NCBI GenBank assembly: GCA_028284195.1
Contig: JANQSE010000017.1
Span: 1-64,000, forward strand
Length of the DNA: 64,000 bases
Source of the DNA: Balneola sp.
Lineage (GTDB): Bacteria; Bacteroidota; Rhodothermia; Balneolales; Balneolaceae
Reading direction: 5' to 3'
Position 1 is the stretch's first letter; each line of letters begins with the position of its first letter. A program made the position numbers and the translations under genes. Below are positions 1 through 64,000 of this stretch, piece by piece. Below the pieces are notes generated by a model. That model did no database searches. It was not told where the DNA came from and was given only the letters and a program-made list of their open reading frames with translations.

Positions 1-1
1 G

Positions 2-76
2 TGGGCGATGAGGGACTCGAACCCCCGACCCCCTCGGTGTAAACGAGGTGCTCTAAACCAACTGAGCTAATCGCCC
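2..76 (-). tRNA. tRNA-Val (anticodon TAC)
   Basis: Read on the minus strand, this folds as a complete cloverleaf. The acceptor GGGCGAT pairs with ATCGCCC, the D arm has the GCTC...GAGC stem, the anticodon stem CCTCG/CGAGG encloses the loop TTTACAC, and the T arm contains TTCGAGT. The anticodon is TAC, which reads GTA valine codons. The discriminator base is A and CCA is not visible before the window edge. Confidence 0.95.
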
Positions 77-196
77 TTAGAAGGGCGACAAATATACCAA
101 CATTTCAAATCCAGACAAAGAAATTTCTGGGTTATTCTTGATTATTTAGTTAACACTGTTAACTTATGTCTTTCATTCAAACTCAATGATTAAAAT

Positions 197-1492
197 TTGA
201 AAGAGTATCCCTTTACAGCTGTACTTGTTGATGGCATTCGAACCCCTTTTCTGAGATCAGGAACAAAATATAATGATCTGATGGCCTATGACCTAGGCCG
301 TTATGCTATTCAAGGCTTACTAGCCAGAAATGCTGTTGACCCTAAAACTATCGACCGGGTTATTATCGGCAATGTAATCCAGGAAGTACGAACCAGCAAT
401 GTAGCACGGGAAAGTGCTTTAGGGGCAGGCATCCCAGATTCCGTTCCGGCTTTTACTGTAGCACTGGCATGTATTTCTTCTAACCAGGCCATTGCCAGCG
501 GAGTGGATTCAATACGCTCAGGCCAGGCCAGGATAATTCTTGCAGGTGGAACAGAAACCATGTCGGACATTCCTGTTCGTTTTAAAAAGAAATTCCGGCA
601 GAAAGTACTGGAAGCCAGGAAGTATAAATCTCCTCTCGATTTTCTGAAATTTATAAAAGGATTGGGATTCAAAGATTTATTGCCGGAACTGCCTGCCATT
701 GCAGAGTTTTCTACCGGAGAAACCATGGGCAAAAGTGCCGACCGGATGGCTGCCCGGTTTGCAGTTTCAAGAAACGATCAGGATGAATTTGCTATGCGCT
801 CTCATCACCTTGCTGCTAAAGCTACTGAGGAAGGATTGCTTGATGAAGAACTTTTTCCGGTAAAGACCCCGCCCAAATTTAATGTGGTAAAACACGACAA
901 TGGTTTTCGCGCTGATACCACTATGGAAAAACTGGCAAAACTTAAACCCGCATTCATAAAACCTCATGGAACTATTACCGCCGGAAATGCTTCATTTTTA
1001 ACCGATGGAGCTTCTGCCTGCTTTATTATGGAAGAGCAAACCGCTCTTAAATTAGGTTTACAACCTAAAGCTTATCTCAGGGAGTACAATTTTGTGTCTC
1101 AAGACCCGAAGGAAGAATTACTTCTCGGCCCGGCTTATGCCACCCCCAAGGTACTGGATCAAATGGATCTTACACTTGCAGATATTGATGTATTCGAACT
1201 CCATGAGGCTTTTGCCGGACAGGTACTTTCTGTACTTGCCGCCCTGGATTCTGATAAGTTTGCAAAAAAATCTCTCCAAAGAGATTCTAAAGTCGGGCAA
1301 ATACCCATGGAAAAACTGAATACGATGGGCGGATCGTTATCTCTGGGGCATCCGTTTGGAGCGACCGGAACCCGATTGGTTACAACTGCTGCGAATCGTT
1401 TAATTAATGAAGATGGGAAATATGCATTGGTTACCGCATGTGCAGCCGGAGGACAGGGACATGCAATCATTCTGGAGAGGTATGAGTCATGA
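197..1492 (+). CDS. fadI: Acetyl-CoA C-acyltransferase (3-ketoacyl-CoA thiolase), FadI type
   Basis: This enzyme catalyses the last step of fatty-acid beta-oxidation, thiolytic cleavage of 3-ketoacyl-CoA. The 431 residues match the length of FadI. The nucleophile lies in the [10 protein letters not shown] stretch (Cys92), the histidine motif is GHPFGATG near the C terminus, and the second active-site cysteine is in [10 protein letters not shown]. FadI-like text such as the STGETMG region and LLGPAYATP is present. The start is TTG at 197: a stop codon lies just upstream in frame (191-193), and the next ATG, at residue 29, would remove the conserved GIRTPF segment. The stop overlaps the fadJ start by 4 bp (ATGA), so the two are co-translated as the alpha2beta2 trifunctional complex. 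Confidence 0.93.
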
Positions 1493-3597
1493 GCAATCTG
1501 AATATTGATATTAGCAAAGAAGTAGCAGTACTGGCTATCGATAATCCATCCGAGAAAGTAAATACCCTTAACGAAACAATGATGGAAGAGTTTTCTGCCT
1601 TTCTTGATGAACTAGAGTCTAATGATTCGCTTAAGGGTGCCGTTCTCATCAGCGGAAAGGAGAATAATTTTATTGCAGGAGCAGACATCGAAATGTTCAA
1701 AGCCCGCGAAACTGCGGATGAGATTGAGCAACTCAGCCTGAGCGGCCACCGAATCTTAAATAGAATTGAAGAATCTATAAAACCCATAGTAGTAGCTATT
1801 CATGGAAGCTGCATGGGCGGCGGGTTAGAATTGTCTTTGGCATGTCATTACAGGACTGCTTCCAGCCATTCCAAAACCGTGCTCGCATTACCCGAAGTAA
1901 AGCTGGGAATCCTCCCGGGAACAGGCGGTACTCAACGTTTGCCAAGATTGATCGGAATTCAGAAATCGCTGAATTATATACTTACCGGAAAGAATATCTT
2001 TGCACGTCAGGCATATAAAATGGGCTTGGTGGATGAACTCGTTCATAAAGACGCTTTGCGAGAAGCCGCTATCAAAGCTGTTCATAAAGTGGACGCAGGT
2101 ACGTTTAAACGAGAAGATAAACGATCTTCGATGGAAAAGATGATAGAAGGCAATGCCTTGGGTAGAAGCATCATTTTTTCTCAGGCCCGAAAACAGATAT
2201 TTGCACAAACCAAAGGAAATTATCCCGCTCCCGAACAAATAATTGAAGCAGTAAAATTCGGATATAAAAAAGGAAAAGAAAAAGGCTTATTGAACGAAGC
2301 CCGTTTGTTTGGTGAACTAGGAGCCACAAAAGAGTCCCGGGCTTTGGTAAACCTGTTCTTTGCCATGACCAATGCCAAGAAAAACCCTCATCAGGAATTG
2401 ATAAAACCGATTAACAAAATCGGAATATTGGGTGCTGGTTTGATGGGGGCCGGAATCGCTGATGTAAGTATAAACAAAGGAAGTTACTCAATCTTGCTAA
2501 AAGATCGTGATCTGGAATCAACGGCTAAAGGAGAGCAAAAGATCTGGAATGATCTTGATAAAAAATCAAAAAAACGGATTATCACAACATTTGACCGCGA
2601 TATAGCAGCAAGCAGAATTACAGGCGTTGACTCATACGAAGGATTTGAAAGTATTGACCTTGTAATTGAGGCTGTGTTCGAAAATCTGGAACTAAAACAC
2701 CAAATAATTAAAGAGGTTGAAGAAATAATACCGGATCATACCATCTTTGCTTCCAACACTTCATCGCTTCCAATCACTGATATTGCCAAAGTTTCTTCCC
2801 GACCTGAACAGGTAATCGGCATGCACTACTTTTCTCCAGTTCAAAAAATGCCACTGCTGGAAATTATTGTAACAAAACAAACAGCAGATTGGGTAACTGC
2901 CACTGCATACGATGTTGGTGTAAAGCAGGGAAAAACGGTAATTGTGGTTAATGACGGCCCCGGCTTCTACACCACCCGAATACTCGCACCATTTATGAAC
3001 GAAGCACTTTTGTTGCTCGAAGAAGGTGCATCTATCGAATTCCTGGATAAAGCGATGAAACAGTTCGGGTATCCTGTCGGCCCTATGGCCTTGCTTGATG
3101 AGGTTGGCTTTGACGTTGGAGCTCATGTAGGAGAAACTATGAAGCCAATGTTTGACGGGCGTGGAGCCAAGTCTTCTTCAAAAGCGCAGGAACTGATTGA
3201 TTCCGGTTTTCTGGGCAGAAAGAATGGCAAAGGAATGTATTCCTATTCAGGTAAACAAAAGGACATCAATCGGGAAATCTATACTCATTTCGGAGGCATG
3301 AACCGAAAGAATCCTGAAATGGAAATTGTTCAGCATCGTATGGCTCTCATGATGATAAACGAAGCTGCATGGTGTTTGCAGGAAGGAATTATCAAAAGTC
3401 CCCAGGATGGAGATTTAGGTGCTATTCTTGGATTAGGCTTTCCTCCATTTACTGGCGGGCCTTTCAGATATATAGATCAATCAGGAGTACAAAATGTAGT
3501 AGAAAAGCTGCATGATTTTTCTGAAAGATTCGGACCTCGTTTTAAACCGGCTCAAATTTTGGTTGATAAAGCAAAAAATAACACCCTATTTTATTAG
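1489..3597 (+). CDS. fadJ: Multifunctional fatty-acid oxidation subunit FadJ (enoyl-CoA hydratase / 3-hydroxyacyl-CoA dehydrogenase)
   Basis: This bifunctional alpha subunit of the beta-oxidation complex has 702 residues, close to E. coli FadJ (714). The N-terminal crotonase domain (about 1-190) carries the oxyanion-hole segment AGADIEMF, the GGGLE motif with Glu114, and the second catalytic glutamate Glu136 in LPEVKLG. The Rossmann fold starts at GAGLMGAG (315-322). The dehydrogenase histidine is His446 in [14 protein letters not shown], followed by the [10 protein letters not shown] segment. A clear Shine-Dalgarno-like GGAGAGG lies 8 bases before the ATG, inside fadI. FadJ was chosen over FadB because the partner is FadI-like and gene order is I then J. 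Confidence 0.94.
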
Positions 3598-3651
3598 TCA
3601 ATTTTTTTAATGCCGTCCTTTTTTTAGTTTTCTTCGAAATACACAGGCATA

Positions 3652-4113
3652 TTGATAAAACGACTACTAATAACAGCCTTATTTGCTTTTAGCATCAATA
3701 AAAGGAGAAGCTCAAAGTATCGTAATAGATGCCATGTTACCACTACAGTTGCTATGATGGAATTAAACCCCAGGATTTCTTTTTCTGCGGTGTAGACATT
3801 TCAATCCGGAGCGTGGTTTACTCCCCAAACCGGACAGTTCCTGATGCCTAATGCATCTTTGACTGAAGTTGAGATCATTCCTATTTATGGAGACAGAAAT
3901 GGAACTCAGTTGGGTTCCTCTCATCGACTGGATATCAGTTTTATCTTAAGGCCAAGGGGTAATCGCCGATTTGGGGGAGAATGGCATATTGGTGCTTATA
4001 ACTTTTATAACCGGGCCGCTCCTTTTAGGGTGGATGTAAAAAACAACGGGGTAGGCTATTTTTCTGCACACCGCCCTAAAGCCGTTATTGTGGAAATTAA
4101 GAGAAACCAGTAA
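3652..4113 (+). pseudogene. Decayed TonB-dependent receptor remnant
   Basis: The only substantial gap between fadJ and yajC holds degraded coding sequence. One frame reads LIKRLLITALFAFS (signal-peptide-like, TTG at 3652), later MMELNPRISFSAV, then an in-frame TAG at 3793-3795, then TFQSGAWFTPQTGQF and continues to the stop at 4113. The last part (GDRNGTQLGSSHRLDISF, GGEWHIGAYNFYNRAAPF) resembles the final barrel strands of TonB-dependent receptors with a CarboxypepD_reg-like N-terminal domain. A separate frame reads GEAQSIVID just after the signal-like part, which suggests a frameshift at a cleavage site. Such receptors have 700 or more residues, so most of the gene is missing. The 89-residue open stretch 3844-4113 is unlikely to be functional. 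Confidence 0.6.
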
Positions 4114-4126
4114 ACAATAACCACCA

Positions 4127-4153
4127 TTGAAGCGAAAAAAACTGTATCTTTTG
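4127..4153 (+). promoter_or_regulatory. Possible Bacteroidetes-type promoter for yajC
   Basis: TTG (4127-4129) is followed after 15 bases by TATCTTTTG (4145-4153), close to the TAnnTTTG -7 element but with one extra T and short spacing. It lies about 35 bases before the yajC ATG. The match is imperfect, so this is weak. Confidence 0.3.
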
Positions 4154-4188
4154 CGCCTTAAAAAAGATCAAATACACATTTTTTACCA

Positions 4189-4521
4189 ATGAATTTATAC
4201 ACGTTTTTATTGATGGCCCCACCTGCCGATGGTGAAGGAAGCCCATATACCAGCCTTATATTTATGGGTGCTATTTTTGTTGTTTTCTATCTCTTCATCA
4301 TCCGCCCGCAAAGCAAAAAGCAAAAGGAGATCCAGCAAAAAGTTTCTGAAATGAAAAAGGGAGATAAGGTAGTAACCTCCTCCGGCATGATTGGGGTTTT
4401 AAGTTCTATTGAAGATGATACTGTTTTGATAGAAGTAGGCAACAATACCAAAATCCGGTTTCTTAAAACGGCTATTAATGATGTGAATCCAAACAAGCCT
4501 CAAAAATCAGACAAGAAATAA
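4189..4521 (+). CDS. yajC: Preprotein translocase subunit YajC
   Basis: YajC is a small inner-membrane accessory of the Sec translocon, associated with SecDF. The 110 residues show a single N-terminal membrane segment (IFMGAIFVVFYLFII) followed by the family hallmark RPQSKKQKE and the cytoplasmic domain with MKKGDKVVTSSGMIG. Length and layout are typical. It is followed 9 bases later by ribB, so the two are probably co-transcribed. No secDF is visible nearby. Confidence 0.95.
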   Translation: MNLYTFLLMAPPADGEGSPYTSLIFMGAIFVVFYLFIIRPQSKKQKEIQQKVSEMKKGDKVVTSSGMIGVLSSIEDDTVLIEVGNNTKIRFLKTAINDVNPNKPQKSDKK

Positions 4522-4530
4522 TCTTTATTA

Positions 4531-5706
4531 ATGAGTAATCAAATTACTTTTAATACCATCCCCGAAGCTATTGAAGACATAAAAAATGGCAAAATGGTTA
4601 TAGTTGTAGATGATGAAGATCGCGAAAACGAAGGCGATTTTTTGATGGCAGCGGAAAAAGTTTCTACCGAAGCCATCAACTTTATGGTTACTCATGGGCG
4701 CGGATTGGTTTGTACCCCTATAACTAAAACACATGCCGAAAAACTGAATTTAACCTATATGGTTACAGAAGGTGCCGATCCGGATGAAGCAAACTTCACC
4801 ATTTCTATCGATCATAAACGCCTTACTACCACGGGGATTTCGGCTGCCGACAGAGCAAATACCATTATGCAGGTTGCTGATGATAATGCAAAGGCGGGAG
4901 ATTTCAGAAGGCCGGGGCATGTATTCCCTTTGCTTGCTATAGATGGAGGTGTTTTAAGAAGAGCCGGGCATACTGAAGCAGCTATTGATTTAGCAAAGCT
5001 TGCGGGATTAAAACCGGTTGGTATTATTTGCGAGATCATGAAAGAGAACGGAGAAATGGCGCGGGTACCTGATCTTGCTAAGATTGCCGAAAAATATTCC
5101 ATGAAATTCATCACTATTAAGGATTTGATTGCTTACCGGAACAAAAACGAATCTCTGGTGCACGAAGTGATGGACATTAGTATGCCTACGATGTATGGAG
5201 ATTTTACGCTTCGGGCATTCAAAGAAAACCTTACCGGAGATATCCACTTTGCCTTAACAAAAGGAACCTGGAATAAAGACGAACCTGTACTTACACGAGT
5301 ACACTCATCAGACCTGATCGGGGATATTTTTGGAAGCCGGTTAAATGATACCAGCGAACTTCTGCAGCAGGCCATGCTTCAGGTTGAGCGGGAAGGCAAA
5401 GGAGTGGTTTTATACATGAATCGCAATCAACGTGGTTCGGTGCTGGTAAATCAACTTCGAACGCTTAAGGCACTTCAGGAAAAAGGTTCTGGTGTAGAAG
5501 ATGGCGATAATCTCCAAAAAAGTGATTCCAGGGACTACGGAATCGGAGCCCAGATCTTAAAATCGTTAGGGATTACAAAACTTCGTCTTCTTTCAAATAA
5601 TCCGGTTAAAAGAATTGGGATTAAAAGTTTCGGCCTCGAAATCGTGGATCAAATTCCAATTGACACGAGTATCGACTTTCTTAATAAGACTTTAAAAAAA
5701 GATTGA
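4531..5706 (+). CDS. ribB: 3,4-dihydroxy-2-butanone-4-phosphate synthase fused to a degenerate GTP cyclohydrolase II-like domain (RibBX type)
   Basis: The N-terminal half (about 1-205) is an intact RibB domain that makes the four-carbon precursor of riboflavin from ribulose 5-phosphate. It keeps DDEDRENEGD, GISAADRANTI, RRPGHVFPL and GHTEAAIDLAKLAGL. The C-terminal half (about 206-391) aligns with RibA but lacks its chemistry. The zinc ligands of the HSECLTGD...RCDCG motif are replaced: the stretch reads HSSDLIGDIFGSRLNDTSE, putting Asp261, Asn272 and Thr274 where cysteines belong. The QEGRGIGL motif is also lost. Brutinel and co-workers described such RibBX hybrids. GTP cyclohydrolase II must therefore be supplied by another gene. 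The gene ends one base before the convergent lspA. Confidence 0.88.
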   Translation: MSNQITFNTIPEAIEDIKNGKMVIVVDDEDRENEGDFLMAAEKVSTEAINFMVTHGRGLVCTPITKTHAEKLNLTYMVTEGADPDEANFTISIDHKRLTTTGISAADRANTIMQVADDNAKAGDFRRPGHVFPLLAIDGGVLRRAGHTEAAIDLAKLAGLKPVGIICEIMKENGEMARVPDLAKIAEKYSMKFITIKDLIAYRNKNESLVHEVMDISMPTMYGDFTLRAFKENLTGDIHFALTKGTWNKDEPVLTRVHSSDLIGDIFGSRLNDTSELLQQAMLQVEREGKGVVLYMNRNQRGSVLVNQLRTLKALQEKGSGVEDGDNLQKSDSRDYGIGAQILKSLGITKLRLLSNNPVKRIGIKSFGLEIVDQIPIDTSIDFLNKTLKKD

Positions 5707-5707
5707 A

Positions 5708-6316
5708 CTAATCTTTGGCAAGCTCTGAGCTATTCGGAGAAACTATCTCTTCTAAGTGCGTTTCTTTCTCTGTACCGGATGCAGGGTTCTCTGTTTTTTC
5801 TTCTTTCTGTGGAAGTAATTTTTTACCAAATACTAATAATGAAATAATGGATACGGATATCCCGATATCAGCTACATTAAAAATATAGGGGAATACTGTC
5901 CAGCCTTTTATCTGCAGGCTAAAATAGATAAAATCGACAACATGCCCTTCCAGAACTCCGCCGTTTCCATACACATACCCCATAAAAATACGATCCGAGA
6001 TATTTCCCAAGGCACCGCCTAAAATTATCCCCATAAATATCAGGTATCCAATTCCGGCTTCTGATAAAGACCTAAGCAGATACACAAAAATGCCAATGGT
6101 TGCAATTATTGCAATAGCACTTATTACCGGAGTTGGCAGCCAGTCGATTCCCATTGCCATGCCCGGGTTTTTTGTGTAATAAAACTGAAGCCAGCCATCA
6201 ATAAGAATTTTATTCTGCAGCTCCGGAGTGGTGCGAATAATGTATTTGGTTATCTGATCGAGTACAACAACTACAACTGCCGGTATAGCCAGGGCAAGAA
6301 GTTTTTTCTTATCCAC
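5708..6316 (-). CDS. lspA: Lipoprotein signal peptidase (signal peptidase II)
   Basis: LspA is an inner-membrane aspartyl protease that removes signal peptides from diacylglyceryl-modified prolipoproteins. About four membrane segments are visible. Conserved boxes are DQITK, TKNPGMAMG, GGALGNISDR and the catalytic dyad Asp128 (VVDF) and Asp150 (FNVAD). At 202 residues it is longer than the usual ~165, owing to a charged C-terminal tail rich in Glu and Lys after residue 168. It lies 4 bases downstream of the DksA/TraR-like gene, in the ileS, zinc-finger, lspA order common in Bacteroidetes. Lipoproteins encoded in this window (DUF4292, OmpA, SPOR and MltF proteins) would be substrates. Confidence 0.95.
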   Translation of the reverse strand: MDKKKLLALAIPAVVVVVLDQITKYIIRTTPELQNKILIDGWLQFYYTKNPGMAMGIDWLPTPVISAIAIIATIGIFVYLLRSLSEAGIGYLIFMGIILGGALGNISDRIFMGYVYGNGGVLEGHVVDFIYFSLQIKGWTVFPYIFNVADIGISVSIISLLVFGKKLLPQKEEKTENPASGTEKETHLEEIVSPNSSELAKD

Positions 6317-6320
6317 TAAT

Positions 6321-6719
6321 TTACCTTCGCTTCAATTTTGCATCAATACTTAACTGCGTATGCGGCACTGCCTCTAACCGGCCTTTGGCAATTTTCTTAC
6401 CCGTTACTTTGCATACACCGTATGTTTTATTGTCGATGCGTTTCATGGCATCGTCAAGATATTTGATGAATTTTCGGGTGCGGTTTAAAAGCACATAGGT
6501 TTTCTCGCGTTCCTGTGCATCGGTTCCTGCATCTGCCATATGGAATGAATATGCCGATTCATCTGATGAGTTTTCCATGCTTTCCCGAAGCGATTTCTGC
6601 AATGTATTCAATTCTTCTTCAGACTCCGCCAGTTTCTTTTGAATAATTCCTCTGAAGTATTCCAGTTCTTTATCACTGTATGGAGATATTCTTTCTTCTG
6701 TATTTGTATTCTCAGCCAT
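6321..6719 (-). CDS. DksA/TraR-family protein with degenerate zinc finger
   Basis: This 132-residue protein has a helical N-terminal hairpin (about 15-95, coiled-coil character) and the C-terminal DksA/TraR finger region beginning YGVCKVTGKKIAKGRLEAVP. Only one of the four finger cysteines remains (Cys103): the CxxC partner is Thr106 and the second pair is absent. This C4-less version is common in Bacteroidetes homologues. DksA proteins bind the RNA polymerase secondary channel and modulate stringent-response promoters; whether this one does so is not shown. The gene lies 10 bases downstream of ileS and 4 bases upstream of lspA, so it is part of that operon. Confidence 0.85.
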   Translation of the reverse strand: MAENTNTEERISPYSDKELEYFRGIIQKKLAESEEELNTLQKSLRESMENSSDESAYSFHMADAGTDAQEREKTYVLLNRTRKFIKYLDDAMKRIDNKTYGVCKVTGKKIAKGRLEAVPHTQLSIDAKLKRR

Positions 6720-6729
6720 AATTAATTCC

Positions 6730-9700
6730 TCACGAATTTATAGTTCTGCGCACCGATATTTCACAATCAGTATCGCCTATTTCCCACTTTTTCAAAAAGC
6801 CAGAAACATCTAAGTTTTCATATTTAATTTCTTCAGCTAAAACTTCCTGCTTTATATAATCATTCATTGCGGTTACCGCTTCTTTTAACTCTTCAGAACC
6901 ATCGAAGCCAACAATTATTCTGTCAACAACTGCAAAATCTGCTTCTTTCCGCATATTCTGTACTCTATTTACGAATTCTCTGGCTAAACCTTCAAGTTTT
7001 AATTCATGAGATAATTCCGTATCGACTGCGACACTTAATCCGCGCTCAGTTTCTACTTGCCAGCCTTCTAATCCGGTTCTAACTATTTCCAAGCCTTCTT
7101 CATCAATTCGTATGGTTTCCCCATCGTTTAAAACAATATCAATGAACTCGTTTTTTTCGAATTCTGTGATCTCATCCGTACTAAGCTCGCCGATTTTAGC
7201 TGCTACAGCTTTCATCTTTGGGCCAAGCTTTTTTCCTAACGCAGGGAAATTTGCTTTAGCTTCTTTGTGCACAATTCCGGAATCATCATCTACAAACTGA
7301 ATATCTTTCACGTTCACTTCTTCCAGAATGATGTCTTTTACAGATTCTATGGCAGAACGTTCTGCTTCATCTTTAATTGGCAGAATAATTCTGGATAAAG
7401 GCTGCCGAACATTCATTTCGATCTGGTTTCTTATCCGCAAAACAATGGCAGAGATAAGCCGGGCCATATCCATTTTATGTTCCAAATTCTTGAATATTGC
7501 AGTCTCTTCAACCGCAGGGAAAAAAGCCAGATGAACTGATTGTTCTTCAAATCCGGTAACGTTATTCAGGTTCTGGTATAACCACTCACCCGTAAAAGGT
7601 GCAATCGGGCTAATCATCTTAGCAACATTTACTAAACACTCATACAGCGTTTGGTAAGCGGCTGTTTTGTCCTGCGTATTTCCATCTTTCCAGAACCGAC
7701 GGCGGTTTCTTCGTACATACCAATTACTTAGTTCCTCAACAAAGCTTTCAATTTCGCGGGCTGCTTTGGTGGGCTCGTAACCCTCCAGAAATTCCTCTAC
7801 ATTCTTAATGGTAGTGTTTAATCTTGAAGTTACCCATTGGTCAATTTCCGGGCGTTCCATTGTTGGAATTTGTGAACCCGAATAGGTAAACTCATCAATA
7901 TTCGCATATAATGAAAAGAAGGAGTATGTATTCACCAACGTATTGAAGAATTTTCTTTGAACTTCTTTGAGGCCTTCCTCGTTGAATTTGAGGTTTTCCC
8001 AGGGCGAAGAATTACTCATCATATACCAGCGAACAGTATCAGCGCCGTACTCATTTATTATTTCGAACGGATCAACGGTATTGCCTTTCGATTTGCTCAT
8101 TTTCTCGCCGGCCGCATCCAATACAAGACCATTGGAAATTACATTCCTGTATGCCTCTTCATTAAAAAGCATAGTTCCCAAAGCATGAAGCGTATAGAAC
8201 CATCCTCTGGTTTGATCCACGCCTTCAGCGATAAAATCGGCCGGGTAATTGTAACTGAATTCATGGTCGTTATCAAATGGATAATGCCATTGCGCAAAAG
8301 GCATGGCACCCGAATCAAACCATACATCCAATAAATCCGGTATTCTTCGCATGGTTCCTCCATCGGGAGCATCCCAGGTAAGCTCATCAATAAATGGCCT
8401 GTGAAGATCTATTTCTGTTTCTTTAGAAAGCCCTGCCTTTTCTCGTAGTTCCTGCATGCTTCCTATACATTCTACATATTCAGGGTCTTTATCACTTACC
8501 CAGATTGGAATAGGCGTTCCCCAATATCTTTGCCGGGATACTGCCCAGTCCACGTTGTTTTCGAGCCATGTTCCAAAACGCCCGGTTCCGGTATTTTCGG
8601 GCTTCCAGTTTATTTTTTTGTTAAGCTCAACCATCCGGTCTTTTACACTGGTTGTTTTTATGAACCAGGATTCTACCGGATAGCTCATTAACGGAGTTCC
8701 TTTTCTCCAATCAAAAGGGTAGTTATGCACGCATGTTTCATGCCTAAACATCAAACCCTTTTCTTTGATCGTCCGCGCAATTTCTTTATCAGCTTCTTTG
8801 AACCACTGTCCTTCAAAATCCGGAACTTCATTGGTGAACTTTCCTTCTGCATCAATTGGATTGAACATTGGAATTCTTGCTTTTTGGCAGGATTCATAAT
8901 CATCAGCTCCATATGCCGGAGCAGTGTGTACTACCCCAGTTCCTTCATCAGTGGTTACGTACTCAGCTTCAATAATTCTCCAGGCTTCAGATCTGTCAAA
9001 CTTTTCAGAGGCAAAAGCAAAAATAGGTTCGTATGTCTTTCCTAAAAGGCTGGAACCGGGAATCTCTTCCAAAATTTGGAATCCTTCCCCAAATACCTGC
9101 TCCACACAATCTTTGGCAATAATATATCGCTCACCATCAAATTCAACCCTGGCATAAGTAAGATTCTGGTTAATAGTAAGGGCCATATTTGAAATCGTAG
9201 TCCATGGAGTGGTTGTCCAGGCCAGATAGTATGTGTTATCTTCTCCGTCAGCTTTAAATTTCACATAAACTGATGGATCCTGAGTTTCTTTATAACCAAG
9301 GCTTACCTCATGAGATGAAAGCACCGTTCCCGACCCAGGTGAGTACCACTGAATCTTATACCCTTTGTACACCAAGCCTTTTTCAAAGAGGGTATGAAAT
9401 GCCCACCAAACCGATTCGATGTATTTATTCTCAAAAGTTATGTATGGATTTTCCTGATCTACCCAATATCCCATTCTTGAAGTAAGATCGTCCCAAAGAT
9501 CTTTGTACTGGAGTACACTTTCTTTACACTTGGCATTGTATTCTGCTATTCCATACTCCTCTACCTGAGACCGGCCCTCCAGACCCAGTGCTTTTTCCAC
9601 TTCAATTTCTACAGGCAGCCCATGTGTATCCCAGCCTGCTTTTCTTTCTACATTAAAGCCTTTAAGAGCTTTGTACCGGCAAAACATGTCTTTTACCGTT

Positions 9701-9891
9701 CGGGCCATTACATGATGAATACCGGGTTTACCGTTTGCAGTAGGCGGCCCTTCAAAAAAAGTATATGGAATGCCATCTTCCCGGGTCTCCAAACTTTTAG
9801 TAAAAATCTGGTTGTCCTTCCACCAGTTTAATATCTCAACCTCTGTTGTTGGATAATCGAGCTGCTTTATTTCTTCAAACTTTTTTGACAT
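6730..9891 (-). CDS. ileS: Isoleucyl-tRNA synthetase, IleS2 (eukaryote-like) type
   Basis: This class I synthetase charges tRNA-Ile. From Met8 of the longest frame the protein has 1053 residues. The catalytic domain carries PPTANGKPGIHHVMA, where the usual HIGH signature is GIHH, and GEKMSKSKGN (KMSKS loop). The insertion editing domain contains TTPWTTISN and HTAPAYGADD. The anticodon-binding region starts near SRLNTTIKNVEEFLEGY, and an IleS2-type C-terminal extension follows. The family is known for mupirocin resistance. The ATG at 9891 (MSKKFEEIKQ) was preferred over the ATG at 9912 because it aligns with family N termini and because a TATATTTG -7 element at 9927-9934 would leave almost no leader for the earlier start. 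First gene of the ileS-dksA-lspA operon. Confidence 0.95.
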   Translation of the reverse strand: MSKKFEEIKQLDYPTTEVEILNWWKDNQIFTKSLETREDGIPYTFFEGPPTANGKPGIHHVMARTVKDMFCRYKALKGFNVERKAGWDTHGLPVEIEVEKALGLEGRSQVEEYGIAEYNAKCKESVLQYKDLWDDLTSRMGYWVDQENPYITFENKYIESVWWAFHTLFEKGLVYKGYKIQWYSPGSGTVLSSHEVSLGYKETQDPSVYVKFKADGEDNTYYLAWTTTPWTTISNMALTINQNLTYARVEFDGERYIIAKDCVEQVFGEGFQILEEIPGSSLLGKTYEPIFAFASEKFDRSEAWRIIEAEYVTTDEGTGVVHTAPAYGADDYESCQKARIPMFNPIDAEGKFTNEVPDFEGQWFKEADKEIARTIKEKGLMFRHETCVHNYPFDWRKGTPLMSYPVESWFIKTTSVKDRMVELNKKINWKPENTGTGRFGTWLENNVDWAVSRQRYWGTPIPIWVSDKDPEYVECIGSMQELREKAGLSKETEIDLHRPFIDELTWDAPDGGTMRRIPDLLDVWFDSGAMPFAQWHYPFDNDHEFSYNYPADFIAEGVDQTRGWFYTLHALGTMLFNEEAYRNVISNGLVLDAAGEKMSKSKGNTVDPFEIINEYGADTVRWYMMSNSSPWENLKFNEEGLKEVQRKFFNTLVNTYSFFSLYANIDEFTYSGSQIPTMERPEIDQWVTSRLNTTIKNVEEFLEGYEPTKAAREIESFVEELSNWYVRRNRRRFWKDGNTQDKTAAYQTLYECLVNVAKMISPIAPFTGEWLYQNLNNVTGFEEQSVHLAFFPAVEETAIFKNLEHKMDMARLISAIVLRIRNQIEMNVRQPLSRIILPIKDEAERSAIESVKDIILEEVNVKDIQFVDDDSGIVHKEAKANFPALGKKLGPKMKAVAAKIGELSTDEITEFEKNEFIDIVLNDGETIRIDEEGLEIVRTGLEGWQVETERGLSVAVDTELSHELKLEGLAREFVNRVQNMRKEADFAVVDRIIVGFDGSEELKEAVTAMNDYIKQEVLAEEIKYENLDVSGFLKKWEIGDTDCEISVRRTINS

Positions 9892-9926
9892 ATAAAATAT
9901 GTTGTCCCACAAGTAATTTTAAGCTC

Positions 9927-9934
9927 CAAATATA
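9927..9934 (-). promoter_or_regulatory. -7 element (TATATTTG) of the ileS operon
   Basis: On the minus strand this octamer matches TAnnTTTG exactly and lies about 36 bases before the chosen ileS start. No good TTG -33 element sits at the expected distance, so this is a partial match. Confidence 0.45.
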
Positions 9935-10008
9935 CAAAAACTTACTTAAAACAGGCATTGTGATAGTCCTCGTTGTTTTGTATGTACTGCCCAAATAAAC
10001 TGAAAATT

Positions 10009-10040
10009 TTGTATTTACCTATTTGAAAACCATCTTTTGC
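10009..10040 (+). promoter_or_regulatory. Possible promoter of the phosphatase/fructosamine-kinase pair
   Basis: TTG (10009-10011), 19 bases, then CATCTTTTG (10031-10039). Spacing fits the Bacteroidetes consensus; the -7 box differs from TAnnTTTG. The first ATG follows at 10054. Confidence 0.3.
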
Positions 10041-10053
10041 AAACATTAGATTT

Positions 10054-10566
10054 ATGAATTCCTATTTAAGAACTATCACTAAAGAAGAACCTTTTAAACT
10101 TTGTTTTGTCTGTTTAGGAAATATTTGCCGAAGCCCAACTGCCGAAGGACTATTTATTCATAAAGTTAAAGAAGCAGGTCTTGAGAACTTCTTTTACATC
10201 GACTCTGCCGGCACAGCTGCCTATCATGTTGGGGAACCTGCAAACAGTAAAAGCCAGACTACCGCAAATAAACATGGTATCTACCTCCCGTCTAAAGCCC
10301 GAAGATTTGAATATGTTGATCTGGAAGAATTTGATCTCGTTTTAGCTATGGATTCAGAGAATTTTTTGAATCTGAGACATCTGGACACCAGCGGGCGATT
10401 CACCGACAAAATTAAAATGATGCGTGATTTTGACCCAAAACCAGAAGATGGCAGTGTTCCCGACCCGTATTATGGTGGGCAAGAGGGGTTCGAAAATGTC
10501 TTTCAAATCCTGAATAGAAGTTGTGAAACCTTACTTAATGAACTGAAAGAACACATCGTTGAATGA
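10054..10566 (+). CDS. Low-molecular-weight protein-tyrosine-phosphatase family, possible ribulosamine-phosphate phosphatase
   Basis: This 170-residue cytosolic phosphatase carries the CX5R loop CLGNICRSP (Cys20, Arg26) near its N terminus and the general acid Asp137 in VPDPYY. The length is slightly above the usual ~155 because of about 12 extra N-terminal residues. It overlaps the downstream fructosamine kinase by 4 bp. Published work (Gemayel, Van Schaftingen and colleagues) linked LMW-PTP genes adjacent to bacterial fructosamine-kinase homologues with dephosphorylation of ribulosamine 5-phosphate-type adducts, so a protein-repair role is more likely here than tyrosine signalling. That assignment is inference; the fold assignment is firm. 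Confidence 0.88.
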   Translation: MNSYLRTITKEEPFKLCFVCLGNICRSPTAEGLFIHKVKEAGLENFFYIDSAGTAAYHVGEPANSKSQTTANKHGIYLPSKARRFEYVDLEEFDLVLAMDSENFLNLRHLDTSGRFTDKIKMMRDFDPKPEDGSVPDPYYGGQEGFENVFQILNRSCETLLNELKEHIVE

Positions 10567-11420
10567 TACCGAAACGAATTAAAAAAGAAATAGAGAGAAT
10601 AGTACAGGGAAAAATCACTTCAATAGTTCCACAACATGGTGGAGATATAAACCACTCTGTTAAACTAATCTTCGGTGATAAAACCGAATTGTTCCTGAAA
10701 TGGAATACATCAGCTCCTGCCAAGATGTTTGAAGCAGAGGCAAAAGGATTAGATTTATTGCGCTCAGGTAAAACCGGCCTAACAATCCCAAATATAATCT
10801 GGGTTGGCAATGATTTTTTGCTGATGGATTTTGTAAAAGAAGAACCTGCCTTGCAAGACAGTTCCTTCAATTTTGGGCGGGCGTTAGCTAACATACATAA
10901 AAGTACTTCTTCTCAATTCGGTTTGGATCATCATAACTATATTGGAAAATTACCTCAGCGCAATACCAAACATAATTCATGGCCGGAGTTTTTTATTGCC
11001 GAACGAATTGAGCCGTTGTTAAAACTAGGTATTGATTCTGGAAAGCTAAATAAAAAGTTCTCCTCTAACATTGATCTGCTTACAAAAATAACCGAAAATC
11101 TTTTCCCGATAGAACCACCTTCTTTAATTCACGGTGATCTTTGGAGTGGAAACTACATGTTTACAGCCAAAGGTAAAGCAAGTATCTACGACCCTGCTGT
11201 ATATTATGGGCATAGGGAAATGGACCTTGCAATGACCAGATTATTCGGCGGTTTTAACCTGCAATTTTATAAAGGATACGAGGCAGAGTATCCTTTAGAG
11301 GATGGATTTGAAGAACGATTATCTTTATGCAATTTATACCCTGTTTTAGTCCATGCTGTTCTTTTTGGCGGAAATTACTGGCAAAGTGCCTCAACAACTA
11401 TTCTGAAGTATATTTCCTGA
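10563..11420 (+). CDS. Fructosamine/ketosamine 3-kinase family protein
   Basis: Members phosphorylate ketosamines on glycated proteins, which destabilises the adduct and repairs the protein. In bacteria ribulosamines and erythrulosamines are the usual substrates. The 285-residue protein shows the aminoglycoside-phosphotransferase-like fold: FLKWN lysine region near 46, FLLMDFV hinge, catalytic loop HGDLWSGN (190-197) and metal-binding Asp210 in YDPAVYYGHREMDLAM. Translation is coupled to the upstream LMW-PTP gene (ATGA overlap at 10563). Its 3' end overlaps the convergent oxidoreductase gene by 23 bp. Length is typical for the family (~290). Confidence 0.92.
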   Translation: MIPKRIKKEIERIVQGKITSIVPQHGGDINHSVKLIFGDKTELFLKWNTSAPAKMFEAEAKGLDLLRSGKTGLTIPNIIWVGNDFLLMDFVKEEPALQDSSFNFGRALANIHKSTSSQFGLDHHNYIGKLPQRNTKHNSWPEFFIAERIEPLLKLGIDSGKLNKKFSSNIDLLTKITENLFPIEPPSLIHGDLWSGNYMFTAKGKASIYDPAVYYGHREMDLAMTRLFGGFNLQFYKGYEAEYPLEDGFEERLSLCNLYPVLVHAVLFGGNYWQSASTTILKYIS

Positions 11421-12426
11421 TTACAGGCGCAACTTCTGTGGCAAAAAGCTCTATCGATTTCATCATCTTTTTATGAGTAATACTTCCTACGCTCATTTGC
11501 ATTAAAAACCGGTCATGGTTAAAAATCTCATATTGATACATAATTTTATCGATCACCTCCTGCGGACTCCCCACAAAGTTAGCACCTTCCAAAGTGGTTG
11601 AATCTTCAAATTGCTCACGGCTCATTGGCGGCCATCCTCTTTCTCTGCCAAGTTTGTCCATCGTTTGTTTAAATGCAGGAAAGGCGCTGTCTTTGGCTGC
11701 CCGGGAAGTTTCAGCGATAAAGCCATGTGAATTGATACTAAGTTTTTGTTTGGGATGATTATTCTCACTTGCTCCCCTGGCATGGATATCTGCAAACTGC
11801 TTAAATCTTGCCGGCTGGCCTCCGATTATTGCCAGTGCTAATGGAAGGCCCAAAGCACCGGTTACATACGCTGATTTTGGCGTTCCACCCACTGCTCTCC
11901 AGATCGGGATTTTTTCCTGAAAAGGCTGAGGGTAAATCCCTCTGGCTTTAATAGAAGCACGATATTTGCCGTTCCATGTAATAATTTCTTCTTCCCTCAA
12001 CGTTAAAAGCAGTTCCAGCTTCTCTTCAAAAAGTTCTTCATAGTCTTTAAGATCGTATCCAAAAAGTGGAAATGATTCGATAAAAGATCCACGGCCAACC
12101 ATAATTTCAGCACGGCCTTTTGAAAGCAGATCAACAGTAGAAAATTGTTGGTACACACGAACAGGATCTTCTGAGCCCAACACCGTTACGGTACTGGTTA
12201 GTTTTATATTTTTAGTAACCGCAGCAGCAGCAGCCAAAATGGTGGATGGAGAAGAAGCCACATATTCGTCCCGGTGATGCTCCCCTATCCCAAACACATC
12301 CAGCCCGGCTTCATCTGCCAGTATTATTTCTTCCATCAGGTTTTGAAGTCGTTCAGCCGGATGCAGCCTTTTTCCTGTTTCCGGGTTTATTGTGTTATCA
12401 ACAAAAGTAAATATGCCTAATTCCAT
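11398..12426 (-). CDS. LLM-class flavin-dependent oxidoreductase (bacterial luciferase-like)
   Basis: This 342-residue TIM-barrel protein resembles the luciferase-like monooxygenase group that includes YhbW and alkanal monooxygenase-like enzymes. Visible features are the N-terminal MELGIFTF strand, GLDVFGIGEHHRDEY, the SPSTILAAAAA stretch, the RAEIMVGRGSF motif and PIWRAVGGTPKSA. FMNH2 or F420 dependence cannot be decided from the sequence, and the substrate is unknown. It is a single gene, divergent from the cobalamin-receptor-like gene and convergent with the fructosamine kinase, so it is probably transcribed alone. Confidence 0.88.
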   Translation of the reverse strand: MELGIFTFVDNTINPETGKRLHPAERLQNLMEEIILADEAGLDVFGIGEHHRDEYVASSPSTILAAAAAVTKNIKLTSTVTVLGSEDPVRVYQQFSTVDLLSKGRAEIMVGRGSFIESFPLFGYDLKDYEELFEEKLELLLTLREEEIITWNGKYRASIKARGIYPQPFQEKIPIWRAVGGTPKSAYVTGALGLPLALAIIGGQPARFKQFADIHARGASENNHPKQKLSINSHGFIAETSRAAKDSAFPAFKQTMDKLGRERGWPPMSREQFEDSTTLEGANFVGSPQEVIDKIMYQYEIFNHDRFLMQMSVGSITHKKMMKSIELFATEVAPVIRKYTSE

Positions 12427-12506
12427 ATCGGGAAGTTACAGGTTGGTGAACAGATAAGTTAATTGATTACTTTACACTAAAAATTGAAAGATAATTCAAA
12501 ATCCTA

Positions 12507-13253
12507 ATGTCCCATCAAAGAATTGTAAGCCTTGTCCCCAGCCTGACGGAGTTAGTAATTGACCTGGGTTTAAAAGACAGGCTAGTTGGCAGAACCCGGT
12601 TCTGTATCCATCCAAAAGGATTGGTAGAAGACATTCCTATCATTGGTGGTACCAAGAATCTAAACCATAAAAAGATCGGGCAATTGCAGCCTGATTACAT
12701 CATTGCAAATCTCGAAGAAAACAGAAAAAAAGATGTCGAATTATTGCACAATAACTACAACGTTAACCTCACAAATATAAACACCATTGAAGATGCACTG
12801 GGAGTAATTAAAGAACTTGGAAACGATTTTGATGCAGAGAAAAGGGCCTTAGAAATTGTTAAGGAAATTACATCTCTTCTTTCAATACCACTCCAAACCA
12901 AACCTAAAACGGTTGCTTACTTTATCTGGAAAGACCCCTGGATGGTTGCCGCAAAGAAAACCTATATAGATTCTGTTCTTCAACATTACAACCTGCAAAA
13001 CATTTTTTCTGACAAAACCAGATATCCTGAAATCTCGCTTGATGAGTTAACTCAAAGATCTCCGGAATTGGTTTTACTAAGCAGTGAACCTTACCCTTTT
13101 AAAGAAAAACATATGCAAGAAATCAAAAAAGTTTGCCCCGATGCTGAAATTCAACTCATCAATGGCGAATGGTTTAGCTGGTATGGTTCGGGCATGATTA
13201 ACGCATGTAAGGAACTGAATACATGGAGAACTACCGTAGATAATACCGGTTAA
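12507..13253 (+). CDS. Helical-backbone metal receptor (BtuF-like) without signal peptide
   Basis: The 248-residue protein has the fold of cobalamin- or iron-chelate-binding proteins: RIVSLVPSLTELVIDLGL at the N terminus, the DRLVGRT strand, IIGGTKNLNHKKI, and the PELVLLSSEPYPFKEKH lobe. Periplasmic BtuF proteins carry a signal peptide; here the mature-like sequence begins at residue 5 with no hydrophobic leader or lipobox, and no btuC or btuD is adjacent. It may be cytoplasmic, as described for orphan homologues in several Bacteroidetes-related genomes, or exported by an unrecognised route. Ligand is unknown. Confidence 0.75.
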   Translation: MSHQRIVSLVPSLTELVIDLGLKDRLVGRTRFCIHPKGLVEDIPIIGGTKNLNHKKIGQLQPDYIIANLEENRKKDVELLHNNYNVNLTNINTIEDALGVIKELGNDFDAEKRALEIVKEITSLLSIPLQTKPKTVAYFIWKDPWMVAAKKTYIDSVLQHYNLQNIFSDKTRYPEISLDELTQRSPELVLLSSEPYPFKEKHMQEIKKVCPDAEIQLINGEWFSWYGSGMINACKELNTWRTTVDNTG

Positions 13254-13368
13254 TCCTATCAGATTTTATCTCATCTTTCGTCCTGACTGGAATTTAGAAT
13301 TGCACGTTGATTAACTGCGAAACAAAACTTTCGGTGTTTATAAGTTTGTGCTTTTTATATTGAAGTGT

Positions 13369-13395
13369 GCGTCTTTTATCAAACTCATCGTCTTT
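13369..13395 (+). promoter_or_regulatory. Candidate ECF-type promoter motif before sigZ
   Basis: GCGTC (13369-13373), 15 bases, CGTCTTT (13389-13395). The same arrangement with the same 15-base spacer occurs before the cysteine-rich peptide gene. CGTC is a frequent ECF -10 core. The distance to the sigZ ATG (13404) is very short, which argues for a near-leaderless transcript or for the upstream CGTCTT copy at 13370 acting instead. Confidence 0.3.
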
Positions 13396-13403
13396 AATAT
13401 ACT

Positions 13404-13949
13404 ATGAGCACAATACATATTTGGGAAGAGTTCAGCGATCGTATTTATGCCTTTATACTGTCTAAGGTAAAAGACAGAGATCTGGCTAATGACATCTTGC
13501 AGGATGTTTTCCTCAAAATCCATACTAAGTTGGATACTCTCAACAATGACGAGGCTTTATCAGGCTGGTTGTTCAGCATTACCCGGAATACTATTACCGA
13601 TTATTATCGCAAGTCCCAAAAAGCCCGAAAAGAAAACCAGGAATTAAAGGACAATCTTCCATTATTTGAGGATGAAGAGCTCTCACAATGCTGCGAAGCT
13701 TGTCTGCATCTTTTTATAGCAGATCTTCCTCAAAAATATCGCGATGCTATACTCGCAACCGATCTTGGTGAGTTATCTCAAAAAGAATATGCAGTAAAAA
13801 TCGGCCTTTCACATTCAGGGGTAAAATCACGGGTTCAGCGTGGAAGGGTACAGCTTAATGAATACTTTAAGAAATGCTGCCTTCATAAAAATGAGTATGG
13901 AGAAAGCGAATGTATTCATAAAGACAGTTACGCATGCACCTGCAAATAA
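13404..13949 (+). CDS. sigZ: ECF RNA polymerase sigma factor, SigZ type, with cysteine-rich linker and tail
   Basis: This 181-residue alternative sigma factor has region 2 at about 5-75 (DLANDILQDVFLKIH, WLFSITRNTITDYYRK) and region 4 at about 103-155 (LPQKYRDAIL, LGELSQKEYAVKIGLSHSGVKSRVQRGR, a helix-turn-helix). Cysteines cluster at 96, 97 and 100 in the linker and at 158, 159, 170, 178 and 180 in the tail, giving eight in total. In CorE-type ECF factors a C-terminal cysteine-rich domain binds metal and controls activity without an anti-sigma factor, and the layout here suggests similar direct sensing. No anti-sigma gene is adjacent. Downstream lie an eight-cysteine peptide and a GIN protein that may be its targets. 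Confidence 0.85.
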   Translation: MSTIHIWEEFSDRIYAFILSKVKDRDLANDILQDVFLKIHTKLDTLNNDEALSGWLFSITRNTITDYYRKSQKARKENQELKDNLPLFEDEELSQCCEACLHLFIADLPQKYRDAILATDLGELSQKEYAVKIGLSHSGVKSRVQRGRVQLNEYFKKCCLHKNEYGESECIHKDSYACTCK

Positions 13950-13954
13950 AATCT

Positions 13955-14007
13955 GCGTCCATTTAAAAAACTTTCGTCTTACCTGTAAAACCTGCTATTT
14001 ATAGCAG
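13955..14007 (+). promoter_or_regulatory. Candidate ECF promoter and inverted repeat before the cysteine-rich peptide
   Basis: GCGTC (13955-13959), 15 bases, CGTCTTA (13975-13981), similar to the motif before sigZ. A perfect 7-bp inverted repeat CTGCTAT/ATAGCAG follows at 13992-13998 and 14001-14007, in what would be the leader or an operator. The small gene starts at 14033. Confidence 0.35.
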
Positions 14008-14032
14008 AAAATATTAATCCAACCCCAAACCA

Positions 14033-14116
14033 ATGAAAAATTTAACTGAATGTACCTGCACCGAATGCGACTGCGTTGTTACCCCCTGTAACTGCGATTG
14101 CTGTGGTGGCAGCTAG
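14033..14116 (+). CDS. 27-residue cysteine-rich peptide (metallothionein-like or peptide precursor)
   Basis: This is a small gene directly downstream of sigZ. The product begins MKNLTECTCTECDC and ends CDCCGGS. Eight of 27 residues are cysteines (7, 9, 12, 14, 19, 21, 23, 24), arranged as CxC, CxxC and CC pairs with acidic residues between them, and there is no signal peptide. The context supports a real gene: an inverted repeat and promoter-like motif upstream, and a strong intrinsic terminator 20 bases after the stop. The cysteine pattern suggests soft-metal binding (zinc, copper or cadmium) or a ribosomally made, modified peptide ending in CGGS. I know of no family match, and no modification enzyme is adjacent. 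Confidence 0.6.
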   Translation: MKNLTECTCTECDCVVTPCNCDCCGGS

Positions 14117-14136
14117 AAAAATCTGACCTGATTTTG

Positions 14137-14170
14137 AACTCCGCACGTTGATACGTGCGGAGTTTTTTTA
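14137..14170 (+). terminator. Strong intrinsic terminator after the cysteine-rich peptide
   Basis: An 11-bp stem AACTCCGCACG / CGTGCGGAGTT with a 6-base loop, followed by a run of T. It separates the sigZ locus from the GIN-domain gene. Confidence 0.9.
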
Positions 14171-14218
14171 TGGAATTCTCTTCTTGCTCTCTTTTAACAT
14201 TTATTTAACATCTTTCTT

Positions 14219-14247
14219 CGAAACTAAGTGAGAATACACTCGTCTTA
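14219..14247 (+). promoter_or_regulatory. Candidate ECF-type promoter before the GIN-domain gene
   Basis: CGAAACT (14219-14225), 15 bases, CGTCTTA (14241-14247). The CGTCTTA heptamer is identical to that before the cysteine-rich peptide, and GAAAC resembles a generic ECF -35 core. The start codon follows 45 bases later. Confidence 0.35.
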
Positions 14248-14291
14248 GTGGCGAAACTATCATCATGTTCAAATTAATAGAGAGTACAATC

Positions 14292-14801
14292 ATGAAAATT
14301 ACAATACTAATCCTGTTATCGGCGCTGGTTCCATTAGCTCCTTTAAACAATAACCCAACTGAATGGATTACCAGGCAAGTTCCTGTAGAAGCATTCGAAG
14401 ATCTTACTATTGAAACTGCAAATAATATTGTGGTTTTATATAACGAGAAAAATACCCTTCAGATAAATGGCGAAGGCCAATGCGTGGAAAGCATTAAAGC
14501 TTACGTATCAGACAATAAACTCCACCTTTCAACCCCAAAAGGATTTGAAAGCTGTAAATCTGAAATAATAATCGGTGCCCCTGTTATAAAAGATATTAAT
14601 GTAAAAAATGGAGGTATCGTTAACCTTACTACTGTAAGCGCAGACACCATGTTCGCCTCTATTGAAGATGGCGGAGTTATCAGCCTTGATGCTAAAAAAT
14701 TCCTTTACGGAAAAATTAAAGGCAGCGGAATAATTAACTACAAAAGTGATCCGTTTATCTACACTGACATTATTGGTGAAGGAGAGGTAAAAAAGAACTA
14801 A
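14292..14801 (+). CDS. Secreted GIN-domain (DUF2807-like) protein
   Basis: From ATG 14292 (MKITILILLSALVPLAPL) the protein has 169 residues with an N-terminal signal peptide. The in-frame ATG at 14265 would add nine residues before the hydrophobic stretch, so the later start is preferred. The body shows the repetitive beta pattern of the putative head GIN domain: FEDLTIETANNIVVLYNE, the short strands ISL-DAKKF, and the GSGIINYKSD turn. It is shorter than most members (~230). Function of the family is unknown; adhesin-like beta-helix structures have been proposed. It may belong to the SigZ regulon because of the shared upstream heptamer. A terminator follows at 14837. Confidence 0.65.
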   Translation: MKITILILLSALVPLAPLNNNPTEWITRQVPVEAFEDLTIETANNIVVLYNEKNTLQINGEGQCVESIKAYVSDNKLHLSTPKGFESCKSEIIIGAPVIKDINVKNGGIVNLTTVSADTMFASIEDGGVISLDAKKFLYGKIKGSGIINYKSDPFIYTDIIGEGEVKKN

Positions 14802-14836
14802 GTTTTTGGTTAAGAGAGGCCTATTCATCAAGAGAG

Positions 14837-14871
14837 TGGCTTTCGGTGTTAAACTGGAAGCCATTTTTTTT
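14837..14871 (+). terminator. Intrinsic terminator after the GIN-domain gene
   Basis: Stem TGGCTTTC / GGAAGCCA (one G-T pair), an 11-base loop, then eight T residues. Confidence 0.75.
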
Positions 14872-14897
14872 GGATCAAACTTTCTTTACAATCCCAT

Positions 14898-15266
14898 ATG
14901 AAAACGGTTGAAGATTATATTTTTGATTACCAGGGAAAAGAAAAAGAAGTTCTTATTTTTTTCCACGATATGTTGATGGAAATGCCAGGTGTAACCTGTA
15001 AGATCCGTTTTAAAATTCCATTCTATTATCAAAAAACGTGGGTTTGCTATCTGAACCCCGTAAAACCCAATAAAATCGCCATCTGTTTTTTAAGAGGGTA
15101 CGAAATGTCGAACGAACAGGGATTACTGGAAAGCAAAGGAAGAAAACAGGTTATGAGTGCTGAATTTGCCACTGTTGACGAGATCCCTGAAACCGCCATG
15201 CAGGAAATTGTTAATGAAGCTTTCCTGTTGGATGAAATGGTTCCCTACCATCCGAAGGGAAAATAA
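14898..15266 (+). CDS. DUF1801 domain-containing protein
   Basis: This 122-residue cytosolic protein has the DUF1801 pattern: the N-terminal helix KTVEDYIFDYQGKEKEVLIFFHDML, the strand CKIRFKIPFYY, and the WVCYLNPVKPNKIAICFLRG core. Members are small alpha/beta proteins of unknown function, related in fold to YdhG-like proteins. It stands alone, bounded by terminators or intergenic spacers on both sides. Confidence 0.75.
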   Translation: MKTVEDYIFDYQGKEKEVLIFFHDMLMEMPGVTCKIRFKIPFYYQKTWVCYLNPVKPNKIAICFLRGYEMSNEQGLLESKGRKQVMSAEFATVDEIPETAMQEIVNEAFLLDEMVPYHPKGK

Positions 15267-15337
15267 TTAAATCTAAAAGTTCGTAACCGAACAGGCAAAA
15301 CTCGCACTTTCCTGTTATACTTCACGTTGCGATAACT

Positions 15338-17035
15338 ATGAAAAAAAATCTGCACATATTACTTCTTTCGGTTCTGTGTTTTGTTGCATCTTCCCCGCTT
15401 TGGGCTCAGGTGCAAAGCAAAAAAACAGTATCGGGTACTAAAGCTTTTGTAAAAGGCCTGGAAGCATTTGAAAACAATGAATACGAACGTTCTCTTGAGT
15501 TTTTACTGGAAGCTTCATCACAACTGGGTTCTGCATCGGGGTTAAATTATGCACTTGCTGATACTTACTTTGCCATGGAAGATATCCCTAATGCCGCTTT
15601 ATATGGTAAGCAGGCAGTAGAGCAAGCACCTGCAAACAAATGGTACCGGTTTAAACTGGCACAAATCTATCGAAATGCAGGAGAAAACCAGGCAACACTT
15701 AATGAGCTAAACACATTACTGGAATATTACCCCAATGATTACGATGCCTTATTTATGCTTGCAGATACCTACCGTGATTACGGAGAATATCTTAAATCAA
15801 ATGAAATACTTGACCAGGCTTTGAAACTAACCGGACCTGAGGTGTCTATTTATCTGTTAAAGTTTCGAAATTTTGAAGCGTTAGGTATCCGGGATTCTGC
15901 CATTGTGCAACTAGAAAACCTGCGTGATGCTGATCCTGACAATCTGAATACCCTCAATCTATTGAGCGAGTATTACGCTAGCACAGGCAAAGAAGAAAAT
16001 GCAAAAGATGTATTATCAGAAGCACTGGAAAGAAACGCCCGGGATCCGCAATCGCTCATGAATCTGGCAGGTATATATATTCAGGAGCAAAAATGGGACA
16101 GTGCCGGAATATTAATCAGTGCTTTTCTCTCAGATAAAGTGATTTTACCGGAACAAAAACTGATGGTTGCCCAATACATGGTTACTAAGCAGCAAGAAGC
16201 CCCTTTAAATACCCAACTCAAAAAACAAACAGGATTAGCGTTAGAGGCTTATACAAAGTCCTCTGTAGAATACGGCCCGGCATTTACACTTTCGGGGCAA
16301 TATTTTGCTCAAATAAATGAAGTCGATAAAGCTCTTGAAAACCTGGAAAAAGGAACCGAATTACTTCCGGAAGACGATATTGCCTGGCGACTGCGATTGC
16401 AGTTGCTGCTTAGCGAAAACCGATTAGAAGAAGCCATCGAAGTTGGGCAAAAAGCTGATAAAAATGTTCCTGAAGATTCTTTTATCCAGTTCTTTTTGGG
16501 GTCAGCTTATATGCTGGATGATCGAAATGAAGAAGCAGTTACCTGGTTAGAACAAGCCTCCCGTGCACCTGCTCGCAAACCTTTTAAATCAGTTGTGTTT
16601 TCCACTCTTGGCAATGCCTACAGCAACCTTGGTAATTCTGAAGAAGCTGATCGGGTATATGAACTGGCACTACGATACGACCCTGAGAATCATAATGCCA
16701 TGAATAATTACGCATACAATTTATCAGTTCGGGGAGAAAACCTGGAGCGCGCAAAAGAGCTGGCTTTAAGGGCCCTGGAACTGGATGCTGAGAATGCAGC
16801 CTATCTTGATACAATGGGATGGGTATTTTTTAAACTCGGAAATTATGAAAAGGCCAAACGATTCATTAAAGCTTCTGTAGATATTGATGGCAAAGATACC
16901 AGTGCCGAAGTGTTAGAACATCTGGGAGATGTATATGAAAAACTAGGCAACGTAAAAGAAGCAAAAAAATGGTGGAAACAAGCTTTGGAAAAGGATAGTA
17001 AGAGATCATATCTAAAAGAAAAAATTCAGTCTTGA
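15338..17035 (+). CDS. Secreted/periplasmic TPR protein
   Basis: The 565-residue protein has a signal peptide (LHILLLSVLCFVASSPLWAQ) and about a dozen tetratricopeptide repeats over its remaining length, with classic motifs such as ALADTYFAMEDIPNAALYGKQA, DALFMLADTYRDYGEY and LGNAYSNLGNSEEADRVYELALRYDPEN. It would act as a periplasmic scaffold. The stop overlaps the TTG start of the DUF4292 lipoprotein gene, and that gene overlaps an EnvC-like gene. This TPR, DUF4292, M23 order recurs in Bacteroidetes, pointing to a shared role in envelope or septal peptidoglycan work. Confidence 0.85.
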   Translation: MKKNLHILLLSVLCFVASSPLWAQVQSKKTVSGTKAFVKGLEAFENNEYERSLEFLLEASSQLGSASGLNYALADTYFAMEDIPNAALYGKQAVEQAPANKWYRFKLAQIYRNAGENQATLNELNTLLEYYPNDYDALFMLADTYRDYGEYLKSNEILDQALKLTGPEVSIYLLKFRNFEALGIRDSAIVQLENLRDADPDNLNTLNLLSEYYASTGKEENAKDVLSEALERNARDPQSLMNLAGIYIQEQKWDSAGILISAFLSDKVILPEQKLMVAQYMVTKQQEAPLNTQLKKQTGLALEAYTKSSVEYGPAFTLSGQYFAQINEVDKALENLEKGTELLPEDDIAWRLRLQLLLSENRLEEAIEVGQKADKNVPEDSFIQFFLGSAYMLDDRNEEAVTWLEQASRAPARKPFKSVVFSTLGNAYSNLGNSEEADRVYELALRYDPENHNAMNNYAYNLSVRGENLERAKELALRALELDAENAAYLDTMGWVFFKLGNYEKAKRFIKASVDIDGKDTSAEVLEHLGDVYEKLGNVKEAKKWWKQALEKDSKRSYLKEKIQS

Positions 17036-17793
17036 ACCTCAGAAGCAACATACCTGTTCTGATTCTGGTTTGTGTTTCACTTTATAGCTGTAAAACCACC
17101 AGAAGTATTTCTACAGAAAAAGAACAGCTATACAGGGTACAAATCCCGCTTTCTGAAGTCATTAAGAAAATACCCAATTACTCAGGTTCTTTGTTATCCG
17201 CTAAAGGAAAAGGCCGCGCCATAGTAAGCGAACCTGGTAACAGTGATCGCATAACAGTAGATTTTGAAACAGACACTGCATTAAGCCTGCTTACTTTTAA
17301 GAATCGGATAGGTATAAATGGCGGGGGCATGTTGGTTGATGCTGACTCTATCCTTATTTATAATCGTATTGATAAATATGCCCAAAAAGTTTCTGTAAAC
17401 AATGGAAGAATGACCTCTTTAAACGAACTTGCTTCCGTAAACTTGCTGGACCTGATGAATTTTAAAATTAAAGCATCTGATATAGAACACATCCTGCAAT
17501 CCGATAAAGAGTACGTACTTGGTTTTTATAATAAGGGTATAGCGCGTATCAATAAAAAAGATGGAACCGTAAGCTTTGTGGAACAGGTTCGTTCTTCGGG
17601 GCTCCCTTACTCATCCATCAATTATGAAGGTTATGGAACCATAAATGGTTACACATTGCCGCGAAAAATCACCATATTCAGTACCGACAGAGAATCAAAA
17701 GTGGTTTTCCAGGTTCGTTCATTAAAAGTTAATCCTTCAAAACTGGATCTTACGCTTAATATTCCTGAAGATATTCCCATAGAAAGAATATGA
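17032..17793 (+). CDS. DUF4292 lipoprotein
   Basis: The 253-residue protein starts at TTG 17032, overlapping the previous stop codon; no other in-frame start precedes the leader. The leader IPVLILVCVSLYSC ends in a lipobox with the lipidated cysteine at residue 20, and SCKTTRS follows. The mature part has a LolA/LolB-like beta pattern (GRAIVSEPGNSDRITVDFETDTALSLL, then IYNRIDKYAQKVSV), consistent with DUF4292 proteins, which may handle lipoproteins. It is translationally coupled to both neighbours. The site lacks Asp at +2 but has KT; outer-membrane placement is a guess. Confidence 0.75.
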   Translation: MNLRSNIPVLILVCVSLYSCKTTRSISTEKEQLYRVQIPLSEVIKKIPNYSGSLLSAKGKGRAIVSEPGNSDRITVDFETDTALSLLTFKNRIGINGGGMLVDADSILIYNRIDKYAQKVSVNNGRMTSLNELASVNLLDLMNFKIKASDIEHILQSDKEYVLGFYNKGIARINKKDGTVSFVEQVRSSGLPYSSINYEGYGTINGYTLPRKITIFSTDRESKVVFQVRSLKVNPSKLDLTLNIPEDIPIERI

Positions 17794-19109
17794 GATTTCA
17801 TGCTAACATAGTTATCGCTTCCTGCTTTATTATCCTGCTGGGATTATCTCAGGTACTTTCTGCCCAAACTTATGAAGAGAAGCGCAAGAAAATCCTCGAA
17901 AAACAAAATAGCACACGGGCAGAAATCAACGTACTTGATGCCCGGATTAAATCCTACCAACAAAAAGTTGCTAAAGCAGAAGAAGAATTCAACAAATCTT
18001 ATAAAAAATTTGAAAATCTGAACAGCCTGATTGCGCTGCAGGATGACAAAATTGGCAACCTGACTACCGAACAGGAACAAATTGCAGAAGAAATCACCCT
18101 TACCCAATCAGAAATTGATGCCCGTAAAGAAGAACTAAAGGTGTTGATTGAAAATTATAAGAGGATTCTGCTTTTTGCATATAAAAACAGCCGCTCCTCA
18201 AACCTTGAGTTACTTCTCACAGCAAACTCCTTCAATCAAATGCTGATTCGGTCTAAATACCTGAAGAAGTTTGAGGAACAAAAAGCGAAACAAGCTGAGC
18301 AGATTCGAAGAAGAAGAAACGAGCTGGATCAAATTAATATTGACCTGAAACAAAGCCTTAACAGAAATCAGATTGTTCTTCAGGAAATCCAACAGGAGAA
18401 AGAAATACTAAACGGGCAGCGATTCGAGCAAAAGAAAACAGTAGATCAAATCCGGAGTCAGGCCACTAACTTAGCTACAGAGCTTACCAAAAGCAGGGAA
18501 CAAAAAGAAGCTCTCCAAAGTGCTTTTGATGGTTTCATTGCTGAAGAAAAAGAAATAGAACGGCTAAATAATGAACGATTGGTAAAACTTGCCCGAGCAC
18601 GGCAAATTGCTGATGAAAATCTTCGAAACCGCGAAGTAGCCAAGTACTCTAAACCAATTACAACCAGTTCCGGAGTAAGTAATGAAATACTTGCCAGTAA
18701 TGAACGTATTTTTGCCAGCTCGAAAGGAGCTTTACCCTGGCCGGTAAATAGTAAAACTATTTCTAAAAGATTTGGACGAACCAGAAATCCACTATACAGT
18801 ACAGTAACTGAATATCTGGGAATTAATATTGTTGCTGACCCTGCTGCCGATGTTAAGTCTGTGGCTGACGGCTATGTATTTCAGGTAACTTCTATTACAG
18901 GATATGGGGATGTAGTGGTGGTTAAACATGGAAACTATTATACCTTCTATGGTAACCTCAGTCGCATTGATGTTCAAAAAAACCAGATCCTGAATGCAGG
19001 AGACCGGATCGGCCTTTCAGGTGTGGAACAATCGCCGTTAAGTGAAAACCTCTTCTTCGCCGTTCGCCATAAAGACTACCAGGACCCTTTAATCTGGCTT
19101 CAAAAATAG
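17790..19109 (+). CDS. EnvC-like murein hydrolase activator (coiled coil plus degenerate M23/LytM domain)
   Basis: The 439-residue exported protein has a signal peptide ending near VLSAQ, a long coiled coil (about 25-280, heptads rich in E, K, Q and R) and a C-terminal LytM fold (about 320-439). The zinc ligands of active M23 peptidases are missing: the HxxxD site reads EYLGINI, and the final HxH reads LFFAVRH. Only VVVKHGNYYTFYGNL keeps the general frame. Loss of the metal site is characteristic of EnvC, which activates periplasmic amidases at the septum rather than cutting peptidoglycan itself. The ATGA overlap with the DUF4292 gene marks it as the last gene of the envelope operon. Confidence 0.85.
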   Translation: MRFHANIVIASCFIILLGLSQVLSAQTYEEKRKKILEKQNSTRAEINVLDARIKSYQQKVAKAEEEFNKSYKKFENLNSLIALQDDKIGNLTTEQEQIAEEITLTQSEIDARKEELKVLIENYKRILLFAYKNSRSSNLELLLTANSFNQMLIRSKYLKKFEEQKAKQAEQIRRRRNELDQINIDLKQSLNRNQIVLQEIQQEKEILNGQRFEQKKTVDQIRSQATNLATELTKSREQKEALQSAFDGFIAEEKEIERLNNERLVKLARARQIADENLRNREVAKYSKPITTSSGVSNEILASNERIFASSKGALPWPVNSKTISKRFGRTRNPLYSTVTEYLGINIVADPAADVKSVADGYVFQVTSITGYGDVVVVKHGNYYTFYGNLSRIDVQKNQILNAGDRIGLSGVEQSPLSENLFFAVRHKDYQDPLIWLQK

Positions 19110-19168
19110 ATTTTTCGTCTATAATTCTGTACTCTCTGATGATTCTGAATATCAAATAACTAACAACA

Positions 19169-19624
19169 GTGGATAACCTTCCCCGTTTCTTTTTCTACGT
19201 TTCCGGACTTCTTGTTATCTCTTCGGCATTCACACTTGTAACCACCGACCTCTTAACAAAAGTGAATGATGGTACAGTACTAGGTACGGTCCTTTTCTTT
19301 GCGTTTGGCCTCACATATATGAACATGGTGGTTGTAGCAAGCCGAAGATTTATGCGGAGATTGGAAGGCCCTACACCGGCACCATATGTATTTGCAATCC
19401 TTATACTCCTTCCCCCCGCTGTTTGGGTGTACATTTATGAGAGTGGTACTGCTACTTCACCTGCTGTATATGTCCCAATGCTATTGGCTGCATGCACAAC
19501 CGGGGCCTATTTCGGGCACAAGCTTGGTTTAAAAGCTCAAATCATCTTTCAAAAAAACCTGCGCGCTTATTTTGAGCAAGACCGGCGGTTACACGAAGAA
19601 CCCGGTAACATTGAAAAAAAATGA
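19169..19624 (+). CDS. Hypothetical membrane protein with four transmembrane segments
   Basis: This 151-residue protein starts at GTG 19169. It shows four hydrophobic stretches (FYVSGLLVISSAFTLV, VLGTVLFFAFGLTYMNMVVV, YVFAILILLPPAVWVYI, VYVPMLLAACTTGAYFG) and a positively charged cytoplasmic tail (FQKNLRAYFEQDRRLHEE). I recognise no family. It lies 60 bases after the EnvC-like gene and 26 bases before a secreted peptidase gene, and may be cotranscribed with either. Confidence 0.65.
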   Translation: MDNLPRFFFYVSGLLVISSAFTLVTTDLLTKVNDGTVLGTVLFFAFGLTYMNMVVVASRRFMRRLEGPTPAPYVFAILILLPPAVWVYIYESGTATSPAVYVPMLLAACTTGAYFGHKLGLKAQIIFQKNLRAYFEQDRRLHEEPGNIEKK

Positions 19625-19649
19625 ATCTTCTAATTAAAAACTAACCCTC

Positions 19650-21023
19650 ATGAAACCACTTAAATTTCTACTAATAACAGGCTTTGCTTTTTTTATTACT
19701 ACCGGTAGTATCCTTTCCCAAACCATAACGCCCGATGAACTCCATAAAATCGGAATTGCGCCATCGGCTGACCGAATTCAAAACGACATTCAAACCCTTG
19801 TTGATTTTGGGACCCGGCATACTCTTTCAGATACGGTTTCAAGCACAAGAGGAATTGGAGCGGCCCGGCGATGGATAAAAGCCGAGTTTGAGCGTATTTC
19901 TGCCAACTGCGGAGGCTGCCTGGAAGTATTTTATGTAAGTGATGTGATTTCCGGTCAACGCAGAATTCCCGACCCGGTAAACATTGTAAACGTAGTGGCT
20001 ATACAGCGCGGAACGGCTGACCCAAACCGCTTTGTAATGATGAGTGGAGATATTGATTCGCGTGTTTCCGACCCTTTGGATGGAGTTTCTGATTCTCCCG
20101 GAGCGAATGATAACGCATCCGGAATGGCTGGTGTAATTGAATCTGCACGGGTACTTACCAAATACACGTTCCCCGGCTCTATCATGTATGTTGGATTATC
20201 AGGAGAAGAACAAGGATTGTTTGGTGGCCAGATTCTCGCCAAATATGCTTTGGATAAAGGCTGGAGAATCAAAGCCGTTCTCAACAATGATATGATCGGA
20301 AATATAAAAGGCATTAACGGTGTAATAAATAATACAACTGCCAGAGTGTTTTCGGAAGGAACCCGGGCCGTAGAAACTGAGCGAGAAGCACGGATGAGAA
20401 GATTTACCGGTGGCGAAGTAGATTCACCATCCCGGAATGTAGCTCGTTATGTAGATAAAATGGCAGATATGTACATCCCTAACCTGAATGTAATGATGAT
20501 TTATCGGTTAGACCGTTTTGGACGCGGAGGCCATCACCGCCCTTTTAATGATGCAGGCATTCCCGGTGTTCGAATTATGGAAACCAACGAAAATTATGTA
20601 ATGCAGCACCAGGATTTGAGAACAGAAAACGGAATTAAATACGGCGATACTATTGACGGCGTTGATTTTGACTATGCAGCAAAGCTCACAGGTTTAAATG
20701 CAGTAACAATGGCTGCTATGGCCTGGGCCCCGAATACACCTGTTAATGTGCAGATTCAAGGTGCGGTTCGGCCAAGCACCACATTAAAATGGGATGCCCT
20801 AAATGCCAAACAGAACCCACAACTTGCCGGGTATAAAATCTACTGGAGGCTTACCGACTCCAACCAATGGGAAAAAAGTGTATTCGTTTCTGCCGGAACT
20901 ACCGAACACACTTTGGAGAACATTGTGATCGATAATTACCTGTTCGGCGTGGCTTCTGTTTCAAAGGAAGGTTTCGAAAGCCCGGTTGTATTTCCAGGCG
21001 TAGCCGGAAGTTTTGGGGAGTGA
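19650..21023 (+). CDS. Secreted M28-family zinc aminopeptidase with C-terminal fibronectin-like domain
   Basis: The 457-residue protein has a signal peptide (FLLITGFAFFITTGSILSQ) and an M28 peptidase domain at about 90-370. Likely metal and catalytic residues lie in SGDIDSR, GANDNASG, the glutamate pair in LSGEEQGLF, NNDMIGN, and the histidine in MQHQDLRT. The last ~90 residues (PVNVQIQGAVRPSTTLKWDAL onward, with YKIYWRLTDSNQWEKSV) look like a fibronectin type III module. It would release amino acids from peptides outside the cytoplasm. No T9SS sorting domain is present, so a periplasmic location is likely. Confidence 0.85.
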   Translation: MKPLKFLLITGFAFFITTGSILSQTITPDELHKIGIAPSADRIQNDIQTLVDFGTRHTLSDTVSSTRGIGAARRWIKAEFERISANCGGCLEVFYVSDVISGQRRIPDPVNIVNVVAIQRGTADPNRFVMMSGDIDSRVSDPLDGVSDSPGANDNASGMAGVIESARVLTKYTFPGSIMYVGLSGEEQGLFGGQILAKYALDKGWRIKAVLNNDMIGNIKGINGVINNTTARVFSEGTRAVETEREARMRRFTGGEVDSPSRNVARYVDKMADMYIPNLNVMMIYRLDRFGRGGHHRPFNDAGIPGVRIMETNENYVMQHQDLRTENGIKYGDTIDGVDFDYAAKLTGLNAVTMAAMAWAPNTPVNVQIQGAVRPSTTLKWDALNAKQNPQLAGYKIYWRLTDSNQWEKSVFVSAGTTEHTLENIVIDNYLFGVASVSKEGFESPVVFPGVAGSFGE

Positions 21024-21065
21024 TTTTTTCGTGATTGGCTTTTTTTGAACAACCGATCCTTAAAA

Positions 21066-21479
21066 TCAGAGCTTTAAAAGTGAAATTTCTTTAACCAATT
21101 TAAAATCCTCGATATTAAAAGTGGCTACATCCTGAATTCCATGTGCCAGGCCAATGCTTATAATTTCAAAATCATGAATTTTAAGGCCTGAAGGAGAATA
21201 ACGATTTACCAATTCCAGTAAAATTGCCATTGATTCCTGGGTTGGATAAATAACTTCTATACCCTGAATTATTTCCTCAACAATCTCTAAAGCAAGTTCC
21301 GGGCTTAGATTATATCCTGAGGGTTTAGTTACAACTGTTAAAAACTCCGTTAAATTTTTTGATGTGGTTACGAGAGACCTCTCTCTTTGATCTATTATAT
21401 TTTTCGCTTGCCTGTAATACTTTGAATCCCTATCAATGCCATATACAAAAACATTGGTGTCAATAAGTATCCTATTCAT
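21066..21479 (-). CDS. PIN-domain ribonuclease toxin (VapC-like)
   Basis: The 137-residue protein keeps the acidic PIN residues: Asp7 in ILIDTNVFVYGID, the glutamate of LTEFLTVV, the Asp in KIHDFEIISIGLAHG, and the aspartate of ATFNIEDFK. VapC toxins are magnesium-dependent RNases that cut tRNA or rRNA. The start overlaps by 8 bp the end of a small upstream gene with antitoxin properties, as in type II toxin-antitoxin pairs. The pair sits between an M28 peptidase gene and ppx. Confidence 0.85.
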   Translation of the reverse strand: MNRILIDTNVFVYGIDRDSKYYRQAKNIIDQRERSLVTTSKNLTEFLTVVTKPSGYNLSPELALEIVEEIIQGIEVIYPTQESMAILLELVNRYSPSGLKIHDFEIISIGLAHGIQDVATFNIEDFKLVKEISLLKL

Positions 21480-21651
21480 AAACTACAGATCGTAAATCCT
21501 GATCATCAAGCTTTCCTCCAAGCTTTAAAGAACGAATATTCGGTTTTATTTTCTTTGCCTTATTAAGAGAAGACAAATACAAGTACACCTTTTTCAGTTC
21601 TGTATCAGGCAGCCGGTCTATTTCCTTTTTTATTTTCTCTTTTGTAATCAT
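21472..21651 (-). CDS. Putative VapB-like antitoxin
   Basis: A 59-residue reading frame directly upstream of the PIN toxin, starting MITKEKIKKEIDRLPDTELK and ending SVVYE. The N-terminal half is a charged amphipathic helix pair and the C-terminal part (LGGKLDDQDLRSVVYE) is the kind of extended, acidic tail antitoxins use to wrap the toxin. The stop overlaps the toxin start by 8 bp. A DNA-binding fold is not obvious; the first ~30 residues resemble the DUF2281-like/ParD-type short helical antitoxins. Confidence 0.7.
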   Translation of the reverse strand: MITKEKIKKEIDRLPDTELKKVYLYLSSLNKAKKIKPNIRSLKLGGKLDDQDLRSVVYE

Positions 21652-21787
21652 GGTTTATAGATTTTTTGACAACCTTAATTTAGCTAACGGGAAAGAAATT
21701 TCATAGGTATGCCGATGATTATATCTGAGTGGTTAAAGGCTCTGCATTTAACCTGCTTATCCGTTGCAGAGAATATCTTCTTTTTCT

Positions 21788-23377
21788 TTACCCGATTATA
21801 AACTCACTCACCACTTCAAATTTTATTTTCTTGCCGGTTACTTCCCGAAGCAAATGAGATTTTCGGCCGGCTCCCCAAATCTCAAGTTGAGGGTCGGACT
21901 GCACATACAAATGAAAAATGAGTTCATTTTTGGTAATCTCAAGATCAAATTTCTGAACGTTTTGATAATGGCTTCTATCCAACCCATCGGCAACCCTCAA
22001 AATAGCCGAAAGCCTCTTGATCCGCTTTCTGAGCTCCGGCTTTAACTTCCAATATTCATAGTGCCGTTTTTTTGGAGTAGATCGGCGATGATAACGGGCA
22101 ACGTTTGCCATAATCTCGATCTCATCCTCCCGGAACCCTTTCAGCTCAGCATTCCGGATAATGTATAGTGCATGTTTATGATGCCCTGAATGTGCTATAT
22201 GATACCCGATATCGTGCATATAGGAGGCATATTCCAAAAGCTCCCGGTCGTTGTCGTTTAATTCAAGATCAGAACCAAGTGCATCAAAAATCTTTAGAGC
22301 CATATTTGCCACATGTGTTGAATGAGTTTCGTGCCAGCGGCATTTTCTTAAAAGCTCGAATACACTTCGGCGCCTGGGATCTGCCATTTCTCCACTCCAG
22401 GGAAGCCCAATCATATCCTTTTTGAGATATCTGATAATGATACCTTCACGAAGTGCCTGAGTTGAAATTTTAACCCGTTTAATGCCAAACTCTTTCAGTA
22501 AAAAATTCATCAATATCACACCGGTATTAATAAAATCCAGACGTTTGGAATCGAGGCCGCTTACCTTTTTTCTTCCTGCACGGTCCAGTTTTATAAAGTC
22601 TTTATAAAAGGCAAAGAAATCCTTCGATGAATACTCCATTTCATTAAGGGTAACATCCACCGTCAAACCTTTTCGTGCAGCTATCATTGCTCCAATATTT
22701 TGCATGGTGCCCGAAGAACTGATAATGGTATCTGTAGGATTTTGAACAAGTGCCTTCGACACACCTTCGACTTGTTTCTTGTAGTGGGTTTCAAGCTTTG
22801 TAATATCTTCGGGCGAAATTGGATCAGATGGCTTAAAAATATCCGTCATCCTGGAAACACCAATTTTTCTACTGGTGAGATAATGAAACTTTTTGACATT
22901 CCCCAAAATAAACTCCACACTTCCGCCTCCTATATCTACCATAAGCACAGGGTCCTGGCCAAGCTTCATCCCATGCTGAACAGCATACCCGATTAGCTCC
23001 GCTTCAACATAACCGGGTATTGCATTAATTTTAATCCCATACCGGTCGATACTTTCCTGTATAAACTCCCCGCCATTTTCTGCCTCACGAATAGCACTGG
23101 TAGCGTATGCCAGTATCTTTTCGGTGTTATAGCTATCGCAAAGAACCTTAATACTTTTTAAAGCCCGCAATCCCCTGGCAAAAGCAGAGTCAGTGAGCCG
23201 CTTGCCAAGCCCGCCTTTGGCAAGCTGTACCATTTCTTTAAGATCATCTACTTTTCTAAAACTACCGTCAGAGTACAGATCTACAATAATAGCATGAAAT
23301 GAGTTTGTACCCAGATCGATAGCCGCTATTCTTTTTATCGGAACCGTTTCTCCATTTTGCCTACTGCTAATTACCAC
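21788..23377 (-). CDS. Ppx/GppA exopolyphosphatase-guanosine pentaphosphatase family, with C-terminal HD domain
   Basis: The 529-residue protein has the ASKHA-fold phosphate loops AAIDLGTNSFHAII (about 18-31) and VDIGGGSVEF, plus a catalytic ISSSGTMQN region, followed by an HD-type domain at about 345-500 (HSTHVANMALKIF, YASYMHDIGYHIAHSGHHKHALYII). This is the long, E. coli Ppx-like layout. It would hydrolyse inorganic polyphosphate and perhaps pppGpp. It is divergently transcribed from the YheT hydrolase gene, with about 65 bp between starts. Confidence 0.9.
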   Translation of the reverse strand: MVISSRQNGETVPIKRIAAIDLGTNSFHAIIVDLYSDGSFRKVDDLKEMVQLAKGGLGKRLTDSAFARGLRALKSIKVLCDSYNTEKILAYATSAIREAENGGEFIQESIDRYGIKINAIPGYVEAELIGYAVQHGMKLGQDPVLMVDIGGGSVEFILGNVKKFHYLTSRKIGVSRMTDIFKPSDPISPEDITKLETHYKKQVEGVSKALVQNPTDTIISSSGTMQNIGAMIAARKGLTVDVTLNEMEYSSKDFFAFYKDFIKLDRAGRKKVSGLDSKRLDFINTGVILMNFLLKEFGIKRVKISTQALREGIIIRYLKKDMIGLPWSGEMADPRRRSVFELLRKCRWHETHSTHVANMALKIFDALGSDLELNDNDRELLEYASYMHDIGYHIAHSGHHKHALYIIRNAELKGFREDEIEIMANVARYHRRSTPKKRHYEYWKLKPELRKRIKRLSAILRVADGLDRSHYQNVQKFDLEITKNELIFHLYVQSDPQLEIWGAGRKSHLLREVTGKKIKFEVVSEFIIG

Positions 23378-23443
23378 GAATTACCCTTGTATTAATTTGG
23401 CAACATCATACAGAAAAGATCAAAGATTTGGTAATTTAGTTGC

Positions 23444-24388
23444 ATGAAAATACCGGAGGATTTTAAGTTCGAATCGTTTAATGCCGTTTGGTGGGCTCCC
23501 GATGTACACACCCAAACAGTAATAGCCTCTTTTTCGAAAATCAATAACCCTGACCCGAAAAGGATTGAAATACCGACTCCCGATGATGATTTTCTGGAAT
23601 TGGATGTAGTTGATTTAGATAATCGAAACCTGGTTGTTGTTTTATTTCATGGGTTGGAAGGTTCCAGTGAACGGCATTACATCCGAAACCTGATGTTTGA
23701 TTTACGCAGCAAAGGTTTTTCTTCTGTCGGAGTCAATTTTCGGGGATGTGGATACAAAATAAACCGACAACGCAGATTATACCATTCAGGAGAAACCGAA
23801 GATTATAAAACCGTTTTCGAATGGGTTAACGATTATTTTCAGCAGCCACAGATTTTTGCTGTTGGATTTTCGCTGGGGGGTAATGCGTTGGTAAAATCGT
23901 TAGGGGAACTCGGCCAGGATCATCCTGTTTCAAAAGCTGTTGCTGTTTCACCTCCTTACGATCTGAAGAAAGGCTCCATAAATATGGATAAAGGATTCAA
24001 TAAAGTATATCAAAAACGCTTTTTGAATACGCTCTCAGAAAAGTCGAAATTAAAACAAAACCAATTTCCGGAATACCCGGTATTTACCGGAACGAGTGTG
24101 TATGAATTTGATGACCAGGTTACCGCACCTGTTCACGGGTTTACTGGTGCAGATGACTATTACAAAAAATGCTCCTCAGGACAGTTCTATAAATACATTC
24201 AAAAGCCCTTACTCATCATTCATTCAAAGACAGATTCTTTATGCCCGCTCCGGTATGCTCCGTTAGATGACCTGAATTCGAATAATCATATTCACACACT
24301 ATTTACTGAGGCCGGAGGACATGTTGGTTTTATTAGCTCGCCCAGAGGATGGTTGAACCGCACCATAATTGATTGGCTGAAAGCTTAA
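23444..24388 (+). CDS. YheT-family alpha/beta hydrolase
   Basis: The 314-residue protein matches the YheT/EMB8 group. It opens with WWAPDVHTQTV, a family signature, and has the VVLFHGLEGSSERHYI oxyanion strand, the NFRGCGYKINRQRRLYHSGETED segment and nucleophile elbow GFSLGGNAL (Ser). The histidine is probably in EAGGHVGFI and the acid in HSKTDSLCP. The substrate is unknown; members are carboxylesterase-like. It is followed by ypdA after 53 bases. Confidence 0.88.
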   Translation: MKIPEDFKFESFNAVWWAPDVHTQTVIASFSKINNPDPKRIEIPTPDDDFLELDVVDLDNRNLVVVLFHGLEGSSERHYIRNLMFDLRSKGFSSVGVNFRGCGYKINRQRRLYHSGETEDYKTVFEWVNDYFQQPQIFAVGFSLGGNALVKSLGELGQDHPVSKAVAVSPPYDLKKGSINMDKGFNKVYQKRFLNTLSEKSKLKQNQFPEYPVFTGTSVYEFDDQVTAPVHGFTGADDYYKKCSSGQFYKYIQKPLLIIHSKTDSLCPLRYAPLDDLNSNNHIHTLFTEAGGHVGFISSPRGWLNRTIIDWLKA

Positions 24389-24441
24389 AACGATTCGTAT
24401 CTTATCGCTGTTTGTACAACTTCATTTAAAAAAGAAAATAC

Positions 24442-25395
24442 ATGGTTATAATTATTGGAGCAGGGCCTATTGGGCTTGCTACCGGAATTCAATTAAAGCG
24501 TAGAAACATCCCATTCCAGATTATAGAGAAGGGTTGTTTGGTTAGCTCTATTTTTAACTACCCCACCAATATGACTTTTTTCTCTACATCTGATCGATTA
24601 GAAATAGGAGATGTACCTTTCATTTCTCACGGCCCCAAGCCTACCCGAAGCGAAGCGTTGGAATATTATCGCCGTGTAGCAGAAAGTTTTGAGCTTCCCA
24701 TAAATCTATACGAAGAAGTAACATCATTAGAAGGTGAAAACGGAAATTTTACTATTACAACGGATAAAAATGTTTATAAAGCAGAAAAAGTTGTGGTAGC
24801 TACGGGATTTTATGGCAGTGCAAATATGATGAACATCCCTGGTGAAGAACTATCGAAAGTAAAGCACTATTATGATGAGCCCCACCCTTATGCGTGGCAA
24901 AAAGTATTGGTAGTAGGCGGCGGTAATTCTGCAGTAGATGCCGCACTGGAATGCTACCGTGCAGGTGCGGATGTTACCATGGCTGTTAAATACAACACTA
25001 TAAAACCATCTGTTAAATACTGGGTTAAGCCGGATATTGAAAACAGGATAAAAAATGATGAAATAACCGGTTACTTCAACACAACAGTAAAAGAAATTCG
25101 AAAAAAAGAAGTTGTACTTGATACTACGGCCGGCGAAAAAATCATAGAGAACGATTTTGTTCTGGCTATGACTGGCTACCACCCTAACTATCCCTTAATG
25201 GAACACTTACAAATTGAGCTTACCGATGATGAAAAGTGCATGCCTGTATATGAAGAAAACAGCCTTGAAACTAAACGCAAGGGTGTATATGTAGCCGGGG
25301 TTGTATGCGGAGGATTAGACACCAGCCGATTGTTTATTGAAAATTCGAGAGTTCACGCCGACCAGATTGCAGAACATATAGAGCAAAATCTCTAA
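24442..25395 (+). CDS. ypdA: YpdA-family FAD/NAD(P) oxidoreductase (putative bacillithiol disulfide reductase)
   Basis: The 317-residue flavoprotein has an FAD-binding GAGPIGLATGIQL at the N terminus, the YNYPTNMTFFSTSD-like segment characteristic of YpdA, and an NADPH-binding VVGGGNSAVDAALECYRAGA in the middle. YpdA reduces bacillithiol disulfide in Firmicutes and Deinococcus, and related genes occur across Bacteroidetes and Balneolota, which also make bacillithiol. No bsh genes lie in the window, so the thiol use of this organism is inferred. The SRP RNA gene ends 8 bases beyond its stop on the other strand. Confidence 0.85.
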   Translation: MVIIIGAGPIGLATGIQLKRRNIPFQIIEKGCLVSSIFNYPTNMTFFSTSDRLEIGDVPFISHGPKPTRSEALEYYRRVAESFELPINLYEEVTSLEGENGNFTITTDKNVYKAEKVVVATGFYGSANMMNIPGEELSKVKHYYDEPHPYAWQKVLVVGGGNSAVDAALECYRAGADVTMAVKYNTIKPSVKYWVKPDIENRIKNDEITGYFNTTVKEIRKKEVVLDTTAGEKIIENDFVLAMTGYHPNYPLMEHLQIELTDDEKCMPVYEENSLETKRKGVYVAGVVCGGLDTSRLFIENSRVHADQIAEHIEQNL

Positions 25396-25403
25396 AACAA
25401 AAA

Positions 25404-25501
25404 GGGCAAGCGATCTATATCACACCGCTACGACCAAATTACCGCTGCTGCATTCCTGCCCTGACGGAGTTCTAAGGGAGCTGGCTGTATAGGACTTGCC
25501 C
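25404..25501 (-). ncRNA. ffs: Signal recognition particle RNA (4.5S type)
   Basis: On the minus strand the 98-nt sequence begins GGGCAAG and ends CTTGCCC, which pair to close a single long hairpin. The apical part reads GTCAGG-GCA-GGAA-TGC-AGCAGC: it has the GGAA tetraloop, a closing 3-bp stem and the asymmetric AGCAG/CAGG symmetric-loop motif that binds Ffh. The length fits the short bacterial SRP RNA. It targets membrane proteins to SecYEG. It is convergent with ypdA. Confidence 0.92.
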
Positions 25502-25562
25502 AAAAGGACGATGAAGATACGGGAAATGAAGGAGAAGAGTAAACAGTATTTAGAAGTTAGAT

Positions 25563-25607
25563 TTTAGTACTTAGAAAGGACGTGTAAGAGCTTTTCTAAG
25601 TACTAAA
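25563..25607. repeat. Perfect 15-bp inverted repeat between ffs and the cyclase operon
   Basis: TTTAGTACTTAGAAA (25563-25577) and its exact complement (25593-25607) enclose a 15-base loop. Similar TTTAGA/TTAG motifs flank it on both sides (25547-25560 and 25608-25632), so the whole AT-rich segment looks like a short imperfect palindromic element. It could end transcription of the cyclase operon or be a dispersed repeat; there is no T run typical of an intrinsic terminator. Confidence 0.6.
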
Positions 25608-25631
25608 TACTCGATACTAAAAGTCTAAATA

Positions 25632-27827
25632 TTACTTACTCTCCATCACAAATACTCCATCCCAACGTTCGCCGGGCGGGTTTTTCTTGAGCACCCTGGA
25701 GCGATTTATCATTATTTTTGAAGGGTTTGATTTATGAATTTCCAAAGCAAGAGATTGTTTAAATAAGCCGATAGCTTTGTCCCAGTTTTGGCTCAGATAT
25801 GCCTCCATTCCTTGTTCATACAAACCAATACAATCAAATAACATCTGGTTTGCGTCATTTTTCAAATCTGCAACCTGGAACATTTTTACGGGTTGTGTTC
25901 TACCTATCACCACAATGTTATCCAGAAACCTGAATACACAGTCATCACCAAATTTTTCGGCTTCGGTTTTTGTAGCTTCTGTTACCATTGTATATACACC
26001 AAAAGCCTTTGCACCACTTTCGCACCGTGCTGCAAGATTAACATTATCTCCCATCATGGTATAATTAAACCGGCGGTTCGAACCCATGTTTCCCGTAATC
26101 ATGGTGCCGGTATTCATCCCCATTCGGTTTTTCATATTAGCAACAATTTCAGGCCAGCCATCTTTTGCCCATTTTTGCCTTAACCTGATAAGTTCTTTTT
26201 GCATTAGTTGCGATGATACACACGCCCGATAAGCATGATCCTCAAACGGAAGCGGAGCACCAAAAAAAGCAACAATAGCATCACCAATGAATTTGTCCAG
26301 TGTTCCTCCTTTTTCTGTCAGAATATCTGTCATCGCGGTTAGGTATTCATTGATCAGAGTAACTAATTGCCTGGGCTCCATATCCTCAGAGAAAGAGGAA
26401 AAAGCCTCAATATCGCTGAAGAAAGCCGTCATGTAAGTTTCCTCACCCCCCAATTGTGGATCGATTCCCGATTCTACCATTTGCTGCACAAGTGCCGGAG
26501 AAACAAACGTCGAAAACATTCCCTGAATTCTTCGTTTCTCTTTTTCTTCTATAAAGTACTGATAGCCTACTACACTCACCTGTGTTAAAAACAAAACTAA
26601 TACCACCGAAGTAAGATTCAAGAAAATAGCATACTTCAAAAATACCTGGATGGCGACAAATGCATATCCAGAAATCACCACTACCATTGCTAACAAGCCC
26701 CAGCGCGCACCCAAAAATCTGTTAAATAGCACGAGTAATAAACCGGCAAATGCCATGGCAAATAAAACACTGACTGCAGACTGCCTGGCTATATAGCTGC
26801 CATCCAGCATTGTTTGTATGGCATGGGCATGTATTTCATAACCGGGGCGATACAACTCTTTTGTTTCACCAAGTGAATTTGCATCCATTCTAAGAAGAGG
26901 TGTTTTGTAGAAATCCCTGAGTATCGGCATGGTAGCACCTACTATCACTATTTTGTCTTTGAACACACCATCATAGAGTAATCCTGCTTCCAGGTCAGGA
27001 TCTTCAAAAGTATCTACTGGAAAGCCCGCTTCTTTTTCAAACACAGTTGTGTAAGAGGTATCATCAATCACTTTGGAAAAATCGAAGGTTGGAAAGTGGG
27101 CTTCCTCTCCATAGTAATTAATGATAAATGAATTAAGGGCATCTTTTCGAATTCTATATTTGCCTAACTCAAAAAAAGAAGAGCGGTTATTTTGAATTGA
27201 ACTTACTTCGCCCCTGGGCAGATTTTGATATTGTATTAATGTTTCAATACCCAGTTTGTAATAGGTGGAATCGCTGTAGTAAGTACCAAAGGAATATGTT
27301 CGAATTGCTCCGTCAATGTCAGGGTTAACATCTACCAGTGCAACGGGGTTTGGATTGCTGTCGGTAAATATTTTTCGGGGAAACAAAGGTGTTTGCTGAT
27401 CGCTCAAGTTTATGTTTTCATCCCGGAAATCTCCGGCCAAAATCACATTTCCATACTTTCTTATCGCTTCAGCAAAAAGCGTGTCGTTTCTAAGATCGTA
27501 CTGGTCGGGCTGATCAAATATCACATCAAAAACGATCTGCTTAGCTCCTGCCTTATTCAGGTTTTCGATCAACTTTGCATACACATTGGTTGGCCACGGG
27601 AATTTTTCAGGGATATCAAAATCAGATTCATCGCTCATTGCCACCAATACTATTGGAGAGTTTTCTACAGAAAGCGGGCCGCGTATTTCAAACAGAAGAT
27701 CACGAAAATCCAGTTCTACTGAACGAATAGTAGGGATATTTGAAAGTAGCACAGAAAATAAAAAAGCCAAACCCGCAATTACGAGGTAAATACCAAGCGG
27801 CTTTTTCCGGTTTTTTTTAGATGACAT
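25632..27827 (-). CDS. CHASE2-domain sensor adenylate cyclase (class III)
   Basis: The 731-residue inner-membrane protein has one N-terminal membrane helix (about 11-31), a periplasmic CHASE2 domain (about 35-345), three closely spaced helices (about 352-430) and a class III cyclase domain (about 465-640). Metal-binding aspartates are in FFSDIEAFSS and KFIGDAIVAFFG; the Lys of LDKFIGD and the Thr of NYTMMGDNVN are the usual adenine-selecting pair, and NVNLAAR supplies Asn and Arg. The product should be cAMP. A short TPR-like tail follows. It is the last gene of a four-gene operon with an outer-membrane barrel, a FecR protein and a secreted protein. Confidence 0.9.
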   Translation of the reverse strand: MSSKKNRKKPLGIYLVIAGLAFLFSVLLSNIPTIRSVELDFRDLLFEIRGPLSVENSPIVLVAMSDESDFDIPEKFPWPTNVYAKLIENLNKAGAKQIVFDVIFDQPDQYDLRNDTLFAEAIRKYGNVILAGDFRDENINLSDQQTPLFPRKIFTDSNPNPVALVDVNPDIDGAIRTYSFGTYYSDSTYYKLGIETLIQYQNLPRGEVSSIQNNRSSFFELGKYRIRKDALNSFIINYYGEEAHFPTFDFSKVIDDTSYTTVFEKEAGFPVDTFEDPDLEAGLLYDGVFKDKIVIVGATMPILRDFYKTPLLRMDANSLGETKELYRPGYEIHAHAIQTMLDGSYIARQSAVSVLFAMAFAGLLLVLFNRFLGARWGLLAMVVVISGYAFVAIQVFLKYAIFLNLTSVVLVLFLTQVSVVGYQYFIEEKEKRRIQGMFSTFVSPALVQQMVESGIDPQLGGEETYMTAFFSDIEAFSSFSEDMEPRQLVTLINEYLTAMTDILTEKGGTLDKFIGDAIVAFFGAPLPFEDHAYRACVSSQLMQKELIRLRQKWAKDGWPEIVANMKNRMGMNTGTMITGNMGSNRRFNYTMMGDNVNLAARCESGAKAFGVYTMVTEATKTEAEKFGDDCVFRFLDNIVVIGRTQPVKMFQVADLKNDANQMLFDCIGLYEQGMEAYLSQNWDKAIGLFKQSLALEIHKSNPSKIMINRSRVLKKNPPGERWDGVFVMESK

Positions 27828-27832
27828 TCATT

Positions 27833-30574
27833 CTAGAAATTAAACAAGTACCTAAGAGAAACGATACTATCACTCGTATTTCCTGCTCCCGATACGTTAG
27901 TAAAATTCGCATCAAAAATAAAAGAGTGATATTCATTGATGTCGTATTGAGCACCTGCTTGAATTACAAATGTTCCAAATGTTGATTCATTTACCGTTGA
28001 ATCGAGAATGAAATAATCGTTGGTTGGGTCATCATCTGATGCCACCGTTGGTTCAACAACAAGAGGGCGAACTTTGGATTTATTGCTGGTTATTGCCAGC
28101 CGGCCATTTACATTAAGCTTCCCATCCATAAGAAAGTAACTACCACCTGCATACATCCCAAAAATGTTTATATCGGTTTGCCCGCTTCCGGTTTCTGTGT
28201 TATTAAAAGTCATCCCAAACTGAGTTCTCAATCTGATATCAGTAAATCTGCTGGTAAGATTAAGTGTGATTGCCGAACTTTTTACATCGCCAAATGCAAA
28301 TACTTCATCGGTGGTTCTTAGATTGTTGAAGCTTAAAGATGCATCATGCAGAATTTCCAACAGCTCGAATTGCTGGGTAATTGATCCATTGAGGTTAAAC
28401 GTGATACTTTCTTTTGGAATCGGAGTTAATAGTGTATCTATACCATTTATTTCGAAATTTTGTACAGAGGCTTTTTCAAATTCGTCCTGAACATTTGGAT
28501 TGAACCGTACCACGGCATTATCCCGGTTTCGCAGGCGGAGGCCAAAGCTTATTCTGGGCAGTTCTCTGGATACCGGATACCAGCTAAGGTTTGTGCGGTA
28601 TGTTTTAGATTCTGTAGTTGCAGCTTTGTCGTTAGTAACATTGTCTTCCAAAGCTTCATAACCCAGCGTTACATACAATCTGTTCTTAAACATCCTGAAC
28701 CGATCGGTGGCTGTATATCCTGCAATGTCTTTACGAATGGTGGAGTTTGCCAAAGAACTAAAGTTTGGCCCTACCCACCTGTATTGGAGCTTAAAATTAT
28801 TCTTTGGATAATTGATTGACAACTCGGTATTAGAACCAATAATACTTGTTGGAAAAAATGGCTCTGCTTCGGCACTATCAGAATCAATATCTTTTATTCT
28901 CAGGGGCAGAACGTTCATATTCTCATTAATGATGATGAAACGGGATAGTACATCCAGCAAATCCGCATCAGATTGATCTATTTCAAAACCCAGTTCATCA
29001 GCACCTGCTACGGTAAGCGGGCCGCCGTAAATTTCGTTGTTAAGCGCACTAACCATTGTTTCGTTTCTGAGTTGTATTCTGTTTTTCGCAAAACCCATCC
29101 TAAAATCGGCACCTGCTACAAAATTACCCTGAGGGCGTACGTTCCCGGTTTGTATTTCAAGTAATTCAGGATTCTCTTGTAGTTTGTTAATATCCCCGGG
29201 AGTTAAATTACTGCGTAAAGTAGTTGGCCCGTTAAAGAGTGAATTAAAATCCTGAACATTAAAAATTGATGTGGTGTCATCTTCTACCTTCATAGCCTGT
29301 AAACCAAACTGGAATTTCCGCTCATTACCAAAAGCCACACGTCCAGCAGTAATTTTTCTGCTGAAGGTTCCTTTACCCTGGTTTTGATATGTTAGTGTAT
29401 AGGTTGTGTCAACGGGCGGCTGATTGAAATCAGGTTGAACCTCTTCTATTAAAAGTTCATCGTACAAGTTTGTAACTTTTCTATTGAGCTCTCCATGCAC
29501 AAATTGCACATTAAAATTATCCCGCAATACATTCAGCTTTGAATGGATCCCGAATACTCTTCTTCCTGAAATGGTAAACCTTCCCATATTCGGGTAGACA
29601 TGCCCGGCCTGAAATGTCAGCCATTTACCAAGTTCCAGATTTGCCCCAAACCTGTTCTGAGGCTGCAGCCTGTTCGATTCCTGCGAGGTAAAAAATCCAT
29701 TCAGCGAATACCTTAACAATCCATAATTCCCCGAAATATTTGTGCGAGCTGTATAGGCATCATTGGAGTTTTCTCCGATTTCCTGATTCCTTGCTCCCAG
29801 TTCTATACGCCCAATGGGCCTGTGCGCCGGACGGCCTTCCAGGTCTGTAAAACGAGCCCGGGAAGGGTCTATAACTTCAAAATTCCACTCTTCTACCAGA
29901 TATTTTTCTGAGTCTGTTTTATATTCTAACCGCACGGTATAGGTTCCGTTAGTTAACCCTTTGGGTGCATAAGAAATGAAGTATGCACTTGTATCCGCCA
30001 GCTGTGTTACATTTCTGTTGTCTAGATAAAGCTCAAATGTTCCCGGTTCTAAAACAGCTATGTCATAGAAAAGAGCAATCGCTATTACAATATCATCAAA
30101 TATCAATGCCTCTCCCGGCTCCGGCGACAGAATGGTATAGTCTATATTTTGATTACGTTTTTCTGTTCTAGTGATCTCTTCATTGCCGCTTACAATGTTT
30201 ACCCGAACGGGGTTTTCGGAAGGGGAGTTTTCAGGAAAAAAAACCTGGGAGCCTGATCGTAAATTTAGCTGGAAGTAGTATTCTACCACAGCAGCACTAG
30301 CGTCATCAACCTCAAAATCCACAACAAAAGAACCATTTCGAAATTGTATTTCCTGCTGTTGAAAGCCAACACTTTCATCATAGTTATAAAAAAGAAGTGC
30401 TTCCTGAACATCGTTTTGTGTAACACCCGTTACTATAAATTCCAGCGTATTAACCTCGCCCCGAATAATTGCTGTTGGTGCCTGGTGCTGTACCGTAAAT
30501 TGAGCGTTTGCTGCTTGTATAAAAAATATACTGCACGCACAAACTGAGACGATTCTAAGTACCCTGCTTAGCAT
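27833..30574 (-). CDS. Large predicted outer-membrane beta-barrel protein with N-terminal Ig-like segments
   Basis: The 913-residue protein has a signal peptide ending near ANAQF. Residues ~25-260 are beta-rich Ig-like stretches (QHQAPTAIIRGEVNTLEFIV, then DYTILSPEPGEALIFDDIVI), resembling surface fibronectin-like domains. The remainder alternates short polar and aromatic strands (GRIELGARNQEIG, LRYSLNGFFTSQES, LTFQAGHVYPNMGRFTISGRR) and ends in LRYLFNF with the terminal aromatic residue recognised by the Bam machinery. I know of no named family. The start lies 34 bases after the FecR gene stop and the end 5 bases before the cyclase start. Confidence 0.75.
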   Translation of the reverse strand: MLSRVLRIVSVCACSIFFIQAANAQFTVQHQAPTAIIRGEVNTLEFIVTGVTQNDVQEALLFYNYDESVGFQQQEIQFRNGSFVVDFEVDDASAAVVEYYFQLNLRSGSQVFFPENSPSENPVRVNIVSGNEEITRTEKRNQNIDYTILSPEPGEALIFDDIVIAIALFYDIAVLEPGTFELYLDNRNVTQLADTSAYFISYAPKGLTNGTYTVRLEYKTDSEKYLVEEWNFEVIDPSRARFTDLEGRPAHRPIGRIELGARNQEIGENSNDAYTARTNISGNYGLLRYSLNGFFTSQESNRLQPQNRFGANLELGKWLTFQAGHVYPNMGRFTISGRRVFGIHSKLNVLRDNFNVQFVHGELNRKVTNLYDELLIEEVQPDFNQPPVDTTYTLTYQNQGKGTFSRKITAGRVAFGNERKFQFGLQAMKVEDDTTSIFNVQDFNSLFNGPTTLRSNLTPGDINKLQENPELLEIQTGNVRPQGNFVAGADFRMGFAKNRIQLRNETMVSALNNEIYGGPLTVAGADELGFEIDQSDADLLDVLSRFIIINENMNVLPLRIKDIDSDSAEAEPFFPTSIIGSNTELSINYPKNNFKLQYRWVGPNFSSLANSTIRKDIAGYTATDRFRMFKNRLYVTLGYEALEDNVTNDKAATTESKTYRTNLSWYPVSRELPRISFGLRLRNRDNAVVRFNPNVQDEFEKASVQNFEINGIDTLLTPIPKESITFNLNGSITQQFELLEILHDASLSFNNLRTTDEVFAFGDVKSSAITLNLTSRFTDIRLRTQFGMTFNNTETGSGQTDINIFGMYAGGSYFLMDGKLNVNGRLAITSNKSKVRPLVVEPTVASDDDPTNDYFILDSTVNESTFGTFVIQAGAQYDINEYHSFIFDANFTNVSGAGNTSDSIVSLRYLFNF

Positions 30575-30608
30575 TGCTTACTCCTTATTTACCCACGAAA
30601 TCTACCTA

Positions 30609-31352
30609 TCAGTTTCCTTTTTCGTAATAATCAATGGTTATTTCTCTAATTTGCCCGTTGGCATCCCTGAACCTGAACTTGATCTGCTTTTTAACAAGAT
30701 CTTCATCCAGATCATCATAATCATCTTCTAAGCCCTCGATATCATCATCCGAAAGGGCACCAGAATCTATACCATCACCTTGTTCATTAACCTGAGCGTA
30801 CATTTTCTCAAAAAGCGAAATAGTCTCGCCCGATTGAAGAGCGGTTACGTCAACCTGACCTTCTTTTACCCAAACATAACCATCTGATGTACTTCCAAAT
30901 TCCGTTCCTTTAACAGATGCTAATGAACGGGATGTTGATACTTCAAAATCATTATTGCCTTGTGGCTCTACATTCAAAAATATTTCGCCAAGACTTAAAT
31001 CTATCCTGGTATTCGATCTTTTTGAGGTTTTTTCTGTTTCCCCCCTCACAACCAGCAGGGAACGGGGTTTTACCTTTGCAATGCTTTTATCCATAAAAAC
31101 GACCAAAGCATACCCATCTTTATCCGTTCTTAAAGTATCCCCGTCAAAAAGCTGCTCACCTTTATCATTATCCAGGTCCAGAGTTTTCGATTTATCAGCC
31201 GCTCTGTTGTCGATATTAACATTTGGTTTAAATCGCTTCACGAAAGCCAAAGGCCTTTCATTTCCTTTTTCCAGTTCATTGTGTATTGCACCAACCAACA
31301 CAATGAGCGATAGTATCGCAACTAATACCCGTGCCATTCTTAAAGCTTTCAT
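30609..31352 (-). CDS. FecR-domain periplasmic protein
   Basis: The 247-residue protein has one N-terminal hydrophobic segment (VLVAILSLIVLVGAI), probably a membrane anchor, then a FecR-like domain (about 60-190) with the typical LFDGDTLRTDKDGYALVVF, DLSLGEIFLNV and VSTSRSLASVKGTEF motifs. The C-terminal tail is acidic (SDDDIEGLEDDYDDLDEDL) and then basic. Classical FecR proteins contact anti-sigma or TonB partners; here no sigma factor is adjacent. The neighbours are a secreted protein (1 base upstream) and the outer-membrane barrel, a grouping seen with CHASE2 sensors in other bacteria. Confidence 0.88.
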   Translation of the reverse strand: MKALRMARVLVAILSLIVLVGAIHNELEKGNERPLAFVKRFKPNVNIDNRAADKSKTLDLDNDKGEQLFDGDTLRTDKDGYALVVFMDKSIAKVKPRSLLVVRGETEKTSKRSNTRIDLSLGEIFLNVEPQGNNDFEVSTSRSLASVKGTEFGSTSDGYVWVKEGQVDVTALQSGETISLFEKMYAQVNEQGDGIDSGALSDDDIEGLEDDYDDLDEDLVKKQIKFRFRDANGQIREITIDYYEKGN

Positions 31353-31353
31353 C

Positions 31354-32544
31354 TTAATTCCCTCCTGATAAAACTATATCTCCATCCTCAATTTTTCGAA
31401 GAATTTCAGCTAGTATAATAGCCGCCTGGTTACCTGAATAGGTAACACCGTTAATCTCAAAACTTTGCAGTGTGAATCCTGAAGAGGCTAGTTGCTCGAA
31501 TGTTGCATTACCTACAAGCCTCTTTAAAACCTCTTTGGTTTCTTCTGTAATAATAACCGGAGCTTCAGCCTGGCTGGGCTCAGCTAATTTAAAACTCCAT
31601 ATCTCAGAGGTTCTTTCTTCCACATTTACACCAGACTGTATTTCGGTGCTAATCTGCCAGTAATAAATTTGCCCGGGTTCTAATGGTTGTGCACCAGAAG
31701 ATGGAAATTGAAAAGAGCCGCCTGTAACTTTAACATCGAGATTTTCATACTGCAAAAACGAACCCCCTTCCGCAATCGGAGCTGAACTTCTGGCACTTTG
31801 CAATAACGTTTCGGGGCTGTCGCTGGCACTGCCTTTAACAACAAGCAAACGATACTTAATTCCCTGCTCTTCATCCCAGTTAAACTGAGGGAACGGATTA
31901 GTTATTTCCACATTGGCATCTATCACATCTCCCGGGGTTCTTAGAAAAATATCCCTTGCCTCGGCTAAAGGTACACTCCCACCTATTTCTTCCTGCACCG
32001 ATGCAAGATCTACTCTTCCATTCTCATTGGTTACCTGGAAAATTATTACTTCGATAGAGTATGTGTCCGCGGGTAATGTTGTGGAACCATCCAGACTTTC
32101 TATAAATTCATCTCCAAGATTTGTTAACCCACCATCAAACTTAACTCTCTCTTCAATGCCTGGAAACTCATCTGATGACAATGTATTGTTGGTAATATAC
32201 ACTGACTGCATCGGATCTAACGAGAAAGGGAATCCTGGCCTGCTTTTCACATTTAGTATTTCTCCGATTTTACCGGCATTCACTCTTACTTCTATAAAAA
32301 GGTCATTCAAAACTTCATTGGTAAGATTTTGCATAAAACCTGAAACTACCACCGGGCCTCTTCCTTCACTATCTAACCCAAGATTAGTAAGCCCAATTAA
32401 TTGTGAATTACGAAGAAGATCAGAAACCTCAATCTCGAGGCTAAGCACAGGGTCTTGGGCATTTACCACTTTATTTGGAACAAAAGTGATTATAACGAGT
32501 GTCAAACAAATAAGAGCTATTTTGCTCGCAATTACTTTTTTCAT
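31354..32544 (-). CDS. Secreted protein of unknown function, first gene of the CHASE2 operon
   Basis: The 396-residue protein starts with a signal peptide (LICLTLVIITFVPNKVVNAQD). The first part (about 35-200) has a beta-rich pattern with PVVVSGFMQNLTNEVLNDLF and PGFPFSLDPMQSVYITNN; a second part (about 215-320) reads like an Ig-like module (PFPQFNWDEEQGIKYRLLVV, QIYYWQISTE). The C-terminal helix ends DGDIVLSGGN. I recognise no family. The stop is one base before the FecR gene, so the two are translated together. A strong promoter lies about 70 bases upstream. Confidence 0.7.
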   Translation of the reverse strand: MKKVIASKIALICLTLVIITFVPNKVVNAQDPVLSLEIEVSDLLRNSQLIGLTNLGLDSEGRGPVVVSGFMQNLTNEVLNDLFIEVRVNAGKIGEILNVKSRPGFPFSLDPMQSVYITNNTLSSDEFPGIEERVKFDGGLTNLGDEFIESLDGSTTLPADTYSIEVIIFQVTNENGRVDLASVQEEIGGSVPLAEARDIFLRTPGDVIDANVEITNPFPQFNWDEEQGIKYRLLVVKGSASDSPETLLQSARSSAPIAEGGSFLQYENLDVKVTGGSFQFPSSGAQPLEPGQIYYWQISTEIQSGVNVEERTSEIWSFKLAEPSQAEAPVIITEETKEVLKRLVGNATFEQLASSGFTLQSFEINGVTYSGNQAAIILAEILRKIEDGDIVLSGGN

Positions 32545-32611
32545 AAATCCATCCCTTGTTATTAACGAAACCCATTATAATAAATCTCAACCAGCTTTCC
32601 ACTCAAATTTG

Positions 32612-32641
32612 CAAATATAAGGCTGGTTCTAATAATTGCAA
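32612..32641 (-). promoter_or_regulatory. Promoter of the FecR/barrel/CHASE2 operon
   Basis: On the minus strand, TTG (32641-32639), 19 bases, TATATTTG (32619-32612). This is an exact match to the Bacteroidetes TTG-N19-TAnnTTTG promoter, with a leader of about 60 bases before the ATG at 32544. Confidence 0.7.
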
Positions 32642-32773
32642 CACATGGAATAAAACAATGAAAAAAAAGTATTTACACCAAAAAGCAAAGCTAAAAAGGT
32701 TTTTCTGCAAGAATGCCTACAAGGAAACTCCGAACCAATTTTGGCAAATATCTAAAGATTATGGAAATAGATG

Positions 32774-32847
32774 TGGAGCTACAGGGATTCGAACCCTGGA
32801 CCTTCGCGCTGCCAGCGCGACGCTCTAGCCAGCTGAGCTATAGCCCC
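32774..32847 (-). tRNA. tRNA-Ala (anticodon GGC)
   Basis: The minus-strand cloverleaf has acceptor GGGGCTA paired with TAGCTCC, anticodon stem TCGCG/CGCGA around the loop CTGGCAG, and the T loop TTCGAAT. Anticodon GGC reads GCC alanine codons. CCA is not encoded. Confidence 0.95.
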
Positions 32848-32925
32848 TTTTAAAAACATTCAGATGAAAAAATAAATATTTTGCAGACAATTGTGTACTT
32901 CATTTTAAAGAACTTGAAATTTTCT

Positions 32926-32933
32926 TACCTTTG
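32926..32933 (+). promoter_or_regulatory. -7 element (TACCTTTG) of the OmpA/TSP3 gene
   Basis: An exact TAnnTTTG match 80 bases before the OmpA-type gene, downstream of tRNA-Ala. No well-spaced TTG was found. Confidence 0.45.
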
Positions 32934-33012
32934 GCGTTCGAATAATCGCTGTGTGCCAACAGGATAGGTTAAAAATTTTAATTCAAACAATTTAATTCCA
33001 ACGAAATCAATA

Positions 33013-33978
33013 ATGATGAAAAACTCAAGACTAACATTACTCCTCTCTTCTATTCTGGTTTTCTCGACATTAATAGCTTGTTCTGGTTCTAAAGAACTTC
33101 TTCCCCCCGGAGACAGAACACTTGAATATCTTCAATCACTAGACGAAGAAACTCTCCGTACCATGGATTCGGATGCAGATAGTTTAAAAGACTATTCTGA
33201 AATGTATGAGCATGATACAAATCCACTGGACGTTGACACAGACGACGACGGACTAACTGACGGAGACGAAGTCATCAAATATGGAACCGATCCTAACGAT
33301 GCCAATGGCGATGCTGATGGAGATGGACTAACCGATGCGGACGAAATTAATTCTTACAACACTGATCCTAAAAACCCTGATTCTGATGGGGATGGTATCA
33401 GTGACGGAGACGAAATCAACAAGTATAAAACAGATCCGAACGATGCCAACGGCGATGCTGATGGAGATGGTGTTTCTGATGTGGATGAGATAATGACCCA
33501 TGGAACTGATCCTAACAACCCTGATTCTGATGGAGACGGTTTCACCGACGGCCAGGAGTTAGAAATGGGTACAAACCCAACTAATGGATCTGATCCTGTA
33601 TATATTGATGCAAGCGCATTCGAAACTGTAAATTTTGCATTCGACAAATCTAACTTAAGCGATGATGCGGCTGCTAAATTAGCTGACAATGTTGAAATGC
33701 TTGAAAATGCCCCGGCATTTAGAGTTCAGGTTAACGCTTACACCGACCACGTTGGCGGCGATCAGTATAACCTGCGTTTAAGCTTGCGCAGAGCTAAAGC
33801 CGTGGTTGACTTCTATACCAGCAATGGTATTTCTGCTGACAGAATTGAATCTCAAGGATTGGGTAAAGCCCCTGTAGAATGTTCTGAATCAGAAAAAGAA
33901 GGTAATGGTGGGTGTGAAAAGAACAGAAGAGCTGAATCAAAACCATTAAGTACACTTAAGTACGCTCCTAAAAATTAA
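33013..33978 (+). CDS. OmpA-family lipoprotein with thrombospondin type 3 repeats
   Basis: The 321-residue protein has a lipoprotein leader (TLLLSSILVFSTLIAC, Cys23). Residues ~50-190 are calcium-binding thrombospondin type 3 repeats (DSDGDGISDGDE, GDADGDGLTDADE). Two ~48-residue copies lie in tandem, visible as a 144-bp periodicity in DNA (33289 and 33433). The C-terminal OmpA domain (about 200-300) carries VNAYTDHVGGDQYNLRLSLRRAKAVV and NRRAE for peptidoglycan binding. It would tether the outer membrane to the wall in a calcium-dependent way. It is monocistronic, with a shared terminator after it. The ATG at 33016 would serve equally as start. Confidence 0.9.
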   Translation: MMKNSRLTLLLSSILVFSTLIACSGSKELLPPGDRTLEYLQSLDEETLRTMDSDADSLKDYSEMYEHDTNPLDVDTDDDGLTDGDEVIKYGTDPNDANGDADGDGLTDADEINSYNTDPKNPDSDGDGISDGDEINKYKTDPNDANGDADGDGVSDVDEIMTHGTDPNNPDSDGDGFTDGQELEMGTNPTNGSDPVYIDASAFETVNFAFDKSNLSDDAAAKLADNVEMLENAPAFRVQVNAYTDHVGGDQYNLRLSLRRAKAVVDFYTSNGISADRIESQGLGKAPVECSESEKEGNGGCEKNRRAESKPLSTLKYAPKN

Positions 33979-34006
33979 ATTTCACTCTTTATTAAAAGGG
34001 ATGATT

Positions 34007-34036
34007 AAAGGCGAGCCAATTTGGTTCGCCTTTTTT
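34007..34036. terminator. Bidirectional intrinsic terminator between the OmpA and DUF5686 genes
   Basis: Stem AAAGGCGAGCC / GGTTCGCCTTT with a 5-base loop, A run upstream and six T residues downstream. It can serve both convergent genes. Confidence 0.85.
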
Positions 34037-34049
34037 ATTTCAGGTTACT

Positions 34050-36482
34050 TTAGAAAAAACGGGCAATACTAATGCCGGGATAAATGCCGGGATCATCCAA
34101 CCGAACAGCAACGTCTATCCTGAATAAACTGAAAATATTACTAAGTGATCCCCCAACCTCGATATGAAGGTCATCTGACCCAAGAATATTAAACTGATTT
34201 ATGTTCTCGTTTGGATTCCATGTTTTGCCTATACCTCCAAAGGCTATTAACGATAAACCTGTTTGAGGTGCTTTTCTCCAACCAAGCATTTCAAAAGGTA
34301 CGCTTCTGAAATTATGTTCTGCATTTACTGCAAAATAGCTGGCCCCCTGATATGGTATATATCGTTTTGATCTAAAGCCGCCGAATGGAGTTAAATACCC
34401 AAAAGAAGCATCCAGGGCTCCGTTTTCTTGTACAGGCAAATCTCCCAGGTATGTTCCGGCATTAACCCTTACATCAAGCGCATTGGGGAAAAAACGTTTT
34501 TTATAAAATGTGTTGAAGCGCTTAAACATATTAAATTCAAGCCTGGTGAAATTCCAATCACTTCCAATTGCCTTAGCTGATTGCTCTACGCTTAAGCGGG
34601 CCCCGTTCATTTCAACAGCACCAAAATTATTAGCATTGTCTCCCGTAGAAATCTGAAAACGAATTGAGCTTAATGTACCATCCTCAATTCCCGGATTAAT
34701 TCTTTGAATAAAATCCCTTCCAATAATATCGTAGCTGGTTTTAAAATTTATCGACTCATGCTTCTCCAGCGTATAAAACAATCGGTAGGTAAAACGCGAT
34801 CTCCTAGGGCGATAGCCAAAGCTCAGGCTCCCGCCTTCATTTCGGTAATAGTTAAAATAATCGTCGTATCCCAGCAAAGGCAAAAAGCTGGCAATGAACG
34901 GATTATAAAGCTCAGAATCATAGCTCGTTCGTGTATCAGCAGCATAGTTGGCTGAAACAACAAATCGTCTGGTTTTTTTAAGCGGCCACCAATTTAACCT
35001 GCCTCCGTAAGTAAACTCTTCGTACCCGGTACTGTAACCAAACTTAACCTCAGAACTTAATCTTCTATTGTAATATGTTTTATTGTGCTTTAACCCAAAT
35101 TGAAATACATCCACTCTGTTAAATCTGCCTATCGGAGATAAATTTGAAACAAACTTTCTAATTACCGACCGGTTTTGTGAACCTCTTTTTGCTGAAGCAC
35201 GGGCTGCGCTATTACCAGAACCAGCCTGAACCGCACTTTCGCTATTATCATCACCATCATCAAGTTTGATAAATTTTGATAAAAAGCCTTTTGGTTCAAA
35301 TGCCTTTTGTAGCGTAGCAGTACTGTCTAATTCGGTATAAGCTTCTTCTTCTTTCTCTGAAAGTGGAACGGGATCTATTGAAGTAGCAAATAGCGAATCT
35401 GATTTATCTATGGTTGTTGAATCAACAGATATCCAGCTTCTTCTTTTGTATAAAGTATCCGGCAGCTCTACATTTACCTGGTAGTTATTTATTTTTGAAA
35501 CCTGGTGGAAACCAATCGGGGGAAACCTTAACCCTACAATTCCTACCTTTACCAAGCCATTGATCCGGACGTCCACCGGAAGCCAAAAATCGCCTCCAAA
35601 ATTACTGAACTGTTGTTCGTAGTATAAGTTAAAATCCTGTACGGGCGGCGGGAATACAATTACATTATTAGGCTTTAGCTTTACAGAAAGCAGTGCAAAT
35701 TCTTCATCCAGCACAAAAATAGTGCCTTCGAAAAGGGGTTGCAGCTTCCTCTTTGGTGCTACGCTAATCTCAAATACAATCCTATCATCAATACTGGTAA
35801 ACTCTACCAATTTAAATGTATAGTATTTTAATGCACGTTCGTCTGTAATTCCAACAACATCAAAACCTGCTATCTCCAGCTCATCATCGTAAAAATTTGG
35901 CAGGTAGCTTACCCCTGCAAAATTATTTGCCCCTTCGATATTTGCCGTTTGCCTTCTTGATTTTAAAACTTCTCTGGGGCCTTTTTCTTTATGCCAGAAC
36001 AGTTCAGAAGCACTTTCTGAAATAGATACAATCGTTGTATCGTTTAACAGTTGCTGCCTTGAATATCCTTCTGCTGCGTACGTTTCTAGTTTTGCCCTCC
36101 ATACTTTTTTCCTGGCAATTACTTCCTTCATAATCCTGATTGCAGGATCTTCTGTAGTAACCACAAGTTCTTCCATTTGTGCCACAGATTCTTCCAATAA
36201 AAAGTCTAAATATCCATCAAAATCCTCATCAATGGTTTTTTCCTGAGTTTCAAACCCGATATATCTTACTACAATTGTAGCCGGAAATGATTTTACCACC
36301 AGGCTGTACTCGCCATCTTCATTAGCGATTGTTCCCGTATAGGTATCTTTGATAATTACATGAGCGGCAGGCAGCCCTTCTCCGGTTTTTGAGTCAGCAA
36401 TTTTGCCCGATATCTTTTTTTGTGAGAATACATTGAACGTTGAAAAGGCTACGATCAGTACTATCCCTAAAAATTTGTTCAT
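34050..36482 (-). CDS. DUF5686 family outer-membrane protein with carboxypeptidase-regulatory-like domain
   Basis: The 810-residue protein has a signal peptide (FLGIVLIVAFSTFNVFSQ), a CarboxypepD_reg-like domain (about 22-105: ISGKIADSKTGEGLPAAHVIIKDTYTGTIANEDGEYSL), a DUF5686 region (from VVTTEDPAIRIMKEVIARK), and a C-terminal barrel-like half ending in IARFF. It has no TonB plug. Bacteroidetes proteins of this group are predicted outer-membrane proteins of unknown function. It is a single gene convergent with the OmpA gene. Confidence 0.82.
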   Translation of the reverse strand: MNKFLGIVLIVAFSTFNVFSQKKISGKIADSKTGEGLPAAHVIIKDTYTGTIANEDGEYSLVVKSFPATIVVRYIGFETQEKTIDEDFDGYLDFLLEESVAQMEELVVTTEDPAIRIMKEVIARKKVWRAKLETYAAEGYSRQQLLNDTTIVSISESASELFWHKEKGPREVLKSRRQTANIEGANNFAGVSYLPNFYDDELEIAGFDVVGITDERALKYYTFKLVEFTSIDDRIVFEISVAPKRKLQPLFEGTIFVLDEEFALLSVKLKPNNVIVFPPPVQDFNLYYEQQFSNFGGDFWLPVDVRINGLVKVGIVGLRFPPIGFHQVSKINNYQVNVELPDTLYKRRSWISVDSTTIDKSDSLFATSIDPVPLSEKEEEAYTELDSTATLQKAFEPKGFLSKFIKLDDGDDNSESAVQAGSGNSAARASAKRGSQNRSVIRKFVSNLSPIGRFNRVDVFQFGLKHNKTYYNRRLSSEVKFGYSTGYEEFTYGGRLNWWPLKKTRRFVVSANYAADTRTSYDSELYNPFIASFLPLLGYDDYFNYYRNEGGSLSFGYRPRRSRFTYRLFYTLEKHESINFKTSYDIIGRDFIQRINPGIEDGTLSSIRFQISTGDNANNFGAVEMNGARLSVEQSAKAIGSDWNFTRLEFNMFKRFNTFYKKRFFPNALDVRVNAGTYLGDLPVQENGALDASFGYLTPFGGFRSKRYIPYQGASYFAVNAEHNFRSVPFEMLGWRKAPQTGLSLIAFGGIGKTWNPNENINQFNILGSDDLHIEVGGSLSNIFSLFRIDVAVRLDDPGIYPGISIARFF

Positions 36483-36579
36483 CTATCTTTGTACTTGATA
36501 TTTAAGAAATGAGGCACCCCGATACGAAATCGTAATGCAAAGTTTCATCCAATACGTATCTTTACACTGCTTATTATCC

Positions 36580-36652
36580 GACCCCGTAGTTCAACTGGAT
36601 AGAATAGGAGCCTCCTAAGCTCTAGATCTGGGTTCGAGTCCCGGCGGGGTCA
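36580..36652 (+). tRNA. tRNA-Arg (anticodon CCT)
   Basis: The cloverleaf has acceptor GACCCCG paired with CGGGGTC, D arm GTTC..GAAT, anticodon stem GGAGC/GCTCT, loop CTCCTAA, T loop TTCGAGT. Anticodon CCT reads AGG. CCA is not encoded. A TATCTTTA box at 36557-36564 may be its promoter. Confidence 0.94.
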
Positions 36653-36677
36653 CAAAGTCTTTAGTACATAAGTATAT

Positions 36678-36785
36678 ATGGAATATGCAATAATTATATC
36701 TGTAGCCGCACTCGTTTTTTCAGGCTTAACCTATTGGGATAGTTTCCACAAAAAATATTCACATATAGCGGCTATTATCAGATAA
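36678..36785 (+). CDS. Possible 35-residue membrane peptide
   Basis: A small frame just after tRNA-Arg starts MEYAIIISVAALVFSGLTYW and ends HIAAIIR, with one hydrophobic segment. It could be a short membrane peptide or the remains of a larger gene next to a tRNA. There is no homology evidence, no clear ribosome binding site and no matching terminator, so it is only a candidate. Confidence 0.25.
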   Translation: MEYAIIISVAALVFSGLTYWDSFHKKYSHIAAIIR

Positions 36786-36800
36786 TCAAAAATCCTATGG

Positions 36801-37859
36801 TTAATCTATTTTCGCTGTTTTACTTTGTTGCAGAACAACAGCAGGTTCCAAAGGTTTCATAATTACTTTCTCATCAACTTCGAAGAGTTTCCTGTTGTCG
36901 GTATGTACGATATAACGATCGCCTTTAAACAATACATGATATGTTATATCATGGCCGCGAAATTCTCTCCCCACTATTATAGCGTTCTCTTGCCCATGTA
37001 TCGCCTTATCAATGCCCAAGTGTTCCGGGCGAATGGAACAAAGGATCAACCCTTCTGCCTGTTCATCTAATCGTACTTCTCCAAAGTGAGTGTCAACCAG
37101 TTCTTTTCCGTCAGCATAAGCTCTGAATAAGTTGGTTCTGCCCAGAAACTGAGCCACAAACTGAGTCTTTGGTTTGTAATACACGTCTTCAGGTGTGCCA
37201 ATTTGTTCGATTTTACCATTGTTCATTACAGCAACACGATCAGCAAAAGAAAGTGCTTCTTCCTGGTCGTGGGTAACCAGAATTGCACTCATTCCGGATT
37301 TTTTTAAAATCTCCCGCACTTCCTTCCTCATAGAATCACGAAGCATTGCATCCAACCCTGAAAATGGTTCGTCCATTAACACCAATTTGGGCTTAGGAGC
37401 AATAGCACGAGCTAAAGCAACGCGCTGCTGCTGCCCGCCCGAAAGCTCATCAGGAGTGCGGTGTTTATATTGCTCCATCCCTGTGCGGCAAAGAACTTCT
37501 TCAGCAAATACCAGCCTTTTTTTCCTGGGAATGTCCTTCAATCCAAAAGCAACATTTTCTAAGGCAGTCATATGAGGGAAAAGCGCATAGTCCTGAAAAA
37601 CAAAACCAACTCCCCGGTCTTGGGGAGGTACATGCACTCTATGAGCTTCAACTAACTTACCCTGAATCGAAATTTCCCCATTATCAGAATATTCAAAACC
37701 CGCAATAAGCCGAAGTGTGGTAGTTTTGCCGCATCCACTGGGCCCCAATAGTGCAAATATCTCGTTTTGCTTTACCTCAAAAGAAACACCATCAACAACA
37801 CAACCGCTTTCATCGAAAGCTTTGCTAAGATCTTGAATATGTACCATTGAATGGCTCAT
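36801..37859 (-). CDS. ABC transporter ATP-binding protein, FbpC/PotA-like (orphan)
   Basis: The 352-residue ATPase has Walker A GPSGCGKTT (about 38-46), Q-loop VFQDYALFPHM, signature LSGGQQQRVALARA, Walker B LVLMDEPFSGLD and the HDQEEALSFADR switch region. A C-terminal TOBE-like domain follows (about 240-345). The family includes iron(III) (FbpC), spermidine and molybdate importers. No binding protein or permease lies within the window, so substrate is open; it may serve permeases elsewhere. It is divergent from the SPOR lipoprotein gene. Confidence 0.85.
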   Translation of the reverse strand: MSHSMVHIQDLSKAFDESGCVVDGVSFEVKQNEIFALLGPSGCGKTTTLRLIAGFEYSDNGEISIQGKLVEAHRVHVPPQDRGVGFVFQDYALFPHMTALENVAFGLKDIPRKKRLVFAEEVLCRTGMEQYKHRTPDELSGGQQQRVALARAIAPKPKLVLMDEPFSGLDAMLRDSMRKEVREILKKSGMSAILVTHDQEEALSFADRVAVMNNGKIEQIGTPEDVYYKPKTQFVAQFLGRTNLFRAYADGKELVDTHFGEVRLDEQAEGLILCSIRPEHLGIDKAIHGQENAIIVGREFRGHDITYHVLFKGDRYIVHTDNRKLFEVDEKVIMKPLEPAVVLQQSKTAKID

Positions 37860-38021
37860 GGGTTACGAAACAGAATACTCATTAATTAGATTCATTCTGA
37901 ATAAGATACAGCTTTTATCAATTTTTAAGAGCACGTTTTTCTATTCCCTATTTGGGAAACAAGCAGCTAAAACGTAAGTTCCAATTAATTAGGATTGCAT
38001 TTTAAAAAAACCATCTACATC

Positions 38022-38519
38022 ATGAAAAATATCAGAATTAAACTACCGCTGATCGTACTTGTACTTTTTGTGGTTCAGGCTTGCGGCCCTACTGAAGAAG
38101 AAAAAAGAGCAAAGGAACAAGCAAGAATGGACTCTTTACTTAAAGTACAGCAGCAACAGATTGCTGAAGAAACGGCCCGGCTTCAGCAGCAAAATGCAGA
38201 AAACCTTACTTCTGAAGAAACCCAGGGACAGGAAGAAATGACCAGCGAAAGTGAAGGATATACCTTTGCACAAAACGGGGAATATGCGGTGCAGGTAGGG
38301 GCCTTCAGAAGCGAGGAAAAAGCCGAGGGGTATATTGCTAAGTGGTCTGACCGAAATTACCCAAATGCATACACTGTTAAAGTAGGAGAAGAAGAATACG
38401 GCGATGTATGGTTCCGTGTAAGGGTTGGCTTTTTTGATTCGAAAGAAGCTGCTGAAAAACTTGGTGCTGAACTAGCTGCTGAAATTAATTCCGGGTACTG
38501 GGTTTCTAAGGTAAAATAA
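38022..38519 (+). CDS. SPOR-domain lipoprotein
   Basis: The ATG at 38022 (MKNIRIKLPLIVLVLFVVQACG) gives a clean lipoprotein signal with lipobox cysteine Cys21; the upstream ATG at 37995 would add a charged extension and is less likely. A coiled, glutamine-rich linker (about 25-80) leads to a SPOR domain (about 84-165) with YAVQVGAFRSEEKAEGYIAKW and WFRVRVGFFDSKEAAEKLGAEL. SPOR domains bind denuded septal glycan, so the protein should collect at the division site, like DamX or RlpA. A terminator follows at 38612. Confidence 0.9.
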   Translation: MKNIRIKLPLIVLVLFVVQACGPTEEEKRAKEQARMDSLLKVQQQQIAEETARLQQQNAENLTSEETQGQEEMTSESEGYTFAQNGEYAVQVGAFRSEEKAEGYIAKWSDRNYPNAYTVKVGEEEYGDVWFRVRVGFFDSKEAAEKLGAELAAEINSGYWVSKVK

Positions 38520-38611
38520 CCTCATATCAACCTGGAGATTTTAGTTGTATATCTCTCAGGCATTTACGTAATTATGGCACGCTCAAGTAGCGTCTCTCTT
38601 GATGAATAGTC

Positions 38612-38650
38612 AGCCCATTACAACCGAAAATTGTGATGGGCTATTTTTTT
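38612..38650 (+). terminator. Intrinsic terminator after the SPOR gene
   Basis: A 12-bp stem AGCCCATTACAA / TTGTGATGGGCT (one wobble), 7-base loop, and a T run. It also separates the following phosphatase module. Confidence 0.85.
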
Positions 38651-38766
38651 GTAACCAACCCAAAACTTTTTCGTACGCTGATCACCTTGTTTTATTTTTC
38701 ATATTCTCAAGTTTACGCTATTATTGGAACGCAATTAATTCTCAATAACTTTTTAAATCAATAAGA

Positions 38767-39114
38767 ATGAAAAACTTTGGTATTTCTATACGGGAAGTTG
38801 ACAACATTCGTGTACTTGATATTAGTGGCGAACTTGACGCCCATACCGCATCTCAGCTCGAAAACTCATTAAAATCTCTCATCGACCACAACCATATTTG
38901 CATTATTGTTAACTGCAAAGGGTTAGACTATATAGCAAGTGCCGGGCTGGGAGTTTTTATGGCTTACATCGAAGATGTTCGCGGCATGGGTGGCGATATT
39001 AAGCTCACCAATATGAACGAACGGGTATATAATGTTTTTGACTTGCTTGGTTTTCCTACGTTGTATGATATCCATGACGATGAAAGCGAAGCATTAACAG
39101 GTTTCGATAAGTAA
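38767..39114 (+). CDS. STAS-domain anti-sigma factor antagonist (RsbV/SpoIIAA-like)
   Basis: The 115-residue protein has the STAS fold: RVLDISGELDAHTA, the IIVNCKGLDYIASAGLGVFMAY helix with the candidate phosphoserine Ser58 (in ASAG), and a following IKLTNMNERVYNVFDLLGF segment. Such proteins bind a HATPase kinase when unphosphorylated. It is followed within 5 bases by an RsbW-like ATPase gene and then a PP2C phosphatase, so the three form a partner-switching unit. Confidence 0.9.
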   Translation: MKNFGISIREVDNIRVLDISGELDAHTASQLENSLKSLIDHNHICIIVNCKGLDYIASAGLGVFMAYIEDVRGMGGDIKLTNMNERVYNVFDLLGFPTLYDIHDDESEALTGFDK

Positions 39115-39118
39115 CACG

Positions 39119-39541
39119 TTGGCAACTACAAATAACATACACTCTATTTCTGTTGAGGCTTCCACCTCTCAACTGGCAACGGTGCGTGATTTTGTAGCCG
39201 AACATGCAGAAAGCTTAGGCTTATCAGAAAAAGAAATTGGAAATATCCGCCTGGCTGTTGATGAAGCCTACACTAATATCATCAAGCATGCCTACAAAAA
39301 TATCCCGTCTAAACCTGTTAAGATTGAACTTGGTTCAGATTCTTCACAATTATGGATATCGATAAAAGATGAAGGAGAAAGCTTTGATCCAGCTTCTTAC
39401 AGCGAACCAGACCTAAAACAAAGAATAAAAAACAAACAGCGTGGAGGTATGGGAGTTTACCTTATTCGCAAGCTGATGGATAACGTAGATTATAACCGTA
39501 TTGGAAAGACAAACGAAATTCGAATGGTAAAACATTTGTAG
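39119..39541 (+). CDS. RsbW/SpoIIAB-like serine kinase (HATPase)
   Basis: The 140-residue protein starts at TTG 39119, five bases after the STAS stop. It has GHKL boxes: N-box DEAYTNIIKHAYK (about 56-68), G1 IKDEGESFDP and G2 RGGMGVYLIRKLMD. It should phosphorylate the upstream STAS protein on serine and be inhibited or released by it. The downstream PP2C phosphatase gene starts five bases later at GTG 39546. No sigma-B-like gene is adjacent, so the controlled target is unknown. Confidence 0.88.
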   Translation: MATTNNIHSISVEASTSQLATVRDFVAEHAESLGLSEKEIGNIRLAVDEAYTNIIKHAYKNIPSKPVKIELGSDSSQLWISIKDEGESFDPASYSEPDLKQRIKNKQRGGMGVYLIRKLMDNVDYNRIGKTNEIRMVKHL

Positions 39542-39545
39542 TATC

Positions 39546-41264
39546 GTGAGCCCATCAACCAACCTTGAAGAACGGCACAGCCGATTTGAACTACGAACCC
39601 TTCTGGAAACAAGCCGGCTGCTAATTGAATCTCAGGATCCCGATTTTGTTCTGAATAATTTGTTATTGATAACCATGGGAAAGTTATTAGTAACCAAAGG
39701 CATGATCCTGATCTTTAAACCCGGAGAAAATACCTATTATGCCACAAGAGCTAAGGGTCGTGGCTGGTTAAATGAAAATGACGAGATCAGCATTGATATT
39801 TCAGATGATTTGCTTGAAGCATCTGTACTTCATGGAGCAGGGTGTGAAGAATTGTTCAATCAAATCGGGATTGAGCAAGAAAGCATTCTTTTTAATCTTA
39901 AAACCAGTAACCATCACATAGGTTTTTTATGCCTGGGGCCTAAAGGAAATAAACAGCCAATTACCGAAAATGAAATTGAATTCATAGAAAGCCTCACCAT
40001 TATCTCATCTGTGGCTATTGCCAATTCAAGAATGTTCAAAGAAATGCGGCGCATCAATCGCAGATTAGACCGTAAAGTACACGATTTGAATACACTGCTT
40101 GAGCTCAGTAAAGATTTTAACCTGATGGTTGACCGAGATGAAATTGCGCGCATATTTAAATTCGCCATGTTAGGGCAAATGCTCATCAGAACTTTCTTTT
40201 TTGCTCTTGATGTGGATGGTGAAAAGTCGATCGTTTCCATAAGCGGTATTAATGATGAACCCACAACAGATGACCTTGACAAACTTTTTGAATTAGAAGC
40301 GGTTACCCATGTGGCTGAGCAGGCTGAATGCGATTTTCTGAATGAAAATAACATCAAACTGGTAATTGGGCTGAATTTTCAGGGAGAAAAAATTGGTGTA
40401 GTAGGTGTGGGAGCGAGAGGCAACCAACAAGAATATGGCCCTGAAGAAGTAAATTTTCTACAATCGTTAGGAAACCTTGCCCTGCTTACCATCCAAAAAT
40501 CTTTATTACTGGAAGAACGGCTTGAAAAGCAACGCCTTGATGAAGAACTGAATCTCGCCAAAAATATTCAGCGAGGATTACTTCCCGATCCTTTACCAAC
40601 AATTACAGGGTTTGATCTTGCAGCAATCAATATTTCATCCAGGCAAGTTGGCGGCGATTATTTTGATTTCATTAATACTCCTGATGGAGGCCATTTGCTT
40701 GCGATTGCAGATGTAACCGGGAAAGGAGTACCGGCTTCACTTTTAATGGCAAACCTCCAGTCTATGCTGCACGCGCTTGCACCCATTGATGTAACTTTGA
40801 ACGAAGCTTCGGGCAGCATTAATGACATCATTCATAAAAATACTCCCGCTGATAAATTCATCACATTTTTTTGGGGGAAAATTTTTCCGGATGGGAAAAG
40901 ACTCCGGTATGTAAATGCCGGGCATAACCCACCTATCATGTTCAGAAAAGGCAGTGATGAGCCGGAGCTTTTGGAAGCGGGAGGAGTAATTCTGGGAGCT
41001 ATGCCTACCCTTATGCCGTATGAAGCATCCGATATCGAACTGCAAAGCGGCGATCTGATCGTATTTTTTACCGATGGCGTAACAGAAGCCATGAACCCTG
41101 AACAAACTGAGGAGTATGAAGAAGAACGCCTCACCGAATGTATCCGCAAAAACAGAGACAAAAGCTCTGAAGATATTCAGCAGGCAATTATCGACGACAT
41201 CAACGAGTTTTCCAACAACATCCAGTACGATGATATCACAATTATTGTGATGAAAGTAGCTTAA
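39546..41264 (+). CDS. GAF-domain SpoIIE-type serine phosphatase
   Basis: The 572-residue phosphatase starts at GTG 39546. Two GAF-like regions (about 15-165 and 185-320) precede a PP2C/SpoIIE domain (about 345-570). PP2C metal sites appear in GGDYFDF, ADVTGKGVPASLLMA, FFTDGVTEAMN and the closing QYDDITIIVMK. The GAF parts probably sense small ligands or partner proteins and set phosphatase activity on the upstream STAS protein. Its end is one base from the convergent mltF stop. Confidence 0.88.
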   Translation: MSPSTNLEERHSRFELRTLLETSRLLIESQDPDFVLNNLLLITMGKLLVTKGMILIFKPGENTYYATRAKGRGWLNENDEISIDISDDLLEASVLHGAGCEELFNQIGIEQESILFNLKTSNHHIGFLCLGPKGNKQPITENEIEFIESLTIISSVAIANSRMFKEMRRINRRLDRKVHDLNTLLELSKDFNLMVDRDEIARIFKFAMLGQMLIRTFFFALDVDGEKSIVSISGINDEPTTDDLDKLFELEAVTHVAEQAECDFLNENNIKLVIGLNFQGEKIGVVGVGARGNQQEYGPEEVNFLQSLGNLALLTIQKSLLLEERLEKQRLDEELNLAKNIQRGLLPDPLPTITGFDLAAINISSRQVGGDYFDFINTPDGGHLLAIADVTGKGVPASLLMANLQSMLHALAPIDVTLNEASGSINDIIHKNTPADKFITFFWGKIFPDGKRLRYVNAGHNPPIMFRKGSDEPELLEAGGVILGAMPTLMPYEASDIELQSGDLIVFFTDGVTEAMNPEQTEEYEEERLTECIRKNRDKSSEDIQQAIIDDINEFSNNIQYDDITIIVMKVA

Positions 41265-41265
41265 T

Positions 41266-42777
41266 TCAATTAATCGTCTTAATTCCCAATACCCCGGGGA
41301 ATCCATCCGAGCCATTTTGTGAAAGGGCGAGTATCGCTTCATAGGTATTGGTTCGGTTCGTTATTTCACTTACATAGCGTACCGTTTCGATACCACGACA
41401 AAACCCGTACCGTGCATGTTGGTAGTATTTTCTCTGCATTAGTTTCAATAAGGCTTTTGAAACGCTTTCCCAATCATTCGGATCATCATTATGGTCCATT
41501 GCCAGTCGTCGCGCATCAGCTACATGGCCGGGGCCGGCATTGTATGTAGCCAAGGTAAACTGCCATTGAGATATTGAGTCCATATAGGAGTAATGATCCA
41601 TTTGCTCTTTCAATATCCTTGCTCCTTCGCGAATATTGATTTCCGGATCGAATAAGGATTCGATTGGAATCTCAGAAAAACGGGGTAATACCTGCATAAT
41701 ACCCACAGCCCCTGCCCAACTTTCAGAGTTTGGGTTGAATTTAGATTCCTGAGCTGCAATAGACGTTAGCATTACCCAATCCAAGTCAAACTCGTTAGCC
41801 ACCACTTGTAGCAAACTATCGTAAGGGGAGATTCCTCCGAATTTTCGGGTTTCCACAGCCGGGCTAAAATAATCTTCTACCGGTGTACTTCCCTGATAGT
41901 ATTTTTTCCGCAGTACATTCAGGAACGCAGATCTTTTAGGAATTCCTCGTTCATCGAAACGAAAATGTTTGTATAAATACTTGTTGAGGTTGTTTTTCAG
42001 ATCAGGTGCATTTTCCCGAACTGCCCAAGCTATGGTATCGTTTTCTGCAATAACAGGTCCTTTTACAAGGCCATCCATATACTTATTACTGGCTTCATAA
42101 AAATTATTATCGGCAACTGTAGCACCGTAAACACCATTTGCCACCTGGAATAATAACGCTTCGGTATCCATATCATCAGCTACAAGATTAATCTGAATAT
42201 CGAAACCCTCTTCCTGAAGCTGGCTCAACTTCACATAGTAAGAGCTGTTTCTGCGAACCGATATGGGAATGCCGCTTAATTCTGTAATACTTTCAGGTTC
42301 TAATCCAAGCCCCTCTGATAGTACTATAAGCTGATCTGCCATGTTGTAGGGCCGGGTAAAATCTACCACCTCTTCACGCTCTTTGGTAATGGTATAGCTC
42401 GCCGCAATTAAGTCTCCTGCGCCGGAGTTTAAAAGGTCGTATGGGTTTTCGCCCTCTCCAATAATAATCACTTCCAGGGCAAGATCATTTTCTTTGCAAA
42501 AATCCCTGATCAACTCATACTCGAAACCAGCCTGGATACCACGATGAAGAAAATAGGTGCCGGAACCATAGCTTGTAATCATTCTTAAAACACCCGACCT
42601 CTTGATCTCGGCAAAATCCCGATAAACCGGTTCTTTTATATTCGCAAGGGCAGCGATATCTGTTTGGGGATTTGCAGGTTTTATTTCAGTGTTATCGGAA
42701 CAACTGATACCTGATATGGAAACCAGTACTGCAATAATCCAGAAAGATCGGTTATATGTACTTTTTTTACTTTTCAT
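41266..42777 (-). CDS. mltF: Membrane-bound lytic murein transglycosylase F
   Basis: The ATG at 42777 (MKSKKSTYNRSFWIIAVLV...) is preferred over the ATG at 42816; the leader ends in the lipobox SGISC, giving a lipoprotein. The N-terminal half (about 55-290) is a periplasmic solute-binding-protein-like domain (SGVLRMITSYGSGTYF, DLIAASYTITKERE). The C-terminal half is a goose-type lysozyme SLT domain (VMLTSIAAQESKFNP, with catalytic Glu, WAGAVGIMQVLP, YNAGPGH). Total ~503 residues matches MltF. It cleaves glycan strands with anhydro product. It is the first gene in its own leftward unit. Confidence 0.9.
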   Translation of the reverse strand: MKSKKSTYNRSFWIIAVLVSISGISCSDNTEIKPANPQTDIAALANIKEPVYRDFAEIKRSGVLRMITSYGSGTYFLHRGIQAGFEYELIRDFCKENDLALEVIIIGEGENPYDLLNSGAGDLIAASYTITKEREEVVDFTRPYNMADQLIVLSEGLGLEPESITELSGIPISVRRNSSYYVKLSQLQEEGFDIQINLVADDMDTEALLFQVANGVYGATVADNNFYEASNKYMDGLVKGPVIAENDTIAWAVRENAPDLKNNLNKYLYKHFRFDERGIPKRSAFLNVLRKKYYQGSTPVEDYFSPAVETRKFGGISPYDSLLQVVANEFDLDWVMLTSIAAQESKFNPNSESWAGAVGIMQVLPRFSEIPIESLFDPEINIREGARILKEQMDHYSYMDSISQWQFTLATYNAGPGHVADARRLAMDHNDDPNDWESVSKALLKLMQRKYYQHARYGFCRGIETVRYVSEITNRTNTYEAILALSQNGSDGFPGVLGIKTIN

Positions 42778-42940
42778 AGTGTCGCCTTTGGGTACGGAGA
42801 AAACTATGCCTTCCACAAATTACAATAAACTGGTGATACATGCGGCAAAGTTAGCCAAATCTATCACTTGTAAACTTTACAGCTGCTAAAATAACAGCTT
42901 GTTATGTGAATTCATTCAGTAGATGCTGTAAACAAAACTT

Positions 42941-43849
42941 CTATGTCTTCTTTCTCTTCCAGGTAAGGCTTATTCCTAACAGGATAACCGCCATGGCTAT
43001 GATTGACCCAATAACCGGAAGTTCCTTAAACAAAAAGAATGCGATGATAGAAGCGAACAAAGGCTCCATCAAGATCAGTGTGGAAAGCAATGTCGGAGAA
43101 ACAAATTTCACCGCATAATTCAGCGATCCATGCCCTAAGATCTGAGGCCCAACGGCCAATCCCAGGCCTACCAACAGTACGGTTTGATCCAATTGGTGGC
43201 GGAACCCTTCGATACTGAATAACACAATTACGCAGGTGGCGGCGGCATACCCATAAACCGGAAATACATAACTGATCCAATCTCTTTTTTGGCGAACTTT
43301 TCTCCCAATCAAAAAATAAACAGCAAAAATAAACGCTGCAGTTACCGCAAAGCTATTTCCCAGAAAAGCGTTAGGAGATGTACTCCCCTCTGCCATATCA
43401 AAATATCCCAGAAACATGGTTCCGATAAACGCAATCACAACCCCCGCCCAAACTATTGCCCGGAACTTTACCTTGAATAACCACCGCTCGGCGACGATCA
43501 AAATAATAGGATGAATGCACACCAGTACTGAAGCCGAAGCCACGGATGTGTAATACACTGAAGCAATCCAGAAAATGAAATGCAGACCCAGGCTCACCCC
43601 GGCAAATAATACCCACCAATGTTCTTTGCTCAGTTTTTTAGGGTTAAAGCTACCTGCCCCTTTTTTTTGAATAAAAACCGGCAGCAAAATGCCTACAGCA
43701 ATAACAGTACGAACAGCGGCCACCAGAAGAGCCGAATAGTCACCTGCAAACCGAACAAGAATGGGCGCCAGACTAAAGGAAGTAAGCCCCAGAAATAAGA
43801 AGCCATATACTTTAGCTTTGGAATATACTTCTGCAGCTGCAGCTTTCAT
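42941..43849 (-). CDS. EamA/DMT-superfamily transporter
   Basis: The 302-residue membrane protein has about ten hydrophobic segments in two EamA repeats (SFSLAPILVRFAGDYSALLV, HFIFWIASVYYTSVASASVLV, and FVSPTLLSTLILMEPLFASII in the second). It resembles drug/metabolite exporters. It overlaps the upstream DUF4293 gene by 4 bp. Substrate is unknown. Confidence 0.88.
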   Translation of the reverse strand: MKAAAAEVYSKAKVYGFLFLGLTSFSLAPILVRFAGDYSALLVAAVRTVIAVGILLPVFIQKKGAGSFNPKKLSKEHWWVLFAGVSLGLHFIFWIASVYYTSVASASVLVCIHPIILIVAERWLFKVKFRAIVWAGVVIAFIGTMFLGYFDMAEGSTSPNAFLGNSFAVTAAFIFAVYFLIGRKVRQKRDWISYVFPVYGYAAATCVIVLFSIEGFRHQLDQTVLLVGLGLAVGPQILGHGSLNYAVKFVSPTLLSTLILMEPLFASIIAFFLFKELPVIGSIIAMAVILLGISLTWKRKKT

Positions 43850-44253
43850 CGAATACGATCGATGGAGCGAACAAGATCTTCATCTTTTTTTATGAACCGT
43901 AACGCCAGGCCATGAAAAAGCAGTGCCAGTAATGTTAACCCTGTGCCGATCGCTTCATCCCATAAATATCGCCCAATACCACCCAGCGAAAACAGAACGC
44001 CTACTGCAAAGCCTGCCCCAATTAACTGGAAAAGCATTGTTCGTTTTATCCAGAACGTTTGGTTTTTGCGATCGTTGTACAGGAATATGCAAAAGATACT
44101 AAGCACTATAGCAAGCAAAAGGCTGATCGCCAAGCCATAACCCACCCAAAGTTGGGGGTCTTGCATGGCTTTATCGTACACCGGAGTGAAGTACACCCCA
44201 AGACTTGAAAGTGCTGCTAGTGTCAAAAAAATAGACTGTGGTCGTTGTATCAC
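43846..44253 (-). CDS. DUF4293 family membrane protein
   Basis: The 135-residue protein has the family start MIQRPQSIFL and four hydrophobic segments (SIFLTLAALSSLGVYF, VGYGLAISLLLAIVLSIFCIFL, FQLIGAGFAVGVLFSLGGI, GTGLTLLALLFHGLAL). It ends with a charged SIDRIR tail. DUF4293 is mostly found in Bacteroidetes, supporting the FCB assignment. Its stop overlaps the start of the EamA gene. Confidence 0.85.
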   Translation of the reverse strand: MIQRPQSIFLTLAALSSLGVYFTPVYDKAMQDPQLWVGYGLAISLLLAIVLSIFCIFLYNDRKNQTFWIKRTMLFQLIGAGFAVGVLFSLGGIGRYLWDEAIGTGLTLLALLFHGLALRFIKKDEDLVRSIDRIR

Positions 44254-44333
44254 AGGTTTTGAAGTAAGTTTGATGATTCAGAAACAACCAAAGATACTGT
44301 GCTATACATTGAAATGCATCGGTTGAAAAAGAG

Positions 44334-46052
44334 CTACTTAATCAATGTCATTCTCTTGGTAAGTACAGCCTGATCGGTTGTCAACTGATAGATATAAACC
44401 CCTGATGAATACTGCTGAAGGTTTACCGATATTTCATGGTTACCAGTACTTAAAGATCCGTTAAAGGCTGTTTGTAGCAGACGACCGGTAACATCATAGA
44501 TATCAATCCGAACTTTTTGAAAACCAACAATACTTAGCGGAATTACCGTAGAAGGATTGAATGGATTGGGATAATTTTGCCTGAGAGCAATGGTATTTGG
44601 TATCTCGTCATCTACTTTTGTCGAATTGATAAATGAATCTGAAACCCGAAGTTCAAATGTTCCACTGGTACTTGTATTCTTGTTTACTACCACAATTCCC
44701 AGTTGATTAATCTCATTCCAGTTCCATCCTTCATCTACTAATAAAAAATCAACATCCTGCTCTGCAATGGTAAATTCTATTGTATTGTCATCAAAAAAAG
44801 TAACCACAGCAAAGCTTATATCTGCATCATCTGTATCAACCAAAACAGAAACAGTTCCAGTTTGGGTTTCAGGAGGATCCACATATGTGAAATAAGTTGA
44901 AAACGCATTAACTGTAAGAGGTCCCGAAAATGTATCATCAATCTCGGTGAGAGTCCGCTGAGCATTTGGAGATGGGTATTCTGAGCTTTCATCAAACCCA
45001 AAGTTAGGAGTACTGTATACACCGGATGCAAAATGCCATGAATACAACTCCAATAATGCAAACGTATAGCTCTGCCCTAAGCTTTGCAATTCCTGATCAA
45101 TGGCATCTAGAAGTGGAAGATCAGGAACGCTGTTTTCTATACGTGCCCAAACGGCTGGCCAAAAATCTGCTCCAAACCTTTCATGAAAAAATAATGCCCA
45201 GGTAATATCCTCATATGAACCGGGAATTACTTTATCTCCCGGATTGCTGAACACTGTTCCTGAACCCTGCAAATAGTTGTAATAGTCATTTACTACATCA
45301 TAGGTTACTTCTTCCATTAGTGTAGCATCCATTTCTGCCCAAGCGTCCGAATCACCAGCCCACCCATTTTGAACAAATTGAATGGCGTGTTTAAACTCAT
45401 GAGCAACTGTAACTTTAAGTGCTCCCAATTGATCTCCATCGGGATCATCATTAGCAGGAAAACCTGAAAAATCATTTTCTACTACAATGCGGGTTCTAGG
45501 ACCTCCGCCTCCACTATTATCTGGTTCGGTAAAACCGTAGAAGCTAATATCTTCAAAAGCAATTTTGTATGTGGTCCCATTTGGTATGGGATCAGCGAAA
45601 CCCAATCGCTCTACCTGGTGGCGATACGATGAATCAGCTGCTTCAGCCGCCGCTTCCACATAATCAGGGACACCATTTGTATTCAAGTCTGCCATAGGAA
45701 CAGCATCTGCCCCTGTTGTTTGGTAGGTAAATTCAAATTTTCCGGATGGACTAGTATATGTTGCCCGAGCAGCTCGATTCTTTACCTCAGCCGGGTCGGA
45801 AAAAACAGGAACAGAAATTTCATGTTTATGCTTGTGGGCAAACATATGGATGGGTGCCGCACACTTATGGATGTTTCCATCATTAAATAAAGAAAGCATC
45901 TGCCTGTACGCCTGGCCTGCGTTTATTTCTCCTGCTTTATGCTCGGTGATGATATCATACACAGAAATGTTCTTATCCTGTGCCTGTACATTCACTAAAG
46001 ACAAAGTAAAAGCTGCTCCAAATACCAAATACTTCATGACCCTATACATCAA
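44334..46052 (-). CDS. Secreted zinc-protease-like protein (MXAN_6640 type) with T9SS type A sorting domain
   Basis: The 572-residue protein has a signal peptide (LVFGAAFTLSLVNVQAQ). A metzincin-like HExxH site lies at His218-His222 (VAHEFKHAIQF), with Glu240, Glu247 and Glu248 following as candidate third ligands in WAEMDATLMEEVTYD. The C-terminal ~80 residues form a type A CTD: NYPNPFNPSTVIPL, VRIDIYDVTGRLL, GNHEISV, SGVYIYQL, ending TKRMTLIK. That domain is recognised by the type IX secretion system and attaches substrate to the cell surface. The sequence thus implies a functional T9SS elsewhere in the genome. MXAN_6640-like assignment is from motif memory. Confidence 0.85.
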   Translation of the reverse strand: MMYRVMKYLVFGAAFTLSLVNVQAQDKNISVYDIITEHKAGEINAGQAYRQMLSLFNDGNIHKCAAPIHMFAHKHKHEISVPVFSDPAEVKNRAARATYTSPSGKFEFTYQTTGADAVPMADLNTNGVPDYVEAAAEAADSSYRHQVERLGFADPIPNGTTYKIAFEDISFYGFTEPDNSGGGGPRTRIVVENDFSGFPANDDPDGDQLGALKVTVAHEFKHAIQFVQNGWAGDSDAWAEMDATLMEEVTYDVVNDYYNYLQGSGTVFSNPGDKVIPGSYEDITWALFFHERFGADFWPAVWARIENSVPDLPLLDAIDQELQSLGQSYTFALLELYSWHFASGVYSTPNFGFDESSEYPSPNAQRTLTEIDDTFSGPLTVNAFSTYFTYVDPPETQTGTVSVLVDTDDADISFAVVTFFDDNTIEFTIAEQDVDFLLVDEGWNWNEINQLGIVVVNKNTSTSGTFELRVSDSFINSTKVDDEIPNTIALRQNYPNPFNPSTVIPLSIVGFQKVRIDIYDVTGRLLQTAFNGSLSTGNHEISVNLQQYSSGVYIYQLTTDQAVLTKRMTLIK

Positions 46053-46139
46053 TTATTAAATAGAAAATCCGTAACTTTTGTTACTGCATATATATCAAGC
46101 TAAAAGATAATAGTTTAAACGAGAATTACCCTAAATATT

Positions 46140-47099
46140 ATGTACGAAGTTATTCTCTATTATTACTTCAACCCAATTGAAAACCCTGAAGTATTTACCA
46201 AAAACCATAAACGGTTTTGTAAGGAACTTGGAATAAAAGGGCGTGTCTACATCTCATCAGAAGGAATTAACGGTACAATCGCCGGTACTAAAGAGCAAAT
46301 AAAACAATATAAGAATCATTTACGCTCTACCCCCGGCTTTGAAGGTACTGAGTTTAAAACAGATACATCCGATTACATCCCGTTTGCTAAGCTGATTTGT
46401 AAAGTTAGAGAAGAAATAGTTTCCCTGCACATAGATGGGGTAGATCCAAAAGATGGAGGAAATCATCTTTCCCCCTCTGAATGGAAAAAAGTGATGGAAT
46501 CGGATGAAGATTACGTGATGATCGATGTTCGAAATAATTATGAATCCAAGGTCGGTCATTTCAAAGGTGCTCTTACTCCTAATCTGGAGAATTTTTACGA
46601 TTTCCCGCAATGGCTGGAGGAAGCAAACATACCTAAAAGTAAAAAAGTACTGATGTATTGTACCGGAGGAATTAGGTGCGAAAAATTTTCGGTATTGATG
46701 AAAGAACAAGGATGGGATGACGTAAATCAATTACATGGTGGAATTTTACGATATGCCAAAGAAGAAAAAGGCAAACATTTTGAAGGAAAATGCTTCGTAT
46801 TTGACGATCGGTTAGTAGTACCTGTTGACCCCCAGAACCTGAAACCAATAGCCCATTGTGAAATTACAGGCGAGCCAGCTGATACTTATGTGAACTGCGC
46901 AAACATGGAATGTAATAAACTGTTTGTTTGCTCTGAAGAAGGCGCGCATTTAATGGAAGGTTGTTGCAGCGAAGAATGTAAGCACAACGAATACCGCCGG
47001 CCTTTCGATCCTGAGAATGCTTTTAAGCCGTTTAGGAAATGGTATAATTACTTCGGAGACGACTTCAAAGAGCGTCATGCTGCTGCAAAACAAAACTAA
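46140..47099 (+). CDS. trhO: tRNA uridine 5-oxyacetic-type hydroxylase TrhO (YceA rhodanese family)
   Basis: The 319-residue protein is an oxygen-dependent tRNA U34 hydroxylase. The N-terminal domain contains YISSEGINGTIAG, and the rhodanese domain (about 115-215) has IDVRNNYESKVGHFKGA and the loop VLMYCTGGIRCEKFS with active-site Cys174. The C-terminal region carries further cysteine pairs (VNCANMECNKLFVC and EGCCSEECK). This is the standard TrhO layout. It overlaps the rluA-family gene by 23 bp. Confidence 0.93.
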   Translation: MYEVILYYYFNPIENPEVFTKNHKRFCKELGIKGRVYISSEGINGTIAGTKEQIKQYKNHLRSTPGFEGTEFKTDTSDYIPFAKLICKVREEIVSLHIDGVDPKDGGNHLSPSEWKKVMESDEDYVMIDVRNNYESKVGHFKGALTPNLENFYDFPQWLEEANIPKSKKVLMYCTGGIRCEKFSVLMKEQGWDDVNQLHGGILRYAKEEKGKHFEGKCFVFDDRLVVPVDPQNLKPIAHCEITGEPADTYVNCANMECNKLFVCSEEGAHLMEGCCSEECKHNEYRRPFDPENAFKPFRKWYNYFGDDFKERHAAAKQN

Positions 47100-48027
47100 C
47101 CGAAAAGTCAGACTGGTTTCCCCGTATCCGATTACACATCGTTTCTCGGTACAGGATGAGTTTATAGGAAAAACATTAGCGGAAATGATGACAATTCGTT
47201 TCCCATTCCGAAGCAAAAATGAATGGAAGCAAAGAATAGAACAGAAACGCGTTGGAATTAACGATGAACCTGTTACACCAAATTATATTCTAAAAAAAGA
47301 AAACACGGTTTTTCATCATAACCCAAATGTGATTGAGCCCAGCGTACCGAATGAAGTAGAAATTCTGGAGGAAACAAAAAAATGGATAGCAGTTTTTAAA
47401 CCCGCACCGCTGCCCATGCATCCTGGCGGACGGTACTATAAAAATACGCTCACTGCAATACTCGAAGAAATGGGGCACAAAGATTTGAAAATTATACACC
47501 GACTGGATGCAGTAACTTCCGGAATTGTACTTTTTTCCAAAACAAAGGAATTCGCTCAAAAAGCAATGACAGAGTTTTCAGAAGGAAGAGTACTAAAAAC
47601 TTACATAGCAGAAGTGTCTGGTATTCCGGATGAAAATTCCATCACCATAACCGCGCCAATAAAAAGAAAAAACGGGTTTGTGTTTGAAAGCAGAAATGGG
47701 CTGGAAAATGCGAAACCCGCCGAAACCATTTTTACTGTTCTTGAACGAAAGAAAAGTTCAGCCATTATACAATGCGAGCCTAAAACAGGCCGAACCCACC
47801 AAATACGACTGCATTTAGAATACTGGGGCCATCCGGTTATTGACGACCCGATCTATGGACTCAAAGGAAACAAAACCAGCAAAAAGGCTCAGAACGTTGG
47901 GATTAGTTTGGTTAGTACCGAACTAATAATTGAAAGATTGGGGGTCAACATGAAAATACCTGCAAAGATACATACGCCACACGGTTCAATGAATCCAAGA
48001 TATAAAAAAAACCTCAGAATGACTTAA
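47077..48027 (+). CDS. RluA-family RNA pseudouridine synthase
   Basis: Starting at ATG 47077, within the end of trhO, the product has 316 residues. It has an S4-like RNA-binding segment (about 25-75, QKRVGINDEPVTPNYIL) and the catalytic motif HRLDAVTSG with its aspartate, then the TYIAEVSGIPDE strand and GRTHQIRLHLEYWGHPVIDDPIYG. The usual RluA signature HRLDRDTSG is changed at two positions (HRLDAVTSG). Substrate (rRNA or tRNA) cannot be told. The stop lies within a hairpin that also acts as a terminator. Confidence 0.9.
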   Translation: MLLQNKTNRKVRLVSPYPITHRFSVQDEFIGKTLAEMMTIRFPFRSKNEWKQRIEQKRVGINDEPVTPNYILKKENTVFHHNPNVIEPSVPNEVEILEETKKWIAVFKPAPLPMHPGGRYYKNTLTAILEEMGHKDLKIIHRLDAVTSGIVLFSKTKEFAQKAMTEFSEGRVLKTYIAEVSGIPDENSITITAPIKRKNGFVFESRNGLENAKPAETIFTVLERKKSSAIIQCEPKTGRTHQIRLHLEYWGHPVIDDPIYGLKGNKTSKKAQNVGISLVSTELIIERLGVNMKIPAKIHTPHGSMNPRYKKNLRMT

Positions 48028-48041
48028 CAACCTGAGGTTTA
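48009..48041. terminator. Hairpin at the rluA end, with T run on the minus strand
   Basis: Stem AAACCTCAG / CTGAGGTTT around a 14-base loop. On the minus strand a run of T residues follows, which fits a terminator for transcription arriving from the old tRNA-Phe side; on the plus strand only TTT follows. Confidence 0.6.
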
Positions 48042-48043
48042 AC

Positions 48044-48087
48044 GTGGGACCGGGCGGAATTGAACCGCCGACATACAGATTTTCAGT
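48044..48087 (-). repeat. 44-bp partial copy of the tRNA-Phe 3' half (putative attachment site)
   Basis: The segment matches 49613-49656 of the intact tRNA-Phe at 42 of 44 positions. It covers the tRNA from the 3' end through the T arm and variable region up to the anticodon loop, then similarity fades. This is the profile of a direct repeat left by site-specific integration with crossover in the anticodon loop. The interval to the intact gene is 1.57 kb and contains only fic. Confidence 0.65.
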
Positions 48088-48177
48088 ACTCTAATGCATC
48101 ACCGATACTCTTCATATTTGATTTGTCTATCAGAACCAGGCAGCAATAATATCTGCCTTAATCGCTCATTACCATCA

Positions 48178-49302
48178 TTATCGGAAAAGATTTAAATACC
48201 GGTTAAAGATATATACCCAACCGCGTTTTGCACCGGTTACTTCTTTAAGAATACCCAGTTTTTCCATCTCTTTAATCAGGGTATAAACGCTGGGCTTGGT
48301 AAGCCCGGTTATTTGCTGTACATGTACAGCATTTGTGATCGGGTTTTTATACAATTCATCCACTACCTTCTGCGCATTCACTGAACGGCTACCTAAGGTT
48401 TTCAACTTTTCAGTTACTTCTTTTTGCAGTTGTAGGATTTTATCAAAGGTTTCTACCCCGTTCTTTGCTGTTTCAATAATACCGGTGAGAAAAAACTTAA
48501 ACCACCGGGAAATATCATTGTCGGTACGTACCCGCATCAGATTATCATAATAACCGGAACGGTGCTTCTCTAAATAATCGGAGAGGTAGAGTAATGGTTT
48601 TTTCAGAATTTCCCGCTCCACCAAAAACAACGTAATCATCAGCCGCCCGACCCGGCCATTACCATCCAGAAACGGGTGAATGGTTTCGAACTGATAATGA
48701 ATAAGAGCGATCCTCAACAGTTCAGGATAATGTAGTTCTGTATTGTGGGCAAAAGTTTCCAGGTCTCCCATTAATCCGGAAATATCACCATGTACCGGAG
48801 GTACAAATACTGCATTATTTATATTTAGACCACCTATCCAGTTTTGGCTGGTTCTGAATTCTCCTGGTTGCTTATGTTCGCCCCGTGTTCCTTGTAATAA
48901 TATTCGGTGGGTTTCTTTAATCAACCTGCTTGAGAAAGGCAATTCTTTCAGATAATTGATGGCACTGTTCATGGCTTCGGTATAGTTTCTTACTTCTTTC
49001 CAATCGTCTCTTTTTTCTACGGGTACATCTTCCTCATTCAGTAGAGCTTCTTCAATATTGGTTTGCGTGCCCTCAATTTTACTACTTTGGGTGGCTTCTT
49101 TGAACACATGCATGTTTATAAACAGATCAATATTCGGGATATATTCAGAGTACATATCTAATCTTCCTAAGTGGCGGTCGGCTTTACCGAGCAGCTCTAA
49201 CACTTCCATATCGTCAATAATCCATGGACGGTTCAGCTTCTCTGGCTGAAAGCTTTTATAACTGCCTTGTTTTATATAAGTACCAGAATTAAAATTTTTC
49301 AT
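48178..49302 (-). CDS. Fic-family protein (predicted AMPylator, class II) with C-terminal winged helix
   Basis: The 374-residue protein has the Fic core motif HPFLDGNGRVGR (209-220). An inhibitory helix motif of the S-xxx-E-G kind lies before it (SSKIEGTQT, Ser73 to Gly78), which marks class II Fic, autoinhibited until Glu77 is displaced. The GGLNINNAVFVPP flap precedes the motif. The C-terminal part (about 310-370) is a winged-helix-turn-helix (HVQQITGLTKPSVYTLIKEMEKLGIL). It likely transfers AMP to a target protein, or acts on itself. No partner gene is adjacent. It lies alone between a tRNA-Phe fragment and the intact gene, with several TTAACT boxes upstream. Confidence 0.88.
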   Translation of the reverse strand: MKNFNSGTYIKQGSYKSFQPEKLNRPWIIDDMEVLELLGKADRHLGRLDMYSEYIPNIDLFINMHVFKEATQSSKIEGTQTNIEEALLNEEDVPVEKRDDWKEVRNYTEAMNSAINYLKELPFSSRLIKETHRILLQGTRGEHKQPGEFRTSQNWIGGLNINNAVFVPPVHGDISGLMGDLETFAHNTELHYPELLRIALIHYQFETIHPFLDGNGRVGRLMITLFLVEREILKKPLLYLSDYLEKHRSGYYDNLMRVRTDNDISRWFKFFLTGIIETAKNGVETFDKILQLQKEVTEKLKTLGSRSVNAQKVVDELYKNPITNAVHVQQITGLTKPSVYTLIKEMEKLGILKEVTGAKRGWVYIFNRYLNLFR

Positions 49303-49326
49303 GGCTTTTTTACTTATTACACTCTT

Positions 49327-49450
49327 AGTTAAATTTATGCGAGATAATTTAACTAATAATTCTGTTAATTAAAATTTTCGTGTTTTTTTTAACCAGTAAC
49401 TGGTTCAGTAAAACTAAAGACTTTTTCTTTAACTACTTTGACTCAGTTAA
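49327..49450. promoter_or_regulatory. Cluster of TTAACT/AGTTAA boxes upstream of fic
   Basis: AGTTAA at 49327 and TTAACT at 49349 form an inverted pair, and TTAACT at 49429 with AGTTAA at 49445 form a second one. The perfect 15-base palindrome AACCAGTAACTGGTT lies between them at 49391-49405. The 310-bp gap between fic and tRNA-Phe is otherwise empty. The winged-helix tail of the Fic protein is a natural candidate to bind such boxes and autoregulate. Confidence 0.4.
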
Positions 49451-49571
49451 CAATTAACATCCATTGTTTCCTGAAAGGTTAGTACTAAGACTCTGAAACA
49501 ATATCGAAGCCCCGAAGGGATAAAAGATGCCTTAGGCAAAATCAAACATATGGCTTGGAATGGCAGAAAAA

Positions 49572-49605
49572 CAAAAAAGCCTCTCACACAAAATGCATCA
49601 GAGGC
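49572..49605 (-). terminator. Terminator downstream of tRNA-Phe
   Basis: On the minus strand, GCCTCT (15-base loop) AGAGGC is followed by six T residues. Confidence 0.65.
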
Positions 49606-49613
49606 CTCTAAAG

Positions 49614-49686
<73 letters not shown>

Positions 49687-49908
49687 GGAGCTTGCTAAAC
49701 AAAACTGTTATACAGCGTCATTGGAAGGGCGACAAAGATAGTAGGATTATTTTCTAACAGCAATATGAAATTGGGCTTGCTTCCTTTTCAGAGTACTGTG
49801 CTGTTACAGATTCCCGATCTTTTCAAAGAACTGCCTTTGGCAAAGTCCGGAATGACCTTGTATGGAAAAATCTTTCGCAAGTATACTCAAGATGGCCTCT
49901 TATTAAGG

Positions 49909-51609
49909 TTAGTTATGGTGGATATCTTTGATCCGCATTTGCAGGGTTCGCCTGCCGTTCCAATTATTTTCTTCTACCACATAAGCTACATCAAATGTGC
50001 CGCTTCTTACAAAGGGAAGATATTCGTGCATGTTAAATCCAATAGCATCAAAAACTCCTGAATTTTCCTGCTTTACTCTCATTTTTAAATGGCCATTACC
50101 TACAATATTCGGAACCCCCACCGCCTGAACATTCTTGCTTACAAATACCGGCCTAAGGTTATGAGGGCCAAACGGTTCAAACTGGTTCAGCAGCTTCCAG
50201 AATTTCATGTCTATATCTGAAAAGCTTAGTTCAGCGTCAATTTGTAGTTCCGGCTCAAAACTGGTTTCTGATAAATCCAGGTACGCAATCTCGCTCATTC
50301 TCCACCTGAATTCAGATAATTTTCCTTCTTTTACTGTTAATCCCGCAGCAAATTCATGGCCGCCGTATTGTTCCAGCAGGTCTTCGCATTTTTTCATGGC
50401 GTTGTAAATGTTAAAGCCTTTTACACTGCGCCCTGATCCTTTTATAACTCCATCCACATTGCTTAGCATAATGGCCGGGCGATGATATAAATCTACCAGC
50501 CGGGAAGCCACAATACCAATCACGCCCAGGTGCCAGTCTTCTTTATATAGCACCATAATAGATGTCTGGTCCATATCCAGTTCTTCATCAATAATAGACA
50601 GAGCTTCTTCCATGGTTTTGCTGTCGGTATCACGGCGGCGCATATTTATAGATTCCAACTCATATGCACATGCTTTTCCTTCGGCTTCGGTTTCAGAGAT
50701 CATCAATTTAATGGCAGTAGTTGCATCTCCCATTCTGCCTGCGGCATTTATCCTGGGCCCTACAGAAAACACAATCTTGGTAGTATTAATATCTTCTTTT
50801 GGCATCTTAATCAGATCCAGCAATGCTTTAATACCAATGCGGGGCTTTTTCCGGATCATTTGCAGACCTTCTTTCATTAGGATGCGGTTTTCATCCACGA
50901 TAGGAACTATATCAGAAGCGATAGAAATAGCTACAAGATCCAGAAACTGATAGGCCACTTTTTTGGGTAAGCCCAACTTAATTATCGTCGCCTGTATCAA
51001 CTTAAATCCAACCCCTGCACCCGATAGCCCATCAAAGGGATACATACAATCAGGCCTCTTAGGATCGAGTACCGCTAATGCATCAGGTATTTCATTTCCA
51101 ACTGTATGATGGTCGCAGATAATAAGGTCAATTCCCTTTTCTTTGGCAGCTAAAGCCTCGTTGATAGCAGTGATTCCACAATCTACCGATACGATAAGGT
51201 TGGTACCAATGTCTTCTGCGTATTTAATTCCTTCCGGATTTATACCATATCCTTCTTTAAACCGATGAGGGATATAAAAATCCACATCTACACCAAACTG
51301 TTTTAAGAACAGAAGCAAACAAGACGTAGCAGTAGTGCCATCCACGTCGTAATCGCCGTAAACAAGGACTTTTTCGCTGTTACGAATGGCTAATGCGAGC
51401 CGTTCTGCACCCTGATCCATATCCTTCATCAAGAATGGATCATGTAATCTGTCTATCGTAGGTCTGAAAAAGAGTTTTGCATCATCATATGTTTCTATAC
51501 CGCGTATAGCCAGCAATTCGGCTATTTTGGCCGGAACCCCCAGTTTCTGCTTTAAGACAGATGCACGGGTGCCCTCTTCCGGCTGTGCGAATACCCAGCG
51601 GAATGACAT
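49909..51609 (-). CDS. recJ: Single-stranded-DNA-specific exonuclease RecJ
   Basis: The 566-residue nuclease (E. coli 577) has the DHH-phosphoesterase motifs VYGDYDVDGTTATSCLL, DCGITAINE, IICDHHTVG and DPKRPDCMYPFDGLSGAGVGFK. The DHHA1 region holds KGSGRSVKGFNIYNAM and YGGHEFAAG, and an OB-fold part follows to the C terminus. It degrades 5' ends of single-stranded DNA in recombination and mismatch repair. The start MSFRWVF at 51609 begins close to the conserved REEGTRASVLKQKLG-like stretch. Confidence 0.95.
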   Translation of the reverse strand: MSFRWVFAQPEEGTRASVLKQKLGVPAKIAELLAIRGIETYDDAKLFFRPTIDRLHDPFLMKDMDQGAERLALAIRNSEKVLVYGDYDVDGTTATSCLLLFLKQFGVDVDFYIPHRFKEGYGINPEGIKYAEDIGTNLIVSVDCGITAINEALAAKEKGIDLIICDHHTVGNEIPDALAVLDPKRPDCMYPFDGLSGAGVGFKLIQATIIKLGLPKKVAYQFLDLVAISIASDIVPIVDENRILMKEGLQMIRKKPRIGIKALLDLIKMPKEDINTTKIVFSVGPRINAAGRMGDATTAIKLMISETEAEGKACAYELESINMRRRDTDSKTMEEALSIIDEELDMDQTSIMVLYKEDWHLGVIGIVASRLVDLYHRPAIMLSNVDGVIKGSGRSVKGFNIYNAMKKCEDLLEQYGGHEFAAGLTVKEGKLSEFRWRMSEIAYLDLSETSFEPELQIDAELSFSDIDMKFWKLLNQFEPFGPHNLRPVFVSKNVQAVGVPNIVGNGHLKMRVKQENSGVFDAIGFNMHEYLPFVRSGTFDVAYVVEENNWNGRRTLQMRIKDIHHN

Positions 51610-51669
51610 GGTTTGTTTTATTTATTTTTTTATACATAAAGGCAGGATGGCGATCAAACCAGCAAGCCA

Positions 51670-51684
51670 ATGCACTAAGTGCAT
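51670..51684. promoter_or_regulatory. 15-bp perfect palindrome upstream of recJ
   Basis: ATGCACT A AGTGCAT. It lies in the 333-bp divergent region between recJ and the amino-acid dehydrogenase gene. The rest of that region holds only AT-rich sequence with TATATTTA (51833-51840) as a possible -7 box. An operator is possible, not shown. Confidence 0.3.
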
Positions 51685-51942
51685 AATTGCATTAAAATAC
51701 AATATCGTGTGTTAAATACTCAATGCTGTAACAAGTTTAAATAAACTATCTTTTTTGCTTTTTAACACCTTTCTAATTCCTTTTTTTAGAATAAATTGTG
51801 TAATCAGTTCCCAAAAAAATCCTCTTTTTTTCTATATTTAGGGGCTTTCGCAAAATTCAAAAATATCAGGAGAGTACAAAGAACAGAGAGATATTGTGAA
51901 GGTACACCCATACGATATACCATTAATATTAAGACTTTTACC

Positions 51943-53118
51943 ATGACTGAAACACCAATCCATGACCCCGTGAAAAACAAAAAAGCTAATCCCAGTTTCC
52001 CAGTCTTTAATGCTTTACAATCTCACGATCATGAGCAAATAGTAATTTGTTCGGATCCTGAATCCGGCTTGAAAGCTATCATAGCTATCCATGATACAAC
52101 GCTTGGCCCTGCACTTGGCGGTACCAGAATGTGGAATTACGAAACCGAAGAAGCAGCACTGCGCGATGTGCTTCGTCTTTCCCGGGGAATGACCTATAAA
52201 GCTGCGATTTCCGGGCTGAATCTTGGTGGTGGTAAAGCCGTGATCATTGGAGATCCTCATAAAGACAAGACTGAGATTTTATTCCGTGCTTTCGGCCGTT
52301 TTGTAGATGGGCTTGGCGGGCGTTATATAACTGCCGAAGATGTTGGAATGAGTGAGCAGGATATGGAATGGGTGTATTCGGAAACTAAGTATGTTACTGG
52401 AATACCAAAAGCCTTAGGTGGCAGCGGTAATCCTTCTCCGGTAACGGCGTTTGGTGTGTATATGGGTGCCAAAGCATGCGCCCAAAAAGCTTATGGAAGC
52501 GATTCTCTGGAAGGGAAAAAAATTGCTTTGCAAGGAGCTGGTAATGTAGCTTCTACTTTTGCACGGCATGCCGCTAAAGAAGGTGCCAAACTGTTTATTT
52601 CTGATATCTACCAAGAAAAGGCTAAAGCCTTGACTGAAGAAGTAGGCGGAACGCTAGTCCCTCCGGATAAAATATATGGATTAGACGTGGATATTTTTAC
52701 ACCATGTGCACTTGGTGGCATTATTAATGACGACACTATGGATCAACTGAAGTGCGACATTATTGCCGGTGGTGCCAACAACGTACTGGATGTCGAAAAT
52801 ATTCATGGGAAACAACTCATGGATAAAGGCATTATTTACGCCCCTGATTATGTAATTAATGCAGGCGGCTTAATTAATGTTGCCGGAGAACTGGAAGGAT
52901 ACAATGAGGAGCGCTGCCTGCAAAAAGCCGGTAAAATTTATGATACCATCCTGGATATTCTAAATTACTCAGAAGACAATAACATCCCTACGCACGTTGC
53001 CTCCAACATTTTGGCCGAGCAACGAATCGCACAGGTAGGTAAAACCCATAAGATTTATTCTTCCAAAGGACATTTTTCAGGCCGCGCCGGGGAAACATAC
53101 CTCACCGACAGACGCTAA
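51943..53118 (+). CDS. Glu/Leu/Phe/Val dehydrogenase family protein (leucine/valine-type)
   Basis: This NAD-dependent amino-acid dehydrogenase deaminates branched-chain amino acids to 2-oxo acids. Starting at ATG 51943 (MTETPIHDP) the product has 391 residues; the TTG at 51796 would add 49 low-quality residues and precedes a TATATTTA box, so it was not used. Motifs: GPALGGTRMW, catalytic lysine region NLGGGKAVIIGDP, ITAEDVGMSEQDM, dinucleotide-binding ALQGAGNVAST, and IAGGANNVLD. Of the family members it most resembles leucine or valine dehydrogenases by length and the GGTRMW box. It is monocistronic, with a terminator after the stop. Confidence 0.88.
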   Translation: MTETPIHDPVKNKKANPSFPVFNALQSHDHEQIVICSDPESGLKAIIAIHDTTLGPALGGTRMWNYETEEAALRDVLRLSRGMTYKAAISGLNLGGGKAVIIGDPHKDKTEILFRAFGRFVDGLGGRYITAEDVGMSEQDMEWVYSETKYVTGIPKALGGSGNPSPVTAFGVYMGAKACAQKAYGSDSLEGKKIALQGAGNVASTFARHAAKEGAKLFISDIYQEKAKALTEEVGGTLVPPDKIYGLDVDIFTPCALGGIINDDTMDQLKCDIIAGGANNVLDVENIHGKQLMDKGIIYAPDYVINAGGLINVAGELEGYNEERCLQKAGKIYDTILDILNYSEDNNIPTHVASNILAEQRIAQVGKTHKIYSSKGHFSGRAGETYLTDRR

Positions 53119-53135
53119 TAATTCCATATTTCATA

Positions 53136-53171
53136 AAGCCCTGTTAGTGAATATTTCTGCAGGGCTTCTTT
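53136..53171 (+). terminator. Intrinsic terminator before hslO
   Basis: Stem AAGCCCTG / CAGGGCTT (16-base loop), followed by CTTTA. The T run is short. Confidence 0.65.
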
Positions 53172-53189
53172 ATTTGTAAAAGATACTTT

Positions 53190-54092
53190 ATGAACAAAAA
53201 AGAATTCGAATTTAAAGACCGTCTCATCAAGGGAATCACGAAAGATGGGAATTTTAGAATTTCTGTTGTAAAAACTTCTGATATGGTGAAAGAAGCCCAA
53301 CAAAGACACAAGCTTTCTCTTTTGGGCACGACCATACTGGGCCGAGCACTTACTGCTACTATGTTACTCGCTTCTGAACTAAAAGGAGAAGAACGCATTC
53401 GATTACGAATGGAGGGAGACGGGCCTATTGGTTTTTTAGTAGCAGAAGCAAATAGTTTGGGAGAGGTGCGCGGCTATGTTGGCAACCCAACAGCTGAACT
53501 TGATTATACCAATCAAAAAGCGAAGTTAGGAGATGGACTCGGGCTCGGTTTACTTACCTTTCAGAAAACGCTTTACAATGAAGCCGAGCCAAGAACAAGT
53601 ACAATCCAGATAATGAATGGAGACGTAACTTCTGATATCGCACATTACCTGACACAATCTGAGCAAATTCCTTCTGCTTTGATGCTGGATGTTGGGTTCG
53701 ATGATGAGGGAAAAATCACAGAAGCAGGTGGTTTACTTATACAAAAACTGCCTGGTGCGCCTGAAGGGCAAATTGACATGCTTCAGGAACGTTTGAGCTC
53801 CTTCCCGGCCATTCATACTTTTTTTGAAGACGAGCAGTACATCGATGATGTGATACATAAAGTACTATCTCCAATTCAGGTAAAAGAGCTTTCCCGGCAA
53901 TTGGTAGATTTCTTTTGCCGGTGTAACAAAGATCGCTTTTTAAACGCTCTTTCTATGTTAAGCTTTGGCGATCTTAAAGAAATGGAGGGAGAATCACAGG
54001 AAATCGTTTGCCAATATTGCAACAATAAAGAGCATATTTCGAAGGATGAAATCGCTAACTTAATAACTGCTGCTCAGGCAAAAATGAATTGA
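53190..54092 (+). CDS. hslO: Redox-regulated chaperone Hsp33
   Basis: The 300-residue holdase is activated by oxidation and loss of zinc. The C-terminal zinc-binding region has the CxC...CxxC pattern: Cys243, Cys245 (FFCRCN) and Cys274, Cys277 (VCQYCNN). The N-terminal domain has GTTILGRALTATMLLAS and GPIGFLVAEANSLGEVRGYVGNP. Length and cysteines are typical. It is followed by a membrane protein gene starting within a few bases. Confidence 0.95.
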   Translation: MNKKEFEFKDRLIKGITKDGNFRISVVKTSDMVKEAQQRHKLSLLGTTILGRALTATMLLASELKGEERIRLRMEGDGPIGFLVAEANSLGEVRGYVGNPTAELDYTNQKAKLGDGLGLGLLTFQKTLYNEAEPRTSTIQIMNGDVTSDIAHYLTQSEQIPSALMLDVGFDDEGKITEAGGLLIQKLPGAPEGQIDMLQERLSSFPAIHTFFEDEQYIDDVIHKVLSPIQVKELSRQLVDFFCRCNKDRFLNALSMLSFGDLKEMEGESQEIVCQYCNNKEHISKDEIANLITAAQAKMN

Positions 54093-54094
54093 TT

Positions 54095-54919
54095 ATGGGA
54101 AATCTTAAGGAAGAAGAAGTACGACATATTGTTAACAGGGCAACAATGTTCCAGAAGTTCTATGGTTCTTCTGTGCAGCAACCTTCAAAAAAATTTGAAC
54201 GGGAATATGCTCATCTTTTCGAAATAACCGATTCGTTGAAACTGGATCGTGGATTTGTAACCGAAGCACTGCTTGAATATCATGGTGTACCCGTTGAGGA
54301 ACCTATTACTTTAGATGCAGGATTTAATAAAGCCGAAGTTCTTGGTTTTTCTTCAGGCGAGCTTACACCAGATACACTTCGGGAGTTACGGGGACAGATC
54401 GAATATCATTTTAATACTATAGGGGAAATTAAGCATCGGAAAAATAAAACCCGGTGGAAGGTTAAACCTACCGGACTTTCCAGGTTTATTGCTTCACAAA
54501 ATTCGTCGGAGGTTATAATGGAGAGCTCGGGAGCGGGGTTAAAAATAACAGCTTCCCAAAGTATGAAAACAGCAAACAAGTTCTATCTTCCGGCTTTGGC
54601 AGGTATTTTCACAAGCGTTATGATGTTTGCTGCTGCTGTATTTGAGCAGGGAGGAAGCGATAATGAAGGGTTTTTAATTGGCTCGGCTTTTTTTCTTGGT
54701 GTTAGTGTTCTATATACACGGTTCATTAATAAAAGAAAAAAGAAAAGAAAAGCTCGACTGGCAGAATTGGTTGAACGGCTGCAACAAATTTTAGAGCGCC
54801 GCCAAAAAGTAAACATGACTACTGAACCTGAAAGCACCATTTCAATTCCGGAAAATGAATATGATGGGTTTGATGAGATTGAAATTAAGGAAAGCTCAAA
54901 AGAAAAAACTTCTTCCTGA
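54095..54919 (+). CDS. Hypothetical protein with two C-terminal membrane segments
   Basis: The ATG at 54095 (MGNLKEEEVR) gives 274 residues; the frame also has TTG at 54089, two codons earlier, which overlaps the hslO stop. The N-terminal part is a charged soluble domain (about 1-155) with no known motif; two hydrophobic stretches follow at about 180-225 (LPALAGIFTSVMMFAAAVFE, GFLIGSAFFLGVSVLY). A basic KRKKKRKARLAELVERLQQILERRQK helix follows, then an acidic tail. I recognise no family. Convergent with the A-type Fe-S carrier gene (2 bases apart). Confidence 0.65.
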   Translation: MGNLKEEEVRHIVNRATMFQKFYGSSVQQPSKKFEREYAHLFEITDSLKLDRGFVTEALLEYHGVPVEEPITLDAGFNKAEVLGFSSGELTPDTLRELRGQIEYHFNTIGEIKHRKNKTRWKVKPTGLSRFIASQNSSEVIMESSGAGLKITASQSMKTANKFYLPALAGIFTSVMMFAAAVFEQGGSDNEGFLIGSAFFLGVSVLYTRFINKRKKKRKARLAELVERLQQILERRQKVNMTTEPESTISIPENEYDGFDEIEIKESSKEKTSS

Positions 54920-54921
54920 TA

Positions 54922-55350
54922 CTATATAGAAAAGCTGGTTCCGCAACCGCAGTCTTCAACTGAATTAGGGTTATCGAAAGTAAACCCCCGGGCATCTAAT
55001 CCGTCCGGATAATCGATTTCAATTCCTTCCAAGTACATTAGGTGCTTTGGGTCCACAATTATTTCTACTCCGTAACTTTCAAATATCTGATCTTCTTCCG
55101 TTCGATAATCCAAGCCAAGTTTGTAGCTCAAGCCCGAACAGCCTCCACCTTCAACGGCTATCCGCAAATACAGGTTTTCGTCCAATCCTTCTTTTTTAAT
55201 AATCGTTTTTACTTGTTTTGAGGCTCTCTCTGTAAGAGTAATAGATTCCCCGGTCAGCTCTTTTTTTTCTTCTTGCCGGGTTGATGGTTCCTCATCTACA
55301 TCAATCAGTGATGCAATAATATCATCTAAGTTGTCGTCGTGCTGTGCCAT
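54922..55350 (-). CDS. A-type Fe-S cluster carrier (HesB/IscA/SufA/ErpA family)
   Basis: The 142-residue protein has the three conserved cysteines: Cys71 in GGGCSGLSY and Cys134, Cys136 in VEDCGCGTSF. The core domain (about 36-142) follows an extra, acidic, likely disordered N-terminus (about 1-30). A-type carriers receive clusters from Suf or Isc scaffolds and deliver them to apo-proteins. LipA, a 4Fe-4S radical SAM enzyme further along, needs such a donor. No suf genes are in the window. Confidence 0.9.
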   Translation of the reverse strand: MAQHDDNLDDIIASLIDVDEEPSTRQEEKKELTGESITLTERASKQVKTIIKKEGLDENLYLRIAVEGGGCSGLSYKLGLDYRTEEDQIFESYGVEIIVDPKHLMYLEGIEIDYPDGLDARGFTFDNPNSVEDCGCGTSFSI

Positions 55351-55378
55351 TGTTCTCCTTATTTAGAACAAGTCAAAA

Positions 55379-56077
55379 TTAAGGATTTTTATTCGAAAAT
55401 GTGTAATGCACTACGCCCTTTTGCTCGAAGGTATCAAGCACACCTGCACTTGCCATATTCACTAAGATTTTCTCGGCACGATAGGTTGTAATATTTGATA
55501 TAATCGAAAACCGTTCAATAGTTATATCTCCATACTCATTTAAAAACCTGAACAGTTGCTGTTCCCTTTCACCGTATTCAAAAGTAACCCCTTCGGTTGA
55601 AGTTTTATTCCGGAGAATTTCGATGCGATCATCTGTGGCCTCAATGTTTTCATCACCCTGGCGGATATAAACTTTTCTCCTCTTTTTTCCTTTTATTGCA
55701 ACAGGCTTTTTTTCAGCTTCCGGAACTTCCACAATTAATACATCCTTTTTTCCGGTATGTACCAGTTCTAATTTTATATCTACAGATGGAATACACACTT
55801 CTTGTGCAGCCTGGTTAAGCCAAAATTCTTCTTCGTAATAGCTCTCAATACCAACTATATCACCATTATCTTCAACACCAATTAAAATCTTCCCTCCTTT
55901 TGTGTTGGCAAAGGCAGCCATTTCTTTAGCGATCTTTTCGGGAGTAGCTACTTTGTGCTTGAATTCGAGAAAGGAACTCTCTCCGGTTGCAATCAAATTC
56001 TTTAGGTCTTGTAACGACATCTCAGAAACAGTAACTGATTCTTGATTCTGCAGATATAGATCGTATTTGTTTTCCAT
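55379..56077 (-). CDS. AlbA_2 (Schlafen-type) domain protein
   Basis: The 232-residue protein has the AlbA_2 motif: ESSFLEFKHKVATPEKIAKEMAAFANTKGGKILIGVEDNGDIVGI (split as ESSFLEFKH and GGKILIGVEDNG), then KKDVLIVEVPEAEKKPVAIKGKKRRKVYIRQGDENIEA. A C-terminal winged-helix-like part (about 165-225) follows. Such proteins are often called ATP-binding or divergent AAA-4 and bind nucleic acids; their role here is unclear. The gene is 29 bases upstream of the A-type carrier gene and 33 bases downstream of gpsA on the same strand. Confidence 0.82.
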   Translation of the reverse strand: MENKYDLYLQNQESVTVSEMSLQDLKNLIATGESSFLEFKHKVATPEKIAKEMAAFANTKGGKILIGVEDNGDIVGIESYYEEEFWLNQAAQEVCIPSVDIKLELVHTGKKDVLIVEVPEAEKKPVAIKGKKRRKVYIRQGDENIEATDDRIEILRNKTSTEGVTFEYGEREQQLFRFLNEYGDITIERFSIISNITTYRAEKILVNMASAGVLDTFEQKGVVHYTFSNKNP

Positions 56078-56109
56078 GATTGGAAATCTATTTTAAAAGC
56101 TGTCAGTAA

Positions 56110-57120
56110 TTAAATAGAAACTTCGTCTTTGGGGTCTCTTGTCATCAACGCATTTAGCGCGTCTTTAGGGTCTTGATCTTCAAATAAAACCCGATATACC
56201 GCAGCGGTAATAGGCATATCCACATTATTCCGGTTCGCCCAATTATACACAGATTTTGCTGTCTTAATACCTTCAGCTACCATATTCATGCTTTGAATAA
56301 TCTCATCCAGTTTTTTGCCAAGCCCGATCTGGTTACCCACATACCGGTTTCGGCTATGCTTTGATGTACAGGTTACAATGAGATCTCCCATACCTGTTAG
56401 CCCTGAAAATGTATCAGAATGTGCACCCATCATCATGCCCATTCGCTTCATTTCGTGAAGCCCACGCGTTATTAAAGCAGCTTTTGCATTATCACCAAGT
56501 TCTGCTCCATCAATAACTCCTGCAGCTATTGCCATTATGTTTTTAACTGAACCGCCGATCTCAACTCCTATAATGTCGTTATTCAAGTACACCCTGAACA
56601 TTGGGGTAAGAAACGCTTCCTGGATCAACCGGGCTGTACGTGTTGAATAAGCAGCGGCCACAACTGTTGTTGGTTTAAGATGAGAGACTTCTTCCGCATG
56701 GCTTGGGCCATAAAGAACACCGATGTTGTCTTCGAGTGTAACTCCTTCCATCACTTCAATCAAAACCTGAGACATTGTTTTGAAGGTATCATTTTCGATC
56801 CCTTTGGAAACAGTAACCAGAATCTCATGTCCATCCAAACAAGGTTTTATTTTAGCGGCTATTTCCCGAAGAGCATGGGATGGAGTAGCAAAAACAACCA
56901 TGTCCTGATCTCTAAGACACTGCTCAAGATCATCATATGCTTTTATTGATTCTGGTAATTTTATATCTGATATATAGGATGGGTTTACATGATGATTATT
57001 GATACTTTCTACAACTTCTTTTTCGCGAGCCCAAATCTGTACATTATTTCCCGCAGTATCTAAAACGGTAGCAAGTGCAGTCCCAAAACTCCCGGCTCCG
57101 AGTATGGTTACATTTCTCAT
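56110..57120 (-). CDS. gpsA: Glycerol-3-phosphate dehydrogenase [NAD(P)+]
   Basis: The 336-residue enzyme makes sn-glycerol 3-phosphate for phospholipid synthesis. It has the N-terminal dinucleotide site GAGSFGTALATVL (8-20), the VSKGIEN stretch, the GPSHAEEV motif and the conserved lysine region GSVKNIMAIAAGVIDG. It overlaps plsY by 4 bp, so two enzymes of the same pathway (GpsA makes G3P, PlsY acylates it) are co-translated. Confidence 0.96.
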   Translation of the reverse strand: MRNVTILGAGSFGTALATVLDTAGNNVQIWAREKEVVESINNHHVNPSYISDIKLPESIKAYDDLEQCLRDQDMVVFATPSHALREIAAKIKPCLDGHEILVTVSKGIENDTFKTMSQVLIEVMEGVTLEDNIGVLYGPSHAEEVSHLKPTTVVAAAYSTRTARLIQEAFLTPMFRVYLNNDIIGVEIGGSVKNIMAIAAGVIDGAELGDNAKAALITRGLHEMKRMGMMMGAHSDTFSGLTGMGDLIVTCTSKHSRNRYVGNQIGLGKKLDEIIQSMNMVAEGIKTAKSVYNWANRNNVDMPITAAVYRVLFEDQDPKDALNALMTRDPKDEVSI

Positions 57121-57833
57121 GCTTCCACCTGTTCAGGTTCGGGCTGGGTGGTTTGTTCAACAACAACTTCCTTTTTACTTGAAGCACCCACTTTACTCTC
57201 CGTTCCGGCTAGTAACCTCTTAATATTTTCTTTGTGCTTCACAATAATTCCTGTTGCAATAATGGCCCCAAAAATAATCATGCTGCCATCCACTAATTTT
57301 TCCATCCCGAAACCATATCTCATTATCAGCAAACTGATTGGGTACAAGAACGATCCCAAAATTGAAGCCAAAGAAACATACCGGGTAAGTAAAATGGTGG
57401 TTACAAAAACAATTGCTGAAATTCCGATCGATATTGGTTCGATACCAAAGAGCATTCCACAAGCGGTAGCAGCTCCTTTCCCACCTTTAAAACCAGCAAA
57501 CAATGGAAACATGTGCCCAAGTACAGCAAAGAGTCCACAGCTAATTTTTAAGAATGCATCTACTTCCCAGTTCGGGGGAGATAAAGGGCCAACAAACATA
57601 TCCCAGGCCAGAGCACTTACCCAAAAAGAAGCCGCAAAGCCTTTCATAAAGTCCAGAGTAAATACGGCGACCCCGGCGGGCCATCCTAAAACACGAAATG
57701 TATTGGTTGTTCCCGCATTTCCACTGCCATGCTCACGAACATCCACTCCTTTGAAAATCTTTCCTACCCAAATGGCGGAAGGAATGGACCCCAATACGAA
57801 ACTAATTCCTAATACGGTAAGTGTTGCTAGCAT
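57117..57833 (-). CDS. plsY: Acyl-phosphate:glycerol-3-phosphate acyltransferase
   Basis: PlsY is an inner-membrane acyltransferase that makes lysophosphatidic acid from acyl-phosphate and G3P. The 238 residues include about five membrane segments, the SIPSAIWVGK and HGSGNAGTTN (G3P site) motifs and FKGGKGAATACG. The C-terminal tail (after ~205, KENIKRLLAGTESKVGASSKKEVVV, then TTQPEPEQVEA) is longer and charged compared with the usual ~200-residue protein. The stop overlaps the gpsA start. Confidence 0.95.
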   Translation of the reverse strand: MLATLTVLGISFVLGSIPSAIWVGKIFKGVDVREHGSGNAGTTNTFRVLGWPAGVAVFTLDFMKGFAASFWVSALAWDMFVGPLSPPNWEVDAFLKISCGLFAVLGHMFPLFAGFKGGKGAATACGMLFGIEPISIGISAIVFVTTILLTRYVSLASILGSFLYPISLLIMRYGFGMEKLVDGSMIIFGAIIATGIIVKHKENIKRLLAGTESKVGASSKKEVVVEQTTQPEPEQVEA

Positions 57834-57880
57834 GTCTGTATAATTTACACCAAGATACTATCTGTAGTGTAAGAAAAAAA

Positions 57881-58756
57881 CTAAACGTGCCTTTCGGCGT
57901 GATAGGATGAACGAACTAACGGGCCACTTTCCACATGCCCAATTCCAAGCTGCTCTCCAATTTCTTTATATTCGGCAAATTGATCGGGATGAACCCAATC
58001 CATAACCGGGTGGTGCATTTTGGTAGGCTGCATGTATTGCCCTATAGTTAATACATCCACTTTATGGTCAACACAATCCTGCATCAATTCAATTACTTCT
58101 TCACGAGTTTCTCCAAGCCCAACCATAATTCCCGTTTTCGATTTAATGCCTTCTTCTTTTACTCTCAGTAGTAGCTCCAGCGAACGTTCGTACTTTGCCT
58201 GAGGCCGGACTCGTCTGTATTTTCGGGGCACAGTTTCAAGATTATGGCTCAATACATCAGGTGGGGTATCAATGACAATCTGAAGTGCATCCCAAACCCC
58301 TCTGAAATCCGGGATCAAAGATTCAATAGTTACTCCCCGAATTGCTTCACGAATTGCCGTATGAGTAGCAGCAAAAATCGGAGCCCCTCCATCTTTTCTG
58401 TCGTCTCTGTTGATGGAGGTTAATACAACATGCTTTAATTTCATTTTAGCAGCAGCATCTGCAACTCGCGCTGGCTCATCCCAATCCAGTTCTGCCGGAG
58501 GCCTTCCGGTTTTGATGGCACAAAAAGCACACGATCGGGTGCATACATCTCCGAGAAGCATAAAAGTAGCAGTGCCTGCACCCCAACATTCCCCCATATT
58601 TGGACAGCGAGCTTCTGAACAAACGGTATTCAGTTTATTCTCATTAATCGTATCCAGAACTTCTTTGAACTTACCACCCGATGGAAGCTTAACCCGAAGC
58701 CATTCAGGGCGTCGCTGTGCTGATTTTTTTTCTACTACCTGGAGTTCTTTAATCAT
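57881..58756 (-). CDS. lipA: Lipoyl synthase
   Basis: LipA inserts two sulfur atoms into octanoyl groups on lipoyl domains. The 291 residues carry the auxiliary cluster cysteines (Cys46, Cys51, Cys57) and the radical SAM motif Cys72, Cys76, Cys79 (DVCTRSCAFCA). The C-terminal SSYHAERHV end is also typical. A repeat-bearing 154-bp gap separates it from lipB upstream. Its Fe-S clusters link it to the A-type carrier gene at 54922. Confidence 0.96.
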   Translation of the reverse strand: MIKELQVVEKKSAQRRPEWLRVKLPSGGKFKEVLDTINENKLNTVCSEARCPNMGECWGAGTATFMLLGDVCTRSCAFCAIKTGRPPAELDWDEPARVADAAAKMKLKHVVLTSINRDDRKDGGAPIFAATHTAIREAIRGVTIESLIPDFRGVWDALQIVIDTPPDVLSHNLETVPRKYRRVRPQAKYERSLELLLRVKEEGIKSKTGIMVGLGETREEVIELMQDCVDHKVDVLTIGQYMQPTKMHHPVMDWVHPDQFAEYKEIGEQLGIGHVESGPLVRSSYHAERHV

Positions 58757-58862
58757 GGGAATATTAGTTCTTATGCGCCATCCTGAAACCTGTCCACTAC
58801 ATTTATACTATGGAAGGCGGGAGAAAGGTCTTCAAAATTACTAACAAGTATAAGTAGTTGTG

Positions 58863-58901
58863 AAGATTCTTCTCCCGACAGTGATCGGGATCAGAATGAC
58901 A
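58863..58901. repeat. Dispersed-type intergenic repeat with TCCCGA/TCGGGA hairpin
   Basis: Between lipB and lipA: AAGATTCTTCTCCCGACAGT then GATCGGGATCAGAATGACA. The core TCCCGA...TCGGGA forms a 6-bp hairpin. The AGAATGACA end is the kind of tail seen in many Bacteroidetes and Balneolota intergenic repeats, and a variant occurs again at 59645-59655. Confidence 0.45.
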
Positions 58902-58910
58902 TTTCAAAAG

Positions 58911-59633
58911 TTACAAAAAATTATGTTCTAGTTCTTTTTGTGTGCCGCTCCGTTTTATACTTGTATTGAAAACCTTTTCGAAATGAAAAACGATCCGGTC
59001 TTTTACTTCTTGTATATCCATCTTTTTTCCTAAAAGCGCATGAAGGCTTGTTACTGCTTTGTTTTCAATTCCACAGGGTACAATATGATTGAAGTATTCC
59101 AGATTTGTATTCACATTGAGCGCAAACCCATGCATGGTTACCCAACGAGAGCAGCGTATCCCTAACGCACATATCTTTTGTTCATTAATCCAAACGCCGG
59201 TTAGCCCTTCGATTCTTCCAGCTTCGAAACCATAATCTGCACAAACTTTGATGATTACTTTTTCAAGATACCTCAGGTATTTATGGATATCTGTGAAATG
59301 ACGATCTAAATCTAAAATGGGATAACCAACAACCTGACCTGGGCCGTGGTACGTGATGTCTCCTCCACGATTTGTTTTTACATACTCTGCTTCCAGTTCT
59401 TTTAGCTCAAGCACAGAGCGAAGCATATTTTCTTCATCACCACTTTTGCCGAGCGTATATACGTGTGGATGTTCCACGAAAAGAAGCATATCATTTTTGC
59501 GTGTTCCTTCAAACTCACCAATTCTATCCAGCTTTTTCTCATCAATGATTCGCTGCTGAACCTTATGCTGTAAATCCCAAACAGGTTGATAGGATTTAAA
59601 ACCGAGATCGTAAAGTTCGATGGTTTTTTTCAT
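58911..59633 (-). CDS. lipB: Octanoyl-[acyl-carrier-protein]-protein N-octanoyltransferase
   Basis: LipB moves octanoate from ACP to lipoyl domains, which LipA then sulfurates. The 240-residue enzyme has GGDITYHGPGQVVGYPIL, the lysine site EQKICALG (Lys153) and the active-site cysteine Cys187 in HIVPCGIENKAV. The order lpd, lipB, lipA on one strand gives a local lipoate cluster. No E2 or E1 genes are present. Confidence 0.95.
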   Translation of the reverse strand: MKKTIELYDLGFKSYQPVWDLQHKVQQRIIDEKKLDRIGEFEGTRKNDMLLFVEHPHVYTLGKSGDEENMLRSVLELKELEAEYVKTNRGGDITYHGPGQVVGYPILDLDRHFTDIHKYLRYLEKVIIKVCADYGFEAGRIEGLTGVWINEQKICALGIRCSRWVTMHGFALNVNTNLEYFNHIVPCGIENKAVTSLHALLGKKMDIQEVKDRIVFHFEKVFNTSIKRSGTQKELEHNFL

Positions 59634-59644
59634 TCTATTTCTTT

Positions 59645-59768
59645 GTCATTCTGAAAGACAAAAATGGCTCCACCGGGGGAGCCAAAATTGATATCATTCT
59701 GAATTAATTTCAGGGTTTTTACAGATCCTGTCCAAAGGGCTCCTTCGGAGAATCAAGTTCAGCATGAC
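59645..59768. repeat. Inverted-repeat-flanked intergenic element with terminator hairpin
   Basis: Within the 147-bp gap between lpd and lipB: GTCATTCTGAA at 59645-59655, TCATTCTGAA at 59694-59703 and its near-complement TTCAGCATGA at 59758-59767. The outer pair matches at 9 of 10 bases and encloses a further small hairpin (GGCTCCTTCGGAG). It looks like a short non-autonomous element. The TGGCTCC/GGAGCCA hairpin at 59665-59684 is the lpd terminator on the minus strand, with a T run after it. Confidence 0.5.
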
Positions 59769-59780
59769 CTTAGTTTAGTA

Positions 59781-61202
59781 TTACTTCTTTTTTACAGGAG
59801 TTCCTAAATGAACGCCTTCGTTATACGCCTCGGCCACAGCTTCCATTACCGCCTCTGAAAGTGTTGGATGCGGGTGTACCGCACTGATGATCTCATGCCC
59901 GGTTGTTTCCAGATCACGGGCAACAACCGCTTCTGCAACCATTTCAGTTACACCGAACCCAATCATGTGGCAACCCAACCACTCGCCATACTTAGCGTCG
60001 AATACCACTTTTATGAAGCCTTCTTCATGGCCTAAAGCTGTTGCTTTACCGCTTGCAGAAAGCGGGAATTTCCCAACTTTCACATCATAGCCTTCTTCTT
60101 TGGCGGCAGCTTCGGTTAATCCAACAGAAGCAACCTGTGGTTCACAATATGTACAGCCTGGAATATTTCCATAGTTGATTGGTTTTGGATTCATTCCGGC
60201 AAGCTGTTCTGCAAGAACAACTGCTTCATGAGAAGCTTTATGAGCTAACCAGGGAGCACCAATAATATCTCCAATAGCATAAATGCCATCAACACCTGTT
60301 GAATAGGTTGATTTATCAACCTGAATAGCGCCACGGTCAACTTTTACACCAATATTTTCAAGCCCAAGGCCTTCCACATTACCAGTTACACCAACTGCAG
60401 AAAGAACCACATCTGCTTCGATCTCCTCTGTTCCTTTTTTAGTTTTAACGGTAACCTTAACGCCCTGTCCTTTCTTCTCAACTTTCTCTACCGTGCTTTC
60501 AAGAAGCAGGTTCATGCCTTTTTTCTTGTATATCTTACCGAGCTCCCTTCCAACGTCCTGATCTTCAACAGGAACCAATGTTTTTTGAAGTTCCACAATA
60601 GTCACCTCAGTTCCCAAAGTATGGTAGAAGTAGGCAAACTCAACACCAATGGCACCTGCTCCAATAATTATCATTTTCTTTGGCTGTTTTTCCATGGTCA
60701 TCGCCTTTTCAGAATCGATGATCATTTTACCGTCAATCTCTAAGCTTGGAAGCTGACGCGGGCGGGCACCCGTAGCAATAATGAAATTCTTTGCTTTAAT
60801 ACTTTCCGTTTCTTTACCACTTTCTTCATTTACGGCAAGCTCACTTTTTGATTTAAAAACTCCAGTTCCCATGAACACTTCGATCTTGTTTGCCTTCATC
60901 AAAAATTGAACACCTTTGCTCATTTTATTGGCAACATTGCGGCTTCGTTTTACCATGCCACTAAAATCGGCCTTCACATCTTTTACAGAAATACCATAAT
61001 CACCGGCATGCTGTATGGATTCCATAACTTCTGCTGAGCGTAACAAAGCTTTTGTTGGAATACATCCGATGTTTAAGCACACACCGCCTAAATGTCTTTT
61101 TTCTACAATTGCTGTTTTAAATCCAAGTTGTGATGCACGGATTGCAGCTACATATCCGCCGGGACCCGACCCGATTACACATACATCAAATTCTTTTGCC
61201 AT
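59781..61202 (-). CDS. lpdA: Dihydrolipoyl dehydrogenase
   Basis: Lpd is the E3 of pyruvate and 2-oxoglutarate dehydrogenase complexes. The 473-residue flavoprotein has the FAD site GSGPGGYVAAI, redox pair Cys42/Cys47 (GGVCLNIGCIPTK), NAD site IIGAGAIGVEFA and the catalytic HPHPTLSE near the C terminus. It is the head of the lpd, lipB, lipA stretch. The 364-bp gap upstream holds a repeat and no gene. Confidence 0.96.
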   Translation of the reverse strand: MAKEFDVCVIGSGPGGYVAAIRASQLGFKTAIVEKRHLGGVCLNIGCIPTKALLRSAEVMESIQHAGDYGISVKDVKADFSGMVKRSRNVANKMSKGVQFLMKANKIEVFMGTGVFKSKSELAVNEESGKETESIKAKNFIIATGARPRQLPSLEIDGKMIIDSEKAMTMEKQPKKMIIIGAGAIGVEFAYFYHTLGTEVTIVELQKTLVPVEDQDVGRELGKIYKKKGMNLLLESTVEKVEKKGQGVKVTVKTKKGTEEIEADVVLSAVGVTGNVEGLGLENIGVKVDRGAIQVDKSTYSTGVDGIYAIGDIIGAPWLAHKASHEAVVLAEQLAGMNPKPINYGNIPGCTYCEPQVASVGLTEAAAKEEGYDVKVGKFPLSASGKATALGHEEGFIKVVFDAKYGEWLGCHMIGFGVTEMVAEAVVARDLETTGHEIISAVHPHPTLSEAVMEAVAEAYNEGVHLGTPVKKK

Positions 61203-61241
61203 TATTTCCTTTTAATAGTTATTTCAAGATTCAAATGATTT

Positions 61242-61298
61242 CGCCACTAAATCACGAATGAAAATACATTTTTGTGCCTCCGTGCTTTCGTGGCTAAT
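61242..61298. repeat. Intergenic inverted repeat (CGCCACTAAATCACGAA / GTGCTTTCGTGGC type)
   Basis: TCGCCACTAAATCACGAATG and the facing GTGCCTCCGTGCTTTCGTGGC form an imperfect hairpin. This GCCACGAAAGCACG kind of element is common between genes in many bacteria. The rest of the gap 61203-61566 is AT-rich with no gene. Confidence 0.45.
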
Positions 61299-61566
61299 TA
61301 ATTTTCTGATCACGGTTTCGAGAAAAGAAAAGTAATTTTGCCAAGGTTGCAAAGGTAAGGGATTTTAGATTGAAGTTCGAATAGTGGAACTGAATTCTTA
61401 AATAGCTTCTTATAAGAAAATGAAATTGTACATCCGTTCATCTTGATACATTTCCAGTCAACCTAACGCACTATGTTCTCATGATTGATTGTAATGCATA
61501 TCAAATCTTTTACTACTAACTCAGTATTCGTTATTATCACCGGAATTTATTCACCCAAAACAGATT

Positions 61567-62457
61567 ATGGAACTATCCCTCTCCAACATTTCAAAAACCT
61601 ATAAAAACGGTGTTAAAGCCCTTGATAACGTGAGCATTGATATTAAAGCAGGCATGTTTGGTTTGCTTGGGCCAAATGGTGCAGGTAAATCAACTCTGAT
61701 GCGAACGGTTGCAACCCTGCAGGAACCTGACTCGGGAACAGCGGTTTTCAATGGAATTAATATACTGGAGAACAAAATCAGCCTGAGAAAACAACTGGGA
61801 TATTTACCACAATCTTTTGGTGTATATCCTAAAATGAGTGCTGAAGACTTGTTGATTTATTTCGCAAAGTTAAAGGGCATTGCAGATAAAAAAGAGCAGC
61901 AGGAAATTGTACAAACGGCACTCGAAATAACCAATCTTTGGGAAGTAAGAAAGAAAAATGTGAAGGGGTATTCCGGCGGAATGAAACAGCGTTTTGGCAT
62001 CGCTCAGCTGCTACTCAATAATCCGAAGTTAATTATTGTAGATGAGCCAACAGCAGGTTTAGACCCGGCGGAGCGCCACCGCTTTTTGAATGTGCTTCGC
62101 GAGATCGGTACCAATAACATTGTAATTTTTTCCACACATATTGTTGATGATGTAAAAGAACTTTGCACAGATATGGCCATTATGAACGGTGGAAAAATTC
62201 TGAGCCATCACACCCCAAAAGAAGGGGTTAATCAACTGGAAAATCAGATCTGGACAAAAAGCATTCAAAGAGAAGACCTGGAAGAGCATGAAACCAGATT
62301 TAATGTGATTTCATCCAACTTTAATCAGGATAACTCTTTGAATATTCGAGTGCACAATGAAATAAAACCCGACGAAAGTTTCGAACAAACAAAACCTGAG
62401 TTAGAAGATGTGTACTTCGTGGCTCTGCGCAACGACAGCCAGGCAGTAGCTGTGTAA
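61567..62457 (+). CDS. ABC transporter ATP-binding protein (exporter type)
   Basis: The 296-residue ATPase has Walker A GPNGAGKST (about 37-45), Q-loop LPQSFGVYPKMSAED, signature YSGGMKQRFGIAQ, Walker B LIIVDEPTAGLDP and the FSTHIVDDV switch histidine. About 60 C-terminal residues follow the ATPase. It belongs to the CcmA/DrrA-like group of ABC-2 exporters. The permease gene starts 12 bases downstream. Confidence 0.92.
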   Translation: MELSLSNISKTYKNGVKALDNVSIDIKAGMFGLLGPNGAGKSTLMRTVATLQEPDSGTAVFNGINILENKISLRKQLGYLPQSFGVYPKMSAEDLLIYFAKLKGIADKKEQQEIVQTALEITNLWEVRKKNVKGYSGGMKQRFGIAQLLLNNPKLIIVDEPTAGLDPAERHRFLNVLREIGTNNIVIFSTHIVDDVKELCTDMAIMNGGKILSHHTPKEGVNQLENQIWTKSIQREDLEEHETRFNVISSNFNQDNSLNIRVHNEIKPDESFEQTKPELEDVYFVALRNDSQAVAV

Positions 62458-62469
62458 AAGGCCGCAAAT

Positions 62470-64000
62470 ATGTTTTTATCTATCTATTTATTTGAAATCA
62501 GATACTGGCTTCGCAAGCCTCTGTTCTACATTTATGCCGGTATTCTGTTCTTTCTTTCCACATTTATAATGGCCGCTGCAGCAGGCATTTTTGAAGGAAT
62601 TACGGCAACTATAAATTCAGTAACCATAGTTAATTCAGCCCTGGCTATAAATGGTTTGCTGAACGAAATGAACCTGATCGTTTATTTTCTGATACCATCT
62701 ATTATAGGTGCCACCATTTATAAAGATTTTGAGAATGAAGTTCATTCCGTAACCTTTTCCTATCCATTTAAGAAATGGGAATACTTATTAGCGAAATTTC
62801 TTAGTGGTTTAACTATTACTATCGCAATAATGCTGATGGCGGCTCTTGGGATTATGCTTGGAAGTGTGATGCCCGGGACAAACACCGAATTACTTGGCCC
62901 GTTCAAACTGATGAACTATATACAATCGTTTTTGTATTACATCATACCTAATTTGATATTTTACGGAGCCATCGTATTTGCCGTAGTTACCTTTACACGA
63001 AGTGTAAGCGTTGGTTTTATTACCGTACTTGCGCTGATTATCATTCAAATTTTTGCTTCGCTTCTCACACAAGATAGCGATAACAAAATTTTGGCAGCCT
63101 TGCTCGACCCGCTCGGAGCAGAGGCTAATTCTTACTACACTCAATACTGGACTATTTACGAGCGGAATGAAAACCCTCTGCCCTTTAAAGAATATATTTT
63201 ATACAACCGGTTGATTTGGTTGAGTGTGAGTTTGTTGGTGTGTGGATTTGTATTCCGCACGTTCCGATTCGATCAGGAAGCATTTTCCTTCAGCTTCTTC
63301 AAAAAGAAAATTGGCCAGACAATTACCAAGAGAAATTTTGGAAGTATTGCTTCTGTTAAACTTCCTAAAGTTAATCTCGACTTCTCATTCGTTCAAAATC
63401 TGAAATTAGCATGGTCGCTATCTGTTTCAGATTTTAAATATATCATAAAAGGCTGGGCATTTATCATTATTACTGCGCTGGGGTTGTTACTTGGCCTTAC
63501 TGCTATTTCAGTCGGTGGTCAAATTTATGGAACCGATACCTTACCGGTTACCTGGCAGATGCTTGAGCTGCCCGGGCTGTTCTTGAGTCTTTTTATCAAT
63601 TTACTCACATTTCTGTATGCGGGGATAATTATTCATCGTTCCAGAACTGATAATATAGATCAGTTAGTACATACTGCCCCAATTCCAAACTGGGCGTTGC
63701 TGCTTTCCAAATTTCTGGCCTTAGTATTAATGCAATCAGTGCTGCTTCTCACAATAATGGGATTGGGAATGTCGGTTCAGATCTATAACGGATATTTCAA
63801 TTTCGAAATTGGGCAGTATCTGTTCGATCTGTTTGGCGTGGAATTAATTCATGTTCTGATTTGGGGGCTTCTTGCCATATTTGTTCATACCTGGTTTAAG
63901 AACTACTACATTGGCTTTTTTCTGCTGCTATTGATTTCCATTGGGTTAAATTTCATCAACCAGATTGGCATCGAACAATTGATTTTCAAATTCAATGGAG
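62470..64000 (+). CDS. ABC-2 type permease, possibly fused to an M1 aminopeptidase (runs off the window)
   Basis: An open frame from ATG 62470 (MFLSIYLFEIRYWLRKPLFY) continues to the window end without a stop, at least 510 residues. It alternates membrane bundles (YAGILFFLSTFIMAAAAG, LTITIAIMLMAALGIMLG, YYIIPNLIFYGAIVFAVV, FITVLALIIIQIFASLL) with cytosolic loops. A second set of segments begins near residue 325 (WAFIIITALGLLLGLTAI). Large Bacteroidetes permeases with this opening often end in an M1-peptidase-like domain; that cannot be checked here. It pairs with the ATPase 12 bases upstream. Confidence 0.8.
   Translation, partial: MFLSIYLFEIRYWLRKPLFYIYAGILFFLSTFIMAAAAGIFEGITATINSVTIVNSALAINGLLNEMNLIVYFLIPSIIGATIYKDFENEVHSVTFSYPFKKWEYLLAKFLSGLTITIAIMLMAALGIMLGSVMPGTNTELLGPFKLMNYIQSFLYYIIPNLIFYGAIVFAVVTFTRSVSVGFITVLALIIIQIFASLLTQDSDNKILAALLDPLGAEANSYYTQYWTIYERNENPLPFKEYILYNRLIWLSVSLLVCGFVFRTFRFDQEAFSFSFFKKKIGQTITKRNFGSIASVKLPKVNLDFSFVQNLKLAWSLSVSDFKYIIKGWAFIIITALGLLLGLTAISVGGQIYGTDTLPVTWQMLELPGLFLSLFINLLTFLYAGIIIHRSRTDNIDQLVHTAPIPNWALLLSKFLALVLMQSVLLLTIMGLGMSVQIYNGYFNFEIGQYLFDLFGVELIHVLIWGLLAIFVHTWFKNYYIGFFLLLLISIGLNFINQIGIEQLIFKFNG

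Follow-up and report, generated by a model that had tools for sequence, protein, structure and literature searches.

A SigZ-family sigma factor and an adjoining 27-residue cysteine-rich peptide in Balneola as a putative self-amplifying metalloid-defence switch

Introduction

What is the role of a peptide of 27 residues, eight of them cysteines, whose gene adjoins that of a SigZ-type sigma factor, and to which signal would such a pair respond? The question is raised by a contig of a Balneola genome (JANQSE010000017.1, assembly GCA_028284195.1), of which the first 64,000 nucleotides were analysed; this whole stretch is called the window below. An earlier note, made from the letters alone, had proposed that the peptide is either a metal scavenger or the precursor of a modified peptide, and that it is governed by the sigma factor encoded next to it. 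Here the locus is compared with its counterparts in the genus and with SigZ loci of other bacteria.

Results

A conserved cysteine-rich peptide gene beside sigZ

The peptide gene occupies positions 14033 to 14116 of the forward strand, from ATG to TAG with the stop codon included, and encodes MKNLTECTCTECDCVVTPCNCDCCGGS, with 8 Cys in 27 aa arranged in CxC, CxxC and CC patterns. The complete frame described in the earlier note is therefore seen. It lies 84 bp downstream of sigZ (13404-13949), and no other frame in the window reaches both 7 Cys and 22% Cys.

Orthologues occupy the same position beside sigZ in two congeneric genomes (MKSITECTCNECDCLVSPCGCNCCGTN in G100 and MKNLTECTCTECDCVVSPCGCDCCSS in G026). 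When these are compared with the genome of the window (G000), the frame, the length of 26-27 aa, all eight cysteines and the spacing between them are kept, so that the loss of frame and spacing in relatives that would have refuted the note is not what is found. Among the three genomes pS is 0.80-0.95 and pN is 0.07-0.17 by Nei-Gojobori count, and at four of the eight cysteine positions the codons vary among the congeners, in the third base only. Given that changes at synonymous sites far exceed those at nonsynonymous sites and that every cysteine is kept, selection on this frame is inferred to act at the level of the protein. By this pattern of conservation, and without expression data, the frame at 14033-14116 is judged to be real and coding. 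Neither Pfam nor NCBIfam, metallothionein models included, gives a match to the peptide at E up to 1.

Promoters and transcription unit

A promoter of the SigZ type, TGCGTC-N15-CGTCTT, precedes the peptide gene at 13954-13980 on the forward strand. It is one of two copies in the genome; the other lies before sigZ itself (13368-13394, same strand), from which autoregulation is predicted. The element common to the upstream regions of the two genes, as obtained from an alignment of the three genomes, is TGCRTC-N15-CGTCTT. Exact copies of it number two per genome in G000, G100 and G026, one ahead of sigZ and one ahead of the peptide gene, while the reversed control pattern has no copy in any of the three. 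The element is also absent from five congeners that have no SigZ match at E 1e-17 in the family search, save for one copy in G065 that lacks a T-tract. When up to two mismatches are allowed, the extra matches in the three genomes are scattered and occur at about the rate of the control, and for this reason no wider regulon is claimed in these genomes. In ECF promoters the -10 element is commonly CGTC. Given that the peptide has a SigZ-type promoter of its own, SigZ very probably activates both itself and the peptide, although the reading of this element by SigZ is inferred from co-occurrence, with no binding data.

Between promoter and start codon lies a leader hairpin, CTGCTATTTATAGCAG (13992-14007, forward strand), which is the inverted repeat that had been noticed upstream of the frame. 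Its arms read CTGCT..AGCAG in the window and CTGTT..AACAG in both congeners, which is a paired change. The hairpin is missing at many distant SigZ loci and, not being general among them, is not taken as functional evidence. The strong terminator that had been noticed is likewise present: the transcript would end at an intrinsic terminator at 14136-14170 of the forward strand, with a 13-bp stem (14136-14165) followed by a T-tract. In the congeners a different stem and T-tract, read by eye, stand at the same place. From these features the peptide gene is predicted to be a monocistronic unit made of promoter, leader hairpin, open reading frame and terminator, and its 193-nt transcript has a strong predicted fold (z -6.7). 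A known regulatory RNA was considered as a candidate and rejected: Rfam matches were sub-threshold only, and the one to NsiR1, below its gathering score, covers only the terminator region.

The DUF2807 gene downstream has a conserved ECF-type promoter of its own at 14220-14246 (GAAACT/GCAACT-N15-CGTCT). Its -35 element is unlike that of the SigZ type and points to another ECF sigma factor.

SigZ and its cysteines

The gene at 13404-13949 of the forward strand encodes a protein of 181 aa. It contains Sigma70 regions 2 and 4 only (PF04542 and PF08281, both above gathering scores), as expected of an ECF sigma factor. The best-matching named family is NCBIfam SigZ, whose models (TIGR02959 and NF007215) give no function. 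The earlier naming of this neighbour as SigZ stands as far as the best match is concerned, but not at curated stringency, given that the scores are 156.6 bits against a cut-off of 168.65 for TIGR02959 and 170.9 bits against 212 for NF007215. The match spans residues 2-164 and ends inside a cysteine-rich tail.

The cysteines of the protein fall in the linker before region 4 (C96, C97 and C100) and in the tail (C158, C159, C170, C178 and C180). C158, C159 and C178 are conserved in at least 90% of 32 SigZ proteins, and C158 and C159 make up a CC that follows region 4 and hardly varies. The majority of SigZ proteins have a cysteine in the linker, but without a CXC; the motif is CCxxC in the window and CxxC in the congeners. 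Two further ECF proteins encoded in this genome have no such cysteine tail. Arsenite requires three thiols. In an AlphaFold2 model (mean pLDDT 87) the two sigma domains are good and the tail is poor (pLDDT 59-78), and no metal site is claimed from the structure given that the tail is poorly modelled.

No anti-sigma gene was found beside sigZ, the neighbours being a gene for a TroA-like receptor and the DUF2807 gene. The former, just upstream of sigZ at 12507-13253, encodes a helical backbone metal receptor of the TroA/BtuF-like kind that seems to lack a signal peptide. In both congeners, sigZ is likewise preceded by genes of similar size and cluster.

Cysteine-rich mini-proteins at SigZ loci

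GTDB genomes together with a phylum sample and a family sample yielded 124 SigZ loci after removal of duplicates, and these were surveyed for frames of 12-80 aa that have 7 or more Cys and a Cys content of 22% or more. Thirty such frames lie within 250 bp of sigZ and only three in the approximately 1.1 Mb beyond 1 kb, that is, 0.49 per kb near the gene versus about 0.003 per kb away from it. None was found within 250 bp of control ECF genes at 19 loci. A short cysteine-rich frame arisen by chance is excluded, given the strong enrichment near sigZ and the single frame of this kind in the window. On the SigZ tree, the association between mini-protein and sigZ takes about 12 changes, of which at least seven are forced by well-supported branches.

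The mini-proteins range from about 19 to 90 aa, and vary widely in sequence and cysteine pattern; examples are MSTKGTCTCTNCECSNCDCVNCKTNNCTCNNCNCCN (L043), MSEKEKSVKCECENCECSTCKCNCTCTDCKCG (L100, Deltaproteobacteria) and, in Flammeovirga (L088), a protein of 89 aa that has 22 Cys. Eight relatives searched against Pfam and six searched against NCBIfam gave no match. Across loci, the mini-proteins do not appear to form a single alignable family. For this reason, a function common to them can be argued only from promoter, position and composition.

In two loci (L062 and L063) the mini-protein gene is part of an ars operon, whose gene order is arsR, an unassigned gene, an arsC-like gene, acr3, mini-protein gene and sigZ. 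A Hymenobacter plasmid carries sigZ with acr3 and arsC and a nearby frame of 22 aa with 6 Cys, and on a Rhodococcus plasmid a 58-aa cysteine-rich protein, annotated as hypothetical and with a near-match of the motif upstream, adjoins a SigZ-like gene.

At five loci (L042, L055, L145, L048 and L056) the mini-protein gene stands ahead of sigZ under one promoter, with a hairpin and T-tract between the two genes, an arrangement that suggests abundant mini-protein mRNA and read-through into sigZ. In Paenibacillus and Gracilibacillus (L120, L124, L149 and L130), proteins of 60-66 aa led by a SigZ-type promoter have the pattern CC...ACC...AKAAGQDGCGC...CC, which resembles the cysteine-rich tail of ArsO-like oxidoreductases (cluster 2). 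By this resemblance, the tail of these oxidoreductases appears to exist also as a free protein.

A promoter shared with arsenic genes

The consensus of the promoters at SigZ loci is TGCGTCYTTTT-N10/11-CGTCTA. In 394 genomes the strict consensus has eight matches in seven genomes, every one of which is a SigZ carrier; seven of the matches are at the sigZ gene and the remaining one is about 5 kb off. The motif was not found in viral contigs. At SigZ loci this promoter leads, besides sigZ, genes for cysteine-rich proteins (35 loci) and for ArsM (24 loci), with ArsI/CadI, a SaoE/ArsP-like permease, DF-family or ArsO-like genes in eight loci; 13 more promoter-led genes fall outside these assignments.

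To assess the likeness of the promoters, a matrix was built from 16 arsM promoters and no others, with the threshold set at the 99.9th percentile of random positions in the same loci. Of the mini-protein promoters, 34 of the 37 score above this percentile, and the promoter of the window peptide reaches 22.5, compared with 15.1 at the threshold. By motif score, then, the window promoter shares a regulatory element with arsenic genes, as a member of an ars regulon should. The loci themselves agree in content, with ars genes (ArsM, ACR3, ArsI, ArsP-like or ArsK-like) at 58/124 SigZ loci versus 1/19 control loci, and at 23/46 SigZ loci when the phylum and family samples are taken alone.

For the genus itself, no ACR3 gene and no SigZ-linked arsM were found in the three congeneric genomes, where an ArsM homologue below the cut-off lies elsewhere, and no exact copy of the SigZ promoter motif was found at the arsM-like gene of this genome. 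Given the absence of ACR3 and of a SigZ-linked arsM, arsenic as the signal is inferred from other SigZ loci and not from this genome. On contig C13 of the genome (near 40956; L205:1498-3527) an ArsM-like methyltransferase of 351 aa with a cysteine-rich tail is followed by a radical SAM protein (327 aa) that has weak similarity to ArsS and to the Rv1681 family. These two are possibly an organoarsenical biosynthesis pair.

Discussion

Comparison with known systems

The closest studied sensors are CorE and CorE2 of Myxococcus xanthus (ECF44, now ECF238), which are described as metal-dependent sigma factors with a C-terminal cysteine-rich domain (PMC3107203, PMC8999054), CorE being switched by Cu and CorE2 by Cd/Zn (PMC3107203, PMC8999054, PMC9023288). 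SigZ resembles both in having no linked anti-sigma gene, in the linker cysteines and in a cysteine-rich tail that ends in CxC, as well as in the up-regulation of its own gene along with its targets, which on the side of SigZ is inferred from the promoters. The spacings differ: the SigZ tail reads CC-X10-C-X7-CxC, whereas the invariant cysteines of the CorE tail follow C-X2-C-X7-CxC (positions 181, 184, 192 and 194; PMC3107203, PMC8999054) and the CorE2 tail is given as CC-X3-C-X2-CxC (PMC9023288). The CorE spacing is thus not met, nor is its linker CXC, in place of which SigZ has CCxxC or CxxC. The regulons are also different, with arsenic genes and mini-proteins at SigZ loci versus the handling of Cu or Cd/Zn under CorE and CorE2.

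OrbS of Burkholderia cenocepacia is a sigma factor with an on-board Fe(II) sensor that is inhibited by iron (PMC9023288). It shares with SigZ a C-terminal cysteine cluster, the lack of an anti-sigma factor and direct metal sensing, the last being an inference for SigZ; its cysteine motif and regulon are other ones, and inhibition by iron contrasts with the activation expected for SigZ. As far as can be judged from sequence, SigZ may work like CorE, CorE2 and OrbS, its metal-dependent activity being inferred by analogy.

The peptide, for its part, is short and cysteine-rich, as are the bacterial metallothioneins such as PmtA (PMC11237414), and like them is presumed to bind metal through thiolates. 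It differs in being only 27 aa long, in having no Pfam or NCBIfam match and in standing under a sigma-factor promoter. SmtA, unlike the window peptide, is controlled by a repressor of the ArsR/SmtB type. The ars operons controlled by ArsR have arsM, acr3, arsC and arsI in common with SigZ loci, which differ from them in being under a dedicated sigma factor and promoter, instead of ArsR or besides it.

Proposed mechanism and alternatives

The reading that we favour, and hold to be probable, is that of a two-gene, self-amplifying metalloid-defence switch made of a thiol-sensing SigZ and a metallothionein-like trap. Through the cysteines of its linker and tail, SigZ, which has no anti-sigma partner, would take up a soft thiophilic ion, with trivalent arsenic as the likeliest candidate. 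Loaded with the ion, it would direct RNA polymerase to promoters of the form TGCRTC-N15/16-CGTC. Given that there are only two such promoters in this genus, their firing would yield further SigZ together with a short mRNA that ends at the terminator and encodes the 27-aa peptide. This peptide, a small trap of the metallothionein-like kind, would sequester the ion within the cytoplasm, and such buffering would also switch SigZ off again.

The coding and conservation of the peptide, the unique promoter pair, the recurrence of SigZ with mini-proteins and the identity of the promoter with that of arsM are read from the DNA. It is by inference that SigZ reads the promoter, that tail and peptide bind metal, that arsenic induces the switch and that feedback occurs, and there are no expression, binding or induction data. 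The claim of the earlier note for a metal-scavenging peptide under the neighbouring sigma factor is well supported by the promoter shared between sigZ and the peptide and by the same type of promoter before arsM, with metal binding itself inferred. Extended to other phyla, the proposal becomes a multi-phylum arsenic regulon in which an ECF sigma factor senses As(III) through its own cysteines and variable mini-metallothioneins of about 19 to 90 aa replace or accompany ArsM, a generalisation for and against which we see the case as evenly balanced.

Another soft metal remains the main rival to arsenic. The same architecture may answer to Cu, Cd, Zn or Hg, or to thiol or oxidative stress, with the peptide as a general metallothionein, and we regard this as unlikely but worth keeping in view: CorE and CorE2 answer to Cu and Cd/Zn, genes of the ArsI/CadI and SO_0444/SaoE types are also linked to metals, and the genus lacks ACR3. 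What counts against it is that arsenic enzymes predominate among the named genes under the promoter (ArsM in 24 loci), with ACR3, ArsC, ArsR and an ArsK-like transporter among the neighbours.

That the peptide is mainly a regulator, which strips the ion from the SigZ tail or delivers it there, or binds SigZ as a small anti-sigma factor or metallochaperone, seems improbable to us. The peptide typically adjoins sigZ under the same type of promoter and is the only other target found in the three genomes, as such a regulator would be, but at other loci ArsM is carried in its place. Given that the mini-proteins vary widely in sequence, length and cysteine pattern, a chelator fits better than a protein-protein partner.

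A precursor of an enzymatically modified metallophore or antimicrobial (RiPP) would also be short, cysteine-rich and provided with its own promoter and terminator. This option of the earlier note found no support, and we give it very little credence: no division into leader and core is apparent, the genes adjoining the peptide in the window are not maturation enzymes, and no maturation enzyme recurs beside the mini-proteins, where a Pfam search of 107 neighbours of mini-protein loci gave no recurrent family of this kind, a scope that takes in single-member families only as far as the 25 families listed. Within it, the nearby maturation enzyme by which a RiPP precursor would be recognised is lacking, and this candidate was rejected.

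Finally, a small RNA or attenuator with an incidental frame, to which the leader hairpin, the strong terminator and the fold of the 193-nt transcript (z -6.7) might point, can be set aside almost entirely, given that substitutions fall at synonymous sites with all cysteines kept and that cysteine-rich frames of quite different sequence are kept at other loci.

Significance

In the open-access literature, to which the search was limited, no description of a SigZ regulon, no link of SigZ to arsenic or to cysteine-rich peptides, and no treatment of an ECF sigma factor together with an arsenite methyltransferase were found, nor was an assigned function for the SigZ family found in the sources searched; papers in which SigZ and arsenic both occur appear unrelated, as judged by their titles and word counts. 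The parts are of known kinds, a metal-sensing ECF sigma factor and a metallothionein-like peptide; their combination and the families appear to be new.

What is known of arsenic sensing in bacteria concerns mainly repressors of the ArsR type and two-component systems. A sigma factor that has a cysteine tail and a sharply defined promoter would, if true, be a second and unstudied layer of arsenic control, at loci that span Bacteroidota, Bacillota, Chloroflexota and others. The SigZ family thereby gains a role that can be tested, and the mini-proteins under its promoter become candidates for dedicated arsenic or metal traps. Given that the promoter is very specific, it may be used to discover mini-proteins genome by genome, including those below the size that gene callers report. 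If the proposal is true, these bacteria would have an arsenic sensor of the sigma-factor type together with a large class of arsenic-trapping micro-proteins, many of them too short for gene callers.
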